Origin: an uncultured Clostridia bacterium
GTDB lineage: Bacteria; Bacillota; Clostridia; UBA1381
DNA length: 64,000 nucleotides
Reading direction: 5' to 3'
Assembly: GCA_947591315.1 (NCBI GenBank)
Contig: CANQDD010000002.1
Location: forward strand, 1-64,000
A model generated the notes under the pieces. It was not told where the DNA came from. It did no database searches and saw only the letters and a program-made list of their open reading frames with translations. Below are positions 1-64,000 of this stretch, piece after piece. The first letter of the stretch is position 1. Each line of letters starts with the position of its first letter. A program made the position numbers and the translations under genes.

Positions 1-662
1 TTCGTTATCTCTATCGCGACGCCGTGCGGCACCTCCTTGTCGAGCAGCCACAGCATTTTCTCACGTATTATTTCAGCCGCTATCTGCTTTTCCGGCTGGT
101 CGGTGACGGTTTCGGGGTCGTAAAACTCAGGTCCTTCCTCCAGATATTCCTCTATGTCGCGAAGTAGTATGTCCACGCCGTCGTTCGTTTTCGCGCTTAT
201 CGGCACTATCGAGTCAAAGCCGTACATGCTCGAATAGTCGGCTATTACCGGCAGCAGTTCCTCCTTGCGCATAAGGTCTACCTTGTTAAGCACAAGTATA
301 CACGGCAGCCCCGTTTTGTCTATGCTCTTTACTATCTCGCGCTCCGTGTCCTGTATCCTGCGGCTCGCGTCCACGACAAAAATAAGCACGTCCGTGTCGT
401 CCATGCTTGACGCGGCGGCGTTTACCATGTACTGACCGAGCTTGTTGTGCGGCTTATGTATGCCGGGTGTGTCGGTAAAAATTATCTGTTCCTCATCGGT
501 CGAGTACACCGCGAGTATTTTGTTTCGCGTTGTCTGGGGCTTGTCGGATATTATCGCTATCTTCTGTCCGACTATCGCGTTCAGAAGCGTCGATTTGCCG
601 ACGTTCGGCATACCGATTATCGCCGCGAAGCCCGATTTGAAATGTTTGTTTTCCTTTTTCAT
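1..662 (-). CDS. era: GTPase Era, ribosome assembly (3' end outside window)
   Basis: Era binds the 3' end of 16S rRNA and helps mature the 30S subunit. The visible ~220 residues hold the whole G domain: G1 GMPNVGKST, G3 DTPG, G4 NKVD and G5 SAK. The last visible residues (EVPHGVAIEI) are the start of the RNA-binding KH domain, most of which lies beyond base 1. The ATG at 662 follows GGGAG with about 6 bases of spacing. It is the last visible gene of the yqfC-yqfD-phoH-ybeY-era run, 20 bases after ybeY. Neighbour order and motifs agree, so the call is firm. Confidence 0.96.
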   Translation of the reverse strand, partial: MKKENKHFKSGFAAIIGMPNVGKSTLLNAIVGQKIAIISDKPQTTRNKILAVYSTDEEQIIFTDTPGIHKPHNKLGQYMVNAAASSMDDTDVLIFVVDASRRIQDTEREIVKSIDKTGLPCILVLNKVDLMRKEELLPVIADYSSMYGFDSIVPISAKTNDGVDILLRDIEEYLEEGPEFYDPETVTDQPEKQIAAEIIREKMLWLLDKEVPHGVAIEIT

Positions 663-682
663 ACTTTTCTCCCGTACTTGGT

Positions 683-1171
683 TTAGTCACGCGTTATGCC
701 GAGCGACGCGAGCACGCTCTCCTGTTTCTCGTTCATTACGCGTTCGCCCTCCGCGTCGTCAACGTGGTCGTAGCCCAAAAGGTGCAGCATAGAGTGCGCC
801 GTCAAAAACGATACCTCGCGCAGCAGACTGTGACCGTATTCCTCCGCCTGACGCGCCGCGCGCTCCATTGAGATTACTATGTCGCCGAGCATAACATACT
901 CGCCGTCCGTTTCGTACCCGCCGTCGGCAACGCCGTTTTCGTCAAACTCGAGCAGCGGGAACGATAAAACGTCGGTAGGCTTGTCTATGCCGCGGTTTGC
1001 CTTGTTTATTCTGCGTATCGTCTCATCATCGGTGAGCGTAACGCTTATCTGCGCGTCAAAGTCGCACTCCTCGCTTTCGAGCGTTCTTTCGCACACGCGA
1101 CGTATCGCGCTTTCTATCTCCTTCGTTACAGGCAGAGCGTCCTGCTCGTTTTCAAGAATTATGTCAACCAT
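683..1171 (-). CDS. ybeY: Endoribonuclease YbeY, 16S rRNA maturation
   Basis: The 162-residue protein is a single-strand-specific metallo-endoribonuclease involved in 16S rRNA 3' processing and rRNA quality control. The zinc motif H-x3-H-x5-H appears as HSMLHLLGYDH near residues 126-136, preceded by the family's PTDVLSFP and LGDIVIS strands. The length is normal. Its start overlaps the end of phoH by 8 bases, which suggests translational coupling, and era follows in the same direction. Confidence 0.97.
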   Translation of the reverse strand: MVDIILENEQDALPVTKEIESAIRRVCERTLESEECDFDAQISVTLTDDETIRRINKANRGIDKPTDVLSFPLLEFDENGVADGGYETDGEYVMLGDIVISMERAARQAEEYGHSLLREVSFLTAHSMLHLLGYDHVDDAEGERVMNEKQESVLASLGITRD

Positions 1172-2153
1172 TGTTCCTCCGTCTCGCTCTCTTTCTCTCC
1201 TGTTCCTCGTCGTACTTCGCGTACGCTTTTATAATCTGCTGCACGAGCGGGTGGCGCACAACGTCCTTTTCGGTGAACTCGCAGAACGCTATACCCTCGA
1301 TGCCTTTAAGTATCTTCATAGCTTCTTTAAGTCCGCTGCGCTTTTCACCGGGAAGGTCTATCTGCGTAATGTCGCCGGTCACGATTGCCTTCGAGCCGTA
1401 GCCGATACGCGTCAGGAACATCTTCATCTGCTCCGGCGTGGTGTTCTGCGCCTCGTCGAGAATTATGAACGCGTTGTCGAGCGTTCTGCCGCGCATGTAC
1501 GCGAGCGGCGCGACCTCTATCACGCCCTTTTCCTGATACCGCAAAAATCCCTCGCCGCCGAGCATCTCGTACATTCCGTCGTAGAGCGGTCTCAAATACG
1601 GGTCAACCTTATTTTGAAGGTCGCCGGGCAAAAATCCGAGCTTCTCTCCAGCTTCAACCGCGGGACGCGTCAGAATAATACGGTTTACCTCCTTGCTCCT
1701 AAGCGCCGTAACGGCTCTCGCGACGGCAAGGTACGTCTTGCCCGTACCGGCGGGACCTATGCCGAATATGATAGTATTGCTGTCTATCGCCTCGACGTAC
1801 CGCTTCTGACCGAGCGTTTTTGTCTTTATCGGGTGTCCCTTCACGCTCACGGCTATGCAGTCGTCGCCCATCATCTTTATGTCGATGCCGCCGTGCTCCT
1901 GTATCATTTCGAGCGCGTACATCACCTTTTGCGTGTCCACCCTCTCGCCCCTGCCTATAATCTGCACGAGCATATTCACAACGTCGAACGCCTTATCCAC
2001 GTTTTCCTCGCCGCCAGCTATGTGGAGCGAGCCGTCGCGCGCGGCGATGTTTACATTCAGCGTCTTTTCCAAAAGCTTCACGTTCTCGTCAAAGCTGCCG
2101 AAAAGATTTGCAATATCAATCTCCTGCGGCACTTCTATCTGTCTTGTCGTCAA
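1164..2153 (-). CDS. phoH: PhoH-like ATPase (YbeZ type)
   Basis: This is a P-loop ATPase related to the helicase superfamily, usually next to ybeY and thought to act on RNA or ribosomes with it. The Walker A is GPAGTGKT and the Walker B is FIILDEAQN, followed by the family's VTGDITQIDLP. The reading frame is open back to an ATG at 2204, but no ribosome site fits there. A TTG at 2153 is preceded by AAAGGAG at good spacing and gives the usual N-terminus, so I prefer TTG (329 residues). Either way it overlaps the end of yqfD. Confidence 0.93.
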   Translation of the reverse strand: MTTRQIEVPQEIDIANLFGSFDENVKLLEKTLNVNIAARDGSLHIAGGEENVDKAFDVVNMLVQIIGRGERVDTQKVMYALEMIQEHGGIDIKMMGDDCIAVSVKGHPIKTKTLGQKRYVEAIDSNTIIFGIGPAGTGKTYLAVARAVTALRSKEVNRIILTRPAVEAGEKLGFLPGDLQNKVDPYLRPLYDGMYEMLGGEGFLRYQEKGVIEVAPLAYMRGRTLDNAFIILDEAQNTTPEQMKMFLTRIGYGSKAIVTGDITQIDLPGEKRSGLKEAMKILKGIEGIAFCEFTEKDVVRHPLVQQIIKAYAKYDEEQERKRARRRNNG

Positions 2154-3372
2154 TATTTTTCTCTCCTTTATCCTCAGCCGCCCCGATCGGTACGGACGCG
2201 GCAATGTTTTCCGTGAAATTCATCTTTACGGTCACTTTTATTGTTTCATTATCAATCTGTTCGTATTCAACGCTCTTGTCGTCAAGCTGAGCGCCCGGTG
2301 TAAGCTCCTTCGCGATTTTTTCCTCAAGCTCGTTTTTCGCGTTTTCAATCACCGTTTCGAGCGGTATCTGCTCGGTCGTGACATTTACCTCGTCAAACCC
2401 GACGGTATTAAGCGCAACTCCGCTGTAGCCGAAAAACGGTATGTTAAGCTCAAGGCGGTTCTCTGTGCGGTCATAGTTTTCGTATGTCACATTCCCGTGC
2501 GGCAATGACAGCGCCTTGCCGAAAAGCTCAAGCACGCGCCAACGCTTGCGCCTGCCCGTCGGCGTGCGAACCTCGCGCGTCAGCTTGTATTCGCCCGACG
2601 CGGTGTGAGTTGTGTACGCGCGTACCTCCGCTATTGAGTGGATTAGTATGTACTTTTCAGCGTCGCCCTCGCGGTACGCCGAGACGGTACCCGCCACAAG
2701 AAGGTCACCGGTGTGTACCGCGTCGCCCTCTCTCACGCGTTCCTCGCCAGCCTTGACGGTCATGCCGCGCACAACTCCGTCGCACGACGCTACAATGTCG
2801 CACGGCTCGCTTTTGTTCACGACCGAGGGCGGTATGATTTTTTCGTACACCTGCACTCTTGCCTTTACGCCATCGATATACACCCACGCCCACGCGAGAC
2901 CGTCCGTGCCTTCGAGCAGCTTTTTCTTCATCGTCATGCCATCGGGCAGATTTTTTTTGAGGTTCCCGCGCTTTACGCCTATCTCGTCGAGCGTCGCGGT
3001 TATGCTGTCTATGTATTTGTCGTCCGCGCCGTCTATTTCGATAAGCCATACGCGTCCCGCGCACTGCGCCGCTATGACGACGCATATCGAAACGGCTATG
3101 AGAAGCGGTATTCGGTACCTTCTTGCGTAAGCCGCGCGGCGGACGGTATGCTTTTCCTTTATTTTGACCTTTACGCGGCACTTTTTCGCCGCGCCGCGCG
3201 AACGTATAAAATCGCGCGCGTCCATTTCTATCAGTATACCCTTGTCCGACAGCCGCGCGCCGTAAATACGAAAGCCGCGCCGCAGACATACGCTTAAAAA
3301 CCGCGGCGCGTTTTTGCCATATACGTTTATTATAACATATCCGCGTAAAAATTTAAAGAACTTATTTAACAT
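2116..3372 (-). CDS. yqfD: Sporulation protein YqfD
   Basis: The 418-residue membrane protein belongs to the YqfD / stage IV sporulation family, expressed in the mother cell of spore formers. A basic N-terminal region of about 90 residues precedes one transmembrane helix (IPLLIAVSICVVIAAQCAG) and a long extracytoplasmic beta-rich part, as in the family. Its start overlaps yqfC by 11 bases and its end overlaps phoH. The biochemical role is unknown. Confidence 0.93.
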   Translation of the reverse strand: MLNKFFKFLRGYVIINVYGKNAPRFLSVCLRRGFRIYGARLSDKGILIEMDARDFIRSRGAAKKCRVKVKIKEKHTVRRAAYARRYRIPLLIAVSICVVIAAQCAGRVWLIEIDGADDKYIDSITATLDEIGVKRGNLKKNLPDGMTMKKKLLEGTDGLAWAWVYIDGVKARVQVYEKIIPPSVVNKSEPCDIVASCDGVVRGMTVKAGEERVREGDAVHTGDLLVAGTVSAYREGDAEKYILIHSIAEVRAYTTHTASGEYKLTREVRTPTGRRKRWRVLELFGKALSLPHGNVTYENYDRTENRLELNIPFFGYSGVALNTVGFDEVNVTTEQIPLETVIENAKNELEEKIAKELTPGAQLDDKSVEYEQIDNETIKVTVKMNFTENIAASVPIGAAEDKGEKNIDDKTDRSAAGD

Positions 3373-3643
3373 TTTTTACCTCGTACTCTATTTTTTGAAA
3401 TCTTCCGCTTATAAGTATATCCTCGCGCCGCGCGGCGGCTATTTTGAGCTTATCTCCGTACACCGTCACTTTTCCTATACCCGACGTTACGCTTATGGAA
3501 TTTTCGTCAAAGCCCGCTATACCTCGGTGATTTTCTATATATATCTCCCTATCGCCCGTAACCGTTATGCGCGGCATGTCCATTATAACGTCCTTCGGCA
3601 CGCCCCACGCGTCGGCTACTCTCTCCGACAGCTTCTTTCCCAT
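3362..3643 (-). CDS. yqfC: Sporulation protein YqfC (YabP family)
   Basis: This small protein of 93 residues has the YabP/YqfC pattern: MPRITVTGDREIYIENHRGI, then a repeated SITVTSG-like strand and a KIAAARREDILISGRF end. It is first in the yqfC-yqfD-phoH-ybeY-era run and overlaps yqfD by 11 bases. Family members are mother-cell sporulation proteins of unknown mechanism. No clear sigma-E promoter could be fixed in the short gap to the divergent ylbJ. Confidence 0.92.
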   Translation of the reverse strand: MGKKLSERVADAWGVPKDVIMDMPRITVTGDREIYIENHRGIAGFDENSISVTSGIGKVTVYGDKLKIAAARREDILISGRFQKIEYEVKNVK

Positions 3644-3726
3644 TCTCGATCACTCCCTTTTTATTTTTATGTGCATTTTACGCGTTTATGTACAATATGT
3701 ATTATTGTGTGAGAAGGGGTGCTTTT

Positions 3727-4821
3727 ATGAGAAAGGAAATTAAAATAACAAAATATCTGCTGTGGGTGTTCGTTTTGGGGACGGTCGCGCTGCTTGTCGC
3801 GAACGCGCAGAAGGCGATAGATTATTCGCGCGACGCTTTGAATTTGTGTTTTGAAATGATCGTGCCGACGCTGTTCCCGTTTTTTATATGCTCCGGACTT
3901 CTCATATATTCCGGTTTCTGCGAGGTTATGGCGAGGGCGTTTCGGTTCTGCATGTATCCGCTTTTTAAGGTCGCGCCGGCGGGTTCGAGCGCGTTCGTAC
4001 TCGGCATTGTGAGCGGTTATCCCTTGGGTGCTGTCACGGCGGGTGAGCTTTACGCGAACAACTACCTTTCAAAATCCGAAGCGGAGCGGCTTCTGTCGTT
4101 TTGCAGCAACTCGGGACCGCTGTTTATTTTAGGTTCGGTCGGTATGGCTGTGTACTCGAATATGCGGCTTGGCGCGGCGATGTACGTTACACATATACTC
4201 GCGGCGGTAACGGTCGGCGTGCTGTTTCGGTTCTACGGCAGGAACAGACATTCCTCGCCGCCAACAGTCATGACAACGCCGGAGCGCGGCATGGGCGAGA
4301 TTTTCGATATCGCTCTGCAGAACGGTATACGAAGTATTCTCACGGTCTGCGGCGCGGTGCTGTTCTTTTCGGTCGCGTCAAGGCTTCTGCTCGGCATTCT
4401 GCCGCTCGGCGGCACGGCGGACGCGGTTGTGTCGGGACTTATGGAGTTTGTGACGGGTACGGTCAAGATTGCCGCGCTCGATATGGCGCTGTCGAAAAAG
4501 CTTATACTCACCGCCGCGATAGTCGGATTTGCCGGCGTGAGCGTTCATGCGCAGGTCATGGCTGTTATTGCGCGGTACAATTTGAGCCTTTTCCCGTACA
4601 TCGCGGGTAAGGCGCTGCACGGCGTGATAGCGGCGGCGTATATGGCGGTGTATCTGCACTTTGCGCCCGTTACGGAAACGGTTATGGCTTCGGGTGCGCC
4701 GATGAGCAAGGCGTTCTGCGCGGCGAGTCTGTTCGAGCTTGCCACCGCCGCAGCCGCCGTCGCAGCGTTCCTCGCGTACGCGGCCGCGAGGTATGTTAAG
4801 GGGAAACGGGCGCGGGTATGA
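3727..4821 (+). CDS. ylbJ: Sporulation integral membrane protein YlbJ
   Basis: A polytopic membrane protein of 364 residues with gate-type helices and the family segment GIVSGYPLGAVTAGELY plus CSNSGPLFILG. In Bacillus, YlbJ is a sigma-E-dependent protein needed for spore cortex formation. The frame is open from 3688, but ATG 3727 follows GAGAAGGGG with proper spacing and gives a sensible start (MRKEIKITKYLLW). It is transcribed divergently from yqfC, another sporulation gene. A structured repeat begins 12 bases after its stop. Confidence 0.9.
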   Translation: MRKEIKITKYLLWVFVLGTVALLVANAQKAIDYSRDALNLCFEMIVPTLFPFFICSGLLIYSGFCEVMARAFRFCMYPLFKVAPAGSSAFVLGIVSGYPLGAVTAGELYANNYLSKSEAERLLSFCSNSGPLFILGSVGMAVYSNMRLGAAMYVTHILAAVTVGVLFRFYGRNRHSSPPTVMTTPERGMGEIFDIALQNGIRSILTVCGAVLFFSVASRLLLGILPLGGTADAVVSGLMEFVTGTVKIAALDMALSKKLILTAAIVGFAGVSVHAQVMAVIARYNLSLFPYIAGKALHGVIAAAYMAVYLHFAPVTETVMASGAPMSKAFCAASLFELATAAAAVAAFLAYAAARYVKGKRARV

Positions 4822-4833
4822 CACACCTATCGT

Positions 4834-4955
4834 AAGCCTCCCTTGTCAAAGGGAGGGGGACCGCCGAAGGCGGTGGAGGGATTCATTGTAAAAATCGAAA
4901 TGGAATCCCCCAGTCACACTACGTGTGACAGCCCCCTTTGACAAGGGGGCCTCAC
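4834..4955. repeat. Intergenic palindromic repeat, copy 1
   Basis: About 122 bases form a long imperfect inverted repeat: outer arms of the type CCTCCCTTGTCAAAGGGAGG and CCCCCTTTGACAAGGGGG, with inner hairpins GACCGCCGAAGGCGGT and GTCACACTACGTGTGAC. A second copy lies inverted at 10690-10808. It has no coding capacity and sits just after ylbJ, where it could also end transcription. It resembles small non-autonomous (MITE- or REP-like) elements. Confidence 0.85.
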
Positions 4956-4979
4956 ATAATTACACCGATAAACAAAATA

Positions 4980-5008
4980 TTTACATTTCCCAAAATTTAT
5001 GATACAAT
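4980..5008 (+). promoter_or_regulatory. Vegetative promoter of ade
   Basis: TTTACA and TACAAT are separated by exactly 17 bases and lie 19 bases before the ade start codon. The fit to a housekeeping sigma-A promoter is good. No purine riboswitch fits in the short leader. Confidence 0.75.
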
Positions 5009-5026
5009 CACATAGGGTGAAATATT

Positions 5027-6673
5027 ATGAAAGCTATATCAAAATACATCAATACCGCGATGGGGCGCGAAAGCGCGGACTTAATATTAAAGGGCGGAAA
5101 CGTCGTTGACGTGTTCACGGGCACGGTCAAAAAGGCGGACGTTCTCATAAAAGACGGCGCTATATGCGGCGTGGGCAGCTACAGCGGCGAAAACGAGGTT
5201 GACGTTAGCGGAAAGTACGTCATGCCGTCGTTCGTTGACGCGCATGTACACATAGAATCGTCCATGGTCACGCCCGCGGAGTACGCGGCGGCTGTCGTTC
5301 CGCACGGTGTTACAACCGTTATAGCCGATCCGCACGAGATTACAAACGTGTGCGGCACCGACGGCACGGATTATATGCTCGCCGCGTCGGAGGGTATCGC
5401 ACTCGACGTTAAGCTTATGCTGCCGTCATGCGTTCCGGCTGCTCCGTTTGAACACGCTGGCGCTGTGCTGACCGCCGAGGAAACAAACAAAATAAAGGAC
5501 AAGTTCTTCGGCATAGGCGAAATGATGAACTACCCCGGCATACTCGCGGCTGACGGCGAGACGCTCGGCAAGCTGTGCCTTGACAAAATCGACGGTCACG
5601 CGCCGCTTGTCACGGGGCGCGAGCTTGACGCGTACGCCTCTGCCGGAATCAAAACCGACCACGAGTGCAGCCGCACCGATGAAATGCTCGAAAAAATAAG
5701 CAAGGGTATGTATGTGCTTTTGAGAGAAGGCACGCTGTCGCGCGACGTCGCGCGGCTCGCGGACGGCATAAACGGCTACACGCTGCGCCGCTGCGCGTTC
5801 TGCACCGACGACCGTTTTGTCGGCGATATTCTGCGCTCGGGCAGTATCGACAACTGTATAAGAACGGCGCAGTCATGCGGCGTAAACGATATCGACGCGA
5901 TTATTATGGCGAGCCTTAACGCGTGCGAGATGTACGGGCTCAAAAACCGCGGCGCGGTCGCGCCGTCATACGCGGCGGACATAGTAGTCGCGGACGATTT
6001 AAAGCTCACGAACATTCTCATGGTTTACAAGGACGGCGTGCTCGCCGCGAAGGACGGCAAGGCGCTGTTTGAGGTCACAAACACCGACGCGTCAAAGGTC
6101 ACAGACACGGTTCACCTTCCCGAAATAACGCCTGAATTTTTCGCGGACGAGATGAAGGATGAGTTTTACGCGATAGAGCTTGTGCCGCACGCGATCGTGA
6201 CGAAAAAGGTCACGGCGCGCAGGGGCGATAAGCTAAGCAAGGTGTGCGTCATAGAGCGGCACCACAACCTCGGCACGAAGGGAATCGGGTACGTCACGAA
6301 TTACGGCATTACGGGCGGCGCGGTCGCCTGCTCGATAGGTCACGACAGCCACAACGTAATCGTCATAGGCGACAGCGACGCGGATATGGCTCTCGCCGTG
6401 AACACGCTCGGCAAAAGCGGCGGTATCGCCGTGTGCGGCGGCGGTAAAGTTACGGCGTATCTGGAGCTTGAAATAGCCGGACTTATGACGCAGAAAAGCG
6501 CGTCCGAAACGGCAAAAATTCACGACGAGCTTATAAAAGCCGCGCGCTCTCTGGGCGTTACCGAGGACGTCGACCCACTGCTCGCGCTCGCGTTTCTGCC
6601 GCTGCCGGTCATACCCGAAATACGCGTAACCGACGGCGGACTGTTTGATGTTACGGAGTTTAAATTTATATAA
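5027..6673 (+). CDS. ade: Adenine deaminase
   Basis: The 548-residue amidohydrolase converts adenine to hypoxanthine and ammonia for purine salvage. Family motifs are visible: the metal-binding VDAHVHIESSM near residue 70, PHEITNVCG, LPSCVPA, and the C-terminal adenine-deaminase-specific domain beginning around residue 390 with GHDSHNVIVIGDSD. Length and start match Bacillus Ade. It has its own promoter, and a hairpin lies between it and the convergent adhE. Confidence 0.96.
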   Translation: MKAISKYINTAMGRESADLILKGGNVVDVFTGTVKKADVLIKDGAICGVGSYSGENEVDVSGKYVMPSFVDAHVHIESSMVTPAEYAAAVVPHGVTTVIADPHEITNVCGTDGTDYMLAASEGIALDVKLMLPSCVPAAPFEHAGAVLTAEETNKIKDKFFGIGEMMNYPGILAADGETLGKLCLDKIDGHAPLVTGRELDAYASAGIKTDHECSRTDEMLEKISKGMYVLLREGTLSRDVARLADGINGYTLRRCAFCTDDRFVGDILRSGSIDNCIRTAQSCGVNDIDAIIMASLNACEMYGLKNRGAVAPSYAADIVVADDLKLTNILMVYKDGVLAAKDGKALFEVTNTDASKVTDTVHLPEITPEFFADEMKDEFYAIELVPHAIVTKKVTARRGDKLSKVCVIERHHNLGTKGIGYVTNYGITGGAVACSIGHDSHNVIVIGDSDADMALAVNTLGKSGGIAVCGGGKVTAYLELEIAGLMTQKSASETAKIHDELIKAARSLGVTEDVDPLLALAFLPLPVIPEIRVTDGGLFDVTEFKFI

Positions 6674-6686
6674 GAACATACAAAAC

Positions 6687-6728
6687 GGGGACACTAAAAG
6701 TTTAGTGTCCCCACGTTTTAGTGTCCCC
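6687..6728. terminator. Hairpin between convergent ade and adhE, built from the GGGGACACTAAA repeat
   Basis: GGGGACACTAAA (6687-6698) and its exact complement (6701-6712) are separated by two bases, giving a 12-bp stem. A further complementary copy stands at 6717-6728. The symmetric hairpin between two convergent genes is likely a two-way transcription end. The third copy contains the adhE stop codon. The same 12-mer recurs inside hypE and hypD. Confidence 0.75.
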
Positions 6729-9297
6729 GATAAGCGTTCATCATGATTTCCTCTATCTCGCTAACGAGCGGCAGACGCGGATTCGCCGTAGTGCACTGAT
6801 CCTCAAACGCCTTGTCAGCCAGTTCGCCGAGCTTTTCGGTGTACGTTTTTTCATCTATTCCGCACTCCGCGAACGAGAGCGGCTCGTCCACTTCTTTCAT
6901 TAAATTTATAACCGCGTTTACAAGGCTCTCCACTCCCTCCTCCGCCGTTGACGCGGGGAGGTTCAGAGCCGCCGCGATTTCGGCGTACTTTTTATCGGCT
7001 TTGAAGCGGTCGTACTTCGGGAACGACACGAGCTTTGACGGTGCTGACGCGTTGTAGCGTATGACGTGCGGCAAAAGCACCGCGTTCGCTCTGCCGTGGG
7101 GTATGTGGTACTCGCCGCCTATTTTGTGCGCGATCGAGTGGTTAAGTCCCAGAAAAGCGTTCGTGAACGCCATACCCGCTATACAGCCGGCGTTGTGCAT
7201 TTTCTCGCGCGCTTCCTCGTCCGACGCGCCGTTTCTGTACGCGCGCGGCAGATATTCAAACACAAGCTGCACCGCCTTTATCGCAAGCCCGTCCGTGTAG
7301 TCGGACGCCATGACTGACACGTAAGCCTCTATCGCGTGCGTGAGAACATCAAGTCCTGTGTCGGCGGTCGCTGCTTTCGGGAGCGACATCACAAACTGCG
7401 GATCTATTATCGCCACATCTGGCGTAAGCTCGTAGTCAGCGAGCGGGTATTTCATGTTGTTCTTTTTGTCGGATATTACGGCGAAGCTCGTTACCTCCGA
7501 ACCCGTGCCGGAAGTCGTCGGTATCGCGACGAGCCGCGTCCTGCCCATTTTCGGGAACTTGAACGCGCGCTTCCTGATGTCGAGGAAACGCAGTCTTAGC
7601 GCGTTAAAGTCAACGTCGGGGTGCTCGTAAAACAGCCACATACCCTTTGCCGCGTCCATCGCGCTGCCGCCGCCGAGCGCGATTATAACGTCGGGCTTAA
7701 AATCGTTCATCATCTCAGCGCCGGCGCGCACCGTCTCTATTGACGGGTCGGGTTCGACCTCGGAAAAAATCTCGGAGTGAACGTATTTCTCGCGCTTGCG
7801 CAGATAGTACAGAACCTTGTCCACATAGCCGAGCTTTACCATTCCGGGATCGGTTACGATGAACGCGCGGCTTATATCCGGCATTTTTTCAAGGTACTGT
7901 ATGGAGTTGCGCTCGAAATATATTCTGTCGGGAATTTTGAACCACTGCATATTTACTCTCCTTCGCGCCACTCTTTTCCTGTTTATGAGGTTCATCGTTG
8001 TGATGTTGCCGCTAACGCTGTTGCCGCCGTAGCTGCCGCAGCCTAAAGTGAGCGACGGCATATTCGTGTTGTAAATGTCGCCTATCGCGCCGTGCGACGA
8101 CGGCGAGTTTACTATAATGCGGCTCGCTTTCAGAACGTCCGAAAATTTCCTTATAACTTCCCCGTCGCGCGCATGGATAACCGCGCTGTGTCCCATGCCG
8201 TGGAACATGACCATTTCCTCCGCGCGTTTTATTCCCTCGTCGGTGGAATTTACGATAAGGTACGCGAGTACGGGGCTTAGCTTTTCGCGCGAAAGCGGAT
8301 ACTCCTCACCCACGCCGTCAACCCTTGCGATAAGGATTTTCGTATTTTTTGGAGCGTTTATGCCCGCGTTTTCGGCGATAAAGTCCGCGCTTTTGCCGAC
8401 TATATCAGGGTTTACAGAGCCTTTTTCACTGTTTATGCAGTAGTCCGACAGCCGCTTTATCTCGTCGTCACGCGCGAAATAGCAGCCGTATTTTTCCATA
8501 AGATGCTCGAATTCCTCGTGTATCTCATTATCGACTATCGCCGCCTGCTCCGACGCGCAGATCATGCCGTTGTCGAACGTCTTTGAAAGAATAAGGTCAT
8601 TTACCGCCTGCTCCAAATCGGCGCTCTTGTGAATGTAGCACGGCACGTTGCCGGGCCCCACGCCGAGCGCCGGCTTACCCGTTGAGTACGCGGCTCTTAC
8701 CATGCCGCTGCCGCCCGTGGCAAGCACCGTCGCGACGCCGGGGTGGTTCATAAGCGCGGTCGTGGCTTCAACTGACGGGTGCTCTATCCACTGTATGCAG
8801 TTTTCGGGCGCGCCCGCCTTTACGGCAGCGTCACGCACTATTTCAGCCGCCTTTGCGGAGCATTTCTGCGCCGCGGGGTGGAAGCCGAAAATTATAGGGT
8901 TGCGCGCCTTTATGCACGTTATCGCCTTAAACAGCGTCGTCGAGGTCGGGTTCGTTACGGGCGTAACGCCGCATATAACGCCGACCGGCTCGGCTATAAC
9001 CTCGTAGTCCTCCAAATCGCTCCGCTCTATAACGCCGACGGTTTTCTCGTTTTTTATCGAGTGGTACACGTACTCGGTCGCGAACATATTTTTCGTGATT
9101 TTGTCCTCGTACACTCCCCTGCCCGTTTCCTCGACCGCCATTTTCGCAAGCTCCATGTGCTTGTCGAGACCGGCGAGCGTCATTGCCTTCACGATTTTGT
9201 CAACCTCGTCCTGCGTGAGGCTCATAAATTTGTCGAGCGCCTTCTGCGCCTCTTTAACGTATCCGTCTATCATTCCGTCTATGTTTATATCTGCCAT
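6718..9297 (-). CDS. adhE: Bifunctional acetaldehyde-CoA / alcohol dehydrogenase AdhE
   Basis: The 859-residue protein reduces acetyl-CoA to acetaldehyde and then ethanol, re-oxidising two NADH, as a main fermentation route. The N-terminal half is a CoA-acylating aldehyde dehydrogenase with catalytic Cys in FDNGMICASEQ. The C-terminal half, from about residue 450, is an iron-dependent alcohol dehydrogenase with GGGSAMDAAKGMW and the iron ligands in DTGLDVLTHAIEAYVS and NHSIAHKIGG. The start follows GAAGGAGAG. The last three codons (Arg-Gly-His-stop) are read from a copy of the GGGGACACTAAA repeat. Confidence 0.98.
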   Translation of the reverse strand: MADINIDGMIDGYVKEAQKALDKFMSLTQDEVDKIVKAMTLAGLDKHMELAKMAVEETGRGVYEDKITKNMFATEYVYHSIKNEKTVGVIERSDLEDYEVIAEPVGVICGVTPVTNPTSTTLFKAITCIKARNPIIFGFHPAAQKCSAKAAEIVRDAAVKAGAPENCIQWIEHPSVEATTALMNHPGVATVLATGGSGMVRAAYSTGKPALGVGPGNVPCYIHKSADLEQAVNDLILSKTFDNGMICASEQAAIVDNEIHEEFEHLMEKYGCYFARDDEIKRLSDYCINSEKGSVNPDIVGKSADFIAENAGINAPKNTKILIARVDGVGEEYPLSREKLSPVLAYLIVNSTDEGIKRAEEMVMFHGMGHSAVIHARDGEVIRKFSDVLKASRIIVNSPSSHGAIGDIYNTNMPSLTLGCGSYGGNSVSGNITTMNLINRKRVARRRVNMQWFKIPDRIYFERNSIQYLEKMPDISRAFIVTDPGMVKLGYVDKVLYYLRKREKYVHSEIFSEVEPDPSIETVRAGAEMMNDFKPDVIIALGGGSAMDAAKGMWLFYEHPDVDFNALRLRFLDIRKRAFKFPKMGRTRLVAIPTTSGTGSEVTSFAVISDKKNNMKYPLADYELTPDVAIIDPQFVMSLPKAATADTGLDVLTHAIEAYVSVMASDYTDGLAIKAVQLVFEYLPRAYRNGASDEEAREKMHNAGCIAGMAFTNAFLGLNHSIAHKIGGEYHIPHGRANAVLLPHVIRYNASAPSKLVSFPKYDRFKADKKYAEIAAALNLPASTAEEGVESLVNAVINLMKEVDEPLSFAECGIDEKTYTEKLGELADKAFEDQCTTANPRLPLVSEIEEIMMNAYRGH

Positions 9298-9391
9298 TTC
9301 ACTCTCTCCTTCGGCTGCTTCTTCTGCTTTTAATATCCGCCGCGCGCGTGCAAAAAATACCTGTCGGGGAAGAATATTTTCGGGTTTTATA

Positions 9392-9420
9392 TTGATTTGA
9401 ACGGCAAATTGAGGTATAAT
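9392..9420 (+). promoter_or_regulatory. Promoter of azlCD
   Basis: TTGATT and TATAAT are separated by 17 bases, about 30 bases before the azlC start. Confidence 0.7.
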
Positions 9421-9449
9421 TATTGTATATACGGTAAATGGGGTAAATT

Positions 9450-10157
9450 ATGGGAGCAAATAAGAGAAAACAGTTCAGAATAGGCGCACAGCTCGGTCTG
9501 CCTATCGCGCTCGGCTATCTGCCGGTGTCGTTCGCGTTCGGCATTAAGGCTGTAGCGAACGGTATCGCGCCGATATGGTCGATCATAATTTCAATGACAA
9601 ACTTAACATCAGCCGGACAGGTCGCCGCTGCGGACATAATAGGCGCTGCCGGCACGTACGCGGAAATGGCGCTCACAACGCTTGTGATAAACGCGCGGTA
9701 CATGCTCATGTCAATATCGCTGACGCAGAAAACGCGGAATTTTTCAATGGGACAAAAGCTCGTTACGGCGTTCGGCGTAACGGACGAAATTTTCGTTATC
9801 GCTTCAACGTCCGTGCCGGCGATTACATTCCCGTTTATGCTCGGACTTATCGCCGTCCCGTACGTCGGCTGGACTGCGGGAACAATTCTCGGCTCGTTCG
9901 CGGGCGGGCTTTTGCCCGAGTACCTCGCAAGGGCTATGGAAATATCGCTTTACGCGATGTTTATCGCGATAATCGTACCGGCGGTCAAGAGGGACATTAA
10001 AATTGTGTTCGCGGTAGCGGTTGCCGCGGCGATAAGCGCGGCGATGTATTTCCTCACTCCGTTTATTTCATCGGGGTGGGTCATAATCATAGCGGCTGTA
10101 GCCGCGAGCGCGCTCGGCGCGACCTTCTTTCCGAGAAAGGCGGCGGACGGCGAATGA
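9450..10157 (+). CDS. azlC: Branched-chain amino acid exporter large subunit AzlC
   Basis: AzlC is a 235-residue inner-membrane protein that with AzlD exports branched-chain amino acids. The family start LGLPIALGYLPVSFAFGIKA is clear, followed by about six membrane helices. Its stop overlaps the azlD start in ATGA, which is typical of this coupled pair. It is divergent from adhE and has its own promoter. Confidence 0.94.
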   Translation: MGANKRKQFRIGAQLGLPIALGYLPVSFAFGIKAVANGIAPIWSIIISMTNLTSAGQVAAADIIGAAGTYAEMALTTLVINARYMLMSISLTQKTRNFSMGQKLVTAFGVTDEIFVIASTSVPAITFPFMLGLIAVPYVGWTAGTILGSFAGGLLPEYLARAMEISLYAMFIAIIVPAVKRDIKIVFAVAVAAAISAAMYFLTPFISSGWVIIIAAVAASALGATFFPRKAADGE

Positions 10158-10453
10158 ATATGTTTGTTTATGTGCTTATAATGGCGGGCGTTACGTATCT
10201 GATACGCGCGCTGCCGTTTACGCTGCTGCGCGGAGAGATCAAGTCGGTATGGCTGAGGTCGTTTTTCTACTATGTGCCGTACGCGGTGCTCGGCGCGATG
10301 ACATTTCCCTCAATATTTTTCTGCACCGGCTCGGTCGTTGTTTCGGCAATCGGGTGCGCGGCGGCAATATGCGCCGCGTTCCTCGGCGGCGGACTTGTGA
10401 CCGCCGCGGTCGTAAGCGTCGCGGCTGTGCTGCTCGCGGGTTTGGTGATGTGA
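10154..10453 (+). CDS. azlD: Branched-chain amino acid exporter small subunit AzlD
   Basis: A 99-residue protein with about four membrane helices and the AzlD segment YLIRALPFTLLR, then FFYYVPYAVLGAMTFP. The ATG at 10154 overlaps the azlC stop by four bases (ATGA), so translation is coupled. AzlC and AzlD act together as the transporter. Confidence 0.93.
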   Translation: MNMFVYVLIMAGVTYLIRALPFTLLRGEIKSVWLRSFFYYVPYAVLGAMTFPSIFFCTGSVVVSAIGCAAAICAAFLGGGLVTAAVVSVAAVLLAGLVM

Positions 10454-10457
10454 AAAG

Positions 10458-10630
10458 GCGGGCGACCGCAAGGGTCGCCCCTACGGCGCGAAAAATGAAA
10501 AATTGTAGGGGTATGCGGGCGAACACGGTTCGCCCCTACGACGTCAATTTATAAAATTGGGCGTAGGGGACGGCGCCCACGACGTCCCGTTCACATCGTT
10601 AATCCGTAGGGGCGACCCTCGCGGTCGCCC
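10458..10630. repeat. Cluster of GGGCGACC / GTAGGGGC inverted repeats
   Basis: This gene-free stretch holds GGGCGACCGCAAGGGTCGCC followed by CCTAC at 10460-10484, and its near-exact inverse GTAGGGGCGACC...GGTCGCCC at 10606-10630. Between them are two related hairpin units (10505-10539 and 10563-10588). Each unit is a self-complementary hairpin bounded by GTAGGGG or CCCCTAC. It looks like several insertions of a small palindromic element after azlD. Confidence 0.8.
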
Positions 10631-10635
10631 GTTGT

Positions 10636-10808
10636 AAGGCTCCCCTTGCTACGGCGTTTGTTGCTTCGCAACACGCCTACGACGCTGAAGCGTCGTTCAC
10701 CTATTAGGGGAGCTGTCACACGTAGTGTGACTGGGGGATTCCTTTTTATAATAACAATGAATCCCTCCACCGCCTTCGGCGGTCCCCCTCCCTTTAACAA
10801 GGGAGGCT
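10636..10808. repeat. Intergenic palindromic repeat, copy 2 (inverted, with extra segment)
   Basis: Bases from about 10708 to 10808 match the complement of the repeat at 4834-4955: the GTCACACGTAGTGTGACTGG block, AATCCCTCCACCGCC, and the arm CCCTCCCTTTAACAAGGGAG. The left arm carries an extra ~60 bases with two further hairpins (GTTGCTTCGCAAC and GACGCTGAAGCGTC). No open frame is plausible. The rest of the gap to fbp (10809-10849) holds only its ribosome site. Confidence 0.82.
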
Positions 10809-10849
10809 AACGAAATCCTAAATTATATACCCAGAAAGGATGATACCAC

Positions 10850-12817
10850 ATGGAATACGATATTGACTATCTCACGCTGTTGTCGCAGCAGTACCCGACG
10901 GTCAAGGCGGCGGCGAAGGAGATCATACACCTGCAGTCAATGCAGAAGCTGCCGAAGCTCACGGAGCATTTTATGAGCGACATTCACGGCGAATACGAGT
11001 CCTTTCTGCACATATTAAAGAACGCGTCGGGCGTTATAAAGGACAAGATCGCGCTTATTTACGGGCGCACACTGTCCGAGCGTGACAGGCAGATACTCGC
11101 CACGCTCATATATTACCCCGAACAAAAATTAGAGCTTATAAAATCACAGGTCGAGGACATTGACGACTGGTACAGAATTACGCTCTACCGCCTTATCGAG
11201 ATATGCCGCGTCATTGCGTCGAAGTACACGCGCGCGAAGGTGCGCTCGTTCCTGCCGCAGACATTCGGCTCAACGATCGACGAGCTTATCCACGCCGACA
11301 ACGACTACGGCTCGGACAAGTCCAACTACTACAACGAGACGATTTCGTCAATAGTCGAGCTTGGTCAGGCGGACGCGTTTATCGTCGATATTTCAACGCT
11401 TATACAGACGCTCGCGATTGGCAATCTTCATATCATCGGCGACATATTCGACCGAGGTCCGAGAGCCGATATTATACTTGACACGCTCCAGGGCTACCAC
11501 AGCGTGGATATTCAGTGGGGCAACCACGACGTTGAGTGGATGGGCGCGGCGGCGGGTTCGCTCGCGTGTATCGCTAACGTCATATCCATATCGACAAAGT
11601 ACGCGAATTTCGACTGCCTTGAGGACGGGTACGGAATAAATATGCGTCCGCTCACGGTGTTCGCGCTCGAAACGTATGCGGACGATCCGTGCGAGCGGTT
11701 CAAGCTCAGAAATCCCAACGAGGTGAGAATGTCGCGCCACGATGAGAACGTGTGGGCGCGTATACATAAGGCAATCTCGATTATCGAGTTTAAGTTGGAG
11801 GGTCAGCTTATTATGCGTCACCCCGAATTTGAAATGGACAGCCACCTCATGCTTGACAAAATAAATTACAAGGACGGCACGATAACGCTCGACGGCGTGA
11901 CGCACAAGCTCACCGACACCAACTTCCCCACCGTCGATCCCGAAAATCCGTTCGAGCTTACGAGCGAGGAAAAGGAGCTTATGGAGCTTTTGAGAACGTC
12001 ATTCCTGCGCAGCGAAAAGCTGCAGCGTCACATACGTTTCCTGTACGAGAAAGGCAGCATTTACCATTCCTGCAACAACAACCTTCTCTACCACGGCTGC
12101 ATACCGATGAACAGCGACGGCACGTTCCGCGAGGTAACGCTCGCAGGCAAAAAAGTCAAGGGCAGGTCGCTGATGGATATGGCTGACAAAATCGCGCGCG
12201 ACGGATTTTTCGGACGCAGGGGTTCAAAGGCGAAGGAGTACGGCGAGGACTTTCTGTGGTTCCTCTGGTGCGGCTGCTTCTCGCCGCTGTACGGCAAAAA
12301 CAAGATGACGACGTTCGAGCGTTACTTCATCGAGGACGAAAGCACATGGACGGAGATAAAGGACGAGTATTACCGCCTCGTCGAGCAGCCGGAGGTATGC
12401 GGCATGATTTTGGAGGAGTTCGGCATTGACAAAAACGCGTACTCGCATATTATAAACGGTCATGTGCCTGTTAAGATCAAAAAGGGTGAAAGTCCTATCA
12501 AGGCGGGCGGTAAGCTTATCGTGATCGACGGCGGTCTGTCGAGGGCGTACCAGAAGGTCACGGGTCTTGCCGGTTACACGCTGATATTTAACTCCCACGG
12601 CTTGCTTTTAAGCGCGCATGACGCGTTTGTGTCGGCACAGAGCGCGATACAGAGGGAAAAGGACATTTACTCCACTCTCGACGTGATAGACCTCGCGCCG
12701 AAGCGTCTGCTCATCGAGGACACCGATGCGGGCGCGGCGCAGGCTAAGCGTATACGCGAGCTTAGGGCTCTCATGGAGGCGTACCAAAACGGCACGATAA
12801 AACAAAATTTTAATTAA
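10850..12817 (+). CDS. fbp: Fructose-1,6-bisphosphatase, class III
   Basis: The 655-residue gluconeogenic enzyme hydrolyses fructose 1,6-bisphosphate. It is the Firmicutes class III type: metallophosphatase motifs SDIHGEYESF (near residue 43), GDIFDRGPRAD (near 197) and GNHDVEWMG (near 224), and C-terminal INGHVPVK and IDGGLSRAYQ. The start follows AAAGGATG. The adjacent esterase starts 12 bases after its stop, so the two are probably co-transcribed. Confidence 0.97.
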   Translation: MEYDIDYLTLLSQQYPTVKAAAKEIIHLQSMQKLPKLTEHFMSDIHGEYESFLHILKNASGVIKDKIALIYGRTLSERDRQILATLIYYPEQKLELIKSQVEDIDDWYRITLYRLIEICRVIASKYTRAKVRSFLPQTFGSTIDELIHADNDYGSDKSNYYNETISSIVELGQADAFIVDISTLIQTLAIGNLHIIGDIFDRGPRADIILDTLQGYHSVDIQWGNHDVEWMGAAAGSLACIANVISISTKYANFDCLEDGYGINMRPLTVFALETYADDPCERFKLRNPNEVRMSRHDENVWARIHKAISIIEFKLEGQLIMRHPEFEMDSHLMLDKINYKDGTITLDGVTHKLTDTNFPTVDPENPFELTSEEKELMELLRTSFLRSEKLQRHIRFLYEKGSIYHSCNNNLLYHGCIPMNSDGTFREVTLAGKKVKGRSLMDMADKIARDGFFGRRGSKAKEYGEDFLWFLWCGCFSPLYGKNKMTTFERYFIEDESTWTEIKDEYYRLVEQPEVCGMILEEFGIDKNAYSHIINGHVPVKIKKGESPIKAGGKLIVIDGGLSRAYQKVTGLAGYTLIFNSHGLLLSAHDAFVSAQSAIQREKDIYSTLDVIDLAPKRLLIEDTDAGAAQAKRIRELRALMEAYQNGTIKQNFN

Positions 12818-12829
12818 GGAGCAATCAAA

Positions 12830-13909
12830 ATGAACTACAATAACGAACCGCTTCACATCTCGCTCAAAGCGCCGCACGGCACATACGAGGTAACCGTTTC
12901 CGTATCGGCGCATGAGGATATTACGTTTACGATTTACGCGCAGTCAAGGCGCGTCATGGTGCAGAATTGTGAAATGAAAAAGGGTGAGAGCCGCGACTTT
13001 ACGTTTAACGTCAGCGTCTGCGACAAGCTGCGCCGCGACGAGGAAGATATAATTGCGGAGGGCGTTGAGATAGACATAGCGTGCGACGGTGATTTTACGG
13101 CAATAGCTGCCGCGTCGCCAGTCGATATTCCCGTGATTTACATAGCCGGTGACTCCACCGTTACCGACCAGCCCGCCGAGTACCCGTACACGCCGTCGTC
13201 AACATACTGCGGCTGGGGACAGATGTTCCCGATGCTGCTTAAATGCGGTATCGCGGTCGAAAATCAAGCGCAGTCGGGCAGCGCGACGAAGGATTTTATG
13301 GAGATTAACTTTAACGCGTTCAAGGATAAAATAAAGAAGGACGATTTTCTTATTATAGAGTTCGGTCACAACGACCAGAAAATCGCGGAGCTCGGCGCGT
13401 TCACGGGCTACGCCGACAATCTGCGGTATCTCGTGGATTTTGCGCGTGAAAAGGGCGCGAAGCCGATAATATGCTCGCCTATCAACCGCATACTGTTCAA
13501 CGAGGACGGCACGCTGTTAAATTTGTTGGGCGACTACCGAAACGCCGTAAAAGCCGTGTGTGAGGAAAAGAATGTTCCGTTTATCGACCTGTGGACGCGC
13601 ACGACGGAGTTTTTTGAAAGAGCCGGTGCGCGCAAAGCGTGGGATTACTTCTGGGGCGACGGCGAGGGCAGAGACTACACGCACACGAACGACATAGGCG
13701 GCGGCATTATCGCGCGGTTCGTCGGTCAGGAAATGATAAGGCTCGGTATAGAGCCTGTCGCGTCGCTGCTCAAAGCGGATATGCTCGGCGTTGAGATGCC
13801 CGATCCTGACCCCGATGCTAAGCCGATGAACGCAAAAGAAATCGAGCATATTAAGACGATAGGTCTTGTGAATATGCCCGATATAGACAGGGATATCACG
13901 AATTTATAA
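12830..13909 (+). CDS. SGNH-hydrolase, rhamnogalacturonan acetylesterase-like (CE12 type)
   Basis: The 359-residue protein probably removes acetyl groups from rhamnogalacturonan pieces. An N-terminal beta region of about 100 residues precedes an SGNH domain: block I IAGDSTVTDQ with Ser109, the Gly in NQAQSGS (near 150), block III GHND (near 180), and the C-terminal DYTHTND carrying Asp-x-x-His. There is no signal peptide, so it should act in the cytoplasm on imported oligosaccharides. AAGGAG precedes the start. Its role fits the pectin genes elsewhere in the window; the exact substrate is inferred. Confidence 0.85.
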   Translation: MNYNNEPLHISLKAPHGTYEVTVSVSAHEDITFTIYAQSRRVMVQNCEMKKGESRDFTFNVSVCDKLRRDEEDIIAEGVEIDIACDGDFTAIAAASPVDIPVIYIAGDSTVTDQPAEYPYTPSSTYCGWGQMFPMLLKCGIAVENQAQSGSATKDFMEINFNAFKDKIKKDDFLIIEFGHNDQKIAELGAFTGYADNLRYLVDFAREKGAKPIICSPINRILFNEDGTLLNLLGDYRNAVKAVCEEKNVPFIDLWTRTTEFFERAGARKAWDYFWGDGEGRDYTHTNDIGGGIIARFVGQEMIRLGIEPVASLLKADMLGVEMPDPDPDAKPMNAKEIEHIKTIGLVNMPDIDRDITNL

Positions 13910-13916
13910 AGAGTGT

Positions 13917-13945
13917 TTGACATTTTCGTCGGGACTTGTTATAAT
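13917..13945 (+). promoter_or_regulatory. Near-perfect promoter for a small RNA
   Basis: TTGACA and TATAAT, both perfect consensus hexamers, are separated by 17 bases. No coding start follows on this strand, and the initiation point should fall near 13952, the first base of a structured RNA. Confidence 0.85.
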
Positions 13946-13951
13946 ATGCTT

Positions 13952-14022
13952 AACAGAGGTGATGGACGGGCGCTCACCTTCGGAAACGAAGGTCATCTCG
14001 TATGTTGTAGCCTCTGTTTTTT
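13952..14022 (+). ncRNA. Predicted small structured RNA of about 71 nt, unknown family
   Basis: The region starts just after a consensus promoter and ends in a U run. AACAGAGG (13952-13959) pairs fully with CCTCTGTT (14011-14018). Inside, GATG (13961-13964) can pair with CATC (13994-13997), and ACCTTCG-GAAA-CGAAGGT (13976-13993) is a 7-bp hairpin with a GNRA loop. GGTGA (13958-13962) could alternatively pair with TCACC (13974-13978), which would exclude both other stems. The next gene is on the opposite strand, so this is a stand-alone transcript. I recognise no known family. Confidence 0.7.
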
Positions 14023-14043
14023 ATATCAGAAAAATGTAATATA

Positions 14044-14070
14044 AAGGCTGCGCGTTTTGCGCAGCCTTTT
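14044..14070. terminator. Terminator after the GGDEF gene
   Basis: AAGGCTGCGC and GCGCAGCCTT form a 10-bp stem with a five-base loop (GTTTT). It is T-flanked on the plus side and nearly symmetric, so it could serve the GGDEF gene ending at 14073 and read-through from the small RNA. Confidence 0.8.
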
Positions 14071-14072
14071 CA

Positions 14073-16409
14073 TTACAGCTTTTCTTTTGTTTTGTCCTCG
14101 TACCATTCAAACATACTTCTGTGGCGGTCTTTCTCGCGCTTTACCGCGAAGTGCGCCTTGCTGAAGCCGATACCGCCCTCCTCGCCGTCCTTCAAGACGT
14201 ACGCGCCCGTTCTGACCACGAGGTCAACACCGGGGTATTTCTCGTTCTGGCGGCGGCAGAAGGTTTCGTACTCGGTTTTGTACTTTTTGATAAGATTGTA
14301 GTCGTACCTGCCTATTCGGAACGCGCACAGGAAGTTGTCAGTGCCGTTCACGTGTCCGAATACGGCGCGCGTGGGTTCAGTATTGCCGCTTATAAATCTG
14401 CCGAAATCGGCAAGCATATCGTCGCCGGCGCGGTAGCCGTATTTCAGGTTTAACTGTATCATATTGCCGAACTCACAGTGGAACACGACTATATCCTCGC
14501 CGTTTTCCGCCGCGAATTTGCGCAGTCTGCCGAGCTCCGTGTAGAATTTGTCCATGTTGTAGAGACCGGTGCGCTTGTCGATTTCAACCTCCTTCTGAAG
14601 CTCTATCTCGCGCTGCGTTCCTCTGCCCGCCTGCGCGATAAACATCGTCATGATTTTCGTCGCGATATTGAGGCTTTCCTGTTCCTCCGGCTTCCACTCC
14701 TTGTTTTTGTCAAAGCGTATGCACGTGAACATGTAGAAGTTTTCATCGGTCGTTGTGTCGGCAATGTAAATCATGCTGTAGTCTTTGTTTTTCTCAAACT
14801 CACGCTGGAACTTCGACGAGAAGCCCTCCGTATTTTCCGGCGTTACGGCGAATACGGGGTTTTTCTCGAAGTGGTTGCGGAACTTCATTATATCCGAGTG
14901 AACGTAATAGCCGCTCTTTCCGGCGTTATTGCGAAATTCGGAGTCGCGCGACCACTCGTAGCGCACGGTTATGAGGTCGTCCTTGCTGTTTACCTGCATT
15001 ACCTGCATCCAGTCAAAGTCGAATTTCGCGGTGATGTACTTTATTATGCCGTATATCGTGTCGTCGTTTGTTTTAGCCGCGGCGCTAAGCTCAAGGAATA
15101 CCTTCATCAAATCCTTCTGCTCCAGCATTTCCTTGCTCGTGTCGTCGTCAGTCTCGTAATCAATGGCTCTGCCGCTGCTCTCGTCCATGCTGTCGTTGTA
15201 AAGCTGCCACTGAGCCTTACCGTTCTTCTTCGCGGCGTACAGTGCCTTGTCAGCCTTTTCAAACATTTCCTTATAGTGCGGCTGCTCATCAAACTGCCCG
15301 CCGAGCGAAATACCGATACTGCACGACACGTTTCCGCCGTTCGCGAGACGGAAGTCGAGGAGCTTAAGTATTATTTTGTCGGCTGTTTCCTTGACCTCCT
15401 TCTTGTCGGCAGCGAAAACGAACAGGAAAAACTCGTCGCCGCCGTACCGTCCGGGTATCGAGAAATTCGGGCGTATGTCAGCCAAAACGTGCGCCACCAT
15501 TTCTATTACCGTGTCGCCGTAGAGATGTCCGTAGGTGTCGTTTATGTTCTTGAAATTGTCGATGTCCATTACGAGCAGAGCGTAGTCGCGGCGGTCGGGA
15601 TTTTTCTTTAGATAGTCCTCAATGCGCTTTACCGCGGCGTTTCTGTAGTAGATGCGCAGATTCGTGTCCATCTCCGCCTCTGCCTGACGCTCCTTCGCCT
15701 TTGCTTTCTCGTCATCTATATCCACCATTACGCCGAACACGCGCGCAAGATGTCCGTCGTCGTCATAGTCAAACTGACGCGTCACGCGGTACCACCTGTA
15801 CGTATCCTTTCCCGGCAGCATTATCTGCGCGGCGAGAACGCTTTCCTCGGGGTTATAAATGTTGTTCAGGAAAAATTCCCTGTTTTCGGGGTGAAGCGCC
15901 TCCGGAGGCATACCCGTCTCATCGCCCACGTTCTTCACTATTTTAACCGAGCTGCCGTCGCCGTCGGGCATATAGAAGGTGTGCGTTTTCTTTTTAAGAT
16001 TATGCTCGAATACGATATTTTTCGAGTCGCACATCGTTTCCGCGAATTTTTCCTTCTCGATTTCGGCTTCCTCCGCCATTTGGCTGTACTCGGTCGCGTC
16101 CCATAAAATTCCGAGAAGCACGCCGTCCGAATACTGCGAAACGGTCATTTCTATCGTCTTGTTTCTTTTGCCGCACTTTGCGCTGTAAGTAATTTTTTTA
16201 TTTTCACCGCTCTTCGCCTTTTCAGCCGCGGTCTCAAGATTTTTCACATTATCGTCGGATATGTTGAGGTTCACATCTCCGTCGTTTGAGAACGAAGAAA
16301 AATATACTTCGTTCGCATATAATACTTTCCACGGCGCATGGTCTTCAAACGCTACCGCACCGCACGGTAATTTGTTAAGCTCGTCGTCCGGGAAATAGCA
16401 TTTATTCAT
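14073..16409 (-). CDS. PAS-GGDEF-(GAF-like)-degenerate GGDEF signalling protein
   Basis: The 778-residue cytoplasmic protein probably makes cyclic di-GMP. An N-terminal PAS-like region of about 250 residues is followed by a full GGDEF domain (RYGGDEFFLF, with DIDNFKNINDTYGH upstream), a ~170-residue GAF-like middle part, and a second GGDEF-like domain whose signature is changed to HVNGTDNFLC. The second copy is likely inactive and may sense or bind nucleotide. ATG 16409 follows AGGAGG at 9 bases; the open frame continues upstream to 16502 without a ribosome site. There is no membrane segment. Confidence 0.9.
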   Translation of the reverse strand: MNKCYFPDDELNKLPCGAVAFEDHAPWKVLYANEVYFSSFSNDGDVNLNISDDNVKNLETAAEKAKSGENKKITYSAKCGKRNKTIEMTVSQYSDGVLLGILWDATEYSQMAEEAEIEKEKFAETMCDSKNIVFEHNLKKKTHTFYMPDGDGSSVKIVKNVGDETGMPPEALHPENREFFLNNIYNPEESVLAAQIMLPGKDTYRWYRVTRQFDYDDDGHLARVFGVMVDIDDEKAKAKERQAEAEMDTNLRIYYRNAAVKRIEDYLKKNPDRRDYALLVMDIDNFKNINDTYGHLYGDTVIEMVAHVLADIRPNFSIPGRYGGDEFFLFVFAADKKEVKETADKIILKLLDFRLANGGNVSCSIGISLGGQFDEQPHYKEMFEKADKALYAAKKNGKAQWQLYNDSMDESSGRAIDYETDDDTSKEMLEQKDLMKVFLELSAAAKTNDDTIYGIIKYITAKFDFDWMQVMQVNSKDDLITVRYEWSRDSEFRNNAGKSGYYVHSDIMKFRNHFEKNPVFAVTPENTEGFSSKFQREFEKNKDYSMIYIADTTTDENFYMFTCIRFDKNKEWKPEEQESLNIATKIMTMFIAQAGRGTQREIELQKEVEIDKRTGLYNMDKFYTELGRLRKFAAENGEDIVVFHCEFGNMIQLNLKYGYRAGDDMLADFGRFISGNTEPTRAVFGHVNGTDNFLCAFRIGRYDYNLIKKYKTEYETFCRRQNEKYPGVDLVVRTGAYVLKDGEEGGIGFSKAHFAVKREKDRHRSMFEWYEDKTKEKL

Positions 16410-16600
16410 TTTTTCCTCGCCTCCTGATTGAATTTTTACATATTTATAATAATATATTTTATCATAAAGTGAATGTAAAGTAAATAAATATGACCTCCGC
16501 AAAATGAAAACCGTATAATTTTACAAAAAATTTCGAGTTTTATTGTGTATATTTACCAATCAATTTCGCTTTTGCTTTGTATATTGCTTGCACATTAGAT

Positions 16601-16628
16601 AAAAGGAGCCGGACACACGTCCGGCTCC
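16601..16628 (-). terminator. Terminator of the SLH-glucosaminidase gene
   Basis: GGAGCCGGAC and GTCCGGCTCC form a 10-bp stem with a four-base loop, followed on the minus strand by TTTTATC. It lies 8 bases after the stop codon. Confidence 0.85.
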
Positions 16629-16635
16629 ATAAAAT

Positions 16636-17733
16636 TTAATACCGCTTCATCTCGTCGAGCATTCCGAGAATTTGATAGCCGTAATTTATATCGGGACACC
16701 ACTTGCCGCCGAGCTGCTCCACATACTCAACCGTTCCCGCCCATTCGGTCGTAAGAGCGACGTAGTAGCGGTCGTGTACCTCGCCTACCGGATCAAGTCC
16801 CGTGTACGCGCACATGTGGTTAAAGTGCGCCCTCACGCCGTCCTCCGGCGTTGCGAACGACTCGTGATCCTCCGTCGCGTCACCCTTGGAGTCCTTGATT
16901 TTTATGCCCGCCCAGTTGTTCATCTCGGGCAGCACCGCGCCGCCGTAGTTGCCGTAGCCCGTTTCCTTGCCCGCCTGCGCGTACATCACGTCGGGACGTA
17001 TGCCGAACACCTCGCCGTAGTACCAGTAAAGCGGCGCGGCGTTAATGAAAAGCTCCGAGCCGCCGCACGCCTCCGCCCATCTTACCGCCTGTTCCTCGCT
17101 GACCTCGCTCTCGCCGAATATCGACGTTAAACCCTCCGTCGGATTGAGCGCGCGGTACAAAATGCAGCACGCCTCGGCGCGCGTCAGCAAATCCTTCGGG
17201 TGTAGAAGCGCGTTTTCATCGCCGCGCATAAGCAAATTTTTAACAGCCGTCTCCACGAGATTTTTATACGCGTCGTCAACGTCCGCGCCGTCGTCAAAGC
17301 TGTAATTCGTGACCGAGAAGCTGCCTGCCGCCTTTCCGCCCGACGCTTTAACGAGCGTCGCGGCAAATTCCTCTCGCGTCACGTACTCGCCGCCGTTAAA
17401 ATTCTCGCCGCGCACGGGCATACAGTCCTGTATCGCAAGCGAATACGGATAGTACCAGTCCGTCACCTTTGAGTCGGCGAAAGCCGTTTCGTCCGCTTCC
17501 TCAAGACCGAACGCGTCGGTAAATATACGCGCCATCTGCGCGCGCGTTATATTGCCGCCGAGGTCGAAATCGCCGTACTCGTCGCCAGACAGTATGCCGT
17601 TATCGAAGCAGTACCGCGCAGCCGTCTCCGACCACGGATACGCGTCAATTTCCTCTTCAAGTCCTCCCGCAAGCGCGGCTGTCGGCGCCGCGGCAAGCGT
17701 TAATGCCAGTATTGCTGATACGAATTTCTTCAT
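16636..17733 (-). CDS. Secreted SLH-domain protein with glucosaminidase (FlgJ-like) domain
   Basis: A 365-residue exported protein that probably cuts the glycan strands of peptidoglycan. Residues 1-23 form a signal peptide (MKKFVSAILALTLAAAPTAA). About three SLH repeats follow up to about residue 200 (e.g. NITRAQMARIFTDAFGL and YVTREEFAATLVKASG) and would hold it on secondary wall polymer. The C-terminal ~140 residues resemble the endo-beta-N-acetylglucosaminidase family, with the probable catalytic Glu in GKETGYGNYGG. ATG 17733 follows AAAGGAC. The carboxypeptidase gene lies upstream in the same direction, 56 bases away. Confidence 0.85.
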   Translation of the reverse strand: MKKFVSAILALTLAAAPTAALAGGLEEEIDAYPWSETAARYCFDNGILSGDEYGDFDLGGNITRAQMARIFTDAFGLEEADETAFADSKVTDWYYPYSLAIQDCMPVRGENFNGGEYVTREEFAATLVKASGGKAAGSFSVTNYSFDDGADVDDAYKNLVETAVKNLLMRGDENALLHPKDLLTRAEACCILYRALNPTEGLTSIFGESEVSEEQAVRWAEACGGSELFINAAPLYWYYGEVFGIRPDVMYAQAGKETGYGNYGGAVLPEMNNWAGIKIKDSKGDATEDHESFATPEDGVRAHFNHMCAYTGLDPVGEVHDRYYVALTTEWAGTVEYVEQLGGKWCPDINYGYQILGMLDEMKRY

Positions 17734-17789
17734 TTGATTTGTCCTTTCGCTGTATTGTAAGCGTATTTTATCACACTTTTCCCGATTTT

Positions 17790-18995
17790 TCAAGTGGCGG
17801 CGTCACCTTGCGGCGCGTCGGGCTGCGGAGTGGGTTCGCACTTGTCCGCGCCGCCGAAGAACACCGACAAAATAAGCTCGCGCAGCATAGCCGTTATGCT
17901 TTTTTTGTTTACGTCCGCGGCTGCGGTGAGGTCTATCTCGTCTATCACCTCGCCGCCGCGCGTCACGCGCACCGTGCCGAGCTTATCGCCCGCCCTTACG
18001 GGTGCGGTAACGTTCTCGTCAAGCATGATCTCCTTCTGTATATCCTCCTCGCCGCCCTTTTTGGTAAGAACCGAGCAGCCGTCCGACGCTATCGCGTCCA
18101 CCTTGCCGACTTCACCCTTCGCGACCGGCACGCTGCCCATATTGTCGCCCGCCGTCACCTGCGTGTTTACGGAGTAATTCGCGAAGCCGTAATCGAGCAT
18201 CGCGCGCGCGCCGTCGAACCGTTTCGCGCTCGTGGGCGCGCCGAGTATTACGGCGATAAGCTGCATATCATCACGCTTCGCGCTCGCGGACAGGCAGCAG
18301 AGCGCCTTTGACGTTGAACCGGTCTTTAAGCCGTTCGCGCCGTCGTAATTGTGTATGAGCTTGTTCGTGTTCGCAAGCTGAAACTTTCCGCCGCGGAGCG
18401 TATCAGTCCATATCGATGTGTAGTTAAAAATGGTCTTGTGCTTCAAAAGCTCGCGCGACATTATCGACACGTCGCGCGCGCTCGAATAGTGGTTGTCGGC
18501 ATCAAGACCGTTCGTGTTCACGAAATGCGTGTTCTTCATACCGAGCTCCTGCGCCTTTTTATTCATCATATCCACAAACGCGCTCTCGCTTCCGGCAAGA
18601 TGCTCCGCCATTGCGACGCAGCCGTCGTTCGCGCTCGCGACGGCGATACCCTTAAGCATATCGTTTACGCTCAGCTTCTCGCCCGCCTCGAGGAACATCG
18701 TGCTGCCGCCGTAGCTCATCGCGTTTTCGCTGACCGTCACCGTATCGTCGAGCGTAAGCGTGCCGTTATCGACCGCCTCCATTATGAGCAGCATCGTCAT
18801 TATTTTTGTGACGCTCGCGATAGGCACCTGCTCGTCCGGCATCATCTCGTACAGCACCTCGCCGCTGTCGGCTTCTATAAGAATCGCGGCGCGCGCGTCT
18901 ATACCGAGGTTGGGCGCGCCCTCACCCTCCGCAAATACGTTTATCCCCCCGAGCGTGAGGGACAGGCATACCATTAAGCATATTATTTTTTTCAT
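17790..18995 (-). CDS. dacF: D-alanyl-D-alanine carboxypeptidase, DacF / PBP5 family
   Basis: A 401-residue exported penicillin-binding protein that trims the terminal D-Ala from peptidoglycan stem peptides. It has a signal peptide (to about residue 22), SxxK as Ser61-Val-Thr-Lys64, SxN as Ser121-Ala-Asn123 and KTG at 224-226, then a PBP5 C-terminal beta domain to about residue 365. AAAGGAG precedes the start. In spore formers DacF acts in cortex synthesis, but a vegetative DacA-like role is also possible. Confidence 0.93.
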   Translation of the reverse strand: MKKIICLMVCLSLTLGGINVFAEGEGAPNLGIDARAAILIEADSGEVLYEMMPDEQVPIASVTKIMTMLLIMEAVDNGTLTLDDTVTVSENAMSYGGSTMFLEAGEKLSVNDMLKGIAVASANDGCVAMAEHLAGSESAFVDMMNKKAQELGMKNTHFVNTNGLDADNHYSSARDVSIMSRELLKHKTIFNYTSIWTDTLRGGKFQLANTNKLIHNYDGANGLKTGSTSKALCCLSASAKRDDMQLIAVILGAPTSAKRFDGARAMLDYGFANYSVNTQVTAGDNMGSVPVAKGEVGKVDAIASDGCSVLTKKGGEEDIQKEIMLDENVTAPVRAGDKLGTVRVTRGGEVIDEIDLTAAADVNKKSITAMLRELILSVFFGGADKCEPTPQPDAPQGDAAT

Positions 18996-19099
18996 ATTTT
19001 TGCTCCTTTCTAATTTTTAGGATATGCCGTTTGTCCGCGTTTATACTATAAATTGTTATTATGTACCGATACCCCACAAAATTTTGTATAAAATTTATC

Positions 19100-19129
19100 T
19101 TGACATTTTCGCGGGGGGGGGGGTATAAT
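19100..19129 (+). promoter_or_regulatory. Promoter with an 11-G tract in its spacer
   Basis: Perfect TTGACA (19100-19105) and perfect TATAAT (19124-19129) are separated by 18 bases, 11 of which (19113-19123) are an unbroken run of G. Slippage would change the spacer length around the 17-base optimum. The next gene starts 40 bases downstream. Confidence 0.85.
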
Positions 19130-19169
19130 GTTTAGGTTAATTATTACATAATAGGGGGAATGAACCACC

Positions 19170-21449
19170 ATGAGAAAAAAACGAATTTTCAGCTTACTGC
19201 TCGCGATATGCACGCTGTCTGCGTTCGTATTCGCGGTACGGGCAGATGTTGACTGGGGCGGTCTGCTTAAAGAAAAGACCGCCATGGTAAACGAAACGGA
19301 CTTTGAACTGTATGTGGAGGGCAGCATAGACAGCGCTCCGTTCTACGGCGCAAGGCTCGAACCGCGCGCAGGCTCGTACATAGGCTCGACAGCCGACACG
19401 AAGGAAGAATACAAACAGCTCGGCAGCTTCCTTTCCTATATCGAAAGATTTGACCAAGGGGACTTTTACGAGCCGGGACGAAGCCTTATAAGAGATCATG
19501 ACGTTATAACGCTTGTCGGCTGGACGGTAGACAGTCTCGACAATGTGGATTATGACGGAATAAGAAGGACGCTCGCCAAAATCAACTCCTACGGAAAGCC
19601 GATGCTCGTACGTTTCGCGAACGAGATGAACGTTTCGGCACTGGGAAACGACGCCGCAAAGTACGTCGAGGTTTTCCGAACGGTCGCGGATATGATACAT
19701 GAGTACGACAACCTCGCGGTCGTATGGTCGCCGAACGACCTCGGCTCGCTCGACAGACCGTTTGACCTGTACTGGCCCGGCAACGATTACGTTGACTGGA
19801 TAGGCGTAAGCTGTTACATGAACCAATATTTCCAGGGCAACGCCAACACCGAGGAAAACGACACAATATACTTCATGACTGGCGCGTACGCGTGGGCGAC
19901 AAACCACTTAAAGCCCATTATTAAGTTTATGGAGGAAAAAGGCATACAAAAGCCTGTCATGATTTCCGAGGGCGGCGTCGCGACGAGCGCCGGCGAGGAA
20001 TGGGCAGCTCCGAGACTGAGGAACATGCTCTACAACGTAATCATGAAATATCCCCAGGTTAAGATGATAAATTACTTCAACGTGTACAGAGCGGACGAGG
20101 CTGAAAAGTACAACGTCTCAAATCACCCGTACGCCGAGGATATTCTGAACGAGGCGGCAAACTGCGGCGGTTATGTGAGACAGCCGTACGGCTTGCCGAG
20201 ATTCGCGTTTAACAAGGCGGACAACGGCGATACGCTCGTTGCCGACGCGAACGGTATTATAAACCTGTACACTCTCGCTTACATACCGAAAACACCGAAT
20301 ATAACGGTTAACTACAAGCTTGACGGCGAGTGGAAGCACTCCTCTCCCGACGCTCCGTACGTATATCACTTCGATATAAGCGGAGTTTCGGACGGCGAGC
20401 ATACGATTACGATAGAGGGCAGCGGTCAGTCCAAAACGTATAAGTTCATAAAGCGTGACACCTGTATACGCTTCGGCGGCGGCGAACCCGATCCGAGCCA
20501 AGTAATAAACACCGGCTCCGTAGGTCAGACGCAGGGCTCCGGTTCGGAGCCGCAGAACCCCGCCGTTTCAGCCGACGACGTAAGCGTGTATGTCTTAAAG
20601 CCTAACGGCGAGGTTTCGCAGATAAGCTTTACCGACCAGCAGCCCGTTGTCGTAGATCCGGGTTACACGCTTCTGCCCTTGAGGAATATATTTGAAGGAA
20701 TGGGCATACCCGTTGACTGGAACGGCGACACCAAGACTGTTAAATGGGGCAACTGCATTATGAAGATAGACGCGGACACGTTCAACAAGCTGTCCGAAGT
20801 GGACTACGGCAAAAACAACCGTCACCACACGACGGTCGCGGAGGATATACCTCTTGAAGTTCCCGCGCAGATTATGAACGGACGCACGATGGTTCCCGTA
20901 CGAGCCGTCGCGGAAAGCAGCAACTATGAAGTTCAATGGTACGGCGACACACGCACGATCGTTATAAGCATGATGAACGCCGTTGCGCCAGATCAGGTAT
21001 ACGACAGACTTTCCGATCAGGGTGCGCTCAGCAGCGCATCGTCCGGCGCGGTCACCAATCAGGCGGCTACCAATCAGGCGGCAACTAACGAGGCAGCCAC
21101 CCATGACAGCGCATCGTCCGGCGCTGCCTCAAGCGGACCGGCAAGCTACGGCGGCTTGATGTCGGACGCTTTCACAAGCGGACCGGTAAGCTTCGGCGGC
21201 GGAATATCCTATGACGCTGCCAGCCATACTGTCACAGTTCCCGACGGCGTTGGCACGCCTTACGAAGCCAACGGCATAGAGTTCAAGGTTATCGACGACG
21301 ACATAATTTTAGATCCGCGCGGACGCATATACGAACGCACGGACGGCGCCGCGCCTTATGAAGTCAACGGCGACAGAATTATGGTCGTTGACGACAGAGT
21401 CGTTGGGGTAATCGGTCCCGACGGTGCCGCATACATACTCTCGGAATGA
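19170..21449 (+). CDS. Secreted GH26-like protein with copper-amine-oxidase-type stalk domain
   Basis: A 759-residue exported protein. After a signal peptide (residues 1-24) comes a TIM-barrel domain resembling GH26 beta-mannanases: the acid/base Glu152 in RFANEMN and the nucleophile Glu267 in MISEGG. A beta region follows, then two copper-amine-oxidase N-terminal-like repeats (about 460-610; TLLPLRNIFEGMGIPVDW and TMVPVRAVAESSNYEVQW), which usually act as wall-binding stalks. Then come a low-complexity Ser/Ala/Gln/Thr stretch (about 615-665, ATNQAATNEAATHD) and a short C-terminal domain. It is first of a two-gene unit with the SLH protein. The substrate (mannan or beta-glucan) is uncertain. 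Confidence 0.8.
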   Translation: MRKKRIFSLLLAICTLSAFVFAVRADVDWGGLLKEKTAMVNETDFELYVEGSIDSAPFYGARLEPRAGSYIGSTADTKEEYKQLGSFLSYIERFDQGDFYEPGRSLIRDHDVITLVGWTVDSLDNVDYDGIRRTLAKINSYGKPMLVRFANEMNVSALGNDAAKYVEVFRTVADMIHEYDNLAVVWSPNDLGSLDRPFDLYWPGNDYVDWIGVSCYMNQYFQGNANTEENDTIYFMTGAYAWATNHLKPIIKFMEEKGIQKPVMISEGGVATSAGEEWAAPRLRNMLYNVIMKYPQVKMINYFNVYRADEAEKYNVSNHPYAEDILNEAANCGGYVRQPYGLPRFAFNKADNGDTLVADANGIINLYTLAYIPKTPNITVNYKLDGEWKHSSPDAPYVYHFDISGVSDGEHTITIEGSGQSKTYKFIKRDTCIRFGGGEPDPSQVINTGSVGQTQGSGSEPQNPAVSADDVSVYVLKPNGEVSQISFTDQQPVVVDPGYTLLPLRNIFEGMGIPVDWNGDTKTVKWGNCIMKIDADTFNKLSEVDYGKNNRHHTTVAEDIPLEVPAQIMNGRTMVPVRAVAESSNYEVQWYGDTRTIVISMMNAVAPDQVYDRLSDQGALSSASSGAVTNQAATNQAATNEAATHDSASSGAASSGPASYGGLMSDAFTSGPVSFGGGISYDAASHTVTVPDGVGTPYEANGIEFKVIDDDIILDPRGRIYERTDGAAPYEVNGDRIMVVDDRVVGVIGPDGAAYILSE

Positions 21450-21472
21450 TATAACGGGAAGGAGTGATTGAA

Positions 21473-23575
21473 ATGAAACAGTACAGAAATAAATTTATAG
21501 CCTTGGTCGTTGCGATGATAATGGTATTATCGCTGTCGCCGCAGGCGTTTTCAAAGAATAATGTGATTGTATGCAATGACGGTTCAACAGTAACCGTTGA
21601 CGAGTCGCTATCGGCGGTATATGCGGTATATGATTTTTATAAACATGATACCAATATTGGTGCAATCCCGAGTCCCGTATTATTTTTCACTTTGTCGAAC
21701 TGCAACGCGTTTGCAAGGCTCGGTGATGACGGCGAAACAATCGAGGTGAAATTAGAAACGACACATTCCGGCGGGCGCTTATGTCGCATAATCAGTTTTG
21801 CTTATACAAACGGTGATGGTGATGGTATAGCAGGTTTGCCTTTAGTAAAAGCGCATATAGATTTTATCATGCCCAGCGGAAACGTAATCAGCAAGTATAC
21901 CGATAGTACCGGTTTCGCAGAGATCCGTGAAGGTGATTTCAACATGGACGATGAATTGATGCCAACGCCGACACCCGAACCTACACCCACGCCGGAGCCC
22001 ACACCGACACCGGAAGCAACGGCAACGCCCGATGTAACGGCAGCACCGTCGGACGAGAAAACTCCCGCTCCGACAGAAAAGCCTTCCGATACAGGCAAGA
22101 CGGGTGAAGCGGGAACAAGAACGACCGCTCCGACAGCAGAACCGACAGCAACTCCGACGCCGACACCCACCCCGACGCCAACACCAACACCGACGGCTAC
22201 TCCTGCTCCTACGCCGAAGCCGACGCCCACTCCGGTGCCGACTCCCGAGCCTACGCCGATACCGAAGCCGACGGCAATGCCTACTCCGAACGTTACGGCG
22301 AAGCCGACGGTCGCGCCCGATTGGACTACGCGTACCGACAGCGCCGGCAACCGTTACATCAGGAACGATGACGGCAGCGAAACCATTATATACACGGACG
22401 GAAGCACGGTGAGATTTACAAAAGAGGTTCTGGACGAGTTCGACGTAAACAACGATCCCAACAGCAGCAAGACTAAGCTGGCGTTCACAATTCACCTCTG
22501 CGATATTTTGGTCGATTACGATTCAAGAAAGGAAGTCATTTCCGTCGATATGGTCAACTATGACGAGGATATATTCAGATATTCGTACTCCGACCGTATA
22601 CCGATATGCGAGCTTCACGCGTACAGGGGCGAGACGATTTGGGATTATCCGCGCTCGGGCCTGGATGTGACGTTCAACCTCCGTGACCTGCAGACAACAA
22701 AAATCATAGATACAGAGGATGTTACCACGGATAGGAACGGTACGGCTGTGTATTCGCTGGAGCGTCCCGCTCCCACGCCCACTCCGAGCGTGAAGCCGAC
22801 GCCTTCGCCGAAGCCGACACCAACTCCGACGCCGAGACCTACCCCGACGCCTACACCCACACCGACACCAACGCCGACACCAACTCCGACGCCCGTTCCG
22901 GTAAGAGATCCGAACGCGGCGGCTCTGCCTTCGATAAATAATCTGCCGCCGGGCTGGGAAAGCATTTACTTTAAGGATGTTCCCGCCGGTCACTGGGCGC
23001 GCATGAACATAAACATGATTTCGGGGCTTGGCGCGTTTTCCGGCTACGAGGATAACACGTTCCGTCCCGACAATCAGATAACGCATGAGGAATTTTTGAA
23101 GGTGGTTATGTCGCTTATCTTTGACGACACGTTTGATCCGATGCCGGCGAATTATATATATCTTGCCGACAACGATATATCAAGCTCAAACTACTGGACT
23201 AACCGCTACGCGCCGTGGGCGCAGCCGTATCTCATGGCGGCTATGGATATAGGCTTGGTCGTTCCCGACGACGGTGACCTCGGTCAGACCGAATCGCCGA
23301 TAACACGCGGTGAAATGGCTAAGATTATAAGCCGGGCTTTGAGGTATCTCGGTGAAGAACAGTCCGAGGAAAGCGATACGGCTAAAAAGTCCATATCGGA
23401 CTGGAATTCAATTCCCGACGATTATAAAAGCTACGTTGCCGACGCGTACTCAAAGGGTATTCTGTCGGGTTACAGCGACGGCTCGTTTGAATCGAACAAC
23501 AGCCTTACACGCGCGGAGGCTTCCGCCGTAATACTGAGACTTATCGATCAGGACGAGCGCACGCCTATAGAATAA
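21473..23575 (+). CDS. Surface protein with long Thr-Pro linkers and three C-terminal SLH domains
   Basis: A 700-residue exported protein without a recognised enzyme domain. It has a signal peptide (to about residue 26), a first beta-rich domain to about 160, a Pro/Thr-rich linker (about 160-285), a second beta-rich domain (about 285-430), a pure TPTPTP linker (about 430-480), and three SLH repeats to the end ([20 protein letters not shown] is one). It should be displayed on the S-layer. ATG 21473 follows GGAAGGAG; an in-frame GTG at 21464 overlaps that site and is unlikely. It lies 23 bases after the GH26-like gene and shares its promoter. Confidence 0.82.
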
Positions 23576-23581
23576 TGTAAA

Positions 23582-23620
23582 AACAGCCGCCGGCTATTAT
23601 GCCGGCGGCTGTTGTTTTTT
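23582..23620. terminator. Terminator between convergent SLH gene and xerD
   Basis: AACAGCCGCCGGC and GCCGGCGGCTGTT form a 13-bp stem around TATTAT and are followed by GTTTTTT. It lies between the convergent SLH gene and xerD and probably serves both. Confidence 0.9.
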
Positions 23621-23628
23621 ATTTTGTT

Positions 23629-24513
23629 TTACGCTCTGGGATGCGACCTCGCGTAAACGTCCTTTATTCTGCTGTTCACGACGCGCGAGTAAAGCTGCGT
23701 CGAGGAAATGTCGGCATGTCCCATCATCTCCTGAATTGACTGCAAATCCGCTCCGTTTTCGAGCAGGTGCGCCGCGAACGAGTGGCGCAGCGTGTGGGGC
23801 GTGATTTCAGCTTGTATGCCCGCCTCCGTTCTGTAGTGCTTTATCAGCTTCCAAAAGCCCTGACGCGACAAGCGCTGTCCGCTCATGTTTACAAAGAGAG
23901 CCGTTTCGGTCTCGACGCGTATCATGTACGGTCTCGCGTCTGACAAGTACCTTTCGAGCGCGCGGTGCGCCGCCGCGCCCATCGGTATTATACGCTCCTT
24001 CTTCCCGCCCCTGCAGCGGATAAAGCTCATTGTCATGTTGACGTCCGATATGTTGAGGTTTATAAGCTCACTCACGCGTATTCCCGTGGCGTATAAAAGC
24101 TCGAGCATAGCCTTGTCCCTCATGCCCTTGTTATCCGCGTCGGAGGGCTGGTCTAAGAGCCATTCCACCTCCGCGCCCGTGAGTATCTGCGGCATTTTCT
24201 TCTCAACGTGAGGCGCTTCGAGATTGGACGTGGGGTTACTCTGCACGTAGCCGCACCGCTGCATGTACACGTAAAACGAGCGCAGCGACGCGAGCGTCCT
24301 CGATACGGTCGAGCTTGCCTTGCCGTTTTTCTGCAAATAAAGCAGATACGACAGTACCGTCGTCTTTGTCGCCGCTTCCGCCTCCGTGCCGTTTTCTTCA
24401 AGATACGCGATGTACTGCGTGATGTCGCGCTTGTACGACTCCACCGTGTTCGCCGACTTGTGTCTTACCTCCGTCATAAAGTTTGCATAGTCCTCTATGT
24501 ATGTGTTCATCAT
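23629..24513 (-). CDS. xerD: Tyrosine recombinase XerD
   Basis: A 294-residue site-specific recombinase that resolves chromosome dimers at dif. The N-terminal SAM-like core-binding domain (to about residue 105) and catalytic domain are complete: Arg146 in ATGIRVSEL, His240-x-x-Arg243, His266 in GHADISSTQ, and nucleophile Tyr275. Either of two adjacent ATG codons (24513 or 24510) could start it after GGGAGG. It has its own promoter and lies beside spoIIM, as in many Firmicutes. Confidence 0.94.
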   Translation of the reverse strand: MMNTYIEDYANFMTEVRHKSANTVESYKRDITQYIAYLEENGTEAEAATKTTVLSYLLYLQKNGKASSTVSRTLASLRSFYVYMQRCGYVQSNPTSNLEAPHVEKKMPQILTGAEVEWLLDQPSDADNKGMRDKAMLELLYATGIRVSELINLNISDVNMTMSFIRCRGGKKERIIPMGAAAHRALERYLSDARPYMIRVETETALFVNMSGQRLSRQGFWKLIKHYRTEAGIQAEITPHTLRHSFAAHLLENGADLQSIQEMMGHADISSTQLYSRVVNSRIKDVYARSHPRA

Positions 24514-24581
24514 GTGTGCCTCCCGCTTACCGTTCTGTTACGTATATTTCAATAGTATTACAGTTTTATTTCAGCAGTGTT

Positions 24582-24610
24582 ATTGTACCACTAAATTTCC
24601 CGTTTGTAAA
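24582..24610 (-). promoter_or_regulatory. Promoter of xerD
   Basis: On the minus strand TTTACA (24610-24605) and TACAAT (24587-24582) are 17 bases apart, about 70 bases before xerD. Confidence 0.7.
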
Positions 24611-24668
24611 GTCCTATTTTCCTTAGAGTGTCCGTCAAAGAGGCATTTTATTCTATTTTTTTCCATTT

Positions 24669-25259
24669 TTATGTTATTTTTGGAATTATCCAATTCATAA
24701 ATGTTGTGGTTAAAAATCCGTCGGAAAATGATGCGGCACAAAATATAGCAATCATAAAAATTCCGAAAAAAATATAAGAAAAAATAAATTTTTTTTGAAA
24801 TTTATTTTCATTTCGCGAAAAAATGATGCTTACGGCGGATAATATCATAAGCGCGGGCAGCGTTACAAGCATGGACGGTGACGCGGAAAGCATCGCGGCT
24901 ATGCCCTTCGCGCCGTAAGCGCGGATAAATGACGCCGCGGTAAAGCCGGTTACGAAGCCTTTTCTTATCACGACCGCGCCCGTGACGAGGAAGCCGAACC
25001 GAAAAAAGCCTGAAAAGAAAACAACGGCGATAGTTATAAGGCTCGACGCGAACGAGCTTTTGAACACGTCCATACTGCTTCCGCGCGCGGCGTCGGACGC
25101 GAAAACGGATTTGAGGTACTCCGTGACGCTCTCCCCCACACCGCTCCAGCTCTTTGTAATGCAGACGCAGCCCGCCGTCACTCCGAGCGCGAGCATAAAC
25201 AGCAAAACGGCATACACCGCTGTACCGGCGCGGTTCTCACCGTCATAGTGCATCTTCAT
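24669..25259 (-). CDS. spoIIM: Stage II sporulation protein M
   Basis: A 196-residue membrane protein with about five hydrophobic helices, matching SpoIIM in length and layout (FASSLITIAVVFFSGFFRFG and GKGFVTGFTAA-type segments). With SpoIID and SpoIIP it drives peptidoglycan breakdown during engulfment of the forespore. It is preceded by GGGAGGTGGG and stands upstream of xerD. Confidence 0.92.
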   Translation of the reverse strand: MKMHYDGENRAGTAVYAVLLFMLALGVTAGCVCITKSWSGVGESVTEYLKSVFASDAARGSSMDVFKSSFASSLITIAVVFFSGFFRFGFLVTGAVVIRKGFVTGFTAASFIRAYGAKGIAAMLSASPSMLVTLPALMILSAVSIIFSRNENKFQKKFIFSYIFFGIFMIAIFCAASFSDGFLTTTFMNWIIPKIT

Positions 25260-25329
25260 TGTCCCACCTCCCTTCCACTATCTTATTCCCAAAATTATGT
25301 AATATGTCACAAAATTATTTTGAAAACGG

Positions 25330-25358
25330 TTGAAATGTGCGTCGATTGGTGATATAAT
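25330..25358 (+). promoter_or_regulatory. Promoter of the alpha/alpha-barrel surface protein gene
   Basis: TTGAAA and TATAAT are separated by 17 bases, 33 bases before the start codon. Confidence 0.75.
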
Positions 25359-25391
25359 AATTATGTATGTTTAACTAAAGGGGATTTAAGC

Positions 25392-26990
25392 ATGAAGAAA
25401 AAATTCGCGGCGCTTCTGGTTGCGGCGGTGATGGTGGTTCCGACCGTCTGCACAAGCGCGGGCTATGATGAAAATGATCTGATAAAGACTATAAATGACG
25501 CCGTTGAGTGGAAGGACGAGTACGACAGTCCTTTTTACAGCATCGGCACGAATAATTCAAATCTGTATATAACAGCGCTGCACCGTCTCGGCAAAAGCTA
25601 TGACTACGCGTCGTATTTAAGCGGTCTCGACGGCATTGCCGCCGGTTACGGCGCGGAGCATAACGCGGCGGATATGCAGAGAACCGTTCTGGCGGTTATA
25701 TCGTCGGACGGTGACGCGCAGAATGTCGGCGGACGTGATTTGGTCGCCGACAGCACGTACGGCAGAGGCGCGTCCGCTCCGCTTTCAAAGGACGGCTGCG
25801 ACGCGTATTCGTGGGCGCTTATCGCGCTCGAAGCAGGCGGGTATGAAGTACCGGAAAACGCGGTTGAAAGCAAGGATAAAATTATAGCGTCGCTGCTCTC
25901 GTACCAAAACGGCGACGGCAGCTTCGGAAACGGCGTGCTGTCCACCTCCGCGGCGGTTACGGCGCTCGCGCCGTATATTGAAACGAGCGGTGCGTACACG
26001 ATAACACAAAATCAAACGGGCTGGACGATAGACCTGTCGCCCGCTGATGCTGTTGAGAACGCTCTCGCGTACCTTTCGGAGGCACAGATGAAGGACGGCG
26101 ACTGGGGCAACCTCAACGCCACCGCCATGACGGTTATCGCGCTCGACTCCGTGGGTGTTGACTGCGAGACAAGTCCGTATTTTTCGGCGAGAAGCGGCAA
26201 CGCGCTCGACGGACTTATGTCATATAAGAATAACGACGGCGGTTTTTCGTACGACGATATGAAGTCGGACGGTGAAGCCACGTCTTACGCGCTTTGCGCT
26301 CTTGCGAGCCATCTCGGTTTTAAGCAGGGACGCGCGGGATTTTTCAGATTGGACGCGGGAGATACGATTTCGCTTACAGTCCCAACACCCTCACCCGCTC
26401 CGTCTCAAAATCAAACAAATTCCGGCACATCTTCAAGCTCGGCGACAACACGTCCCGCGGCTACGCAGCGTCCGACTGTAACGGCGCGTCCCGCGTCAAC
26501 TCCGCGTGTTGCAACGCCGCGCCCGACGACTATTCCCAAGAACACGATGCGTCCGACAAGGACAGCCGCTCCCGCTCCGTCAATATCGCCTTCGGCTCGT
26601 CCGTCGGCTTTGCCCACGCCGCGTCCGACAAGACGTCCCGCGCTTGTGGGACCTGTGGAGATACCCGGTCCCATGCCGACGGAAACGCCGCCCGCCGACA
26701 TTCGCGGTAACGAAAGCGGAAGCGCGATGCACAGATCCGGAGCCGGCACGGTTACGGCTGTTGTTTTAAGCGTGATTGCGCTGCTGCTCGCAGCCGCGTT
26801 TGTAACGCTTACGGCTCTTAAAAAGAAGGGTAAGCTGAAAAGCGGTTCGGCTCTCGGCAAGCTGATGGGCGTTAAACCCGAACCGGAGAAAAAAGCCGCG
26901 GCAAAAACGCACAGGCGTACCGAGGAACACAGAAAATTCGAGCGGCGCGAACGGTACAAGGAACGGCTGAAATACAATAAACGAAGATAA
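25392..26990 (+). CDS. Exported prenyltransferase/squalene-cyclase-like barrel protein with membrane anchor
   Basis: A 532-residue protein of unknown role. It has a signal peptide (to about residue 23), then about 290 residues of QW-like alpha/alpha repeats: YQNGDGSFGNG, EAQMKDGDWGNLN and SYKNNDGGFSYDD, each followed by a helix. This fold occurs in terpenoid cyclases and also in bacterial surface proteins without enzyme activity. A Pro/Thr/Ala/Arg-rich linker (about 335-440), one membrane helix (about 455-475) and a strongly basic C-terminal tail follow. The barrel should therefore face outside. The charged catalytic DxDD of squalene cyclases is not seen, so a binding role is more likely. Confidence 0.75.
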   Translation: MKKKFAALLVAAVMVVPTVCTSAGYDENDLIKTINDAVEWKDEYDSPFYSIGTNNSNLYITALHRLGKSYDYASYLSGLDGIAAGYGAEHNAADMQRTVLAVISSDGDAQNVGGRDLVADSTYGRGASAPLSKDGCDAYSWALIALEAGGYEVPENAVESKDKIIASLLSYQNGDGSFGNGVLSTSAAVTALAPYIETSGAYTITQNQTGWTIDLSPADAVENALAYLSEAQMKDGDWGNLNATAMTVIALDSVGVDCETSPYFSARSGNALDGLMSYKNNDGGFSYDDMKSDGEATSYALCALASHLGFKQGRAGFFRLDAGDTISLTVPTPSPAPSQNQTNSGTSSSSATTRPAATQRPTVTARPASTPRVATPRPTTIPKNTMRPTRTAAPAPSISPSARPSALPTPRPTRRPALVGPVEIPGPMPTETPPADIRGNESGSAMHRSGAGTVTAVVLSVIALLLAAAFVTLTALKKKGKLKSGSALGKLMGVKPEPEKKAAAKTHRRTEEHRKFERRERYKERLKYNKRR

Positions 26991-26993
26991 CAT

Positions 26994-27023
26994 AAAAAAG
27001 AGCGTATCGATACGCTCTTTTTT
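26994..27023. terminator. Bidirectional terminator
   Basis: AAAAAAGAGCGTATC and GATACGCTCTTTTTT are perfect complements, with A and T runs on both sides. It lies between the converging barrel-protein and nuclease-like genes. Confidence 0.92.
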
Positions 27024-27054
27024 ATGTTGTACAAGTCTTAGTATAAATCCTTGA

Positions 27055-28572
27055 TTAAAAACCAAAGATACCCATTACCGCTCTGCCGATGTCCATCACT
27101 TTATCAACAACCTTGCTTACCACGCTGACAGCGCCCTTTACCAGCTTTTTCGCGCCGTCAAACACGCAATGGCCGAATTGTGAGCCTGCCATATATCCCA
27201 CAATGCCTCCGGCGAGACCGCCGACAAAGGTTCCCACAACCGGAATAAAGCTAAAAATACCGGCGCCAATCGCCGCGCCCTTTGCGGCGCATACCAATCC
27301 GCACGTCATTGAAACGGTTGTACGGCCCATCTGCTCCAAGCCCTGCGTCATGGTAAGCTCGCCCGAGGCGACCTTCGCAAAGATTTTAACATCCTCGATT
27401 GCTACACAAGCAATATTAGCTATTACACCGATAGGTGTTCCCTTCGGTATTATGCTTAATATTCCCTTTTCCGAGCCAATCTTTATCGCTCCCGCAACGA
27501 CGGATTTTATTCCGGCATCAGCGCCTGTTTTGAGAGCAAGCTCAACAGTTTTGTCCGTGTCAATTCCCTCTCCGCGCACAACCTGCTCCGCAAGTGACAA
27601 GCCGGTTGTAATCGCGGCCGCGTACAAGCCGGAGACGGCTGCCTCCTTTCCGATATTCATCGCAAGCTGTTTTGTTTCAAAGCTGTTCCAATCGATACGG
27701 GGCGCGGTGCCTTGCGTCTGGGCTTCGGTTTGGAACTCCTTTACCTCGTCCTTGGTCAAGCCCTTGCTTCCAAAATTAACTTTATCGCTATTACCGATTT
27801 TATCGGTTACCGTCTTGCCCGGAAATGCCTTCTGCACCTCCTCGACCTGCTCGGTAGGAACAACTATCGTTTGATTGTTGTAGCGGCAGCGGCCCTCCGC
27901 GTCCTTCAGCTCCTGTATCGTTGTCTTTGCGTCGCTGCAAAATTTGAATTGATATTGATGCACCGGAGTGTTTGATTTCGACAGCTTATCCCTGATAACC
28001 ACATCGAACGAGTTTTGACCGTACGTTTCCCCCGGGCCGGGAACCTTTACCTCGGCGTAGAAATTACTTTTTCTCAAGGCGGCTTCGGCGTTAAACTGAT
28101 TTACATGGTGCTGCTCCGCGATAAATCCGTCCAAATTCATGCACCTGCTGATATCGCCCGATTTCGTCGTAACGGTTCTGAGCATCTGAGCGTTGGCGTT
28201 TTCTAAAGCCGTATCGATTTCATGAAGGCGATTTCCGAAATCGACAACGGAAAGTCCCGAGGCGGCGTCCGAGATTTTGTTCGCGAACCACTGCTCCTTC
28301 GGCGTACCCTTTTTGCACTGCTCGTTTAAGTCCTTTAAATTCGCGTCGTACTCATCGACTGCCTGAACCGTTTCCGCGGCCATGTCACCCGCTTCCTCGT
28401 CGGCAAGATCAAGCTCTTCCTTAAACTGTTCCTTCAGCCATTCCTCGTCCGACACAGACTCATCTTTGGACGAGTATGACTTCATCAATTTGGTAAGAAG
28501 CTTCTTAAACTCCTTGGCTTCCTTTTCGGTAAGGCCGTCAAGCTGTATGTCGTTGTTATTCAATTCTTCCAT
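27055..28572 (-). CDS. Putative PD-(D/E)XK-like nuclease with glycine-rich membrane C-terminus
   Basis: A 505-residue protein with no confident family match. Residues 1-100 are acidic and helical. The middle part has the spacing of a restriction-endonuclease fold: Glu153 in FIAEQHH, Asp190 in NSFDVVI and the QxK motif Gln208-Phe-Lys210 in YQFKF, followed by a helix and a TIVVPTEQV strand. Residues 300-400 hold moderately hydrophobic helices, and about 420-460 form a Gly-rich membrane hairpin (GAGIFSFIPVVGTFVGGLAG). This arrangement could suit a nuclease effector that meets or crosses a membrane. It is the last gene of the WYL operon, 15 bases after the AAA+ gene. The nuclease call rests on motif pattern only. 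Confidence 0.55.
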   Translation of the reverse strand: MEELNNNDIQLDGLTEKEAKEFKKLLTKLMKSYSSKDESVSDEEWLKEQFKEELDLADEEAGDMAAETVQAVDEYDANLKDLNEQCKKGTPKEQWFANKISDAASGLSVVDFGNRLHEIDTALENANAQMLRTVTTKSGDISRCMNLDGFIAEQHHVNQFNAEAALRKSNFYAEVKVPGPGETYGQNSFDVVIRDKLSKSNTPVHQYQFKFCSDAKTTIQELKDAEGRCRYNNQTIVVPTEQVEEVQKAFPGKTVTDKIGNSDKVNFGSKGLTKDEVKEFQTEAQTQGTAPRIDWNSFETKQLAMNIGKEAAVSGLYAAAITTGLSLAEQVVRGEGIDTDKTVELALKTGADAGIKSVVAGAIKIGSEKGILSIIPKGTPIGVIANIACVAIEDVKIFAKVASGELTMTQGLEQMGRTTVSMTCGLVCAAKGAAIGAGIFSFIPVVGTFVGGLAGGIVGYMAGSQFGHCVFDGAKKLVKGAVSVVSKVVDKVMDIGRAVMGIFGF

Positions 28573-28587
28573 TTTTATTCCTCCTTA

Positions 28588-30093
28588 TTACGCTGACGCG
28601 TTCTTTAGTTTCTTGTTCTCATATTCTTTTCTCATCTTTTCGATAGAGTCCTTCATTATAACGGACAGCGAATTTGTATGGCTTATCGCATCCAAAATAT
28701 CCTCGTTTGTGAGACTTGATTTATCGCTCGCGAACGCGGATTCCACCGCTTCCTTCACAACTCCCTCGATATCAGCGCCGCTGTAGCCGTTTGTCTTTTC
28801 CGCAAGCTGGTTGAGATTTATATTCTTTAAGTCCTGCTTACGACGTTTCGATATATGAATTTCAAATATCTTTTTTCTCTCATTTATCTTGGGAAGTCCG
28901 ACGTAAAAAATTTCGTCAAATCTGCCCTTTCTCAAAAGCTCCGGCGGCAGCTTTGTTATATCGTTTGCCGTTGCCACAACAAATACGGGGTTTGTCTTTT
29001 CCTGCATCCACGTGAGGAACGAGCCGAACAATCGCGCCGTAACCTCATGTCCGTCGCCGCCTATTCCGGCGAACGCCTTTTCAAGCTCGTCCACCCATAA
29101 GACGCACGGCGAAATAGCCTCGGCAAGACCGATTGCCTTTCTCATATTCGCCTCGCTCTCGCCGAGATATTTACCCATAAGCTTACCGATATCAAGCCGC
29201 AGGAGCGGTATCTCAAACAAATGCGCCGTCGCCTTCGCGCAAAGGGATTTTCCGCAGCCGGGTATTCCGGCAATCAGCACACCCTTTGGCATATCCACGC
29301 CGAACTTTTCTGCCTCGTTTATGTTTTTGACGATTTTTGATTTCTTTTTCAGCCATTCCTTCAGATTTTCAAGTCCGCCTATATCGTCAATGCACTCCTT
29401 AAGCGCGATCATTTCAAGCGTGCCGGATTTCATAATCATCTGCTTCTTCTGGTCGAAAATAAGCCGCAGATCCTTTTTCGTAAGCTCGCCGTCATCGGCG
29501 CAGGCGAGCGCAAGGAAATTATTTATCTCGTATTCGGACAGTCCCTTCAGCGCGACAGAGATTTCATCGAGCAGCGCGTTGCTTACAGGGCCTATTTTAT
29601 TGTCGTTTATAAACCGCTTCACGATACCCTTTATTTCCTCAAAGCCCAGATAGTCGCTTTCGAGGATAGTGATATACTTTTCCAGCTCGACCGGAATTTT
29701 GGTGACCGGCGATATCAACACCACACAACTGTCCAGTCCGCCGTTTATTTTTATCGCCGCCTCCTTAAGCGCTGCTTTTATTTGCTCGTTTTCAAGAGCG
29801 ATATGAGCGTCCTTGATTATGAAAATAAGTCTTTTCAGCTCATTTGCGTCGGCAAGCATGACGTTGAGAATATTCTGAAGCCCGTAGTTGTCGCCGCGGC
29901 TCGGAGGAACAATATACTCGTCGTTTTTTGTATCGTACACGCTGTATCCTCCCGCGACGCTCCATACAGCCACGCGTCTCCTGTCCGCCGCTTTTTTGAG
30001 GATATCCTCTGTTTTCGCCTCCTCATAGGTGTTTATGTAAAACATAGGATAACCCGCGTCAAGATATTTTTCTATAGAATCACGTAATGCCAT
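28588..30093 (-). CDS. Ycf46-like AAA+ ATPase
   Basis: A 501-residue ATPase of the Ycf46/SpoVK/Vps4 type. The N-terminal ~230 residues look like a decayed AAA module (FIIKDAHIAL in place of Walker B, no P-loop). The C-terminal module is complete: Walker A GIPGCGKS (276-283), Walker B VLWVDE (331-336), sensor Asn377, arginine finger region LLRKGRFDEIF, and the lid GYSGADIEGVVKEAV. Such proteins remodel or unfold partners as rings. It lies 15 bases before the nuclease-like gene and 16 after the propeller gene, so it probably acts on one of them. Confidence 0.9.
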   Translation of the reverse strand: MALRDSIEKYLDAGYPMFYINTYEEAKTEDILKKAADRRRVAVWSVAGGYSVYDTKNDEYIVPPSRGDNYGLQNILNVMLADANELKRLIFIIKDAHIALENEQIKAALKEAAIKINGGLDSCVVLISPVTKIPVELEKYITILESDYLGFEEIKGIVKRFINDNKIGPVSNALLDEISVALKGLSEYEINNFLALACADDGELTKKDLRLIFDQKKQMIMKSGTLEMIALKECIDDIGGLENLKEWLKKKSKIVKNINEAEKFGVDMPKGVLIAGIPGCGKSLCAKATAHLFEIPLLRLDIGKLMGKYLGESEANMRKAIGLAEAISPCVLWVDELEKAFAGIGGDGHEVTARLFGSFLTWMQEKTNPVFVVATANDITKLPPELLRKGRFDEIFYVGLPKINERKKIFEIHISKRRKQDLKNINLNQLAEKTNGYSGADIEGVVKEAVESAFASDKSSLTNEDILDAISHTNSLSVIMKDSIEKMRKEYENKKLKNASA

Positions 30094-30109
30094 AATTACA
30101 TCCCCCTTA

Positions 30110-31723
30110 TCATAATCTCATTGAATCTTGTTTGTTAAACTCAACCTCGGCGTCCGCCGATATTACGTTTCCGTTATAATCTATTATCATTGTGCCGTCA
30201 AATTTTTCGTTTTCATCTTCCGGTTCATCCTCATCGGGCGCAAACTTTTTCAGGCATATACGGTCATCCTCAGTTTTTATGAAATAGCTGTGATTAGGAA
30301 TGTCATCACTCGGTTTTAAATTCCATTCATCATTCCATGCATCCGGCAATGTCACCACATCTCTCTTTACTTCTCCCGTTTCCGTATCGATCAGACGCAG
30401 ACGGGCGGCAGCCTCTTGTCTGCCTTTGATTAGGCAGATAAAGGTATTATTTTTAACTCTGAATGCTTGTTTAATGCTCTCACATTTTCTAACATAATCC
30501 GCCACCGTGCAGATACGCTTATTGTGCTTGCCGTCGGCGTCAACCGAATACAGCCGGTAATAATATCCCGAATAATCACCGTTCCTGCTCTCATACTCGT
30601 CCTCGGTTATATAATATATTTTGCCTTCAACAAACCTGGACAAAATAGAATAGTATGAATGGTAGTGAACTTTGTCAAAAACATCCTTTCCCGTCTTCAT
30701 ATTGCACGCGCAAAGGTGATATTCACCGTCGTCATCACTGCATGAATACCAGAACAAATCCTTATATACAGCGATTTCAGTCATGTCACCGTCGGCATCA
30801 ACATCAAGAAATTCCTTAATTTTTCCGCTTCCTGTATAATACGAAAAGCAGTATACATCGCTGTCATTATTCGCTGTCCATACCACCTTTTCCTCATCCG
30901 CGTGAATCAATTTCGCTTTTTCAATATCCTCATCATCATCACTGTATATTTTGCGCTTGTCCCCGCCTATGGTTTTGATATATATGATGTACTCGTAAAT
31001 ATCGTCCCCGTCCTCATCCTCATGAGAGTCATAAACCAGATACGCAACAGTGTCATTCGATATTTTCTCGAATCCCTGTACTCTTTCGTTCTCATCGCTT
31101 ATCCTATCATCTGTGCCCTTAATATAAAGTTCTCCGTCATGGCTTTGCCAAGCAAACATCGGATAATCAGAATCTTTACGGCGCAGCTCAAATTCCACAT
31201 TCGTCATACTCTGCTTTTTCGCTTCCTGCTTTGGTTTTCTGTTTTTCACCGTCGCGCCGCCGAACTCTATGTACTCCAAATCCTGCTTCGACTTCGGAAT
31301 GGTAAACTCACCCTCGCACAGATATATCTTCTCCGCGCCCTCGTCGTACAGCGCCGCCAGTTCCTCCTGATTAAACGCGACAAGATCCGCGTTTCTGATG
31401 ATTTCATCGTCGTCGGTAAGCTGCTTTATTTTCGCAACACGCGCGTTTTTCCACTCGATTTCCTCAATGTCCGCCTCGTCTCCGGCGTACTCCACGCCGA
31501 ATATCCCGCTCAGCGCCTTACCGAGATTGGCGTCGTCCTTCGATAGCGCCGCGACCGCTTCCGCTTCATCCTCGTAATATCTCGCCTCGAGCCACGTCTG
31601 CAGCTTGCCGTCAAGAAAATATGAGATTACCTTCTCAACGTCAAAATTCTGCCTTAAATCCTCGATGTTCCTTACCTGCACTCCCTCCGCCATTTCCAGC
31701 GGAAATTTGACCTGTTTGTTCAT
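30110..31723 (-). CDS. Constant-N-terminus protein with beta-propeller-like C-terminus, paralogue 1
   Basis: A 537-residue protein without signal peptide. Residues 1-164 form an acidic alpha-helical domain (KFPLEMAEGVQVRNIEDLRQ, then YFLDGKLQTWLEARYY and FNQEELAALYDEG), a module I recall at the N-terminus of many uncharacterised Clostridia proteins. Residues about 170-537 are Asp/Glu/Tyr-rich beta repeats of TolB or DUF5050 style (HADEEKVVWTAN, YYRLYSVDADGKH), probably a propeller. The first 491 bases are identical to those of the next upstream gene. The role is unknown; it could sense or recruit within the operon. Confidence 0.7.
   Translation of the reverse strand: MNKQVKFPLEMAEGVQVRNIEDLRQNFDVEKVISYFLDGKLQTWLEARYYEDEAEAVAALSKDDANLGKALSGIFGVEYAGDEADIEEIEWKNARVAKIKQLTDDDEIIRNADLVAFNQEELAALYDEGAEKIYLCEGEFTIPKSKQDLEYIEFGGATVKNRKPKQEAKKQSMTNVEFELRRKDSDYPMFAWQSHDGELYIKGTDDRISDENERVQGFEKISNDTVAYLVYDSHEDEDGDDIYEYIIYIKTIGGDKRKIYSDDDEDIEKAKLIHADEEKVVWTANNDSDVYCFSYYTGSGKIKEFLDVDADGDMTEIAVYKDLFWYSCSDDDGEYHLCACNMKTGKDVFDKVHYHSYYSILSRFVEGKIYYITEDEYESRNGDYSGYYYRLYSVDADGKHNKRICTVADYVRKCESIKQAFRVKNNTFICLIKGRQEAAARLRLIDTETGEVKRDVVTLPDAWNDEWNLKPSDDIPNHSYFIKTEDDRICLKKFAPDEDEPEDENEKFDGTMIIDYNGNVISADAEVEFNKQDSMRL
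31233..31723. repeat. 491-bp perfect direct repeat, copy A
   Basis: This block, covering codons 1 to about 164 of the first paralogue, is identical base for base to 32524-33014. The match stops at the start codon on one side and at the linker after the N-terminal domain on the other. Confidence 0.93.
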
Positions 31724-31760
31724 TATAGCTTTCCTCCTTAATAATATTCCCGTGCCGTAA

Positions 31761-33014
31761 TCATTCGTCCCACCTGACGGGCTTTACCTCGCCGGACGGG
31801 GACGGACAAATATCGTTGTAAATGTGTATTAAGTATTGTACATTTTGGGGATCCTCAAAGGGTGTACCTTCCGGCAGCTTAAAATTGTCCGCCATCTCCA
31901 CATTATCGTTGCTGACGTCAATGTAAAACAGCTTACGCTCATCATCACCATGATGCCGCATAAGATATATTTTACCTTGGTCAAACCAGCTTTTTCCGCA
32001 CACATTTTCCCTTACAACACGCGTTTCTATCCCATTTCTCATATTTATTTTCCAAATTGCATTGCTAGCGGCCCATGTTGTGTCGTCCTCAATTATCATA
32101 TAGCAGAAATCCTTATATATAGCGGCAATGCCTGTTATATCACGGTAGCTGTCACTGTTGACATAAAATTCTGTGATTTTCTGATTATCGAAATAATATG
32201 AGCAAAACTTTTCTCTGTGATATACATATTCAACCCATACCACTTTCTCATTATCCGCGTATACCAGAAATATAACCGCCGAGGACTTCTTTTTCTGTAT
32301 TTCCCGTATTATTTGTTTCTCGCCTCCGATTGTTCTGAAACATAATAAAGCCCTTGCGTCTGTATAATAGGTATGAGGGGCACTTGCGGTGGTATATACA
32401 ACCGAATCATCGGAAATCATTATATACTGACCAACATATTCCTCATCATCGAATAGCATTTCCCACGTAAACTCCGTACCGGAATATGATTTTGCGGCGG
32501 TTCGCTTTTCCTCCTCCTGCTTGGGTTTTCTGTTTTTCACCGTCGCGCCGCCGAACTCTATGTACTCCAAATCCTGCTTCGACTTCGGAATGGTAAACTC
32601 ACCCTCGCACAGATATATCTTCTCCGCGCCCTCGTCGTACAGCGCCGCCAGTTCCTCCTGATTAAACGCGACAAGATCCGCGTTTCTGATGATTTCATCG
32701 TCGTCGGTAAGCTGCTTTATTTTCGCAACACGCGCGTTTTTCCACTCGATTTCCTCAATGTCCGCCTCGTCTCCGGCGTACTCCACGCCGAATATCCCGC
32801 TCAGCGCCTTACCGAGATTGGCGTCGTCCTTCGATAGCGCCGCGACCGCTTCCGCTTCATCCTCGTAATATCTCGCCTCGAGCCACGTCTGCAGCTTGCC
32901 GTCAAGAAAATATGAGATTACCTTCTCAACGTCAAAATTCTGCCTTAAATCCTCGATGTTCCTTACCTGCACTCCCTCCGCCATTTCCAGCGGAAATTTG
33001 ACCTGTTTGTTCAT
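31761..33014 (-). CDS. Constant-N-terminus protein with beta-propeller-like C-terminus, paralogue 2
   Basis: A 417-residue paralogue of the downstream gene. Its first ~164 residues are identical at the DNA level, while the C-terminal part is only distantly alike: IGGEKQII against IGGDKRKI, NEKVVW against EEKVVW, AAIYKDFCYMI against IAVYKDLFWYS. The C-terminal half is shorter and again Tyr/Asp-rich beta structure. AAGGAGG precedes the start. The start lies inside the 3' end of the WYL gene (83-base overlap). The bases are visibly richer in A+T than the flanking metabolic genes. Function unknown. Confidence 0.7.
   Translation of the reverse strand: MNKQVKFPLEMAEGVQVRNIEDLRQNFDVEKVISYFLDGKLQTWLEARYYEDEAEAVAALSKDDANLGKALSGIFGVEYAGDEADIEEIEWKNARVAKIKQLTDDDEIIRNADLVAFNQEELAALYDEGAEKIYLCEGEFTIPKSKQDLEYIEFGGATVKNRKPKQEEEKRTAAKSYSGTEFTWEMLFDDEEYVGQYIMISDDSVVYTTASAPHTYYTDARALLCFRTIGGEKQIIREIQKKKSSAVIFLVYADNEKVVWVEYVYHREKFCSYYFDNQKITEFYVNSDSYRDITGIAAIYKDFCYMIIEDDTTWAASNAIWKINMRNGIETRVVRENVCGKSWFDQGKIYLMRHHGDDERKLFYIDVSNDNVEMADNFKLPEGTPFEDPQNVQYLIHIYNDICPSPSGEVKPVRWDE
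32524..33014. repeat. 491-bp perfect direct repeat, copy B
   Basis: This is the second copy of the block at 31233-31723, offset by exactly 1291 bases in the same orientation. Confidence 0.93.
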
Positions 33015-33714
33015 TCTTGCCTTCCTCCTTATACTTATTTTTTATATCCTTGGCATAAAATGTTTTTAATATTGTAAAATTTATAATCCTGTCAATTCTG
33101 ATGCTGCGGATCTGCTCTATGCGATAATTTTCCGCGCACACGAGCATGAAACATTCTTTGTCATACGTTATTCCAATCGGTGAAGCCGCAAGCTCCGTCT
33201 GCTCCTTATTTGAGATACATGTAATCAATATATCATTCCCTCGGTCAATAACAGTATATAAGTCGCGTATAAGCTTAAAAATTGCTTTGTCGTGATTTTC
33301 CGAGTAATTGTCAATATTGTCCAGACATCTTAAAATGGATTGTCTGTCCGACGGCGACGCGCTTTGCACCAACTTACTTACCAGATGCAGCATCTCGTCA
33401 CGCCTGAAAGCGCCCGACGATAACAGCAGCTTTGCCGCGACTATAATCACGAACTTATCCGTGTACTGCGGCCTCTCTCCGGGAATGTAATATGCGCTGT
33501 CCGTTTTGTCATACAAAACATCCGTGCCGAAGTATTCTTCACTCATAAAAAGCCGTATATCCTGAATGTCACGGTCAAATCCGCGCCCGCTGACACCCGT
33601 GTCCATGCAGAATAAGTCCTTGCTCACCCGATGCCCGTTTATCAGCTTATGATAAAGCATAAGGATTCGCGTAACCTTGTCAATGCGATATGTTTTGTCC
33701 TCCACCACCAACAA
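32932..33714 (-). CDS. WYL-domain transcriptional regulator
   Basis: A 260-residue DNA-binding protein. Residues about 8-80 form a winged-helix-like part (RILMLYHKLINGHRVSKDLF, then SGRGFDRDIQDIRLFMSEE). A WYL domain spans about 145-218, with the core SPIGITYDKECFMLVCAE and the ligand-arginine strand IRSIRIDRI. WYL proteins often repress or tune phage-defence and stress operons in response to nucleic-acid ligands. TTG 33714 follows AAGGTGAT. The last ~28 residues (a Gly/Lys-rich tail) are encoded inside the next gene in another frame and may be a by-product of the duplication. It is first in the five-gene operon. Confidence 0.85.
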   Translation of the reverse strand: MLVVEDKTYRIDKVTRILMLYHKLINGHRVSKDLFCMDTGVSGRGFDRDIQDIRLFMSEEYFGTDVLYDKTDSAYYIPGERPQYTDKFVIIVAAKLLLSSGAFRRDEMLHLVSKLVQSASPSDRQSILRCLDNIDNYSENHDKAIFKLIRDLYTVIDRGNDILITCISNKEQTELAASPIGITYDKECFMLVCAENYRIEQIRSIRIDRIINFTILKTFYAKDIKNKYKEEGKNEQTGQISAGNGGGSAGKEHRGFKAEF

Positions 33715-33758
33715 TCACCTTCTTTTGTATGAATATGACTATAAATCTATTATAGTAT

Positions 33759-33787
33759 ATTATAATGACAAATTTTGTCGTTGTCAA
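33759..33787 (-). promoter_or_regulatory. Promoter of the WYL operon
   Basis: On the minus strand perfect TTGACA (33787-33782) and perfect TATAAT (33764-33759) are 17 bases apart, 45 bases before the WYL start codon. Confidence 0.85.
33767..33779. promoter_or_regulatory. Candidate operator palindrome inside the WYL promoter
   Basis: GACAAATTTTGTC is a 6-bp inverted repeat around one central base and lies wholly in the -35/-10 spacer. A protein bound here would block RNA polymerase, so autoregulation by the WYL protein is the simplest reading. Confidence 0.55.
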
Positions 33788-33914
33788 ATAATTTATGAAA
33801 TTGTTTAAGAAAAATTTTTAATATAAAATAGGGAATGACAAAGCATAAGCCTCGCCATTCCCCGAATATTGGATTTTACTGTTTTATCTCACACTCTTGC
33901 GGACGGTTTTTATC

Positions 33915-35549
33915 TTATTTAAAATTCTTCTTCAGCATTTTCTTTATGCCCGCGAGTGACAGCTTCGGAGCGGTGTATACTCTGCGGCGGTTTGACGCGA
34001 GCCTGTACGCCGCCGTTTTTGCCGTTGTAACGGTAAATTCCTCGGTGAATACCGAGCCGTCGCCGTCGGCAAAGTCGCCCGACACGGCGAGATTTGTAAC
34101 GCCGGTGGGTATGATCTCGAGCTTCGACTCGACCGGCGCGAGGTAAGCGCCGTCGTACCGTCTGTGGCACGGGATCACATTCACGACCGTTTCGCGTATG
34201 TCGTCCCACGCCTCGTCGAGGTTGAGGCACGACACAAGCTCGTAAAGTATTTCCGCGCCGGAGCAGTATGTCATGGGCTTGCCGCTCTTTTCGCCCTCCG
34301 CGTCATAGCGGCTCGCCGTTCCCCATATTACAGCCGTTTCCTCGTCCATGTCCTTGAAGTGCGACGCGGGTACGGCGCATATCGTCATTTTCCACGCGGA
34401 GTTGTCAAGCACTATCACGCCGTCTTGTCCGAGCGCGCCGCATGTCACGCGGTCGATAAGCTCCGGCAGCATGCGGTTTTTAAGCGTTATCGTAAATTCC
34501 TCCGCCATTGTGTCGTCGCTTTCGTCGAACAGCGCCGACGGATTCTTGAACGCGCTGCACTTTTCAGCCATTTTCTCCCAGAGAAGGTACGGCTCGCCGA
34601 AGCAGCGCGGCGCGCTTTCGTCAAAGCTGCCGAACGTCTCGCACTCCGCCATTTCGTCGGTCGGAAGTATGCAAACGTCGCCTTCGTTCAGATAAACAAT
34701 TCTTCTCACGCCGTTATCGGTGTAGTGAATCGCCTCAACAGCGCCGTTTTCAAAATCAACGTCGGTCGCGTACGCACCCTCGCACACGTCTATGCCCATC
34801 GCGATAATGTGCGCCTTCAAGGGTTCCGTTATTTCCTCATGCCTGTCAAAGTCCGAGGGGAGCGTGCCGGAAATCGCGTCGTCAATGTGCGCGACGGCGT
34901 TCACGAACTCGTACGCCGACGAGCCCTCGTTAAAGCCGTACGACGCGCGTATGAGCTTCCAGAAGCTCGTGTCGAAGAACTCGTCGTCAAACACGCTTCT
35001 TAAGGGCAGCGAAACGAGATTTTCCTTCCTGCCGCGCATAAGCTCGATTATATCGCGTCTGTATTCCTTTGACAGCCTGATTTTCGATATATCGGTAACG
35101 TCGCCGTTTTCGTCGATAAACGCTACGCTGCGCATCGCGCTGCGGGCGTTGTATATGTTCAGTATCTCGTCGCACACGGTGAGGTCGGGAATTTCGAGCG
35201 ATTGAATGTCTTTTATGAGATCGAACAGATTTTTGCTGCTCTTATCGTCAATTATTTTACCTCTGCGGCAGATATAACCGTCCTCGGCGTTTCCGCGCTC
35301 GTACTTTCTGTCGGTGAGGACGTGGATATTCTCGGGTTTCACGCCGCAGTCGCGCGCCAGATACAGCGCCGCCGCGTACGCGCTCATACCTCCGCCCAGA
35401 ATATAGGCGTTCGCGTTAAGGAGCTTTTCGGCTCTTTCCGCTTCCTCACGCCTGTCCTTATTGTAGCGGTACACCAAATAAGCCGCGCCCGCAGCCGCAG
35501 CCACCACCGCGCCCGCCGTTACTATTTTCATTAAGTCGCTCTTCTTCAT
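33915..35549 (-). CDS. Oleate-hydratase-family (MCRA) flavoprotein with N-terminal membrane anchor
   Basis: A 544-residue FAD protein of the 67-kDa myosin-cross-reactive-antigen family, which adds water to the double bond of unsaturated fatty acids. Residues 1-30 form a hydrophobic anchor. The nucleotide fold AYILGGGMSAYAAALYLARD follows, near residues 50-70. Later family blocks are visible: LPSDFDRHEEITEPLKAH, GKPMTYCSGAEILYELV and TNLAVSGDFADGDGSVFTEE. Family members usually have GxGxxG then Glu; the variant GGGMSA and a membrane helix suggest a divergent subgroup. ATG 35549 is preferred over an upstream TTG at 35558. It is monocistronic as far as I can see. Confidence 0.82.
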   Translation of the reverse strand: MKKSDLMKIVTAGAVVAAAAGAAYLVYRYNKDRREEAERAEKLLNANAYILGGGMSAYAAALYLARDCGVKPENIHVLTDRKYERGNAEDGYICRRGKIIDDKSSKNLFDLIKDIQSLEIPDLTVCDEILNIYNARSAMRSVAFIDENGDVTDISKIRLSKEYRRDIIELMRGRKENLVSLPLRSVFDDEFFDTSFWKLIRASYGFNEGSSAYEFVNAVAHIDDAISGTLPSDFDRHEEITEPLKAHIIAMGIDVCEGAYATDVDFENGAVEAIHYTDNGVRRIVYLNEGDVCILPTDEMAECETFGSFDESAPRCFGEPYLLWEKMAEKCSAFKNPSALFDESDDTMAEEFTITLKNRMLPELIDRVTCGALGQDGVIVLDNSAWKMTICAVPASHFKDMDEETAVIWGTASRYDAEGEKSGKPMTYCSGAEILYELVSCLNLDEAWDDIRETVVNVIPCHRRYDGAYLAPVESKLEIIPTGVTNLAVSGDFADGDGSVFTEEFTVTTAKTAAYRLASNRRRVYTAPKLSLAGIKKMLKKNFK

Positions 35550-35724
35550 TTCGCTCAACCCCCGAACGGTATAATCAATATTAGTATTTCTATTTTATCA
35601 CAAAAAATTTGTTTTGTATAGTAAAAATAATAAAATTTCTTCTTATTTTTTTCACGGTTCGGCAGAATTGATGAAAATAAAGGAAAATCCGAACATACCG
35701 TTCGGATTTATATGTTGTTTTACG

Positions 35725-37113
35725 TCACTCCTCCGCGCTTATATTCATTCTTATACGCGCGGTAAATGCCCTCTTCTCTGCGTTGTAACGGAATTTTGCG
35801 CTGCCGCCGTACTTCTGAGCCGTATGCGCTATGCTGCTTAGGCCGTAACCGCCGCCCGTACAGGCGCTCAAAAATGCCTCTGCGGGCAAAAAGCCGTCGT
35901 CCGACTGAAAATGCCGGTCAAGAACGACACTGCTGCAGGAATTGGATATTTCGATCGCGAGTGAATCCTGCACAGTGCCTATTTTTATATCGATCCATTT
36001 GTTTTCCCCGCATTTTTCACAGGCGTTTATTGCGTTTTCCATAGCGTTGCCGAACATTACCGTCAAATCCGCAGGCTCGACCGCAAGCTCGCCGCAGTCC
36101 GCCCAAGCCTCACATCGTATGCCCTTGTCGCGCGCCAGACCTATGTAATACTGCAAAAGTCCGTTCACCGTCATGTTTTGGCAGTACATTTCGCTGTCGC
36201 GCTTCACGGTGGTATCGATTAGCTCGGCAAGATAGTCCTTCATTTCATCCAAACGCCCTCTGTCAAGCATATCGTTAAGAGAGTTGTAATGGTGGCGCAT
36301 ATCGTGGCGCATACGGCGCGTGCTTTCAATATCACCCGCGATTTTTTCATACTGAATCCGCTGTATTTCCATTGTCCGCTGACGGTCGCTGTCACGCTTG
36401 CGCCTCACCGATTCGCGGACAATCAGCCAGTAAATCGCCGCCTGATACACAAGCAAAACGGCAAGCATCGCGAGAAGCCGCAGGTACGTTCCGTATGCGA
36501 GGTGATAATACGTCATATCGACGCCCATTACCGCCGCTATGAAAATGACGGTCGAGATAATCAAAATCAGGAACTCGCGCCTCATGCTCTTTGTCTCGAC
36601 ACTTATGATATACTCGCGCAGCGTGCGCAGCACAAACGTCATCATAATCGGCAGCATAACAGCGGCGGTAGCTATATACATTATAACGCCGCACTGAGAG
36701 TACGCCGACCGTTCCCCGCACTGCGCGGACAGGCGCAGAACGTCCGACAGCTCGGCGGTGAGCGCGTTCACCGTGCAATACTGCAGCTCCGCGTAAAACA
36801 TTACGACAAAAAACACAAGCAGCTTTTTGATCAGCGTTTCGCGCACAAATAAAATATAAGCCGCAAGCGTCAGACATATTACGGAAAGCATAAACAGGTC
36901 AGCCGTAAGCGCGGTATCGGCGGCAACGCCGCTTTGCAGTATCACGGGAAGCAGCGCCGCGACAGCGGCAGCCGCGGCCGTTATCCATACGAAAATCCAG
37001 TTGCGGCGAAAGCGATAAGCTCCATTCGGGAATGGCAGAAAAATCATCAGGGCGCACGGAAAATACTGCACGAAAAAACCTACGGTATTTTCAAGAAAAA
37101 CCATTGTAACCAC
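35725..37113 (-). CDS. Sensor histidine kinase of the AgrC/LytTR-associated type
   Basis: A 462-residue membrane kinase. About seven hydrophobic helices cover residues 1-235, followed by a coiled segment, the phospho-acceptor His in RRMRHDMRHHYNSLNDML, and a GHKL ATPase (GNAMENAINACEKC as N box, GGGYGLSSI as G box). This layout fits kinases paired with LytTR regulators. The regulator gene ends 5 bases upstream. The stimulus is unknown; nearby arabinan-degrading genes make a plant sugar signal possible but unproven. Confidence 0.9.
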   Translation of the reverse strand: MVTMVFLENTVGFFVQYFPCALMIFLPFPNGAYRFRRNWIFVWITAAAAAVAALLPVILQSGVAADTALTADLFMLSVICLTLAAYILFVRETLIKKLLVFFVVMFYAELQYCTVNALTAELSDVLRLSAQCGERSAYSQCGVIMYIATAAVMLPIMMTFVLRTLREYIISVETKSMRREFLILIISTVIFIAAVMGVDMTYYHLAYGTYLRLLAMLAVLLVYQAAIYWLIVRESVRRKRDSDRQRTMEIQRIQYEKIAGDIESTRRMRHDMRHHYNSLNDMLDRGRLDEMKDYLAELIDTTVKRDSEMYCQNMTVNGLLQYYIGLARDKGIRCEAWADCGELAVEPADLTVMFGNAMENAINACEKCGENKWIDIKIGTVQDSLAIEISNSCSSVVLDRHFQSDDGFLPAEAFLSACTGGGYGLSSIAHTAQKYGGSAKFRYNAEKRAFTARIRMNISAEE

Positions 37114-37118
37114 CCTCC

Positions 37119-37835
37119 TTAAAAGCCTTTCCTCCCCGCAAGTCTGTCAAACACATAATCGTCGTACGACGCGCGTATCGCGGCGCTCTGCCGTATCGTA
37201 ATCGGCAGACGGATACCGTTCTGCATAACGCACGTATCCGCGCCCATACGCATGATGTAGTCCATGTTTACCATTATACCGCGGTTTATCCGCAGAAATT
37301 TTTTATTCATCATTCTCTCCATCTCGCCGAACGGCATACGAACCTTCAGCCGCCGACCGTCCGAGAGAGAAACGTTCACGGTATGATTGTCGCTTTCAAG
37401 AATACAGATTTGATCCAGAAATACAATGTGTCTTTCACGCCCGACCGTGAGCGTAATACTGTCCCTGTGACTGTGCCGCAGCTCCGTCAGGCGGCTCAAC
37501 GCCTGCTGAATACCCTGCGCCGTCACAGGCTTTACCAAATAATGCATCGCGTAAAGAGAAAACGCTTCGACCGCGTGTTCCCTGCTCGTCGTAACGAACA
37601 CTAAACCCGTTTCGGGCGAAATTTCCTTAAGCGTCTTTGCAATGTCCACACCGTTCGTACCGGGCATATATATGTCGAGAAACACGGCATCGAACGGCGG
37701 CATTTTTTTCGCCGCTTCGAGAAATGACGCGCCGTCGGCGAACTGCTCCGCGTCAAGCGTCGGAGCGCACTCCTTCAAGGTCTTTGCAAATTTCTCTCTG
37801 TCAGCCGCGTTATCGTCGCAAACGGCTATTCTCAT
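37119..37835 (-). CDS. LytTR-family response regulator
   Basis: A 238-residue regulator. The receiver domain has the acidic pair in IAVCDDN, phospho-acceptor Asp in AVFLDIYMPGTNG and Lys in HYLVKPV. The C-terminal LytTR DNA-binding domain starts at about residue 135 (HIVFLDQICILESDNHTVNV). ATG 37835 follows GGGGAGG; an upstream in-frame ATG at 37868 lacks a ribosome site. It is divergent from the arabinanase gene at 38122. Confidence 0.93.
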   Translation of the reverse strand: MRIAVCDDNAADREKFAKTLKECAPTLDAEQFADGASFLEAAKKMPPFDAVFLDIYMPGTNGVDIAKTLKEISPETGLVFVTTSREHAVEAFSLYAMHYLVKPVTAQGIQQALSRLTELRHSHRDSITLTVGRERHIVFLDQICILESDNHTVNVSLSDGRRLKVRMPFGEMERMMNKKFLRINRGIMVNMDYIMRMGADTCVMQNGIRLPITIRQSAAIRASYDDYVFDRLAGRKGF

Positions 37836-38058
37836 AACGTATTCCTCCCCCGCGTCACTGTTAAACATAAGCTGCGTTTATCCTATATGCAATTTTACCA
37901 CATTTTTATGCCGTTTTCAATATTTCGGCTTTGCTTTTTACGAAGCAAAAAATGATTTTGACGAAAAGGTCATTTTGATACAGAACAGTGCTGATTATTG
38001 CGTCCTTTCCGTTTTACAGATATTTTTAACAAAAAACTCAAAAAATTATCGTAATCTT

Positions 38059-38087
38059 ATTTACACATTGCCGAAATTTTGTTATAA
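38059..38087 (+). promoter_or_regulatory. Promoter of the arabinanase genes
   Basis: TTTACA and TATAAT are separated by 17 bases, 34 bases before the start codon. The rest of the 286-base gap to the response regulator is AT-rich and holds no gene. Confidence 0.75.
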
Positions 38088-38121
38088 TATATATAATAAT
38101 GTTTTTTGCGGAGGATATGTT

Positions 38122-40437
38122 ATGATAAAGAAAACAGCCGCTGTGACGGCGGCTATATGTATTGTTTCGTCCGCGCTCTGTACGGCGGCGTTCGCCGCGA
38201 AATACGAGGGCGCGGCACGCTACAGCGTCACCTTCGACGAGGGCGGCGGCGCGTACGAGCTTATGGACGGAGCATCGCTCGCTGACGGAGTTGACTGCAA
38301 GGCGGTAAAGCTCGACGGTGCGAAAAATCAATACGTAAAGCTTGCCGACGATATTACGGAGGGGCTTACGGGCGATTACTCTATCTCGGTCGACGTGTAT
38401 CCCGAAAACGAGGCGTCGTTCGCGCGCGTGTTCGATTTGGCGAGCGACCAAAATAATTTTATGTACTTCACCACTTGGGGCGGCGGTGTGCCGAAGTTCC
38501 GCTACAAGGGCGACGATTTGTATTCGGACGGTGTTTTCTTCAAGCTGAATGAGTGGAACCACGCCGTTATCACACGCAAGGGCGGTGAGGCGCGGCTGTA
38601 CATAAACGGCGAGATCGCGGCAGCTTCAACGTCGTTCGTAAACGATTTGGGACTGCTCGGCAAAACGGGACAAAATTATCTCGGCAAGTCGCAGCAGCCG
38701 CAGGACGTATATTTCACCGGCATGATCGACAACTTCGAGATACGCGACTACGCGCTTACGGAAAAGGAAGTCAAACTGGCGTCAAACGCCGACACGGTCG
38801 AGGTCAAGGCGGGCTTTGATTACGCGCCTGATGGAAGCGTCACGTCGTACGCCGAGATTAAAAATTACAAAAATAAGCCCGTGCGCTGCTCGCTTGTGAG
38901 CGCGGTTTACGATAAGAACGGCCGTCTTGCTTCGGTAAAAACGACGAACAGCGTCACGCTCGCGCCCGGTGAAACGGCTGACGGTATGGCTAACACGATT
39001 GAGATAAACGATGACGCGCACACGGTCTCCGCGTACCTGTACACCGATGCAAGCGGTATTGAGCGCGCCGCGTCGGAGGTAATTATGAAAGGCAGATACA
39101 GCATTGAGCCGCTCCCCGCTGACACGCTTGACAACACCGTCGGCGTGCATGACCCGAGTATTTTCAAAGATCCGAAAAGCGGCACATATTACGTCTATTC
39201 CACGGGTATGATCGACATTTTCAAATCCGACGACCTCATAACGTGGACTAAAACAGTGAACACGCTCCCCGAGGTGCCGCAGTGCGTATACGACGCGTAC
39301 AAGCACGACGACAAATCGCAGTATTCCAACATCTGGGCGCCCGATATGTACTATGACGAGAGCGACACGGCGACTCCCTATCATCTAACCTGCTCGTACT
39401 CGGACGCGTTCGGGCAGAACAATTCGGCAATAATTCTGTTCAAGTCCGCGTCGCCGGAGGGCCCGTGGGAGAACGGACAGATAATATTCCAAAGTAAGAG
39501 TGACGATCCGGAGCTTGGCAGAGTAAACGCGATCGACTCAAATATCTGCGTTGACCACGAAACGGGACAAAAGTACATGGTTTACGGCTCGTTTTGGGAG
39601 GGCATACATATTAAAGAGCTAAACGACGACGGCACGGTTAAAGATCCCAATACCGTCGGCACGCGCATTATGAGCCGTTTCCGCGGCATAGGCGGGCCCG
39701 AAGGCGCGTACGTTGTCTACAACGAGGACACCGGCTACTATTACCTGTTCACGTCCTACGACAGCCTGTCCGACACATATCACATACGCGTGGCGCGCTC
39801 AAAGAGCATAACGGGCCCCTACGTTGACGAGAACGGCAACAGCGTTGACCGCTTTGACGATCCCGAAAGCGAGGCAAACAACACCTACGGCTACAAGCTT
39901 ATCGGCTCGTATCAGTTCCCGATGGGCACGACGTACTACGGCCCCGGTCACAACAGCGTGCTGCACGACGGTAATAACTGGTACCTCGTTCACCACGTCC
40001 GCACGGTAAAGGGCGGCTACGCGACGCTCAACGTACGCCCGATGTACTGGAACGCGGACGGCTGGCCCGTTGTAACGCCCGAGCGGTATCAGGACGGCGA
40101 GAGCGGTGACGGCGAAAAGTTAAGCGCCGACAACATCGCCGGACAGTGGGACTACATTTCGATAGGCGACAACACAAACGCCATGCTCACATCGAAAAAC
40201 CTCGTACTGAACAACGATAAAACGCTGACGCTCGGCGACACGGCGGGAACGTGGAGCTATACCGAGGGCGACACGGACGTTATAACGCTTAATATGGGCG
40301 GCGAGGTCGTGACGGCGTTCGTAAGCCTCGCCTGCGACAGCGACACCGGCGCGCAGACGGTACAGTTCACCGGCACAAACCAAAACAACGTAACAAAATG
40401 GGGCAAAAAAGCGATAAGCTCCGTTGTATATAAGTAA
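38122..40437 (+). CDS. Secreted endo-1,5-alpha-L-arabinanase, LamG-GH43
   Basis: A 771-residue exported enzyme that cuts alpha-1,5-arabinan side chains of pectin. It has a signal peptide (to about residue 25), a LamG/concanavalin-like domain (about 30-225), an Ig-like spacer, then a GH43 five-blade propeller: base Asp344 in HDPSI, Asp472 in AIDSNI, acid Glu527 in GGPEGAY, and the calcium-site His in YGPGHNS. A small C-terminal beta domain typical of extracellular arabinanases starts after about 670. GGAGG precedes the start. A second GH43 gene follows 24 bases later. Confidence 0.92.
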   Translation: MIKKTAAVTAAICIVSSALCTAAFAAKYEGAARYSVTFDEGGGAYELMDGASLADGVDCKAVKLDGAKNQYVKLADDITEGLTGDYSISVDVYPENEASFARVFDLASDQNNFMYFTTWGGGVPKFRYKGDDLYSDGVFFKLNEWNHAVITRKGGEARLYINGEIAAASTSFVNDLGLLGKTGQNYLGKSQQPQDVYFTGMIDNFEIRDYALTEKEVKLASNADTVEVKAGFDYAPDGSVTSYAEIKNYKNKPVRCSLVSAVYDKNGRLASVKTTNSVTLAPGETADGMANTIEINDDAHTVSAYLYTDASGIERAASEVIMKGRYSIEPLPADTLDNTVGVHDPSIFKDPKSGTYYVYSTGMIDIFKSDDLITWTKTVNTLPEVPQCVYDAYKHDDKSQYSNIWAPDMYYDESDTATPYHLTCSYSDAFGQNNSAIILFKSASPEGPWENGQIIFQSKSDDPELGRVNAIDSNICVDHETGQKYMVYGSFWEGIHIKELNDDGTVKDPNTVGTRIMSRFRGIGGPEGAYVVYNEDTGYYYLFTSYDSLSDTYHIRVARSKSITGPYVDENGNSVDRFDDPESEANNTYGYKLIGSYQFPMGTTYYGPGHNSVLHDGNNWYLVHHVRTVKGGYATLNVRPMYWNADGWPVVTPERYQDGESGDGEKLSADNIAGQWDYISIGDNTNAMLTSKNLVLNNDKTLTLGDTAGTWSYTEGDTDVITLNMGGEVVTAFVSLACDSDTGAQTVQFTGTNQNNVTKWGKKAISSVVYK

Positions 40438-40461
40438 ATTTCAAATAAAGGAGAGAGTGAA

Positions 40462-43400
40462 ATGAATAAACTGACAAAAAAGCTCCTGAGCGGCTTAATT
40501 TCGGTTTCGATGCTTCTTGCGGCTGTTCCGGCTGCGGTATCTGCCGATGAGCCGGCTGCGGGCGATTTGCTCTTTAACGCGACGTTCGACGAGACCGGCA
40601 CGGGCACAGGCTCGTTTACGGCGACAGTGGGCGGAACGGTAAAGGAAAACGGCGCTGTTTCGTATGTTGACAGTTGGGACGGCAAAAGCAAGGCGCTCAA
40701 TATTGCGTCCAAGGCTGCCGGAAACTATCTGGAGCTTGCGGACGGACTTTTACAGGGCAAGCAGGCGGCAACCTTTGCGTTCTGGCTCAAAGCCGACTCG
40801 CCGAGCGCGCCAAACTGGCCGTTTATGAACACATGCGAAACGTCGCATGACTTAAATACCGAAAAATATATCGGTATGCTCGCGACCACGGAAAGCTTTA
40901 CCGTTGAGCGTTACAACAACACGGATAGACGTTTAAGCTCCGTAACCGCGCCGTCGACCGCCGACTGGCAGTATGTAGTCGCGGTGTATGAGTCAAGCGG
41001 CACAAAACTGTACTCAAACGGCAATCTTATTGCCTCCGACAGCGTGGTTGTCGATGTTCCGGCGCTGTTTACCGCAGCCTCAAAAACGTGGATAGGTCAC
41101 GCGAACTGGGGCAGCGGCGAAGGCTTCCAGGGCTCTATCGACGATTTCCGCATTTACGGAAAAGCTCTCACGGAAGACGAAATAGCCGCTCTTTCGGCTG
41201 ACGGCGCAAAATACGCCGCGGCGCAGCTTATCGCGGACAACAACTGCTATATCGCCGACACGAAATTCTACAGCGGCGACACGGAAATATACGCGACAAG
41301 TGATTTGACGGGCGATTTGACGATAAAATCCACAATAAGCAACTACACCGCCGCTGACGGCGAAGCGACCGTTTCAGTATACGTAAACGGTTCCGATGAA
41401 GAAGTTGCTAAGGAGACGGCAGCGCTTATAATACCCGGCGGCACGGCTGAGCTTACGTTTACCGTTTCCGCAAGCGATGTCACGGCGGAGGATACGGTTA
41501 CGGTAAAGCTTACCACTCCCACAAAAGGCGATCCCGTAACGGACACTGTCGCGACGCTCTACGGCGGCGTTAAAGCCCCCGTAAAAGCTCCGGCTGACAG
41601 CGGCACAACGACCGACGGAGCGCACGATCCGTCGATCGTGAAATTCCAGGGAGACGATACGTATTACGTATACTCGTCGCACCATCTTATTTTCACATCG
41701 AAGGATCTGATAAACTGGACAAAGTATGACTTCACAAATATAGACGCCTCGGCGATTTCACCGAAAACGGCTGCGTTTATAAGCAACAACTACTCAAATA
41801 CAACAATGAACGGCACATACTGGGCGCCCGACGTAATCTACCGCGAAGGCGACGCAAAGCCTTATTGGATGTATATTTCGCTATCGTGCGGCTTGGGCGG
41901 AAGAAATTCGGCTATCGCGCTCATAAAGTCCCCTACTCCCCTGTTCTGGGCGGATCCCGACCAGTCAAAGGTCAGCGCTATCGAGGACGCGGGCGTTGTG
42001 TTCGCGACCAAAGAAAACAATAATTACAAGACAAACGCTATTGACGCGAACATTTACACCGATTCAAACACAGGTAAGCAGTATTTCGTATGGGGCTCGT
42101 TCTGGGGCGGCATACAGGCGGCGCCTCTGACGACTGACGGTCTTGTTGAAGGCATTGACTACACGAACGACGCGACCATTCTTTCAAGCTGTCAGAAATT
42201 CGGCACGTCGATATTAACGCAGAAAAACGGCGTTGCCGGTCCTGAGGGCGCGTGGATGATAGAGCACGGCGGAAACCGCTACGCATTCACGTCGTACGGC
42301 TGGCTCGGCTCAAATTACAACACGCGCGTTGCAAAGAGTGAACTTACAACGGAGTTTAATACAACAAACGGCTGGAATCTTACCGATGCTAACGGCGTTA
42401 CAATGTACAATCAGCAGTCGGCAGGCAGCACGTCAAAAACGACCGGTTACAAGATGATAGGCTCATATCGTCTCGGCGAAGGTTCGAGAACGATTGCGCT
42501 TACAAGCAACAACTATGCCGTACAAAGCGGTGCGGGCGACGCTATTGTTTACTACGGACCCGGTCACAACAGCGCGATCACCGCTCCCGACGGCGAAACG
42601 TTCTACGTATCGCACACAAGAAAGAACGCGGTTGAGATCGCGGCGACGCTGCAAATAAGAAAAATGCTCTGGACGGCTGACGGCTGGCCCGTTGTCTCCC
42701 CCGTCACTTATGCCGGCGAGGTTGAGCAGGAGCTGCCTAAAGACATGATCGTAGGCACGTACGACCTCGCGTCCGTAGGTCAGACAAAGATGGTCGGAAG
42801 CTCAATAAATTCGTCCGGCAGCCTTGTAAACCGCAACTATGACCTGCCTGTGCTTTCGTCAAAGGTAACGCTTAACGCCGATGACACTATGACAAACGCG
42901 GACGGTTCTCAAATAGGCACATGGGCGTTTGACGACAACCATACCGTAACGCTTACATTTACCGCGGACGGCGACACGGCGAACAATAAGGACGAATTTT
43001 ACAAGTCTGGCGACACAATGACGCTTTACGCTCTGTTCGGCTACGACAAGGACGAGGCGGAATTTGTGGTAGGACTTACCGGTACGGACCAAAATCACAT
43101 TACGCAGCTCGCGAAGAAGAGCCTGTCAAACGTGTACCACACAAAGCCCGTTGTATACGCTTCGCCGATAACTATAGAAAAGAGCGCGGGCGGCAACCCG
43201 ATTTTACGCAAGGACGGCGAGGGCAACATGGTCTATACCGGCGATCCGGCGGCTATGGTCGACGGCGATACGGTTTACCTGTATGTCGGACACGATGCCG
43301 GCAACGCCACAAGCGGCTATCAAATGCCGGATTACCTCTGCTATTCGTCAACGGATATGGTCAACTGGAAATACGAGAGCAAGCCGTTCTCTATGTCCGA

Positions 43401-45615
43401 AACGTCATGGTCGAGCAATCACAATTCTTCATGGGCGGGACAGGTAATTAAGCACGGTGATAAATATTACTATTACTTCTGTACTCCGGACAGCACTTCG
43501 AGCAGCAAATTCTCAATAGGCGTAGCCGTCTCCGATACAAACAGTCCGACGAGTCACTTTACCCCGACAAGCGAACCGCTTATAAAGGGTACATTAACAG
43601 AGCCGCAAGCGGCTAACCACGACGATATAGATCCGACTATATTAATAGATACCGTAAACGGAGAAGAGCATATTTATCTTTGTTGGGGCAACACAAAGCT
43701 CTATATGTGTGAGCTTAACAGCGATATGGTTTCCGTTAAAGATATTGACGGTGCAGACGGCATATCAATGGGCGGCGACATTAAGGAAATGACGTTTAAC
43801 GCAGGTGATGGCGGCACAGGCTTCGTTATGAATAATTTTGGAACAAACCGTTACACAGAAGCTCCGTATCTGTACAAGCACGGCGAATTATATTATCTGT
43901 TCTTTGCGGCTAATTACTGGGGTGCTGTGGGCGAGGAAATGGCGTATGCCACAGCCTCAGATCCGTGGGGACCGTGGGAGTTCGGCGGCGTAATAATGAA
44001 ACAGACGGCAACGTCAAATACTAACCACCCGTCAGTTATAGACTTTGGAGGAAAGACGTATTTCATTTATCATAACGGTTCGCTTCCGGGCGGTACGGCT
44101 AACAGCAGAAGCGTATGCGTGACGGATATGGAATTTAACGAGGACGGAAGCATTGATATGCTTGACGAGCTTTCGACCGGTCTTGCCGGAACAGCGTCAT
44201 ATATAACACAAAATAACAATTACGTAATGCATGACGCGTTTACAAATACTCTTGACGATTCAAACTTTCCCGTTAACGTGGGAGTCGGCGTGGGAATACC
44301 GCAAGATGAAAAGGATATTTCATGGGAAATCACCCCCGGACTGTCCGACGAATCAGACCAATATCTTGTATCGCTTCAATCTGTCAATAAACCCGGCTGC
44401 TATATTACGGCAACGGACTCCGATGTGAGATTAAAACACGATCAGGACGGCACTCTTAAGACGCAAATGACGTTCAGAACCATGTCGGCTCTTAACGAAT
44501 CCGAAAACGGCGTAAGCTTTGAAAGCGTCGCACAGCCCGGATATTATCTCACAAACTCCGACGGCACGCTGACGCTCACACTCGGGGCTGACGAGGACGC
44601 GTCCACGTTTGAAGTATACAAGGCGGAGGACAAACCGATAACGGGTATGCTCGCGGCGATAACCGACGCGTGGGCGAACGCGGATAACGGCGTAAACTTC
44701 TATCTCAACAACGCCATGCTTTACGGCAGGGTATCGGTATACGCCGCAGAATATAAGGACAACACGCTTATCGGCGCGGGCTTACTGAATAACGTACCCG
44801 TCACCTCAATGAGACAGTCGATGAAGATCGATTACGCGCGCAAGGATGCAAATTCGACGCTTAAGATATACGCGTGGAAGGATATGGAGCCTGTCGCGGA
44901 ACCCGTAACGGTTACGGCAAACGAAAACCCGTATCAGGTTCCGACCGGCTTCACCTCGCACTATGATTTTGAGGATAACCTGACCGACAGCGTTACAAGT
45001 ACCAACGCGGTAACGGCAGGCTGGAGCGATACGCTTGCAGCGGGTTCGAGAATTACAACCGCAAAATCGCAGACGGCTTCATACGCCGACGGTTATAATA
45101 AAGGAAAGGCGCTTTCGATGACCGGCAATGGCAGCGACGGCGTAAACCTCGGCAAGGTTATAACAAACGGCAAATACACCGTTGCGTTCCGCATGAAGGC
45201 AAACGCGTTCACATTCGCAACCTCCGGCATATTCATTAACAGCGGAACAGGCTCTTCCGAAAACTGGGTAAGCGCGCCGTTCGGCTCACAGACCGACGGA
45301 AACGCGGCATTCTGGAGCAACATTGCCGCGGCTTCCCCCGATCATGTGCAGTCCACCGGCGGCAAATTCCTTGCCGGAACATGGCACCACGTCGCGCTTG
45401 CGGCTGACGGCGGCACGGCTTCGATGTACATAGACGGCGTTAAGGTCGTAGACAAGGGCGCGGTTATAAACACAGTAAACGAAAACACCGAAACATATCT
45501 CGGCATAAACTACTGGGACACTCCGTTTAACGGTCTTATCGACGACTTGTACATTTACAACGGAACGACGCTCACAGACGAGCAGGTAACAAATCTTTTT
45601 GAAGCCACAAAATAA
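40462..45615 (+). CDS. Giant secreted double-GH43 arabinan-degrading protein
   Basis: A 1717-residue exported enzyme, in order: signal peptide (to about 28), LamG (about 35-250), Ig-like part, GH43 arabinanase (about 380-770; Asp389 in AHDPSI, Glu in GPEGAW, YGPGHNS), the small arabinanase C-domain (to about 895), a second GH43 (about 910-1275; base Asp928 in TGDPAAM) resembling arabinofuranosidases, an AbfB/CBM42-like arabinose-binding domain (about 1295-1400), an Ig-like spacer, and a C-terminal LamG (about 1490-1715). One chain thus joins backbone cutting, side-chain removal and substrate binding. There is no SLH or sortase anchor. It is co-transcribed with the single GH43 gene. Confidence 0.88.
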   Translation: MNKLTKKLLSGLISVSMLLAAVPAAVSADEPAAGDLLFNATFDETGTGTGSFTATVGGTVKENGAVSYVDSWDGKSKALNIASKAAGNYLELADGLLQGKQAATFAFWLKADSPSAPNWPFMNTCETSHDLNTEKYIGMLATTESFTVERYNNTDRRLSSVTAPSTADWQYVVAVYESSGTKLYSNGNLIASDSVVVDVPALFTAASKTWIGHANWGSGEGFQGSIDDFRIYGKALTEDEIAALSADGAKYAAAQLIADNNCYIADTKFYSGDTEIYATSDLTGDLTIKSTISNYTAADGEATVSVYVNGSDEEVAKETAALIIPGGTAELTFTVSASDVTAEDTVTVKLTTPTKGDPVTDTVATLYGGVKAPVKAPADSGTTTDGAHDPSIVKFQGDDTYYVYSSHHLIFTSKDLINWTKYDFTNIDASAISPKTAAFISNNYSNTTMNGTYWAPDVIYREGDAKPYWMYISLSCGLGGRNSAIALIKSPTPLFWADPDQSKVSAIEDAGVVFATKENNNYKTNAIDANIYTDSNTGKQYFVWGSFWGGIQAAPLTTDGLVEGIDYTNDATILSSCQKFGTSILTQKNGVAGPEGAWMIEHGGNRYAFTSYGWLGSNYNTRVAKSELTTEFNTTNGWNLTDANGVTMYNQQSAGSTSKTTGYKMIGSYRLGEGSRTIALTSNNYAVQSGAGDAIVYYGPGHNSAITAPDGETFYVSHTRKNAVEIAATLQIRKMLWTADGWPVVSPVTYAGEVEQELPKDMIVGTYDLASVGQTKMVGSSINSSGSLVNRNYDLPVLSSKVTLNADDTMTNADGSQIGTWAFDDNHTVTLTFTADGDTANNKDEFYKSGDTMTLYALFGYDKDEAEFVVGLTGTDQNHITQLAKKSLSNVYHTKPVVYASPITIEKSAGGNPILRKDGEGNMVYTGDPAAMVDGDTVYLYVGHDAGNATSGYQMPDYLCYSSTDMVNWKYESKPFSMSETSWSSNHNSSWAGQVIKHGDKYYYYFCTPDSTSSSKFSIGVAVSDTNSPTSHFTPTSEPLIKGTLTEPQAANHDDIDPTILIDTVNGEEHIYLCWGNTKLYMCELNSDMVSVKDIDGADGISMGGDIKEMTFNAGDGGTGFVMNNFGTNRYTEAPYLYKHGELYYLFFAANYWGAVGEEMAYATASDPWGPWEFGGVIMKQTATSNTNHPSVIDFGGKTYFIYHNGSLPGGTANSRSVCVTDMEFNEDGSIDMLDELSTGLAGTASYITQNNNYVMHDAFTNTLDDSNFPVNVGVGVGIPQDEKDISWEITPGLSDESDQYLVSLQSVNKPGCYITATDSDVRLKHDQDGTLKTQMTFRTMSALNESENGVSFESVAQPGYYLTNSDGTLTLTLGADEDASTFEVYKAEDKPITGMLAAITDAWANADNGVNFYLNNAMLYGRVSVYAAEYKDNTLIGAGLLNNVPVTSMRQSMKIDYARKDANSTLKIYAWKDMEPVAEPVTVTANENPYQVPTGFTSHYDFEDNLTDSVTSTNAVTAGWSDTLAAGSRITTAKSQTASYADGYNKGKALSMTGNGSDGVNLGKVITNGKYTVAFRMKANAFTFATSGIFINSGTGSSENWVSAPFGSQTDGNAAFWSNIAAASPDHVQSTGGKFLAGTWHHVALAADGGTASMYIDGVKVVDKGAVINTVNENTETYLGINYWDTPFNGLIDDLYIYNGTTLTDEQVTNLFEATK

Positions 45616-45624
45616 AAAACAACG

Positions 45625-45659
45625 CAAAAAAAGTCCGATGTTAACATCGGACTTTTTTT
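45625..45659. terminator. Terminator between convergent GH43 gene and hypA
   Basis: AAAAAAAGTCCGATG and CATCGGACTTTTTTT form a strong stem around TTAA, flanked by A and T runs. Confidence 0.92.
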
Positions 45660-45667
45660 CATACTCA

Positions 45668-46009
45668 CTAATCAACGTCTATACTGTCCACGAGGAACTC
45701 GCGCCCGTGTACGAGCTTCAAATCATTTCCGCCGCAGTGCGCGCATACGAAGCGGTAATCGGTAAGCGGTGTTTCCTTGCCGCACGAACGGCACAGCGCT
45801 GACGCGGTTACTTTCTTAAACTCAAGCTCCGCGCCCTCGGCAATCGTGCCGCGGCTAACGATATTAAAATACTCCTGCACGTACCGCGGAACGTAGCCGG
45901 TCATCTCCCCCGCCGCTATCGTTATTTTATTTATCTTCCCCGCGCCCGCCTTTTCCGCGCTTTCGAGCGCGATATTAAGTATACTCTGCGTTACGGACAG
46001 CTCATGCAC
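45668..46009 (-). CDS. hypA: Hydrogenase nickel insertion protein HypA
   Basis: A 113-residue nickel metallochaperone for [NiFe] hydrogenase. It begins MHELSVTQSIL, with the nickel-binding N-terminal Met-His-Glu, and has the zinc pairs CRSC and CAHC. It overlaps the end of hypB by 8 bases. Its client is presumably the Ech hydrogenase encoded at 58145-62972. Confidence 0.96.
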   Translation of the reverse strand: MHELSVTQSILNIALESAEKAGAGKINKITIAAGEMTGYVPRYVQEYFNIVSRGTIAEGAELEFKKVTASALCRSCGKETPLTDYRFVCAHCGGNDLKLVHGREFLVDSIDVD

Positions 46010-46661
46010 TTATTTTATCCTCGATTCTTTTACCGAGCCAGTCAAGAAATTCGTCAAGACCGTCTCCCGTTTTATTTGACACCTTAAATATTTTCACATT
46101 TGAATTTCGGTCGGCCGCGTCCTTTACAACGCGGTCGGTGTCGAAATCGAAATATTCGACCATATCGTACTTGTTTATAACGAGCGCGTCGGTGGTGCTG
46201 AACATTAGCGGATACTTCGCCGCCTTGTCGTCACCCTCGGGCACGGACAGCAGCGCGACACGGAAGTCCTCTCCGATATTAAACTCGGCCGGACACACGA
46301 GGTTGCCGATATTCTCCACAAAAATAACGTCGAGCGCGTCAAGGTCAAAATCGGGCAGCATGTTATCTATCGCCATAGCCTCTATGTGGCACGCGCCGTC
46401 TGTGTTAAGTTGCACTACGGGTATACCGAGCGACTGTATCTTTTCCGCGTCGATCTTGCCCGCGATGTCGCCCTCGATAACGCCTATCCTGAACCTGTCC
46501 GACAATTTTTCTATAATCGAGGTTATCACCGACGTTTTACCCGCGCCGGGGCTGCCCATAACATTTACAAGGCACACCTTTTTTTCCTGCAAATTCTTCT
46601 TTATTTTATCCGAGCAGTCCTCGTTCCATTCCATTATCTGATGAACGACCTTTATTTCCAT
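46002..46661 (-). CDS. hypB: Hydrogenase nickel incorporation GTPase HypB
   Basis: A 219-residue GTPase that drives nickel transfer to the hydrogenase large subunit with HypA. It has the P-loop GSPGAGKTS, IEGDIAGKIDAEKI, the metal-site Cys-His in TDGACHIEA, and NKYD. The His-rich N-terminal nickel store of some HypB proteins is absent. It is first of a two-gene unit with hypA, separated from hypFCDE by the PL11 and GH106 genes. Confidence 0.96.
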   Translation of the reverse strand: MEIKVVHQIMEWNEDCSDKIKKNLQEKKVCLVNVMGSPGAGKTSVITSIIEKLSDRFRIGVIEGDIAGKIDAEKIQSLGIPVVQLNTDGACHIEAMAIDNMLPDFDLDALDVIFVENIGNLVCPAEFNIGEDFRVALLSVPEGDDKAAKYPLMFSTTDALVINKYDMVEYFDFDTDRVVKDAADRNSNVKIFKVSNKTGDGLDEFLDWLGKRIEDKISA

Positions 46662-46755
46662 ATCCTTACCCCTTCCGTTGTTTGCTTAACCTATTCTACC
46701 ACAAAACCAATATAAAATCAAGTCAAATAATTATAACAAAAAGTCTGCATTTCGA

Positions 46756-46785
46756 TTGTCTTATACGCGGATTTTATGGTAAAAT
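46756..46785 (+). promoter_or_regulatory. Likely promoter of the PL11 gene
   Basis: TTGTCT and TAAAAT are separated by 18 bases, about 48 bases before the start codon. The fit is moderate. Confidence 0.5.
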
Positions 46786-46833
46786 TATATTGTAGATAAG
46801 TATGTTTTACTGTTAGAGAAAGCGAGGAACGAT

Positions 46834-49800
46834 ATGAAGAAATTTATCAGCGCGGCGCTGGCTGCGGCAATAACTGCGGCATTCGCATTTATGCCTGTAA
46901 ACGTCGGTGCGGCGGGTACTGCGGTTACATATAACTATAACCTCGAAGGCGGACTTTATGACGCTCAAAGCGACCACACGCGCCAAATGGAAAGTCTTAA
47001 CCGCGGAATTGCTGCTGTAAAGACAAATGACGGCGTGCATCTTTCATGGAGGCTTTATGACAGCGAGGACACTGTTTACGGAAGCGCCGATGAAAATGTG
47101 ACGTTTGACATTTACCGCGACGGCGTGAAGATAAACACCGAGCCTGTAGACGCGGCCTCATACACGGATACGGACGCGGCAGCATCGGCAACCGCGAAAT
47201 ATGCCGTTGTGCCGACAGGGACAGTGCCGCAAAACAGCATTTCGATGAGCGGCGACACCGTAACGGTTAACGCGTTTGAAAACGGGTTTACGGCGTACGC
47301 TGCGGAATATAACGGAAACAAGCTTGAAAAGCTATGGGCAAAGCCCGCAGGCATCGGCACTACAACCGAAACGCTTGATTTTACGCCGGACAAGGTGTTC
47401 CTCTGGGACGGTATGAAGGACGTAAACGGCACGGACTTTGACGGTGAAACGCCGATTGCGCTTACTTCGGGAACGGGCGCGGGGTATTTCGACATACCTC
47501 TTACAAAACCGGCAAGCGAAACGATATATGATCCTGACGGAAACAAGTTATATGACGCTAATTTCTTCCCCGCCGACTGTTCGACGGGAGACCTTGACGG
47601 CGACGGCGAGTATGAAATTATCGTTAAATGGACTTCAAGCGAAAAAGATGTCGGTTCACCGGGAACTCCCGAATATTCGGGTACGGTGCGTTTCGCGGCA
47701 TATAAGCTCGACGGCACAAAAATGTGGCAGAACGACATAAACCTCGGCAAAAACGTATATTCGAGCGCGCATACGGTTCAGTTCCTCGTATACGACTTTA
47801 ACGGCGACGGCAAAGCCGAAATGATGTGCCAGACCTCACGCGGTTCAAAGGACGCTTCGGGCGCGTACGTATCTCACAGCGCAAAGGATGACACGTCAAT
47901 ATCGTCATTAACAGATGAGGATAATGAAAAGGCTGACTATAGAGGAAGCGGAAGAATTATAACCGGTGACGAATATCTGACAGTATTTAACGGCGAGACA
48001 GGCGCGGCAATAGACACAATCGCTCTGCCTACCGCGCGCGGAAGCGCAAAGGGTGTGGATTTCGGCGACGATTTCGGTAACCGTTCAAACAGATTTGTTG
48101 CGTCTGTTGCCTACCTTGACGGTGTGAAACCGTACGCGGTATATCTGCGCGGCTACTATTTTGGCAGAAACGGCAGACAGCGCACAAGTATCGCGGGTGT
48201 AAGTTTTGACGGCAAAAGGCTTTCAGCCGACTATAGGTTTGACACACAGAGGGGACAGCCGGGATATTACGAGGGCGCGTATCAGTACGTCGGCAACGGC
48301 AACCACAACTGCACAGTCGCGGACGTAGACAACGACGGCAAGGACGAGTTTATCACCGGCGCGCTCTGTATGGAGGTCAAGGACGACAACACGTTCAAGC
48401 CGCGCTGGTGCACATTTATGGAGCACGGCGACGCGCTTCATATAGGCGATTATGACCCGACCGTAAACGGTCTTGAATTTTTCACTATCCACGAGGACAG
48501 CGGTCCGAATACCATGAGCGGTAAAGAGGTTCCCATTAGTTTTGGTATGACCGTTATAAACTCTGACACAGGTGAAATCATAAAGCACTGGACGAGCGGC
48601 GATGATAACGGACGCGGAATTATGGCGAACATCGGCGCGGGCGGATATTATCAGATTACAAGCGCGAACGCGGGAACATACCGCTCAAACGGCGGCAGCA
48701 ATTTTACAGCCGGCAATTTCGGTATGAGCCAGAACTTCCGCGTATTCTGGGACGGCGATTTGTATGACGAGCTTTTGGACGGAACAGGCGTGACAAGCTG
48801 GAACGGAAGAAATATGTCAAGCATATTTGATGCAAGCGCTTACGGCTGTACGAAGATAAACGGCACAAAGGCTAATCCCGCTTTGCAGGCTGACTTATTC
48901 GGCGACTGGCGCGAGGAACTTGTTTATCCGACGACCGATGGAAACAGACTCCGCGTATTTATGACAACAACGCCGACAACCTACAAAATAAAAACGCTCA
49001 TGCACGACCCCGTATACCGCTCGGGTGTAGCCGCGGAACAGACGGCATACAATCAGCCTCCGCACGTCGGCTTCTATATGGCTGATGAAATGTTTGACCC
49101 GCCCGTATCGAGCATAAGTATCACAAGCGAGCCGTCAAAAAAGACCTATGTGATTGGTGAAACGCTCGACCTTACCGGTCTTAAGGTTACAGCCACGCTT
49201 GAAAACGGAGTGACGAAGGAGGTCAGCGCGTATTCGGTGTCGGGCTTTGACAGCTCAACCCCCGGAGAGCAACCGATTACGGTTTCATACAGAGGAAAAA
49301 CCGCTTCGTTTACCGTCAATGTTAAGTCCGTTACTAAAATAGAAATCAAATCAGAGCCAACTAACACCGAGGTATATCAGGGTGGACGCCTTGACACAAA
49401 AGGACTTGTGGTAACGGCAACGTATGACGATAACACGACCGCCGATGTGACGGGTTACACGCTCGAATACAGCACAAATACCGTAGGTTCCGCAACCGTT
49501 ACGGTCAAGTATTTCGACTGTGAGGCGACGTTTAACATAACTGTACTGGAGGCTAAAGTAGGAGCGATCAACAAAGATTATGTGACAGACTCCACAACTC
49601 CAACATCAGAGGATATTCCCATAGGAGAATACAGAGGAAACTTCACTCTTGAACACAAGGTGACCGTCAATTCCCTGCCCGCAAACGGAAACGATGACAG
49701 AACCAAAACAAACGGCTTCTTCCTCAGATTTATGGGCACTGCCTCCGGAAGCACCAAGGCAGGTACCGGCGGCGGCTGGCAGATAGTTACAAACAGGAAC

Positions 49801-50106
49801 AGGACGTATATACAGTGGAAGTCCACAGATGTTCAAGATATAGCTGAAATTCAGGTCGGACAAACGTACACGTTCAAATATGAATTTGTCCACGTGGGCG
49901 ACGGCACAGGCGCAAGCGTGACGCTGACGATTACCGATTCCGACGGAAATCCGGTAGGCTCCGCAAGTAATCTTAATCTGAGGAATTTCTCAAATGACGA
50001 TCAAAAATCGTCTCCTATTACGACAATACAAGTAAACAATCAGGCGAACGCAAACTCAACCGCAAACGTCACAATATCCGACGCGGCAATCACATCAAAC
50101 GACTGA
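46834..50106 (+). CDS. Secreted rhamnogalacturonan lyase, PL11, with Ig-like domains
   Basis: A 1090-residue exported enzyme that cleaves the rhamnogalacturonan I backbone by beta-elimination. It has a signal peptide (to about 27) and a PL11 region (about 30-755): an N-terminal fibronectin-like part (NRGIAAVKTNDGVHLSWRL), then a propeller rich in calcium-loop repeats (DLDGDGEYEIIVKW, DFNGDGKAEMMCQ, DVDNDGKDEFITG) and FGDWREELVYP. Two Big_3-type Ig domains follow (about 760-910) and a C-terminal beta-sandwich (about 915-1090), perhaps carbohydrate-binding. It is monocistronic, with a terminator directly after. Confidence 0.93.
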   Translation: MKKFISAALAAAITAAFAFMPVNVGAAGTAVTYNYNLEGGLYDAQSDHTRQMESLNRGIAAVKTNDGVHLSWRLYDSEDTVYGSADENVTFDIYRDGVKINTEPVDAASYTDTDAAASATAKYAVVPTGTVPQNSISMSGDTVTVNAFENGFTAYAAEYNGNKLEKLWAKPAGIGTTTETLDFTPDKVFLWDGMKDVNGTDFDGETPIALTSGTGAGYFDIPLTKPASETIYDPDGNKLYDANFFPADCSTGDLDGDGEYEIIVKWTSSEKDVGSPGTPEYSGTVRFAAYKLDGTKMWQNDINLGKNVYSSAHTVQFLVYDFNGDGKAEMMCQTSRGSKDASGAYVSHSAKDDTSISSLTDEDNEKADYRGSGRIITGDEYLTVFNGETGAAIDTIALPTARGSAKGVDFGDDFGNRSNRFVASVAYLDGVKPYAVYLRGYYFGRNGRQRTSIAGVSFDGKRLSADYRFDTQRGQPGYYEGAYQYVGNGNHNCTVADVDNDGKDEFITGALCMEVKDDNTFKPRWCTFMEHGDALHIGDYDPTVNGLEFFTIHEDSGPNTMSGKEVPISFGMTVINSDTGEIIKHWTSGDDNGRGIMANIGAGGYYQITSANAGTYRSNGGSNFTAGNFGMSQNFRVFWDGDLYDELLDGTGVTSWNGRNMSSIFDASAYGCTKINGTKANPALQADLFGDWREELVYPTTDGNRLRVFMTTTPTTYKIKTLMHDPVYRSGVAAEQTAYNQPPHVGFYMADEMFDPPVSSISITSEPSKKTYVIGETLDLTGLKVTATLENGVTKEVSAYSVSGFDSSTPGEQPITVSYRGKTASFTVNVKSVTKIEIKSEPTNTEVYQGGRLDTKGLVVTATYDDNTTADVTGYTLEYSTNTVGSATVTVKYFDCEATFNITVLEAKVGAINKDYVTDSTTPTSEDIPIGEYRGNFTLEHKVTVNSLPANGNDDRTKTNGFFLRFMGTASGSTKAGTGGGWQIVTNRNRTYIQWKSTDVQDIAEIQVGQTYTFKYEFVHVGDGTGASVTLTITDSDGNPVGSASNLNLRNFSNDDQKSSPITTIQVNNQANANSTANVTISDAAITSND

Positions 50107-50110
50107 TAAA

Positions 50111-50145
50111 AACCCCCTATTCATACGAATAGGGGGTTATTTTTA
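50111..50145. terminator. Terminator between convergent PL11 and GH106 genes
   Basis: AACCCCCTATTC and GAATAGGGGGTT form a 12-bp stem around four bases and are followed by ATTTTTATT. Confidence 0.9.
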
Positions 50146-53100
50146 TTATTTCCTCTTTTCAATAACAACGTCCGACATTATCCCGACGGGACGGAGCATA
50201 TAGCCGTCCGTCCACTTGTCACCGGTCGTGCGGAACGAGGTGTTGCCGTACCACGTGTAATTCTCGTCCGCGTTGTGCAGCGCGCCGAACGAATTAAAGC
50301 GGCTGCCGTACATGACGATTTTAATTTCGTGCCGACCGGCGCTTAAATTCCCGAGGCTCGCTCTGTGCGGCGAGTACGCGATAAGTCCACGCTTTTCGCC
50401 GTCCGCGTAAACAGCCATGACGGGCGCGGTAAACTTCGGCACGCGTATGTAATACTCGTCCCCGCGGTCAACATCAACGTCAAAAACATACTCGACGTTG
50501 CCCGTGTAAAACGTCATGCCCTGCGCGCATATATCGCCGAACGTCAATTCGGTTTTCGGCGCGGTAACGGTCGTTCCCCGTACTCCGAAGCCGCCGAGCA
50601 GATACATATTTTCCAGATACGACTTCGCGTCATACTCCATATCCACTCTGAGCTCATTCGCGCCTTTTTTCAGCTTCGGCAGCTCAATAACGCTTATCGC
50701 CTTATCGACGTACCAGCCGGTTATATCACCGTCCGCCCTTTCGCCGTTCAGGTACACCGTGCATCTGTCCGCGTCCTCAAGCGCAAGGCGGCAGTCCGTC
50801 TCGATCTCCGACTGTATATCGAAGTACATCGTCACCGAGTGCGTCTCCCCCGCCTTCACTGCGTAGGGCTGGCGGTCAAGACCGGTGCGCAAAACAAGTC
50901 CGAGCGTTTCACGCACGATATTGTCCGCCTTTATGAGAGCCGTTTTCTCGTGCATTTCGCCGCCGTCAACCGCGAACCGCGCGTAATCGAGCAGCAGCAC
51001 ATTCGGCTCGGCAAGATTAAATCGGTCGATTTTGTCTACCGTCTTAACGATTTCAAATGCATCTGCCGCGTAATCTTCAAGCCCGTTTTCCGACTTGCCG
51101 AGCCGCAGCAAAATACTGTCCTCGCCGTAACAGTCCCACTCAAACACAGTCACTCCGTCTTTGACTTTCGCCGGCATGTTGAACCGCCCGCCGCTCATCG
51201 TGTCGTACACCGTAAGCGAATACTCGCCGCGTAATTTTATCGTGTTCCTCTCACGCCTGCCGTCCGACGGGTACGCGTGGCACAAAAACAGCCATTTGCA
51301 GCCGTTATCGGTACGCAGTTGGTATAACAAATTATTATTTTCATATTCAATATCGCGGAAATCATTAAGCGCGTCAAGCAGTGCGCCGCGCTCTGTTTTT
51401 GTGCGAACGCATTTTTCCGCAAGCTCCGCCGCCTCGCCCGACGGCTTTGCGTCGACCATCGTCGGCGGATTGCCGGCGAATATGACCGTTCCGCCGTTTG
51501 CGGCGAATTTTTTGAGAATGTCGAACGTTGAGCGGCGCAGAGTGTCGCACTCCGGCACAATTACCGCCCCGTATTCGCACTTTCCGACCGTGAGCGTTTT
51601 ACCGTCCGTTTTTATGTCCTGCTCCGGCAAAAGCGACTCCGACAGATAATCGAAATCCACGCCGCCCGTCAGAAGCCAATCGGCGAATTTTTCAAACTGC
51701 CTGTCCATTTCATCGCGCTTTTTGCGCGTCAAATCGTCCGCGCCGTAGCTTATCCACAGACTTTCCACGGGGTTCACTACCGCGACGCGCGTCACACGTT
51801 TGCCGCGCGTCAGGACGGTGTTGAGCCGCGCGAAGTGATCTTCAATACACGCAAATTCACCGTGCCACGGCGCGTGGTAAAATATTGAACCGGGCCAGTC
51901 GCGCTTCGCCTCGCCTTTAATCGACATGTGCGACAGGTGCGGCACTCGTATCGTCACTCCCAGCGCCGCCTGCCAGTCGCCCTGAAGCTTGTACGTCTTA
52001 AATGTGCAGTCCCAGTTCGTTACGCCGTATTCCTCGCTCATCACCGCCTCGCGCCCGTACTGTACTGCGACGCTTGCCGCCTGCTTTACGCTCGTGAACT
52101 CGCGACCGTCGATGAGCATATCGACGCCCGGCACGTCCATTTTGCGGTAGCAGCGCATAGCCTCGCCGACGGTCGTTGTCTGCGCGCCGAGCGGCGATTC
52201 AGCCAAAATGTGACCTGTCATTAAAATGCCGTTTCGCTTGCACCACTCACAAATCCTGTCCATGAACACGCGCGCGAAGCACTCCGCCGCCGCGTCGTGG
52301 TACGCGTGCCGTCCGCTCATATCGCCGTCAGCCCTGTCCCACACGTATTCGGGCGCGATATCGAGCGGATCAAAGCCGCGCTCCTCTTTGCAAAAAGCCG
52401 CGAAATACTCCGTATACGGCACAAACACGTCCTCGTCCGACTCCGCCGCGCGTATCGGCTGCTGTTTGCCTATGCGCGGCTCATCGGTAAAAATCGCGGC
52501 CGCAGTCGTGCCGAAATCAGCGCCGAGCCACGACTTGTACCGCTCGTGCGTGACCTCGATAAATTTATCCACCGCGTCAGGGTTCATCGTGTCGGAGTAG
52601 GTGCAGCCGTTAAAAAATTCTTCACCCTCAGCCAATTCGAGGTACGCGTACCTGACATTTTCGCCGTTTTCAACAGCCGCGTCAATCTCGTCCTGTGTGT
52701 TCAAACGGCGGTAATCGGTCATATATTTATTTTCTATCTTGACCGCGTACGCCGTGAGATAATATCCGCGCGGAACTTTTCCGTTCTCAACCGCCGCGTC
52801 AAACTCCGACTGCGACGCAAGATATCCTTCAAGCGGCTTTGATGCAAGGCGCATTTCACGCGCGCGCAGTCGCGGATTTTTCGTCACAAGTCCGTCAGCC
52901 GCGCCCGACGGGAAACGGTCGTCGTCGTAGAGCCAGCATATAAGCCCCTTTTCACGGCATTTCTCTGCGGTATACCGCGCCATTTCCATAAATTCGTCGC
53001 CGAGGTACTCCGTGTCCAGACCGTCGCGCGGATGTATCACCACGCCGCCGAAACCCATTTTTTTGAATATAGAAAGCTGCTCGTCAATCGTCTTTTTTTC

Positions 53101-53205
53101 TATTTTGCAGTTCCACGACCAGAACGGCAGTCCGCGGTACTGCGCCGTCGGATTTTTGAAAAGCTCACCGTCAAGCTCGTGTGAATTATTTTCCGGAAAA
53201 ATCAT
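50146..53205 (-). CDS. GH106-like alpha-L-rhamnosidase
   Basis: A ~1019-residue cytoplasmic glycoside hydrolase that probably releases L-rhamnose from rhamnogalacturonan pieces. Family marks are PFWSWNCKI near residue 25, MGFGGVVIHPRDGL, LICWLYDDDRFPSG and TDEPRIG, followed by late beta-sandwich domains (about 800-1019). There is no signal peptide. It may start at ATG 53205 (after GAGGGAT) or at ATG 53229, which overlaps the hypE stop as ATGCTGA. It is the last gene of the ech-hyp run, an unusual partner for hydrogenase genes. Confidence 0.85.
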   Translation of the reverse strand: MIFPENNSHELDGELFKNPTAQYRGLPFWSWNCKIEKKTIDEQLSIFKKMGFGGVVIHPRDGLDTEYLGDEFMEMARYTAEKCREKGLICWLYDDDRFPSGAADGLVTKNPRLRAREMRLASKPLEGYLASQSEFDAAVENGKVPRGYYLTAYAVKIENKYMTDYRRLNTQDEIDAAVENGENVRYAYLELAEGEEFFNGCTYSDTMNPDAVDKFIEVTHERYKSWLGADFGTTAAAIFTDEPRIGKQQPIRAAESDEDVFVPYTEYFAAFCKEERGFDPLDIAPEYVWDRADGDMSGRHAYHDAAAECFARVFMDRICEWCKRNGILMTGHILAESPLGAQTTTVGEAMRCYRKMDVPGVDMLIDGREFTSVKQAASVAVQYGREAVMSEEYGVTNWDCTFKTYKLQGDWQAALGVTIRVPHLSHMSIKGEAKRDWPGSIFYHAPWHGEFACIEDHFARLNTVLTRGKRVTRVAVVNPVESLWISYGADDLTRKKRDEMDRQFEKFADWLLTGGVDFDYLSESLLPEQDIKTDGKTLTVGKCEYGAVIVPECDTLRRSTFDILKKFAANGGTVIFAGNPPTMVDAKPSGEAAELAEKCVRTKTERGALLDALNDFRDIEYENNNLLYQLRTDNGCKWLFLCHAYPSDGRRERNTIKLRGEYSLTVYDTMSGGRFNMPAKVKDGVTVFEWDCYGEDSILLRLGKSENGLEDYAADAFEIVKTVDKIDRFNLAEPNVLLLDYARFAVDGGEMHEKTALIKADNIVRETLGLVLRTGLDRQPYAVKAGETHSVTMYFDIQSEIETDCRLALEDADRCTVYLNGERADGDITGWYVDKAISVIELPKLKKGANELRVDMEYDAKSYLENMYLLGGFGVRGTTVTAPKTELTFGDICAQGMTFYTGNVEYVFDVDVDRGDEYYIRVPKFTAPVMAVYADGEKRGLIAYSPHRASLGNLSAGRHEIKIVMYGSRFNSFGALHNADENYTWYGNTSFRTTGDKWTDGYMLRPVGIMSDVVIEKRK

Positions 53206-53222
53206 GGCAAATCCCTCGCCTT

Positions 53223-54203
53223 TCAGCATATTCTCGGCAAACCCTCGCCGTAAAGCTCCGTCACCCTGCGTCTGCCGCCGAGCGGCGTTATAAGCGTCAC
53301 GTCGCCGCCCTTTACGGCGCGTCCGACTATCGCTGCGTTCTCACCGTAACGGCTTTTTCGTATAACTTCGAGCGCCTTTTGCGCGTCGCTTTCCGCCACG
53401 ACTGCAAGCAGTTTACCCTCGTTGCCCATGTGCATGACGTTAAGTCCGAGTATTTTGCAAAAGCCCCTGACCTCCGGCGTTATCGGGATTTTATCCTCGT
53501 CTATTTCAAAGCCGCAGTCCGCGTTTTTCGCAAACTCGCAAAGCACCGTGCCGAGACCGCCGCGAGTTATATCGCGCATGGCGTGAATATGAACACCCTC
53601 GCTCATCATATTTTGTACCATCTCGCAAAGCGGCGCGCAATCGCTTTTTATGTTGTTTTCTATATTCATTCGCCCGCTTAAAATCGCCGCGTGGTGGTCG
53701 CCGAGCGTGCCGGACACTATCAGCGCGTCACCCTCGCGGCAGTTCGCGCTTTTTATGTCCACTCCGTCCTTTACAAAGCCGACGCCGGTCGTATTTATAT
53801 ACACGCCTCCGCTGCCCTCGATAACTTTAGTGTCCCCCGCGATTACCGTCACGCCGGCTTCCTTTGCCGTTTTCGCGAGCGACTGAGCGATAAACTTTAG
53901 TGTCCCCGTATCCGCGCCCTCCTCGATTATATAGGCGGTCGTGATGTACTTCGGCACAGCGCCGCGCATGAGCAGGTCGTTCACCGTGCCGCACACCGCG
54001 AGCCTTCCGATGTCGCCGCCCTTGAACGTGAGCGGCGTTACTACAAAGTTGTCGGTCGTGACGGCAATTTTAGTGTCCCCGTCCACGACCGCGCTGTCCT
54101 CCATCATGTCAAGCACGGGATTGGAGCTTGACGCCCTGAAAATCTCGTCTATAAGCTGCGAGGTCGAGCGACCCCCGCTGCCGTGAGCCATTGTAATTTT
54201 CAT
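53223..54203 (-). CDS. hypE: Hydrogenase maturation protein HypE
   Basis: A 326-residue ATP-dependent dehydratase that turns the C-terminal thiocarbamate into thiocyanate, the source of the cyanide ligands. It starts MKITMAHGSGGRSTSQLI and ends in the required ...PRIC, with Cys as the last residue. Three copies of GGGGACACTAAA lie inside it; two are read as Gly-Asp-Thr-Lys (one being the family's natural IAGDTKV) and one in another frame as Gly-Thr-Leu-Lys. It lies 7 bases after hypD, and its stop overlaps a possible start of the next gene. Confidence 0.96.
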   Translation of the reverse strand: MKITMAHGSGGRSTSQLIDEIFRASSSNPVLDMMEDSAVVDGDTKIAVTTDNFVVTPLTFKGGDIGRLAVCGTVNDLLMRGAVPKYITTAYIIEEGADTGTLKFIAQSLAKTAKEAGVTVIAGDTKVIEGSGGVYINTTGVGFVKDGVDIKSANCREGDALIVSGTLGDHHAAILSGRMNIENNIKSDCAPLCEMVQNMMSEGVHIHAMRDITRGGLGTVLCEFAKNADCGFEIDEDKIPITPEVRGFCKILGLNVMHMGNEGKLLAVVAESDAQKALEVIRKSRYGENAAIVGRAVKGGDVTLITPLGGRRRVTELYGEGLPRIC

Positions 54204-54825
54204 ATTTACCTCACCTGTTATTCGTGTAATAGTGGAAGCACGCGCCCTCCATTGACACCATGCACGCGCCCTGCGGCGTGTCGGGCGTGCAGACCGTGCC
54301 GAAAAGCGGACAATCGTGCGGCGGTTTCCTGCCCGATATTACGTCGCCGCACGCGCACGCGCCGTTGTACATTTTATCTTCGCACAATTCCGCGCTGCCC
54401 GCGTCAAACCGCGCGTACTCCTTTTTGAGTACAAGCCCCGAATTTTTTATAACGCCCATGCCGCGCCACGCAGCGTTGCACGGCTCAAAATATTTGCTTA
54501 CCTTTTCCTGCGCCTCGGTGTTGCCGTCATACGTAACGACCGACGGGTACATATTCAGCGCTTTGCCGCCCTTTAATTTCGTGAGCGCGTATATCGCAGC
54601 CAACAGTTCCGCGCCGCCGAACCCCGCCGTCACGAACGGAAGGTTAAGCTCCTTCGCCATATCCTCAAACAGCCTGTGACCTGTTATAACGCTCACATGT
54701 CCGGGCGCGAGGAAACCGGTAATTTTAGTGTCCCCGCTTGCGACCGCGCGTATCGCCTGCGGCATTGTTTTGAGCGCGGTCAGAAGCTTTACATTTTTAG
54801 TGTCCCCGTTTATTTTAGTGTCCCC
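53826..54825 (-). repeat. Six in-gene copies of the 12-mer GGGGACACTAAA in hypE and hypD
   Basis: Exact copies lie at 53826-53837, 53896-53907 and 54069-54080 (hypE), and at 54724-54735, 54796-54807 and 54814-54825 (hypD). The last two are six bases apart. All are on the coding strand. The same word forms the 6687-6728 hairpin. They are read in two frames here and in a third at the end of adhE. Confidence 0.9.
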
Positions 54826-55266
54826 ATTGAGCAAACGCTCTACGATCAGCGCGTACACCGGCGTTGTCGTTTCAAAGCCGACCGCCGCGAAAACGAATTG
54901 TCTGTCGGGATTTTCGCGCGCCATGTCGAGTATTTCAAACGGTGAGTACACCATTTTCACGCTTCCGCCCTCCGCAGCCGCGTCACGCAGCGACTTTTCC
55001 GAGCCCTTGACACGCATCATGTCGCCGAACGTCACGACCGTCGTGTTCGGCGTAAGCGCAAGCTCTACGAGGCGGTCGATGTACGACGCGACCGTTACGC
55101 ACACGGGGCAGCCGGGCCCCGATATGAGCTTTATTTTCGGCGACAGCATAGCCGGTATGCCGTTTTCGGAGATCGACGCGGTATGCGTGCCGCAGACCTC
55201 CATGATAACCTTTTCCTCGCCGTTGTAATTTTTGAGGTACTCCTTAATTTCGTTTAAGTCAGGCAT
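54211..55266 (-). CDS. hypD: Hydrogenase maturation protein HypD
   Basis: A 351-residue iron-sulfur scaffold that with HypC builds the Fe(CN)2CO unit. Family motifs are CGTHT near residue 25, GPGCPVC near 51, GFETTTP, GFLAPGHVS, and the C-terminal cluster Cys set (NGACACGDV ... CPLFGTVCTPD ... GACMVS). A segment NGDTKINGDTKN near residues 150-161, encoded by two adjacent GGGGACACTAAA copies, looks like an insertion relative to the family. A third copy gives SGDTKITGFL. It overlaps hypC by 8 bases. Confidence 0.96.
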   Translation of the reverse strand: MPDLNEIKEYLKNYNGEEKVIMEVCGTHTASISENGIPAMLSPKIKLISGPGCPVCVTVASYIDRLVELALTPNTTVVTFGDMMRVKGSEKSLRDAAAEGGSVKMVYSPFEILDMARENPDRQFVFAAVGFETTTPVYALIVERLLNGDTKINGDTKNVKLLTALKTMPQAIRAVASGDTKITGFLAPGHVSVITGHRLFEDMAKELNLPFVTAGFGGAELLAAIYALTKLKGGKALNMYPSVVTYDGNTEAQEKVSKYFEPCNAAWRGMGVIKNSGLVLKKEYARFDAGSAELCEDKMYNGACACGDVISGRKPPHDCPLFGTVCTPDTPQGACMVSMEGACFHYYTNNR

Positions 55267-55480
55267 TACCCATTTCCTCCAGCATGGAGAAAAGCTCCTC
55301 CATTTCCTTCGCCTCGCTCTGCGAGATTTTTTGAATTATAAGTCCGGCGTGTACGAGAACGTAGTCGCCTACAGCCACGTTTACCACGCCCGCGTTCGCC
55401 TTTGTGAGATTACCGCTGTAATCCACCGTCGCGATCTTGTCATTTATCTCAACAACCCTTCCGGGTGCTGCCACACACAT
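55259..55480 (-). CDS. hypC: Hydrogenase maturation chaperone HypC
   Basis: A 73-residue chaperone that carries the iron unit between HypD and the hydrogenase large subunit. It starts with the functional MCVAAPGRVVEI, Cys2 being the binding residue, and has VGDYVLVHAGLIIQKI. The gene sits 2 bases after hypF and overlaps hypD. Confidence 0.96.
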   Translation of the reverse strand: MCVAAPGRVVEINDKIATVDYSGNLTKANAGVVNVAVGDYVLVHAGLIIQKISQSEAKEMEELFSMLEEMGNA

Positions 55481-55482
55481 AT

Positions 55483-57633
55483 TTACCTCTCCTTATTCAG
55501 CACGTACCAGGCCTGTCCGAGGGCGATTCCCCCGTCGTTGGTCGGCACCTGCTCGTTTATATACACATTAAATCCCCTCTCGGCAAGACCGTTCACACAA
55601 AGCTCGGTGAATATTCCGTTTGCGAAAACGCCGCCCGAAAGAATTATATTTTTCTCGTTTTGATTTGCCGCGAAATCCATAACCGCGTTCGCAACGGCAT
55701 GATGAAATCCGAGCGCGAGCGAACCAATGTCCGCGCCGCTTTTTACCGCGCCGTGTATCCCGCATATAAGGCTTGACGTCTGCCACCTGCCGTCAACCAT
55801 CGGCAGCGTCAGCGGATACGGCTCGATCGCTTTTCGCGCCGCGCTTTCAAGCATTATCGCGCATTCGCCCTCGTAGCTGTTGTATGCGCGTATGCCGAGC
55901 ATAGCCGACACCGCGTCGAAAAGTCTGCCCATACTCGACGATTTCACGGTGTTAATATTGTTTTCAACCGCGGCTTTTATAACCGCGCCGTTTTCCGACA
56001 CGGGGTCAAGCCCCGCCGATATAAGATAACAGTCGAGCGTTGTCCGCGCGTCGCGCGCGCTTTCGTCGCCGCCTGTAAGAGCGGTGTATTCGAGCGACGC
56101 AATCCGCGTAAAACCGCCGTCATAGCGTATGACCTCGCCGCCCCAAACGTTGCCGTCGCCGCCGTAGCCCGTGCCGTCAAACACAAACCCCACAGCCGTG
56201 CCGTTTAGCCTGTGTTCCGCCATTACGGACGCCATGTGCGCGAAGTGGTGCAAAAGCGTCTCGCCCTCCGCTTCGCCCGCGCTCAGATACATCGGGTGCG
56301 CGTCCTTTACCGTAACGTCAGGCGTAAAGTTCAGCAGCCGCGACAGGCGCGGTATATTGCTTTTCCACGCGCGGTACGCGTCGTCGTTTTCGAGGTCGCC
56401 GAAATACTGGCTCATATACGCCGCGCCGCCCTTCGCGCAGCAAAACGTGGCTTTTAGGTCGCCGCCCAGCGCGAGCACCGACTTGTCCGACCCCGCGTCA
56501 ATCGTAATCGGCAGCGGCACATATCCGCGCGCGCGGCGTATCATCTGCACGCGTCCGCATATCACGCGGCACACCGAGTCGTCGAGCGGTGTCAGTATGC
56601 GGCGGTTGTGACTAAGCACCTCAAAACCACCCACATTTTCACGCAGTCTTATAATATCCCCGTTCTCCGTTATTATCGGCTCACCCGACACGTTTGCGCT
56701 CGTCATAACAAGCGCGCCGCACATTTTTGTGAGATAGTCCTGCACGGGGTTGCACGGCAGAAACGCGCCGATATAATCGCTCCCGCCGCACACCGACAGC
56801 GCGAGATCCTTTTTCTTCCTTAAAAGCACGATCGGTCTCGCGGCAGACAAAAGCGTCCTCTTTTCAATTTCGTTCACCTCGGCGTACTCCGATATTTCGT
56901 CCAAAGAGTGAAACATCACTGCGAACGGCTTAGCCGTGCGCTGCTTTATTTCACGAAGTCTTTTCGCCGCGTTTTCGTTGTCGGCGCGGCACGCGAAATG
57001 GTAGCCGCCGATGTCCTTTACCGCCACTATTCCGCCGCTTCGGAGCGTATTAACAGCCCCGTCCAATGGGTCACCGCCGACAGTATATGAAAGGACAGGA
57101 CCGCACGAGTTACACGCTATCGTCTGCGCGTGGCAGCGAATGTCGTTTATGTCGCGGTACTCCTTTTCGCACTCGCCGCACATTTCAAAATCGGTCATCG
57201 TGATGCTTTCGCGGTCATAAGGGAGCGACTGTTGTATGCTGTAGCGCGGCCCGCACCGCACGCAGCTTATAAACGGGTGCTTAAAGCGTCTGTTACGCGA
57301 GTCGTAAAACTCGTCGATGCAGCCTTGACACGTTGCAATGTCGGGCGTGAGCAGCGGTAGCGTTTTGTTTTCCTCGCCGCTCGGCGCGATTGTAAATTCC
57401 GTAAAATCCGCGCGCGGTATATCCTCCTCCGCGCACGACGTTATAACCGCCTGCGGGAGCGACTTTACCTCGCTTATAAACTCGCTTACCCTATCCCCCT
57501 CCGCCGCGATTTCAACAACGCCGCCGAGGTTTTTCACGTAACCGCGCACGCCGTGTTTTTCCGCCGCGCGCTTTACGTCGGGTCTGAAGCCGATACCCTG
57601 AGCCAGACCCGTTATAATATATTTCTTCGTCAT
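55483..57633 (-). CDS. hypF: Carbamoyltransferase HypF
   Basis: A 716-residue enzyme that uses carbamoyl phosphate and ATP to load HypE. Domains are an acylphosphatase-like part (GLAQGIGFRPDVKRAAEKHG), zinc fingers with CQGC, CVRCGP, CGEC and CNSCGP (about 110-185), a YrdC-like domain (about 195-370; VAVKDIGGYHFACRA) and a Kae1-like C-terminal domain with FVFDGTGYGGDGNVWGGE and LSGGVFANG. It is slightly shorter than enterobacterial HypF but complete. It lies 51 bases after echF in the same direction. Confidence 0.96.
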   Translation of the reverse strand: MTKKYIITGLAQGIGFRPDVKRAAEKHGVRGYVKNLGGVVEIAAEGDRVSEFISEVKSLPQAVITSCAEEDIPRADFTEFTIAPSGEENKTLPLLTPDIATCQGCIDEFYDSRNRRFKHPFISCVRCGPRYSIQQSLPYDRESITMTDFEMCGECEKEYRDINDIRCHAQTIACNSCGPVLSYTVGGDPLDGAVNTLRSGGIVAVKDIGGYHFACRADNENAAKRLREIKQRTAKPFAVMFHSLDEISEYAEVNEIEKRTLLSAARPIVLLRKKKDLALSVCGGSDYIGAFLPCNPVQDYLTKMCGALVMTSANVSGEPIITENGDIIRLRENVGGFEVLSHNRRILTPLDDSVCRVICGRVQMIRRARGYVPLPITIDAGSDKSVLALGGDLKATFCCAKGGAAYMSQYFGDLENDDAYRAWKSNIPRLSRLLNFTPDVTVKDAHPMYLSAGEAEGETLLHHFAHMASVMAEHRLNGTAVGFVFDGTGYGGDGNVWGGEVIRYDGGFTRIASLEYTALTGGDESARDARTTLDCYLISAGLDPVSENGAVIKAAVENNINTVKSSSMGRLFDAVSAMLGIRAYNSYEGECAIMLESAARKAIEPYPLTLPMVDGRWQTSSLICGIHGAVKSGADIGSLALGFHHAVANAVMDFAANQNEKNIILSGGVFANGIFTELCVNGLAERGFNVYINEQVPTNDGGIALGQAWYVLNKER

Positions 57634-57684
57634 TATTCCGATATAAAGTCAAGGGGCTGTATCGCTACAACCCCTATGTTTGCA

Positions 57685-58131
57685 TTATTCTTCCGCTTTT
57701 GCCGCAGCCGCAGCCTTTTTCGCCGCAGCCGCCTTCTTCATTGCCTCGATCTGTTCGGGTGTGAATTTAGGCTTTTCGGGCGCGGCGGGAGGCTCGCTGT
57801 GCAGCGTTACGACCGTCTTTGTTGCCGACGGCTCGCTGTAGTGAGTGTCCATTTTAAGACAGTTTTTCGGGCAGTTGTTCACGCAGTTTTCGCACTGCAC
57901 GCAGCCCATTCTGTCTATCGTCCACGTCCGTGCCGCGCGGTCAACCGTTATCGCGCCCGACGGGCACTTTCTCTGACACGAGCCGCAGAAAATACATTGG
58001 TCAATATCGTTCTGCACGCTGCCCCTCGAACGTTCGGGGTACTCGCGCGGAACGACCGGATAATTCTGTGTTGCCGGCTTGGAAAAGAGGTTCCTCAAAG
58101 CCAAGCCCGTAAATTTCATTAAACCTGCCAT
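57685..58131 (-). CDS. echF: Ech hydrogenase ferredoxin-like subunit EchF
   Basis: A 148-residue subunit with two [4Fe-4S] motifs (CIFCGSCQRKCP near residue 46 and CVQCENCVNNCP near 77) that passes electrons from ferredoxin toward the small subunit, as NuoI does in complex I. After about residue 115 it carries a Lys/Ala tail, PKFTPEQIEAMKKAAAAKK and so on, which is shared with EchD and absent from classical EchF. It is the last ech gene, 13 bases after echE. Confidence 0.92.
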   Translation of the reverse strand: MAGLMKFTGLALRNLFSKPATQNYPVVPREYPERSRGSVQNDIDQCIFCGSCQRKCPSGAITVDRAARTWTIDRMGCVQCENCVNNCPKNCLKMDTHYSEPSATKTVVTLHSEPPAAPEKPKFTPEQIEAMKKAAAAKKAAAAAKAEE

Positions 58132-58144
58132 ATCCGTTACCTCC

Positions 58145-59224
58145 TTACCTTTCCGTGCAACTTATACACGGGTCTATCGTGAGTATCAGGAGCGGCACGT
58201 CCGCCAACTCGCAGCCCTTAAGCGTGTGCAGGAGCGGCGTGAGGTTCGTGAAGGTTGGCGTTCTTACTCTCACGCGGTCGAGGAACTTCGTTCCGTTCGC
58301 GCGGCAGTAATATATAGCCTCGCCTCTCGGCTGCTCAACGCGCATGAACGCCTCACCGTTCGGGTTGCCCTTTACGGCAACCGATATTTCGCCGTCGGGT
58401 ATCTTGTTTACCGCCTGACGAATAATGTGGAATGACTGGAAAATCTCCTGTATTCTCACGTCGCAGCGCGCGTAGCAGTCGCACTCCTTGCTCGTTATAA
58501 TGTCGAAGTCAATGTCGCTGTAAGCGGCGTAGCCGAGAGTGCGCGTGTCTATCTTTATGCCGCTCGCTCTCATCATCGGTCCTGCCGCGCCGAGATATAC
58601 CGCGTCCTGCGGCGACAGCATACCGACGCCCTTAAGTCTTGACTGAACCGTATAATCGTTCAAAAATACGTTTGTGAGCTTTTTAAGCTCCTTTTCCATG
58701 CCGTCAAAATTCTTCACAAATTTTTGCAGCATTTCCTTCGGCATATCCTTTAACACGCCGCCAATCTTGTTTACCGAGAATATTACGCGTCCGCCCGTGC
58801 TTTCCTCGAACATATCGAGTATCTGCTCGCGCAGTCTCCACGTCTGATAAAACAGCGCCTCAAAGCCGAAAGCGTCCGCCAGAAGTCCGAGCCAGAGAAG
58901 GTGCGAATGAACGCGCGACATCTCCGCCCAGATAGTGCGGAGGTATTTCGCTCTGTCGGGGATCTCCGTGTCGAATATGCGCTCCATAGCCTCAACGTAA
59001 CCCATGCCGTGCATGAACGAGCATATACCGCACGTTCTCTCTATCACGTAAAGGTAATCGTTGAAGTCGCGCTTTTCGGCAAGCTGCTCAAGTCCGCGGT
59101 GAACGTAGCCTATCTTGGGGATAGCGTCAACGACCTTTTCGTCCTCAAGCACAAGGTCAAGGTGTATCGGTTCGGGCAGTACGGGGTGCTGCGGGCCGAA
59201 CGGTATGATTGTTCTGTTAGCCAT
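58145..59224 (-). CDS. echE: Ech hydrogenase [NiFe] large subunit EchE
   Basis: A 359-residue catalytic subunit (NuoD-like) with all four nickel-binding cysteines: Cys65 and Cys68 in ERTCGICSF, and Cys353 and Cys356 in DPCISCTER. The protein ends three residues after the last Cys, so no C-terminal peptide is left for a maturation protease. It is membrane-associated through EchA/B. It overlaps echD by 8 bases. Confidence 0.95.
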   Translation of the reverse strand: MANRTIIPFGPQHPVLPEPIHLDLVLEDEKVVDAIPKIGYVHRGLEQLAEKRDFNDYLYVIERTCGICSFMHGMGYVEAMERIFDTEIPDRAKYLRTIWAEMSRVHSHLLWLGLLADAFGFEALFYQTWRLREQILDMFEESTGGRVIFSVNKIGGVLKDMPKEMLQKFVKNFDGMEKELKKLTNVFLNDYTVQSRLKGVGMLSPQDAVYLGAAGPMMRASGIKIDTRTLGYAAYSDIDFDIITSKECDCYARCDVRIQEIFQSFHIIRQAVNKIPDGEISVAVKGNPNGEAFMRVEQPRGEAIYYCRANGTKFLDRVRVRTPTFTNLTPLLHTLKGCELADVPLLILTIDPCISCTER

Positions 59225-59693
59225 TGTCCTTGTCCTCCTTTGCTTGTTCCTCCGCCGCCTTTGCAGCGGCGGCTTTCTTCGCGGCTGCCGCCTTCTTCAT
59301 TTCCTCGATTTGTTCGGGAGTGAATTTCGGCGTGGCTTTCTTCTCCTCCGCCTTCTTCTTGAACGGCGTTACCTCGTCTATCGTGTACAGCTTATCCTTA
59401 TAGTTGAGCTTCATATGTCTTATCTGCACGCCGAAAAGCTCGCGCATCTCGTTCTCGTACAGCGACGCGGACTGGTATATGTCCGATATGCTCACTATTT
59501 CCTCGTCCGGCTTCAGCGGCACCTTGTACGTCAGGAAATGGTACATCTGCGCGAAGGAGTAGAGAAGGTCGTAGCCGTAATCGGTGTTTACGGCGCATAT
59601 CTGCACAAGTCTCGCGCCCTCGCTCTTTGCCTTAACCGCTTTGAGCGGGAGAAGGTCGGGGCTGAGGTCGATCAGTTCGTAATTCTCTCTCAT
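59217..59693 (-). CDS. echD: Ech hydrogenase subunit EchD (NuoC-like)
   Basis: A 158-residue subunit matching the 30-kDa complex I family: VNTDYGYDLLYSFAQMY, then SASLYENEMRELFGVQI. From about residue 118 it ends in PKFTPEQIEEMKKAAAAKK plus Ala/Lys and an acidic end, nearly the same tail as EchF. The tail is predicted helical. The gene overlaps echC by 4 bases and echE by 8. Confidence 0.9.
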   Translation of the reverse strand: MRENYELIDLSPDLLPLKAVKAKSEGARLVQICAVNTDYGYDLLYSFAQMYHFLTYKVPLKPDEEIVSISDIYQSASLYENEMRELFGVQIRHMKLNYKDKLYTIDEVTPFKKKAEEKKATPKFTPEQIEEMKKAAAAKKAAAAKAAEEQAKEDKDNG

Positions 59694-60136
59694 GCTTTCT
59701 CTCCCCTCTCTTTTTTATACTTCTTTCTCTTTTCTTCAAGCACCGCGACAGCCTTCACAACGCCGTCTATTATCGCGTTCGGTCTCGCGGCGCAGCCCGG
59801 AACGTACACGTCAACGGGAAGCACCTTGTCCACTCCGCCGATAATGTTGTAGCAGTCCTTGAACACGCCGCCGTTGCAGGCGCATATTCCGACAGCGCAC
59901 ACAACCTTCGGTTCGGGCATCTGCGAGTAAAGCTGCTCGACAACGGGCTTGTTCTGCGTGTTTATGCCGCCGGTTATGAGAAGTATGTCGGCGTGCTTCG
60001 GGTTACCGGTGTTCAGTACCCCAAACCGCTCCACATCGTAAACCGGCGTCAGGCAGGCGAGAACCTCTATATCGCAGCCGTTGCAGCTTGAACCGTCGTA
60101 ATGCAGCATCCACGGTGATTTTGAAACCTTTGCCAT
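59690..60136 (-). CDS. echC: Ech hydrogenase small subunit EchC (NuoB-like)
   Basis: A 148-residue small subunit carrying the proximal [4Fe-4S] cluster: SSCNGCDIE near residue 17, AVGICACNGG and VPGCAARPNAI. ATG 60136 follows GGGAGG; the open frame extends to 60214 without a ribosome site. It links EchF to EchE. Confidence 0.94.
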   Translation of the reverse strand: MAKVSKSPWMLHYDGSSCNGCDIEVLACLTPVYDVERFGVLNTGNPKHADILLITGGINTQNKPVVEQLYSQMPEPKVVCAVGICACNGGVFKDCYNIIGGVDKVLPVDVYVPGCAARPNAIIDGVVKAVAVLEEKRKKYKKERGEKA

Positions 60137-60153
60137 ATATAAGTCCTCCCTTC

Positions 60154-61032
60154 TTAACCGAACATCTGTAAGATGAATATGTTTATCGCGCCGAATATCA
60201 GCGTTACGACCCATGTCGTCTTAAACATCGTGTCCCACTTCACTCTCGCGCTCGTGTTGTCTATAAGCACTTCGAGGAAGAATGTGAGCGCTATCACACC
60301 GACCGTGAGCGGTATGCTCCACCACTCGGCGCAGAGCGTGAACATCGCCACAATGCCGTAAAGGAACACGTTCTCGTACCAGTGCGATATTTCGATTATC
60401 GCCATCATTCCGCCCGACAGCTCCGTCGTCACGCCCTTGACCATTTCCTGGTGCGCGTGATGCGACATCGAAATGTCGAACGGCGACTTTCTGAATTTAA
60501 TCGTGAGTATGAACAGGAAGCCGATAAATATGCCCGGAATATATACCACATTCGGTACAGGCATTGAGATGATCTCGCGTATCGTGAACGTTCCCTGTCC
60601 GAGAGCTGCCTCGGTCGCCGTGTAGAAGCCGACAGCCGTCAGAAGTATCATCGGCTCGTAGGAGAGCATTTGTATCATTTCACGGTTCGCGCCCATTACG
60701 GAGTACGGCGAATTCGTTGTCGTTGCTTCAAGCACAAGGAACATCGCAGCCGTCGTAAACACGAAGAATACGAGGAGTATGTTGCCTCCGGCGAAGAACA
60801 TTCCGCCCGTGAACACGATGAAGATTATGAAGCACCACGCGAACAGGTACTGCATGTTATTTATGAGAAGTATCTCCTTATTCAGGAGCTTTTTTACGTC
60901 ATAGAACGGCTGCAACAGCGGCGGCCCTATTCTGCCCTGCATACGGGCTGTAAGCTTTCTGTCAAGTCCTGCGAGCAGTCCGCCTACGAGCGGCGCAAGC
61001 AGCACATAACCCAAAACAAGTAAAAGTCTCAT
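60154..61032 (-). CDS. echB: Ech hydrogenase membrane subunit EchB (NuoH-like)
   Basis: A 292-residue membrane protein with about eight helices and the NuoH loops: GLDRKLTARMQGRIGPPLLQ near residue 24 and FRKSPFDISMSHHAHQEMV near 180. It connects the hydrogenase module to the ion pump. ATG 61032 overlaps the echA stop in TGATG; an upstream frame start at 61122 lies inside echA and is not used. Confidence 0.94.
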   Translation of the reverse strand: MRLLLVLGYVLLAPLVGGLLAGLDRKLTARMQGRIGPPLLQPFYDVKKLLNKEILLINNMQYLFAWCFIIFIVFTGGMFFAGGNILLVFFVFTTAAMFLVLEATTTNSPYSVMGANREMIQMLSYEPMILLTAVGFYTATEAALGQGTFTIREIISMPVPNVVYIPGIFIGFLFILTIKFRKSPFDISMSHHAHQEMVKGVTTELSGGMMAIIEISHWYENVFLYGIVAMFTLCAEWWSIPLTVGVIALTFFLEVLIDNTSARVKWDTMFKTTWVVTLIFGAINIFILQMFG

Positions 61033-62972
61033 CACAGCAAACCACCTCCGCTCACAGCGCTTATGACAAGTCCGGCGCATACTACCATTATGCCGACCGC
61101 GACAGCCACAACCGGTTTCCATATTTTATCCTCGCCAAAGTAGTCCGTTAAGTACCAGTTGGAGAGGAAGTTATACTTTATATGACCGAACGAGTCCTCA
61201 AATGTTCTGTTGTCGCCCTGGTTGATACCCGCCATATATTCGAGGTTCGGTGTTGACTTCGTGTGCTTTACGATTACTCTCGACAGGAACGGTATCACAA
61301 ATATCATAACGAGCATTACGACTACTATGATAAGATCCTCGGGCGTAAGCACCGAAACGTGCGCCACGCGGTAAACCTGCGCAATAACGGGCTCTACCAC
61401 TATCCTTGACAGGTACGGCAGCGACAGGCACAGCGCTATCATCATGAGCGCGTGTCCGATAAGCGAGAACCACTGCCCGGGCGAGGTCTTGTAATCGACC
61501 TTTGTCGAGTGCGCCTTGCAGGCGAGTATTTTCGCGAGCCACTTCGTCCAGTAGAGCATCGTCGTCGCGCTGCCGAAGGCTATGGACAGGATAAGTATTA
61601 TGTTGTGCGCGTCCACGAACGCCTTAAGCGCAGCCCATTTCGATATGAGCATACCGAACGGCGCAAGGAACATTCCCGCTATGCCTATCACCATGATAAA
61701 CGCCAACAGCGGCAGCGACATTATAAGTCCGTGCATATCCTCTATATCTCGGCTGCCGGTCGCGTTCTCTATCGCTCCGACCGCCTGGAACATCATTGAT
61801 TTCGATACCGCGTGGAATATGAGAAGCAATATCGCCGCCCATACGGTCTCCTCGGTCGCCACGCCCGTGCAGGCTACGATTAGTCCGAGGTTTGAAATCG
61901 TCGAGTACGCGAGTACCTTTTTGCCGTCGCTGACCGTTATCGCGAGCATACTCGCTATCAGGAACGTAAATCCGCCGATAAGCGCGACCATCATTCCGGG
62001 CGTCGTGTTATACAGCGCGGGCGACAGTCTTATAAGCAGGTAAACGCCCGCCTTTACCATTGTCGCGCTGTGCAATAGAGCCGACGTGGGCGTGGGCGCG
62101 ACCATTGCTCCCAACAGCCATTTTGAGAACGGAAGCTGCGCCGTTTTCGTGAGCGCCGCGAACGACAGAAGCAGTATCGGTATCACTATCGCGCTCTGAT
62201 CGACGTAATCAACGAGGTTCTGTATCGTTATAACGTTGAGCTTCGATATCGAGTACATTACGGCTATGCCGAACGCAAGTCCACCCAGAAGGTTCATCCA
62301 CAAGGCTCTGAAGGCGTTGTTCATAGCCTCCTTCGTGCGCGTGTAACCTATGAGCAGGAACGAGGCGACGCTCGTTACCTCCCAGAAGAAGTATATCCAC
62401 ATCAGGTTCGACGACGCGACAAGTCCGAACATCGCGCCGAGGAACACAAACAGCATCGGGAAAAAGAACGTGCGTCTGTCCTTAAATTCCGTGTGGTGGT
62501 TGTGGTAATCCTTCATGTAACCCACCGCGTATATACATATCAGCGAGCCGACAAGTCCTATAAGCAGGAACATTATAACGGTGAGCTGATCGCTGTAGAG
62601 GTTGTTCGTCTCTATATTTACTCTGCCCGACAGCTCGAACCACGCCATAAGTCCCGTTCCGACTACCGACAAAAACGGCGCGAAGAATTTTTTGTTTTTG
62701 ATTCCGAGAATGATTATCATAATCATCATCAGAACCTCCGCGCCGAGCATTATGCGGTCGATTATGTGAGTTTCCTCACCCGTCCACAGGTACAAAATAT
62801 GCTCGTAGCCTTCCATTTCGGTGAAGTGCCAGAAGGCAAACGCGACCGCAGCAGCCATGATAAGACCGCAGCTTGTGTAAACCACTACTTTTCTTACCGT
62901 ATTGTTTTTGACGCACGCTAAAATCGCGGCTGCCAGAAACGGAAACAGTATCAGAAAAACTATGTAATCCAC
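61032..62972 (-). CDS. echA: Ech hydrogenase ion-pumping subunit EchA (NuoL-like)
   Basis: A 646-residue antiporter-like membrane protein with about 16 helices, the first gene of the operon. Key residues are the Glu in FFWEVTSVASF and the Lys and His in LPFSKWLLGAMVAPTPTSALLHSATMVKAG-type helices. It couples reduced-ferredoxin oxidation and hydrogen release to proton or sodium export. GGAGATGAG precedes the ATG, and a good promoter stands 42 bases upstream. Confidence 0.95.
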   Translation of the reverse strand: MDYIVFLILFPFLAAAILACVKNNTVRKVVVYTSCGLIMAAAVAFAFWHFTEMEGYEHILYLWTGEETHIIDRIMLGAEVLMMIMIIILGIKNKKFFAPFLSVVGTGLMAWFELSGRVNIETNNLYSDQLTVIMFLLIGLVGSLICIYAVGYMKDYHNHHTEFKDRRTFFFPMLFVFLGAMFGLVASSNLMWIYFFWEVTSVASFLLIGYTRTKEAMNNAFRALWMNLLGGLAFGIAVMYSISKLNVITIQNLVDYVDQSAIVIPILLLSFAALTKTAQLPFSKWLLGAMVAPTPTSALLHSATMVKAGVYLLIRLSPALYNTTPGMMVALIGGFTFLIASMLAITVSDGKKVLAYSTISNLGLIVACTGVATEETVWAAILLLIFHAVSKSMMFQAVGAIENATGSRDIEDMHGLIMSLPLLAFIMVIGIAGMFLAPFGMLISKWAALKAFVDAHNIILILSIAFGSATTMLYWTKWLAKILACKAHSTKVDYKTSPGQWFSLIGHALMMIALCLSLPYLSRIVVEPVIAQVYRVAHVSVLTPEDLIIVVVMLVMIFVIPFLSRVIVKHTKSTPNLEYMAGINQGDNRTFEDSFGHIKYNFLSNWYLTDYFGEDKIWKPVVAVAVGIMVVCAGLVISAVSGGGLL

Positions 62973-63014
62973 ATTCTCATCTCCTGTTCATTGTATTTCT
63001 GCATATCATATATA

Positions 63015-63043
63015 ATTATACCACAAAAGTCATAATTTTTCAA
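63015..63043 (-). promoter_or_regulatory. Promoter of the ech-hyp run
   Basis: On the minus strand TTGAAA (63043-63038) and TATAAT (63020-63015) are 17 bases apart. No other strong promoter was found between echA and the GH106 gene. Confidence 0.8.
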
Positions 63044-63090
63044 GTTGTATACGCAATAAATCCACCGTTTTTTTGTGAGAAATTTAACGC

Positions 63091-63127
63091 AAAAAACGGC
63101 GTATGCTTTGTGACATACGCCGTTTTT
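63091..63127 (-). terminator. Terminator of the [FeFe]-hydrogenase-like gene
   Basis: AAAAACGGCGTATG and CATACGCCGTTTTT form a long stem with an eight-base loop, and the minus strand ends in TTTTTT. It lies 7 bases after the stop codon, so the ech operon downstream is separately transcribed. Confidence 0.9.
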
Positions 63128-63133
63128 AATTTC

Positions 63134-64000
63134 TTACGGTAAATCTATTTCTTCAAGGTGCTTCGCGGGGAGCTTTGTGGTCGAGTCTCTCACAAACTTT
63201 TTAACCGCCGCCGTACCCTTCGCAATCGGTATATTCGTACCCGCGCCGGCAACGCAGCCGCCCGGACAGCCCATTCCCTCGATGAGGCAGCCGTCCTTTT
63301 TGCCCGCCTTCGCGAGCATGAGCATCTTCTGACATTCGGACAGTCCCTCGACGTGCTCGATGTATACCTCCTCGTTGGGGTAATACTCGTTTATGCACTG
63401 CTCTATCGCGCCCGCGACACCGCCGGCTATGCCGTAGCCTCTGCCCGCGCCCGTCGCGTCGTGAACGGGTTCCTCCTTGTCGTAGGTGGCAAAGTCAATG
63501 CCCTTCGCGTCGAACATGGCGCTAAGCTCCTCGAACGTGATTACAAAGTCAACGTCGCTGCGCACCGTTCTGCGCGACGCTTCAAGCTTCTTTGCGGCGC
63601 ACGGTCCTATGAACACGACGCGCGCGTTCGGTCTGCGCTGCTTTATCGTTCTCGCCGTCGCTACCATAGGCGTAAGCGAGTTTGAAACGGTGTCGGCGAG
63701 GTCGTTTAAGGTGCGCTTCGCTATCATCGCCCACGCGGGACAGCAGGACGTTAAAAGGAACGGCAGTTCGCCCGTCTTTACCTTTTCGACGTAGTGGTGC
63801 GCCTCGGTTATCGCGCCTATGTCCGCGCCGAGCGCTACCTCGTAGACCTCCTTAAAGCCGAGGTCGAGAAGAGCGGCTTTTAATTTCCAAAGCCTTACGT
63901 CGTCGCCGAACTGTCCGACGATAGCCGGCGCGACCTCCGCGACAACCTCGTCGCCCTTTTTTATCGCGCGTATAAGCTGATATATCTGCGACTTGTCGGC
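63134..64000 (-). CDS. [FeFe]-hydrogenase-like large subunit (5' end outside window)
   Basis: The visible 288 residues are the C-terminal H-cluster part of an iron-only hydrogenase: L1 TSCCPAW, L2 FIGPCAAKK and L3 EGMGCPGGCVAGAG, all with their cysteines. The L1 (Ala for Gly) and L2 (GPCAAKK for PCTAKK) variants are unlike the main group A enzymes and suggest a group B-type enzyme; group assignment is tentative. N-terminal iron-sulfur domains would lie beyond base 64000. It is separated from ech by a terminator and the ech promoter. Confidence 0.88.
   Translation of the reverse strand, partial: ADKSQIYQLIRAIKKGDEVVAEVAPAIVGQFGDDVRLWKLKAALLDLGFKEVYEVALGADIGAITEAHHYVEKVKTGELPFLLTSCCPAWAMIAKRTLNDLADTVSNSLTPMVATARTIKQRRPNARVVFIGPCAAKKLEASRRTVRSDVDFVITFEELSAMFDAKGIDFATYDKEEPVHDATGAGRGYGIAGGVAGAIEQCINEYYPNEEVYIEHVEGLSECQKMLMLAKAGKKDGCLIEGMGCPGGCVAGAGTNIPIAKGTAAVKKFVRDSTTKLPAKHLEEIDLP

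Follow-up and report, generated by a model that had tools for sequence, protein, structure and literature searches.

The 12-nt word GGGGACACTAAA forms a real, conserved family of sites that is confined to one bacterial family. We regard the word as a candidate binding site for a TIRYT/RAYT-lineage protein that would be catalytically dead and domesticated by the host, an identification that the sequence comparisons described below make probable, if well short of certain. A first-pass annotation of the window, by which we mean the whole 64-kb stretch analyzed here (contig CANQDD010000002.1 of assembly GCA_947591315.1, positions 1 to 64,000, forward strand), had reported nine exact copies, six in hypE and hypD and three at 6687-6728, and we recovered all nine at these places. 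Its estimate that less than one copy would be expected by chance in 64 kb was also borne out, with dinucleotide shuffles yielding a mean of 0.01 copies. There were no one-mismatch copies of GGGGACACTAAA within the window, and we found no literature on this 12-mer.

Extent and placement of the repeat

In the genome to which the window belongs (G000; 2.34 Mb in 42 contigs, 85% complete), we counted 143 exact copies (86 + 57), and 0 copies of the reversed word used as a control, which places the genome-wide frequency above expectation; nor are all of the copies in hypE and hypD present in distant HypD/HypE proteins. The copies form 44 clusters (gaps of at most 2 kb), and 7 of the 143 are solitary, as compared with the 78% that random placement would give. 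In the 300 kb around all copies, the one common variant was AGGGACACTAAA (n = 21), all other one-base variants pooled amounting to 14. About 64 of the 143 copies are coding. An apparent regular spacing of copies along contigs was a by-eye impression only and was dropped.

All 16 genomes of the genus carry the word, at 8 to 151 copies per genome, and counts reach 45 in some of the family's other genera, as compared with at most 1 per genome in the rest of the order and at most 2 in the genomes sampled from the class outside the family. The relatives that carry names comprise uncultured Clostridia, isolates called Lapin, whose rabbit origin is taken from that name, and one from goat gut. A phage origin was considered and set aside, no inverted or tandem pair of the word having been found in IMG/VR.

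The three copies at 6687-6728 form an array with an RNA fold of -23.1 kcal/mol (z -5.0). An adenine deaminase-like gene spans 5027-6673; 3' of its stop codon and in its sense orientation lies the copy at 6687..6698 (+), the left arm of a hairpin whose other arm, across a 2-base loop, is the copy at 6701..6712 (-), itself 3' of the stop codon of adhE and sense to adhE. The remaining copy (6717..6728, -) supplies the end of adhE (6718..9297, -), where it is read as Arg-Gly-His-stop, as had been annotated; from our reading of the protein, we take adhE to encode a bifunctional aldehyde/alcohol dehydrogenase. Several genes in the genome, adhE included, terminate in the same GGA CAC TAA, and the intergenic copies likewise form arrays 3' of stop codons; where two arrays meet, they do so head-to-head across a loop of 2 bases (spacing 14, with 14 such inverted pairs). 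Some copies lie directly 5' of an ATG; copies at start codons, like those just 3' of stops, have the sense orientation. The T-runs that follow the hairpins are short and mixed, so a terminator function of the head-to-head pairs is plausible at most. Flank preferences (C/T at -1, A/G at +12 and T/C at +13) were identical in coding and other copies, which suggests that one recognizer would serve both.

We also observed that two loci of this genome (L107:1660-1700 on contig C6, and L124 near 3037 on contig C1) have in common a hairpin, AATAGGGCA..TGCCCTATT, whose loop contains the motif. One of the two follows a small phage-like membrane-anchored ORF, and the hairpin is possibly a prophage terminator that took up the word.

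Origin and conservation of the copies inside genes

Of the copies in clear ORFs, 60 have the sense orientation, 38 of them read as GDTK and 22 as GTL[KN], and 4 are antisense, with four further sense copies in one small ORF; the third forward frame of the word contains a stop. For comparison, four-mismatch sites in the same genes gave a sense-to-antisense ratio of 668:241 and, in the same two sense frames, a ratio of 350:204. Judging by the latter ratio, the choice of frame reflects how many near-matches were available. The surplus of sense copies is larger than that supply would give (binomial p 8e-5, a value that is only rough because the copies are clustered).

The six copies in hypE (53223..54203, -) and hypD (54211..55266, -), three in each gene and all sense, are read as GDTK five times and as GTLK once, in line with the first-pass annotation. 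This had also proposed that one of them coincides with the natural GDTKV of HypE and could be the seed from which the others spread. The coincidence was upheld: the copy at 53826..53837 (-) lies on GDTKV residues that distant HypE proteins share in other codons (e.g., GGT GAC ACA AAG) and that are recoded here to the exact word, and it is exact in all six genus members having hypE, with other codons in most outgroups. Spread by insertion from this seed, however, did not hold up, as alignment with relatives showed that all of the hypE/hypD copies but one replace residues without change in length. These in-place replacements comprise, in HypE, a GTLK copy at 53896..53907 (-; EEGADTDDLE in outgroups and ADAELLT in genus member G004) and a GDTK copy at 54069..54080 (-; GFKT, GSGR, and GSSK in outgroups) and, in HypD, GDTK copies at 54724..54735 (-), where one relative has GGGGACAGTAAA, and at 54796..54807 (-; NKIK and EDIK in outgroups). 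Overall, the residues NKIK/EDIK, DNDK, GFKT/GSSK, and ELLT/DDLE of relatives are overwritten gap-free by GDTK or GTLK. The one inserted copy (54814-54825, -) is contained in an 18-bp in-frame insertion in HypD (54808..54825, -) that is present in three species and absent from three others of the genus, and whose edges are ambiguous by a few bases. GGG was indeed uncommon as a Gly codon (93 of 1517, counted over the genes of the window that encode 200 aa or more).

We saw the same in-place pattern in sense copies of the genes for U32 peptidase, HydF, and TrpF, and in antisense copies in those for TrpC and TrpA, read there as FSVP or LVSP; the MutL copies sit in a fast-evolving linker with length changes nearby. 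Most copies arose by overwriting near-matches, without insertion, and a GGA CAC TAA stop is among the readings produced in this way. Once in place, they are held at the nucleotide level: in a sample of eight genes from five close species, third-base differences at unchanged residues amounted to 8 of 963 in motif codons (0.8%), as compared with 730 of 3292 in neighboring codons (22%) and 4512 of 23529 elsewhere, a comparison that carries some ascertainment bias in that sites were included if exact in at least one species. Throughout the genus, the antisense copies in trpA and trpC persist even where identity falls to 73-75%.

The cobalamin operon is a favored target in two genera (L104, L116, L118, L119, and L120, in G000, G003, G033, G018, and G014), and some copies there, such as that at CbiF residue 67, occupy an identical position in both. 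In the second genus, the cobyric acid synthase gene holds a sense and an antisense copy 67 bases apart, both kept in G033 (L118) and G018 (L119). We considered a single regulon and rejected it, since the B12, trp, hyp, HydF, MutL, U32, and sugar-acid genes form no one regulon.

A divergent RAYT/TIRYT relative and its promoter

By reading a gene whose start codon follows directly after a motif copy, we found a candidate partner protein of 172 aa, encoded by a single-copy gene outside the window (G000:C26:12788-13303). The first-pass annotation had called for a search for a transposase or RAYT gene; a divergent RAYT-type relative is thus present, but it lacks both the HUH motif and the catalytic tyrosine. 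A Pfam search returned no Y1_Tnp (PF01797) protein in this genome, the 172-aa protein having diverged too far for the profile; on its own, it scores below the Pfam cut-off. Its core is homologous to RAYT/TIRYT proteins (hhalign 99.9% over 118 columns; in the comparison set, NF047646 was matched by 4 of 4 members and PF01797 by 3 of 4), and PDB profile searches gave no meaningful match.

Each of the 16 genomes of the genus has a short homolog (149-197 aa; a fragment in one case), as do genera g4, g6, g10, g11, and g15, and longer homologs are found in most other genera of the family. In the short form, the HUH motif has been lost, with EIR-type residues in the genus and HVH retained only in G029, as has the catalytic tyrosine (Y---NP); the long form mostly has [RK][VI]H in place of HUH and F in place of the tyrosine. 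As judged from the alignment, the short form is also devoid of the C-terminal HTH-like domain and ends in a Lys-rich tail plus PSWLL. The C-terminal WLL tail is common to both forms. In L182-L211, the C-termini read [LM]PSWLL or LSVWLL after a Lys/Pro/Glu-rich linker, which intact TIRYTs do not have, and this conserved peptide may serve to dock another protein.

Without HUH and tyrosine, the protein should be unable to move DNA. Its gene is under purifying selection (dN/dS of 0-0.14 between close species) and, in most genomes looked at, lies between what are presumably P-type-ATPase-like (divergent) and polysaccharide-deacetylase-like genes, names that come from our reading of the proteins. 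The low dN/dS and the conserved synteny point to a stable host gene rather than a moving element. Intact-looking relatives in G002, G043, and G056 retain NH[IV]H and YIHQNP, are flanked by GGGGACG-type inverted repeats, and form one clade with G021 (support 100/98). The word is absent near the Y1 genes of relatives, except for L103, where it lies near the edge of the locus. In many relatives, IS200-like Y1 genes of about 150-175 aa were also seen at contig ends (G002:C23, G022:C90, G013:C31, and G003:C1), a placement that resembles that of multi-copy insertion sequences, with the motif not nearby.

The protein is linked to the word through its own promoter. Throughout the genus, TTTTAGTGTCCC[CT] lies upstream of the partner gene, directly before an extended -10 box and antisense to the gene, where it would overlap the -35 region (overlap counted by hand). 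There is no motif within 150 bp downstream, so that the gene is not flanked on both sides by GGGGWSAS inverted repeats. Several other genera have TTTTTGTGTCCC or TTTTATGTCCCT at the same place, and many of the genomes with these promoter spellings are enriched in RGGGACAYAAAA (41 against 2 of a control word in G024, and 24 against 2 in G028). The spelling of the word differs between protein clades; in g4, the promoter carries CACAAAA, whereas CACTAAA is the most frequent spelling in the genome. Across the family, 28 genomes have both protein and word, 5 the protein only, 4 neither, and none the word only (Fisher p 0.002; counted by hand, with enrichment judged against a control word). The five protein-only genomes are enriched in neither spelling, and two of the four having neither are only 73-74% complete. 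Shared ancestry inflates this co-occurrence, and the promoter site and varying spelling therefore weigh more.

Comparison with known systems, mechanism, and alternatives

The system is of the RAYT/TIRYT-repeat kind, its sites most likely being those of a domesticated, dead TIRYT. Published TIRYTs (TnpA_REP subclass 2.1) have terminal inverted repeats that share GGGGWSAS, and all had HUH and tyrosine (PMC3733652, PMC6006769). The repeat studied here begins with GGGGACAC, compatible with GGGGWSAS, and the system resembles theirs in the homologous Y1 core, in having one copy of the gene with a repeat 5' of it, and in the related repeats elsewhere in the genome. It differs in the loss of HUH, catalytic tyrosine, and (in the short form) HTH, in the missing downstream repeat, and in its 12-bp sites, which replace near-matches inside genes and whose synonymous positions are conserved; it does not qualify as a working transposase system, given its HUH, tyrosine, and flanking inverted repeats, all of which fall short. 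REP/REPIN-RAYT systems likewise combine a transposase relative that is domesticated and inherited vertically with a dispersed repeat that has arrays, head-to-head pairs, and a preference for 3' gene ends, but their unit is a largely extragenic GTAG-type palindrome or hairpin of 20 nt or more, whereas we find single 12-mers, about half of them in genes, and a partner that appears inactive. Rickettsia palindromic elements and intragenic REPs are also read in frame in many genes, but as longer palindromic insertions rather than 12-bp sites that are mostly replacements.

In the mechanism that we propose, the partner protein, which keeps the Y1-domain core and the conserved PSWLL tail after losing HUH, tyrosine, and HTH, would bind the word. 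By covering the -35 region of its own promoter it would repress itself. Other sites would be kept because binding there matters, most likely through an effect on transcription within genes and at their ends. A protein that once bound single-stranded DNA and now reads the non-template strand, where exposed, or the mRNA would account for the sense excess; conservation of the antisense copies in trpA and trpC speaks for DNA as the target, and the non-template strand or mRNA may also matter. Although the protein looks dead, the repeats are strictly maintained, and if binding holds, transposition cannot explain their retention and a host function must. More tentatively, as a possibility that we take seriously without expecting it, a catalysis-free transposase relative may act as a sequence-specific host factor whose 12-bp sites, placed in the coding sequences, stop codons, and ends of dozens of genes, are kept long and change spelling with the protein, making up a gene-body-reading network that originated from a mobile element.

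The main rival is a DNA-uptake-like drive, in which the competence machinery would prefer DNA with the 12-mer, and near-matches would be converted and then kept by biased uptake and recombination. DUS/USS are short exact words with genus-dependent spellings, and their near-match origin, strict conservation, occurrence in both orientations and in permissive places, terminator-like head-to-head pairs, and in-gene orientation bias are all matched here (PMC2397512, PMC2346458). As with DUS, the copies are more conserved than their surroundings, by the synonymous comparison above, and almost every genome of the family has ComEC. Relatives that lack the word have ComEC to the same extent, however, and where a DUS would number hundreds to thousands across the core genome, the copies here are few, in tight clusters and tied to a transposase relative, whose promoter site and co-varying spellings uptake would leave unexplained. 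We consider this reading unlikely. Quite unlikely, in our estimate, is a messenger-level signal, with an RNA-binding protein (possibly the partner itself) or a small RNA reading GGGGACACUAAA in transcripts; the predominance of sense copies in clear genes, set beside the near-match ratio, and the sense orientation just after stop codons and at start codons speak for it. A pure mRNA reading is weakened by the conservation of the antisense trpA/trpC copies across the genus, and the promoter copy is antisense and upstream of the -10 box.

We give little credence to a still-active RAYT/TIRYT that mobilizes the repeats as miniature mobile elements. The lineage of the protein, its GGGGWSAS-like word, the 18-bp insertion in HypD, and the active-looking TIRYTs of some relatives would be in keeping with it, but an active RAYT elsewhere would insert where these copies replace, this genome has no PF01797 protein, the intact TIRYTs carry a different repeat, and copies beside the Y1 genes of relatives are limited to L103. 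The in-place copies and lost catalytic residues argue against mobilization by a RAYT. Chance or an assembly artifact has next to no probability, as the shuffle and reversed-word controls were near 0 and the same sites recur, conserved across species, in independent rabbit- and goat-gut assemblies.

The host role of domesticated RAYT-type proteins is an open question (PMC6006769, PMC8049555). If recognition by the dead TIRYT relative is true, a nucleotide signal would constrain the protein sequence of HypD/E, TrpA/C/F, HydF, and the cobalamin pathway. The bacterial family offers a natural series, from apparently intact TIRYT through the long tailed form with damaged HUH to the short non-catalytic form, with related spellings. 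The intact-looking TIRYTs at L212 (G002:C18), L213 (G043:C30), and L088 (G056:C124), with their inverted GGGGACGGTTCT or GGGGACGTGCCTG repeats, would be useful active comparison enzymes.
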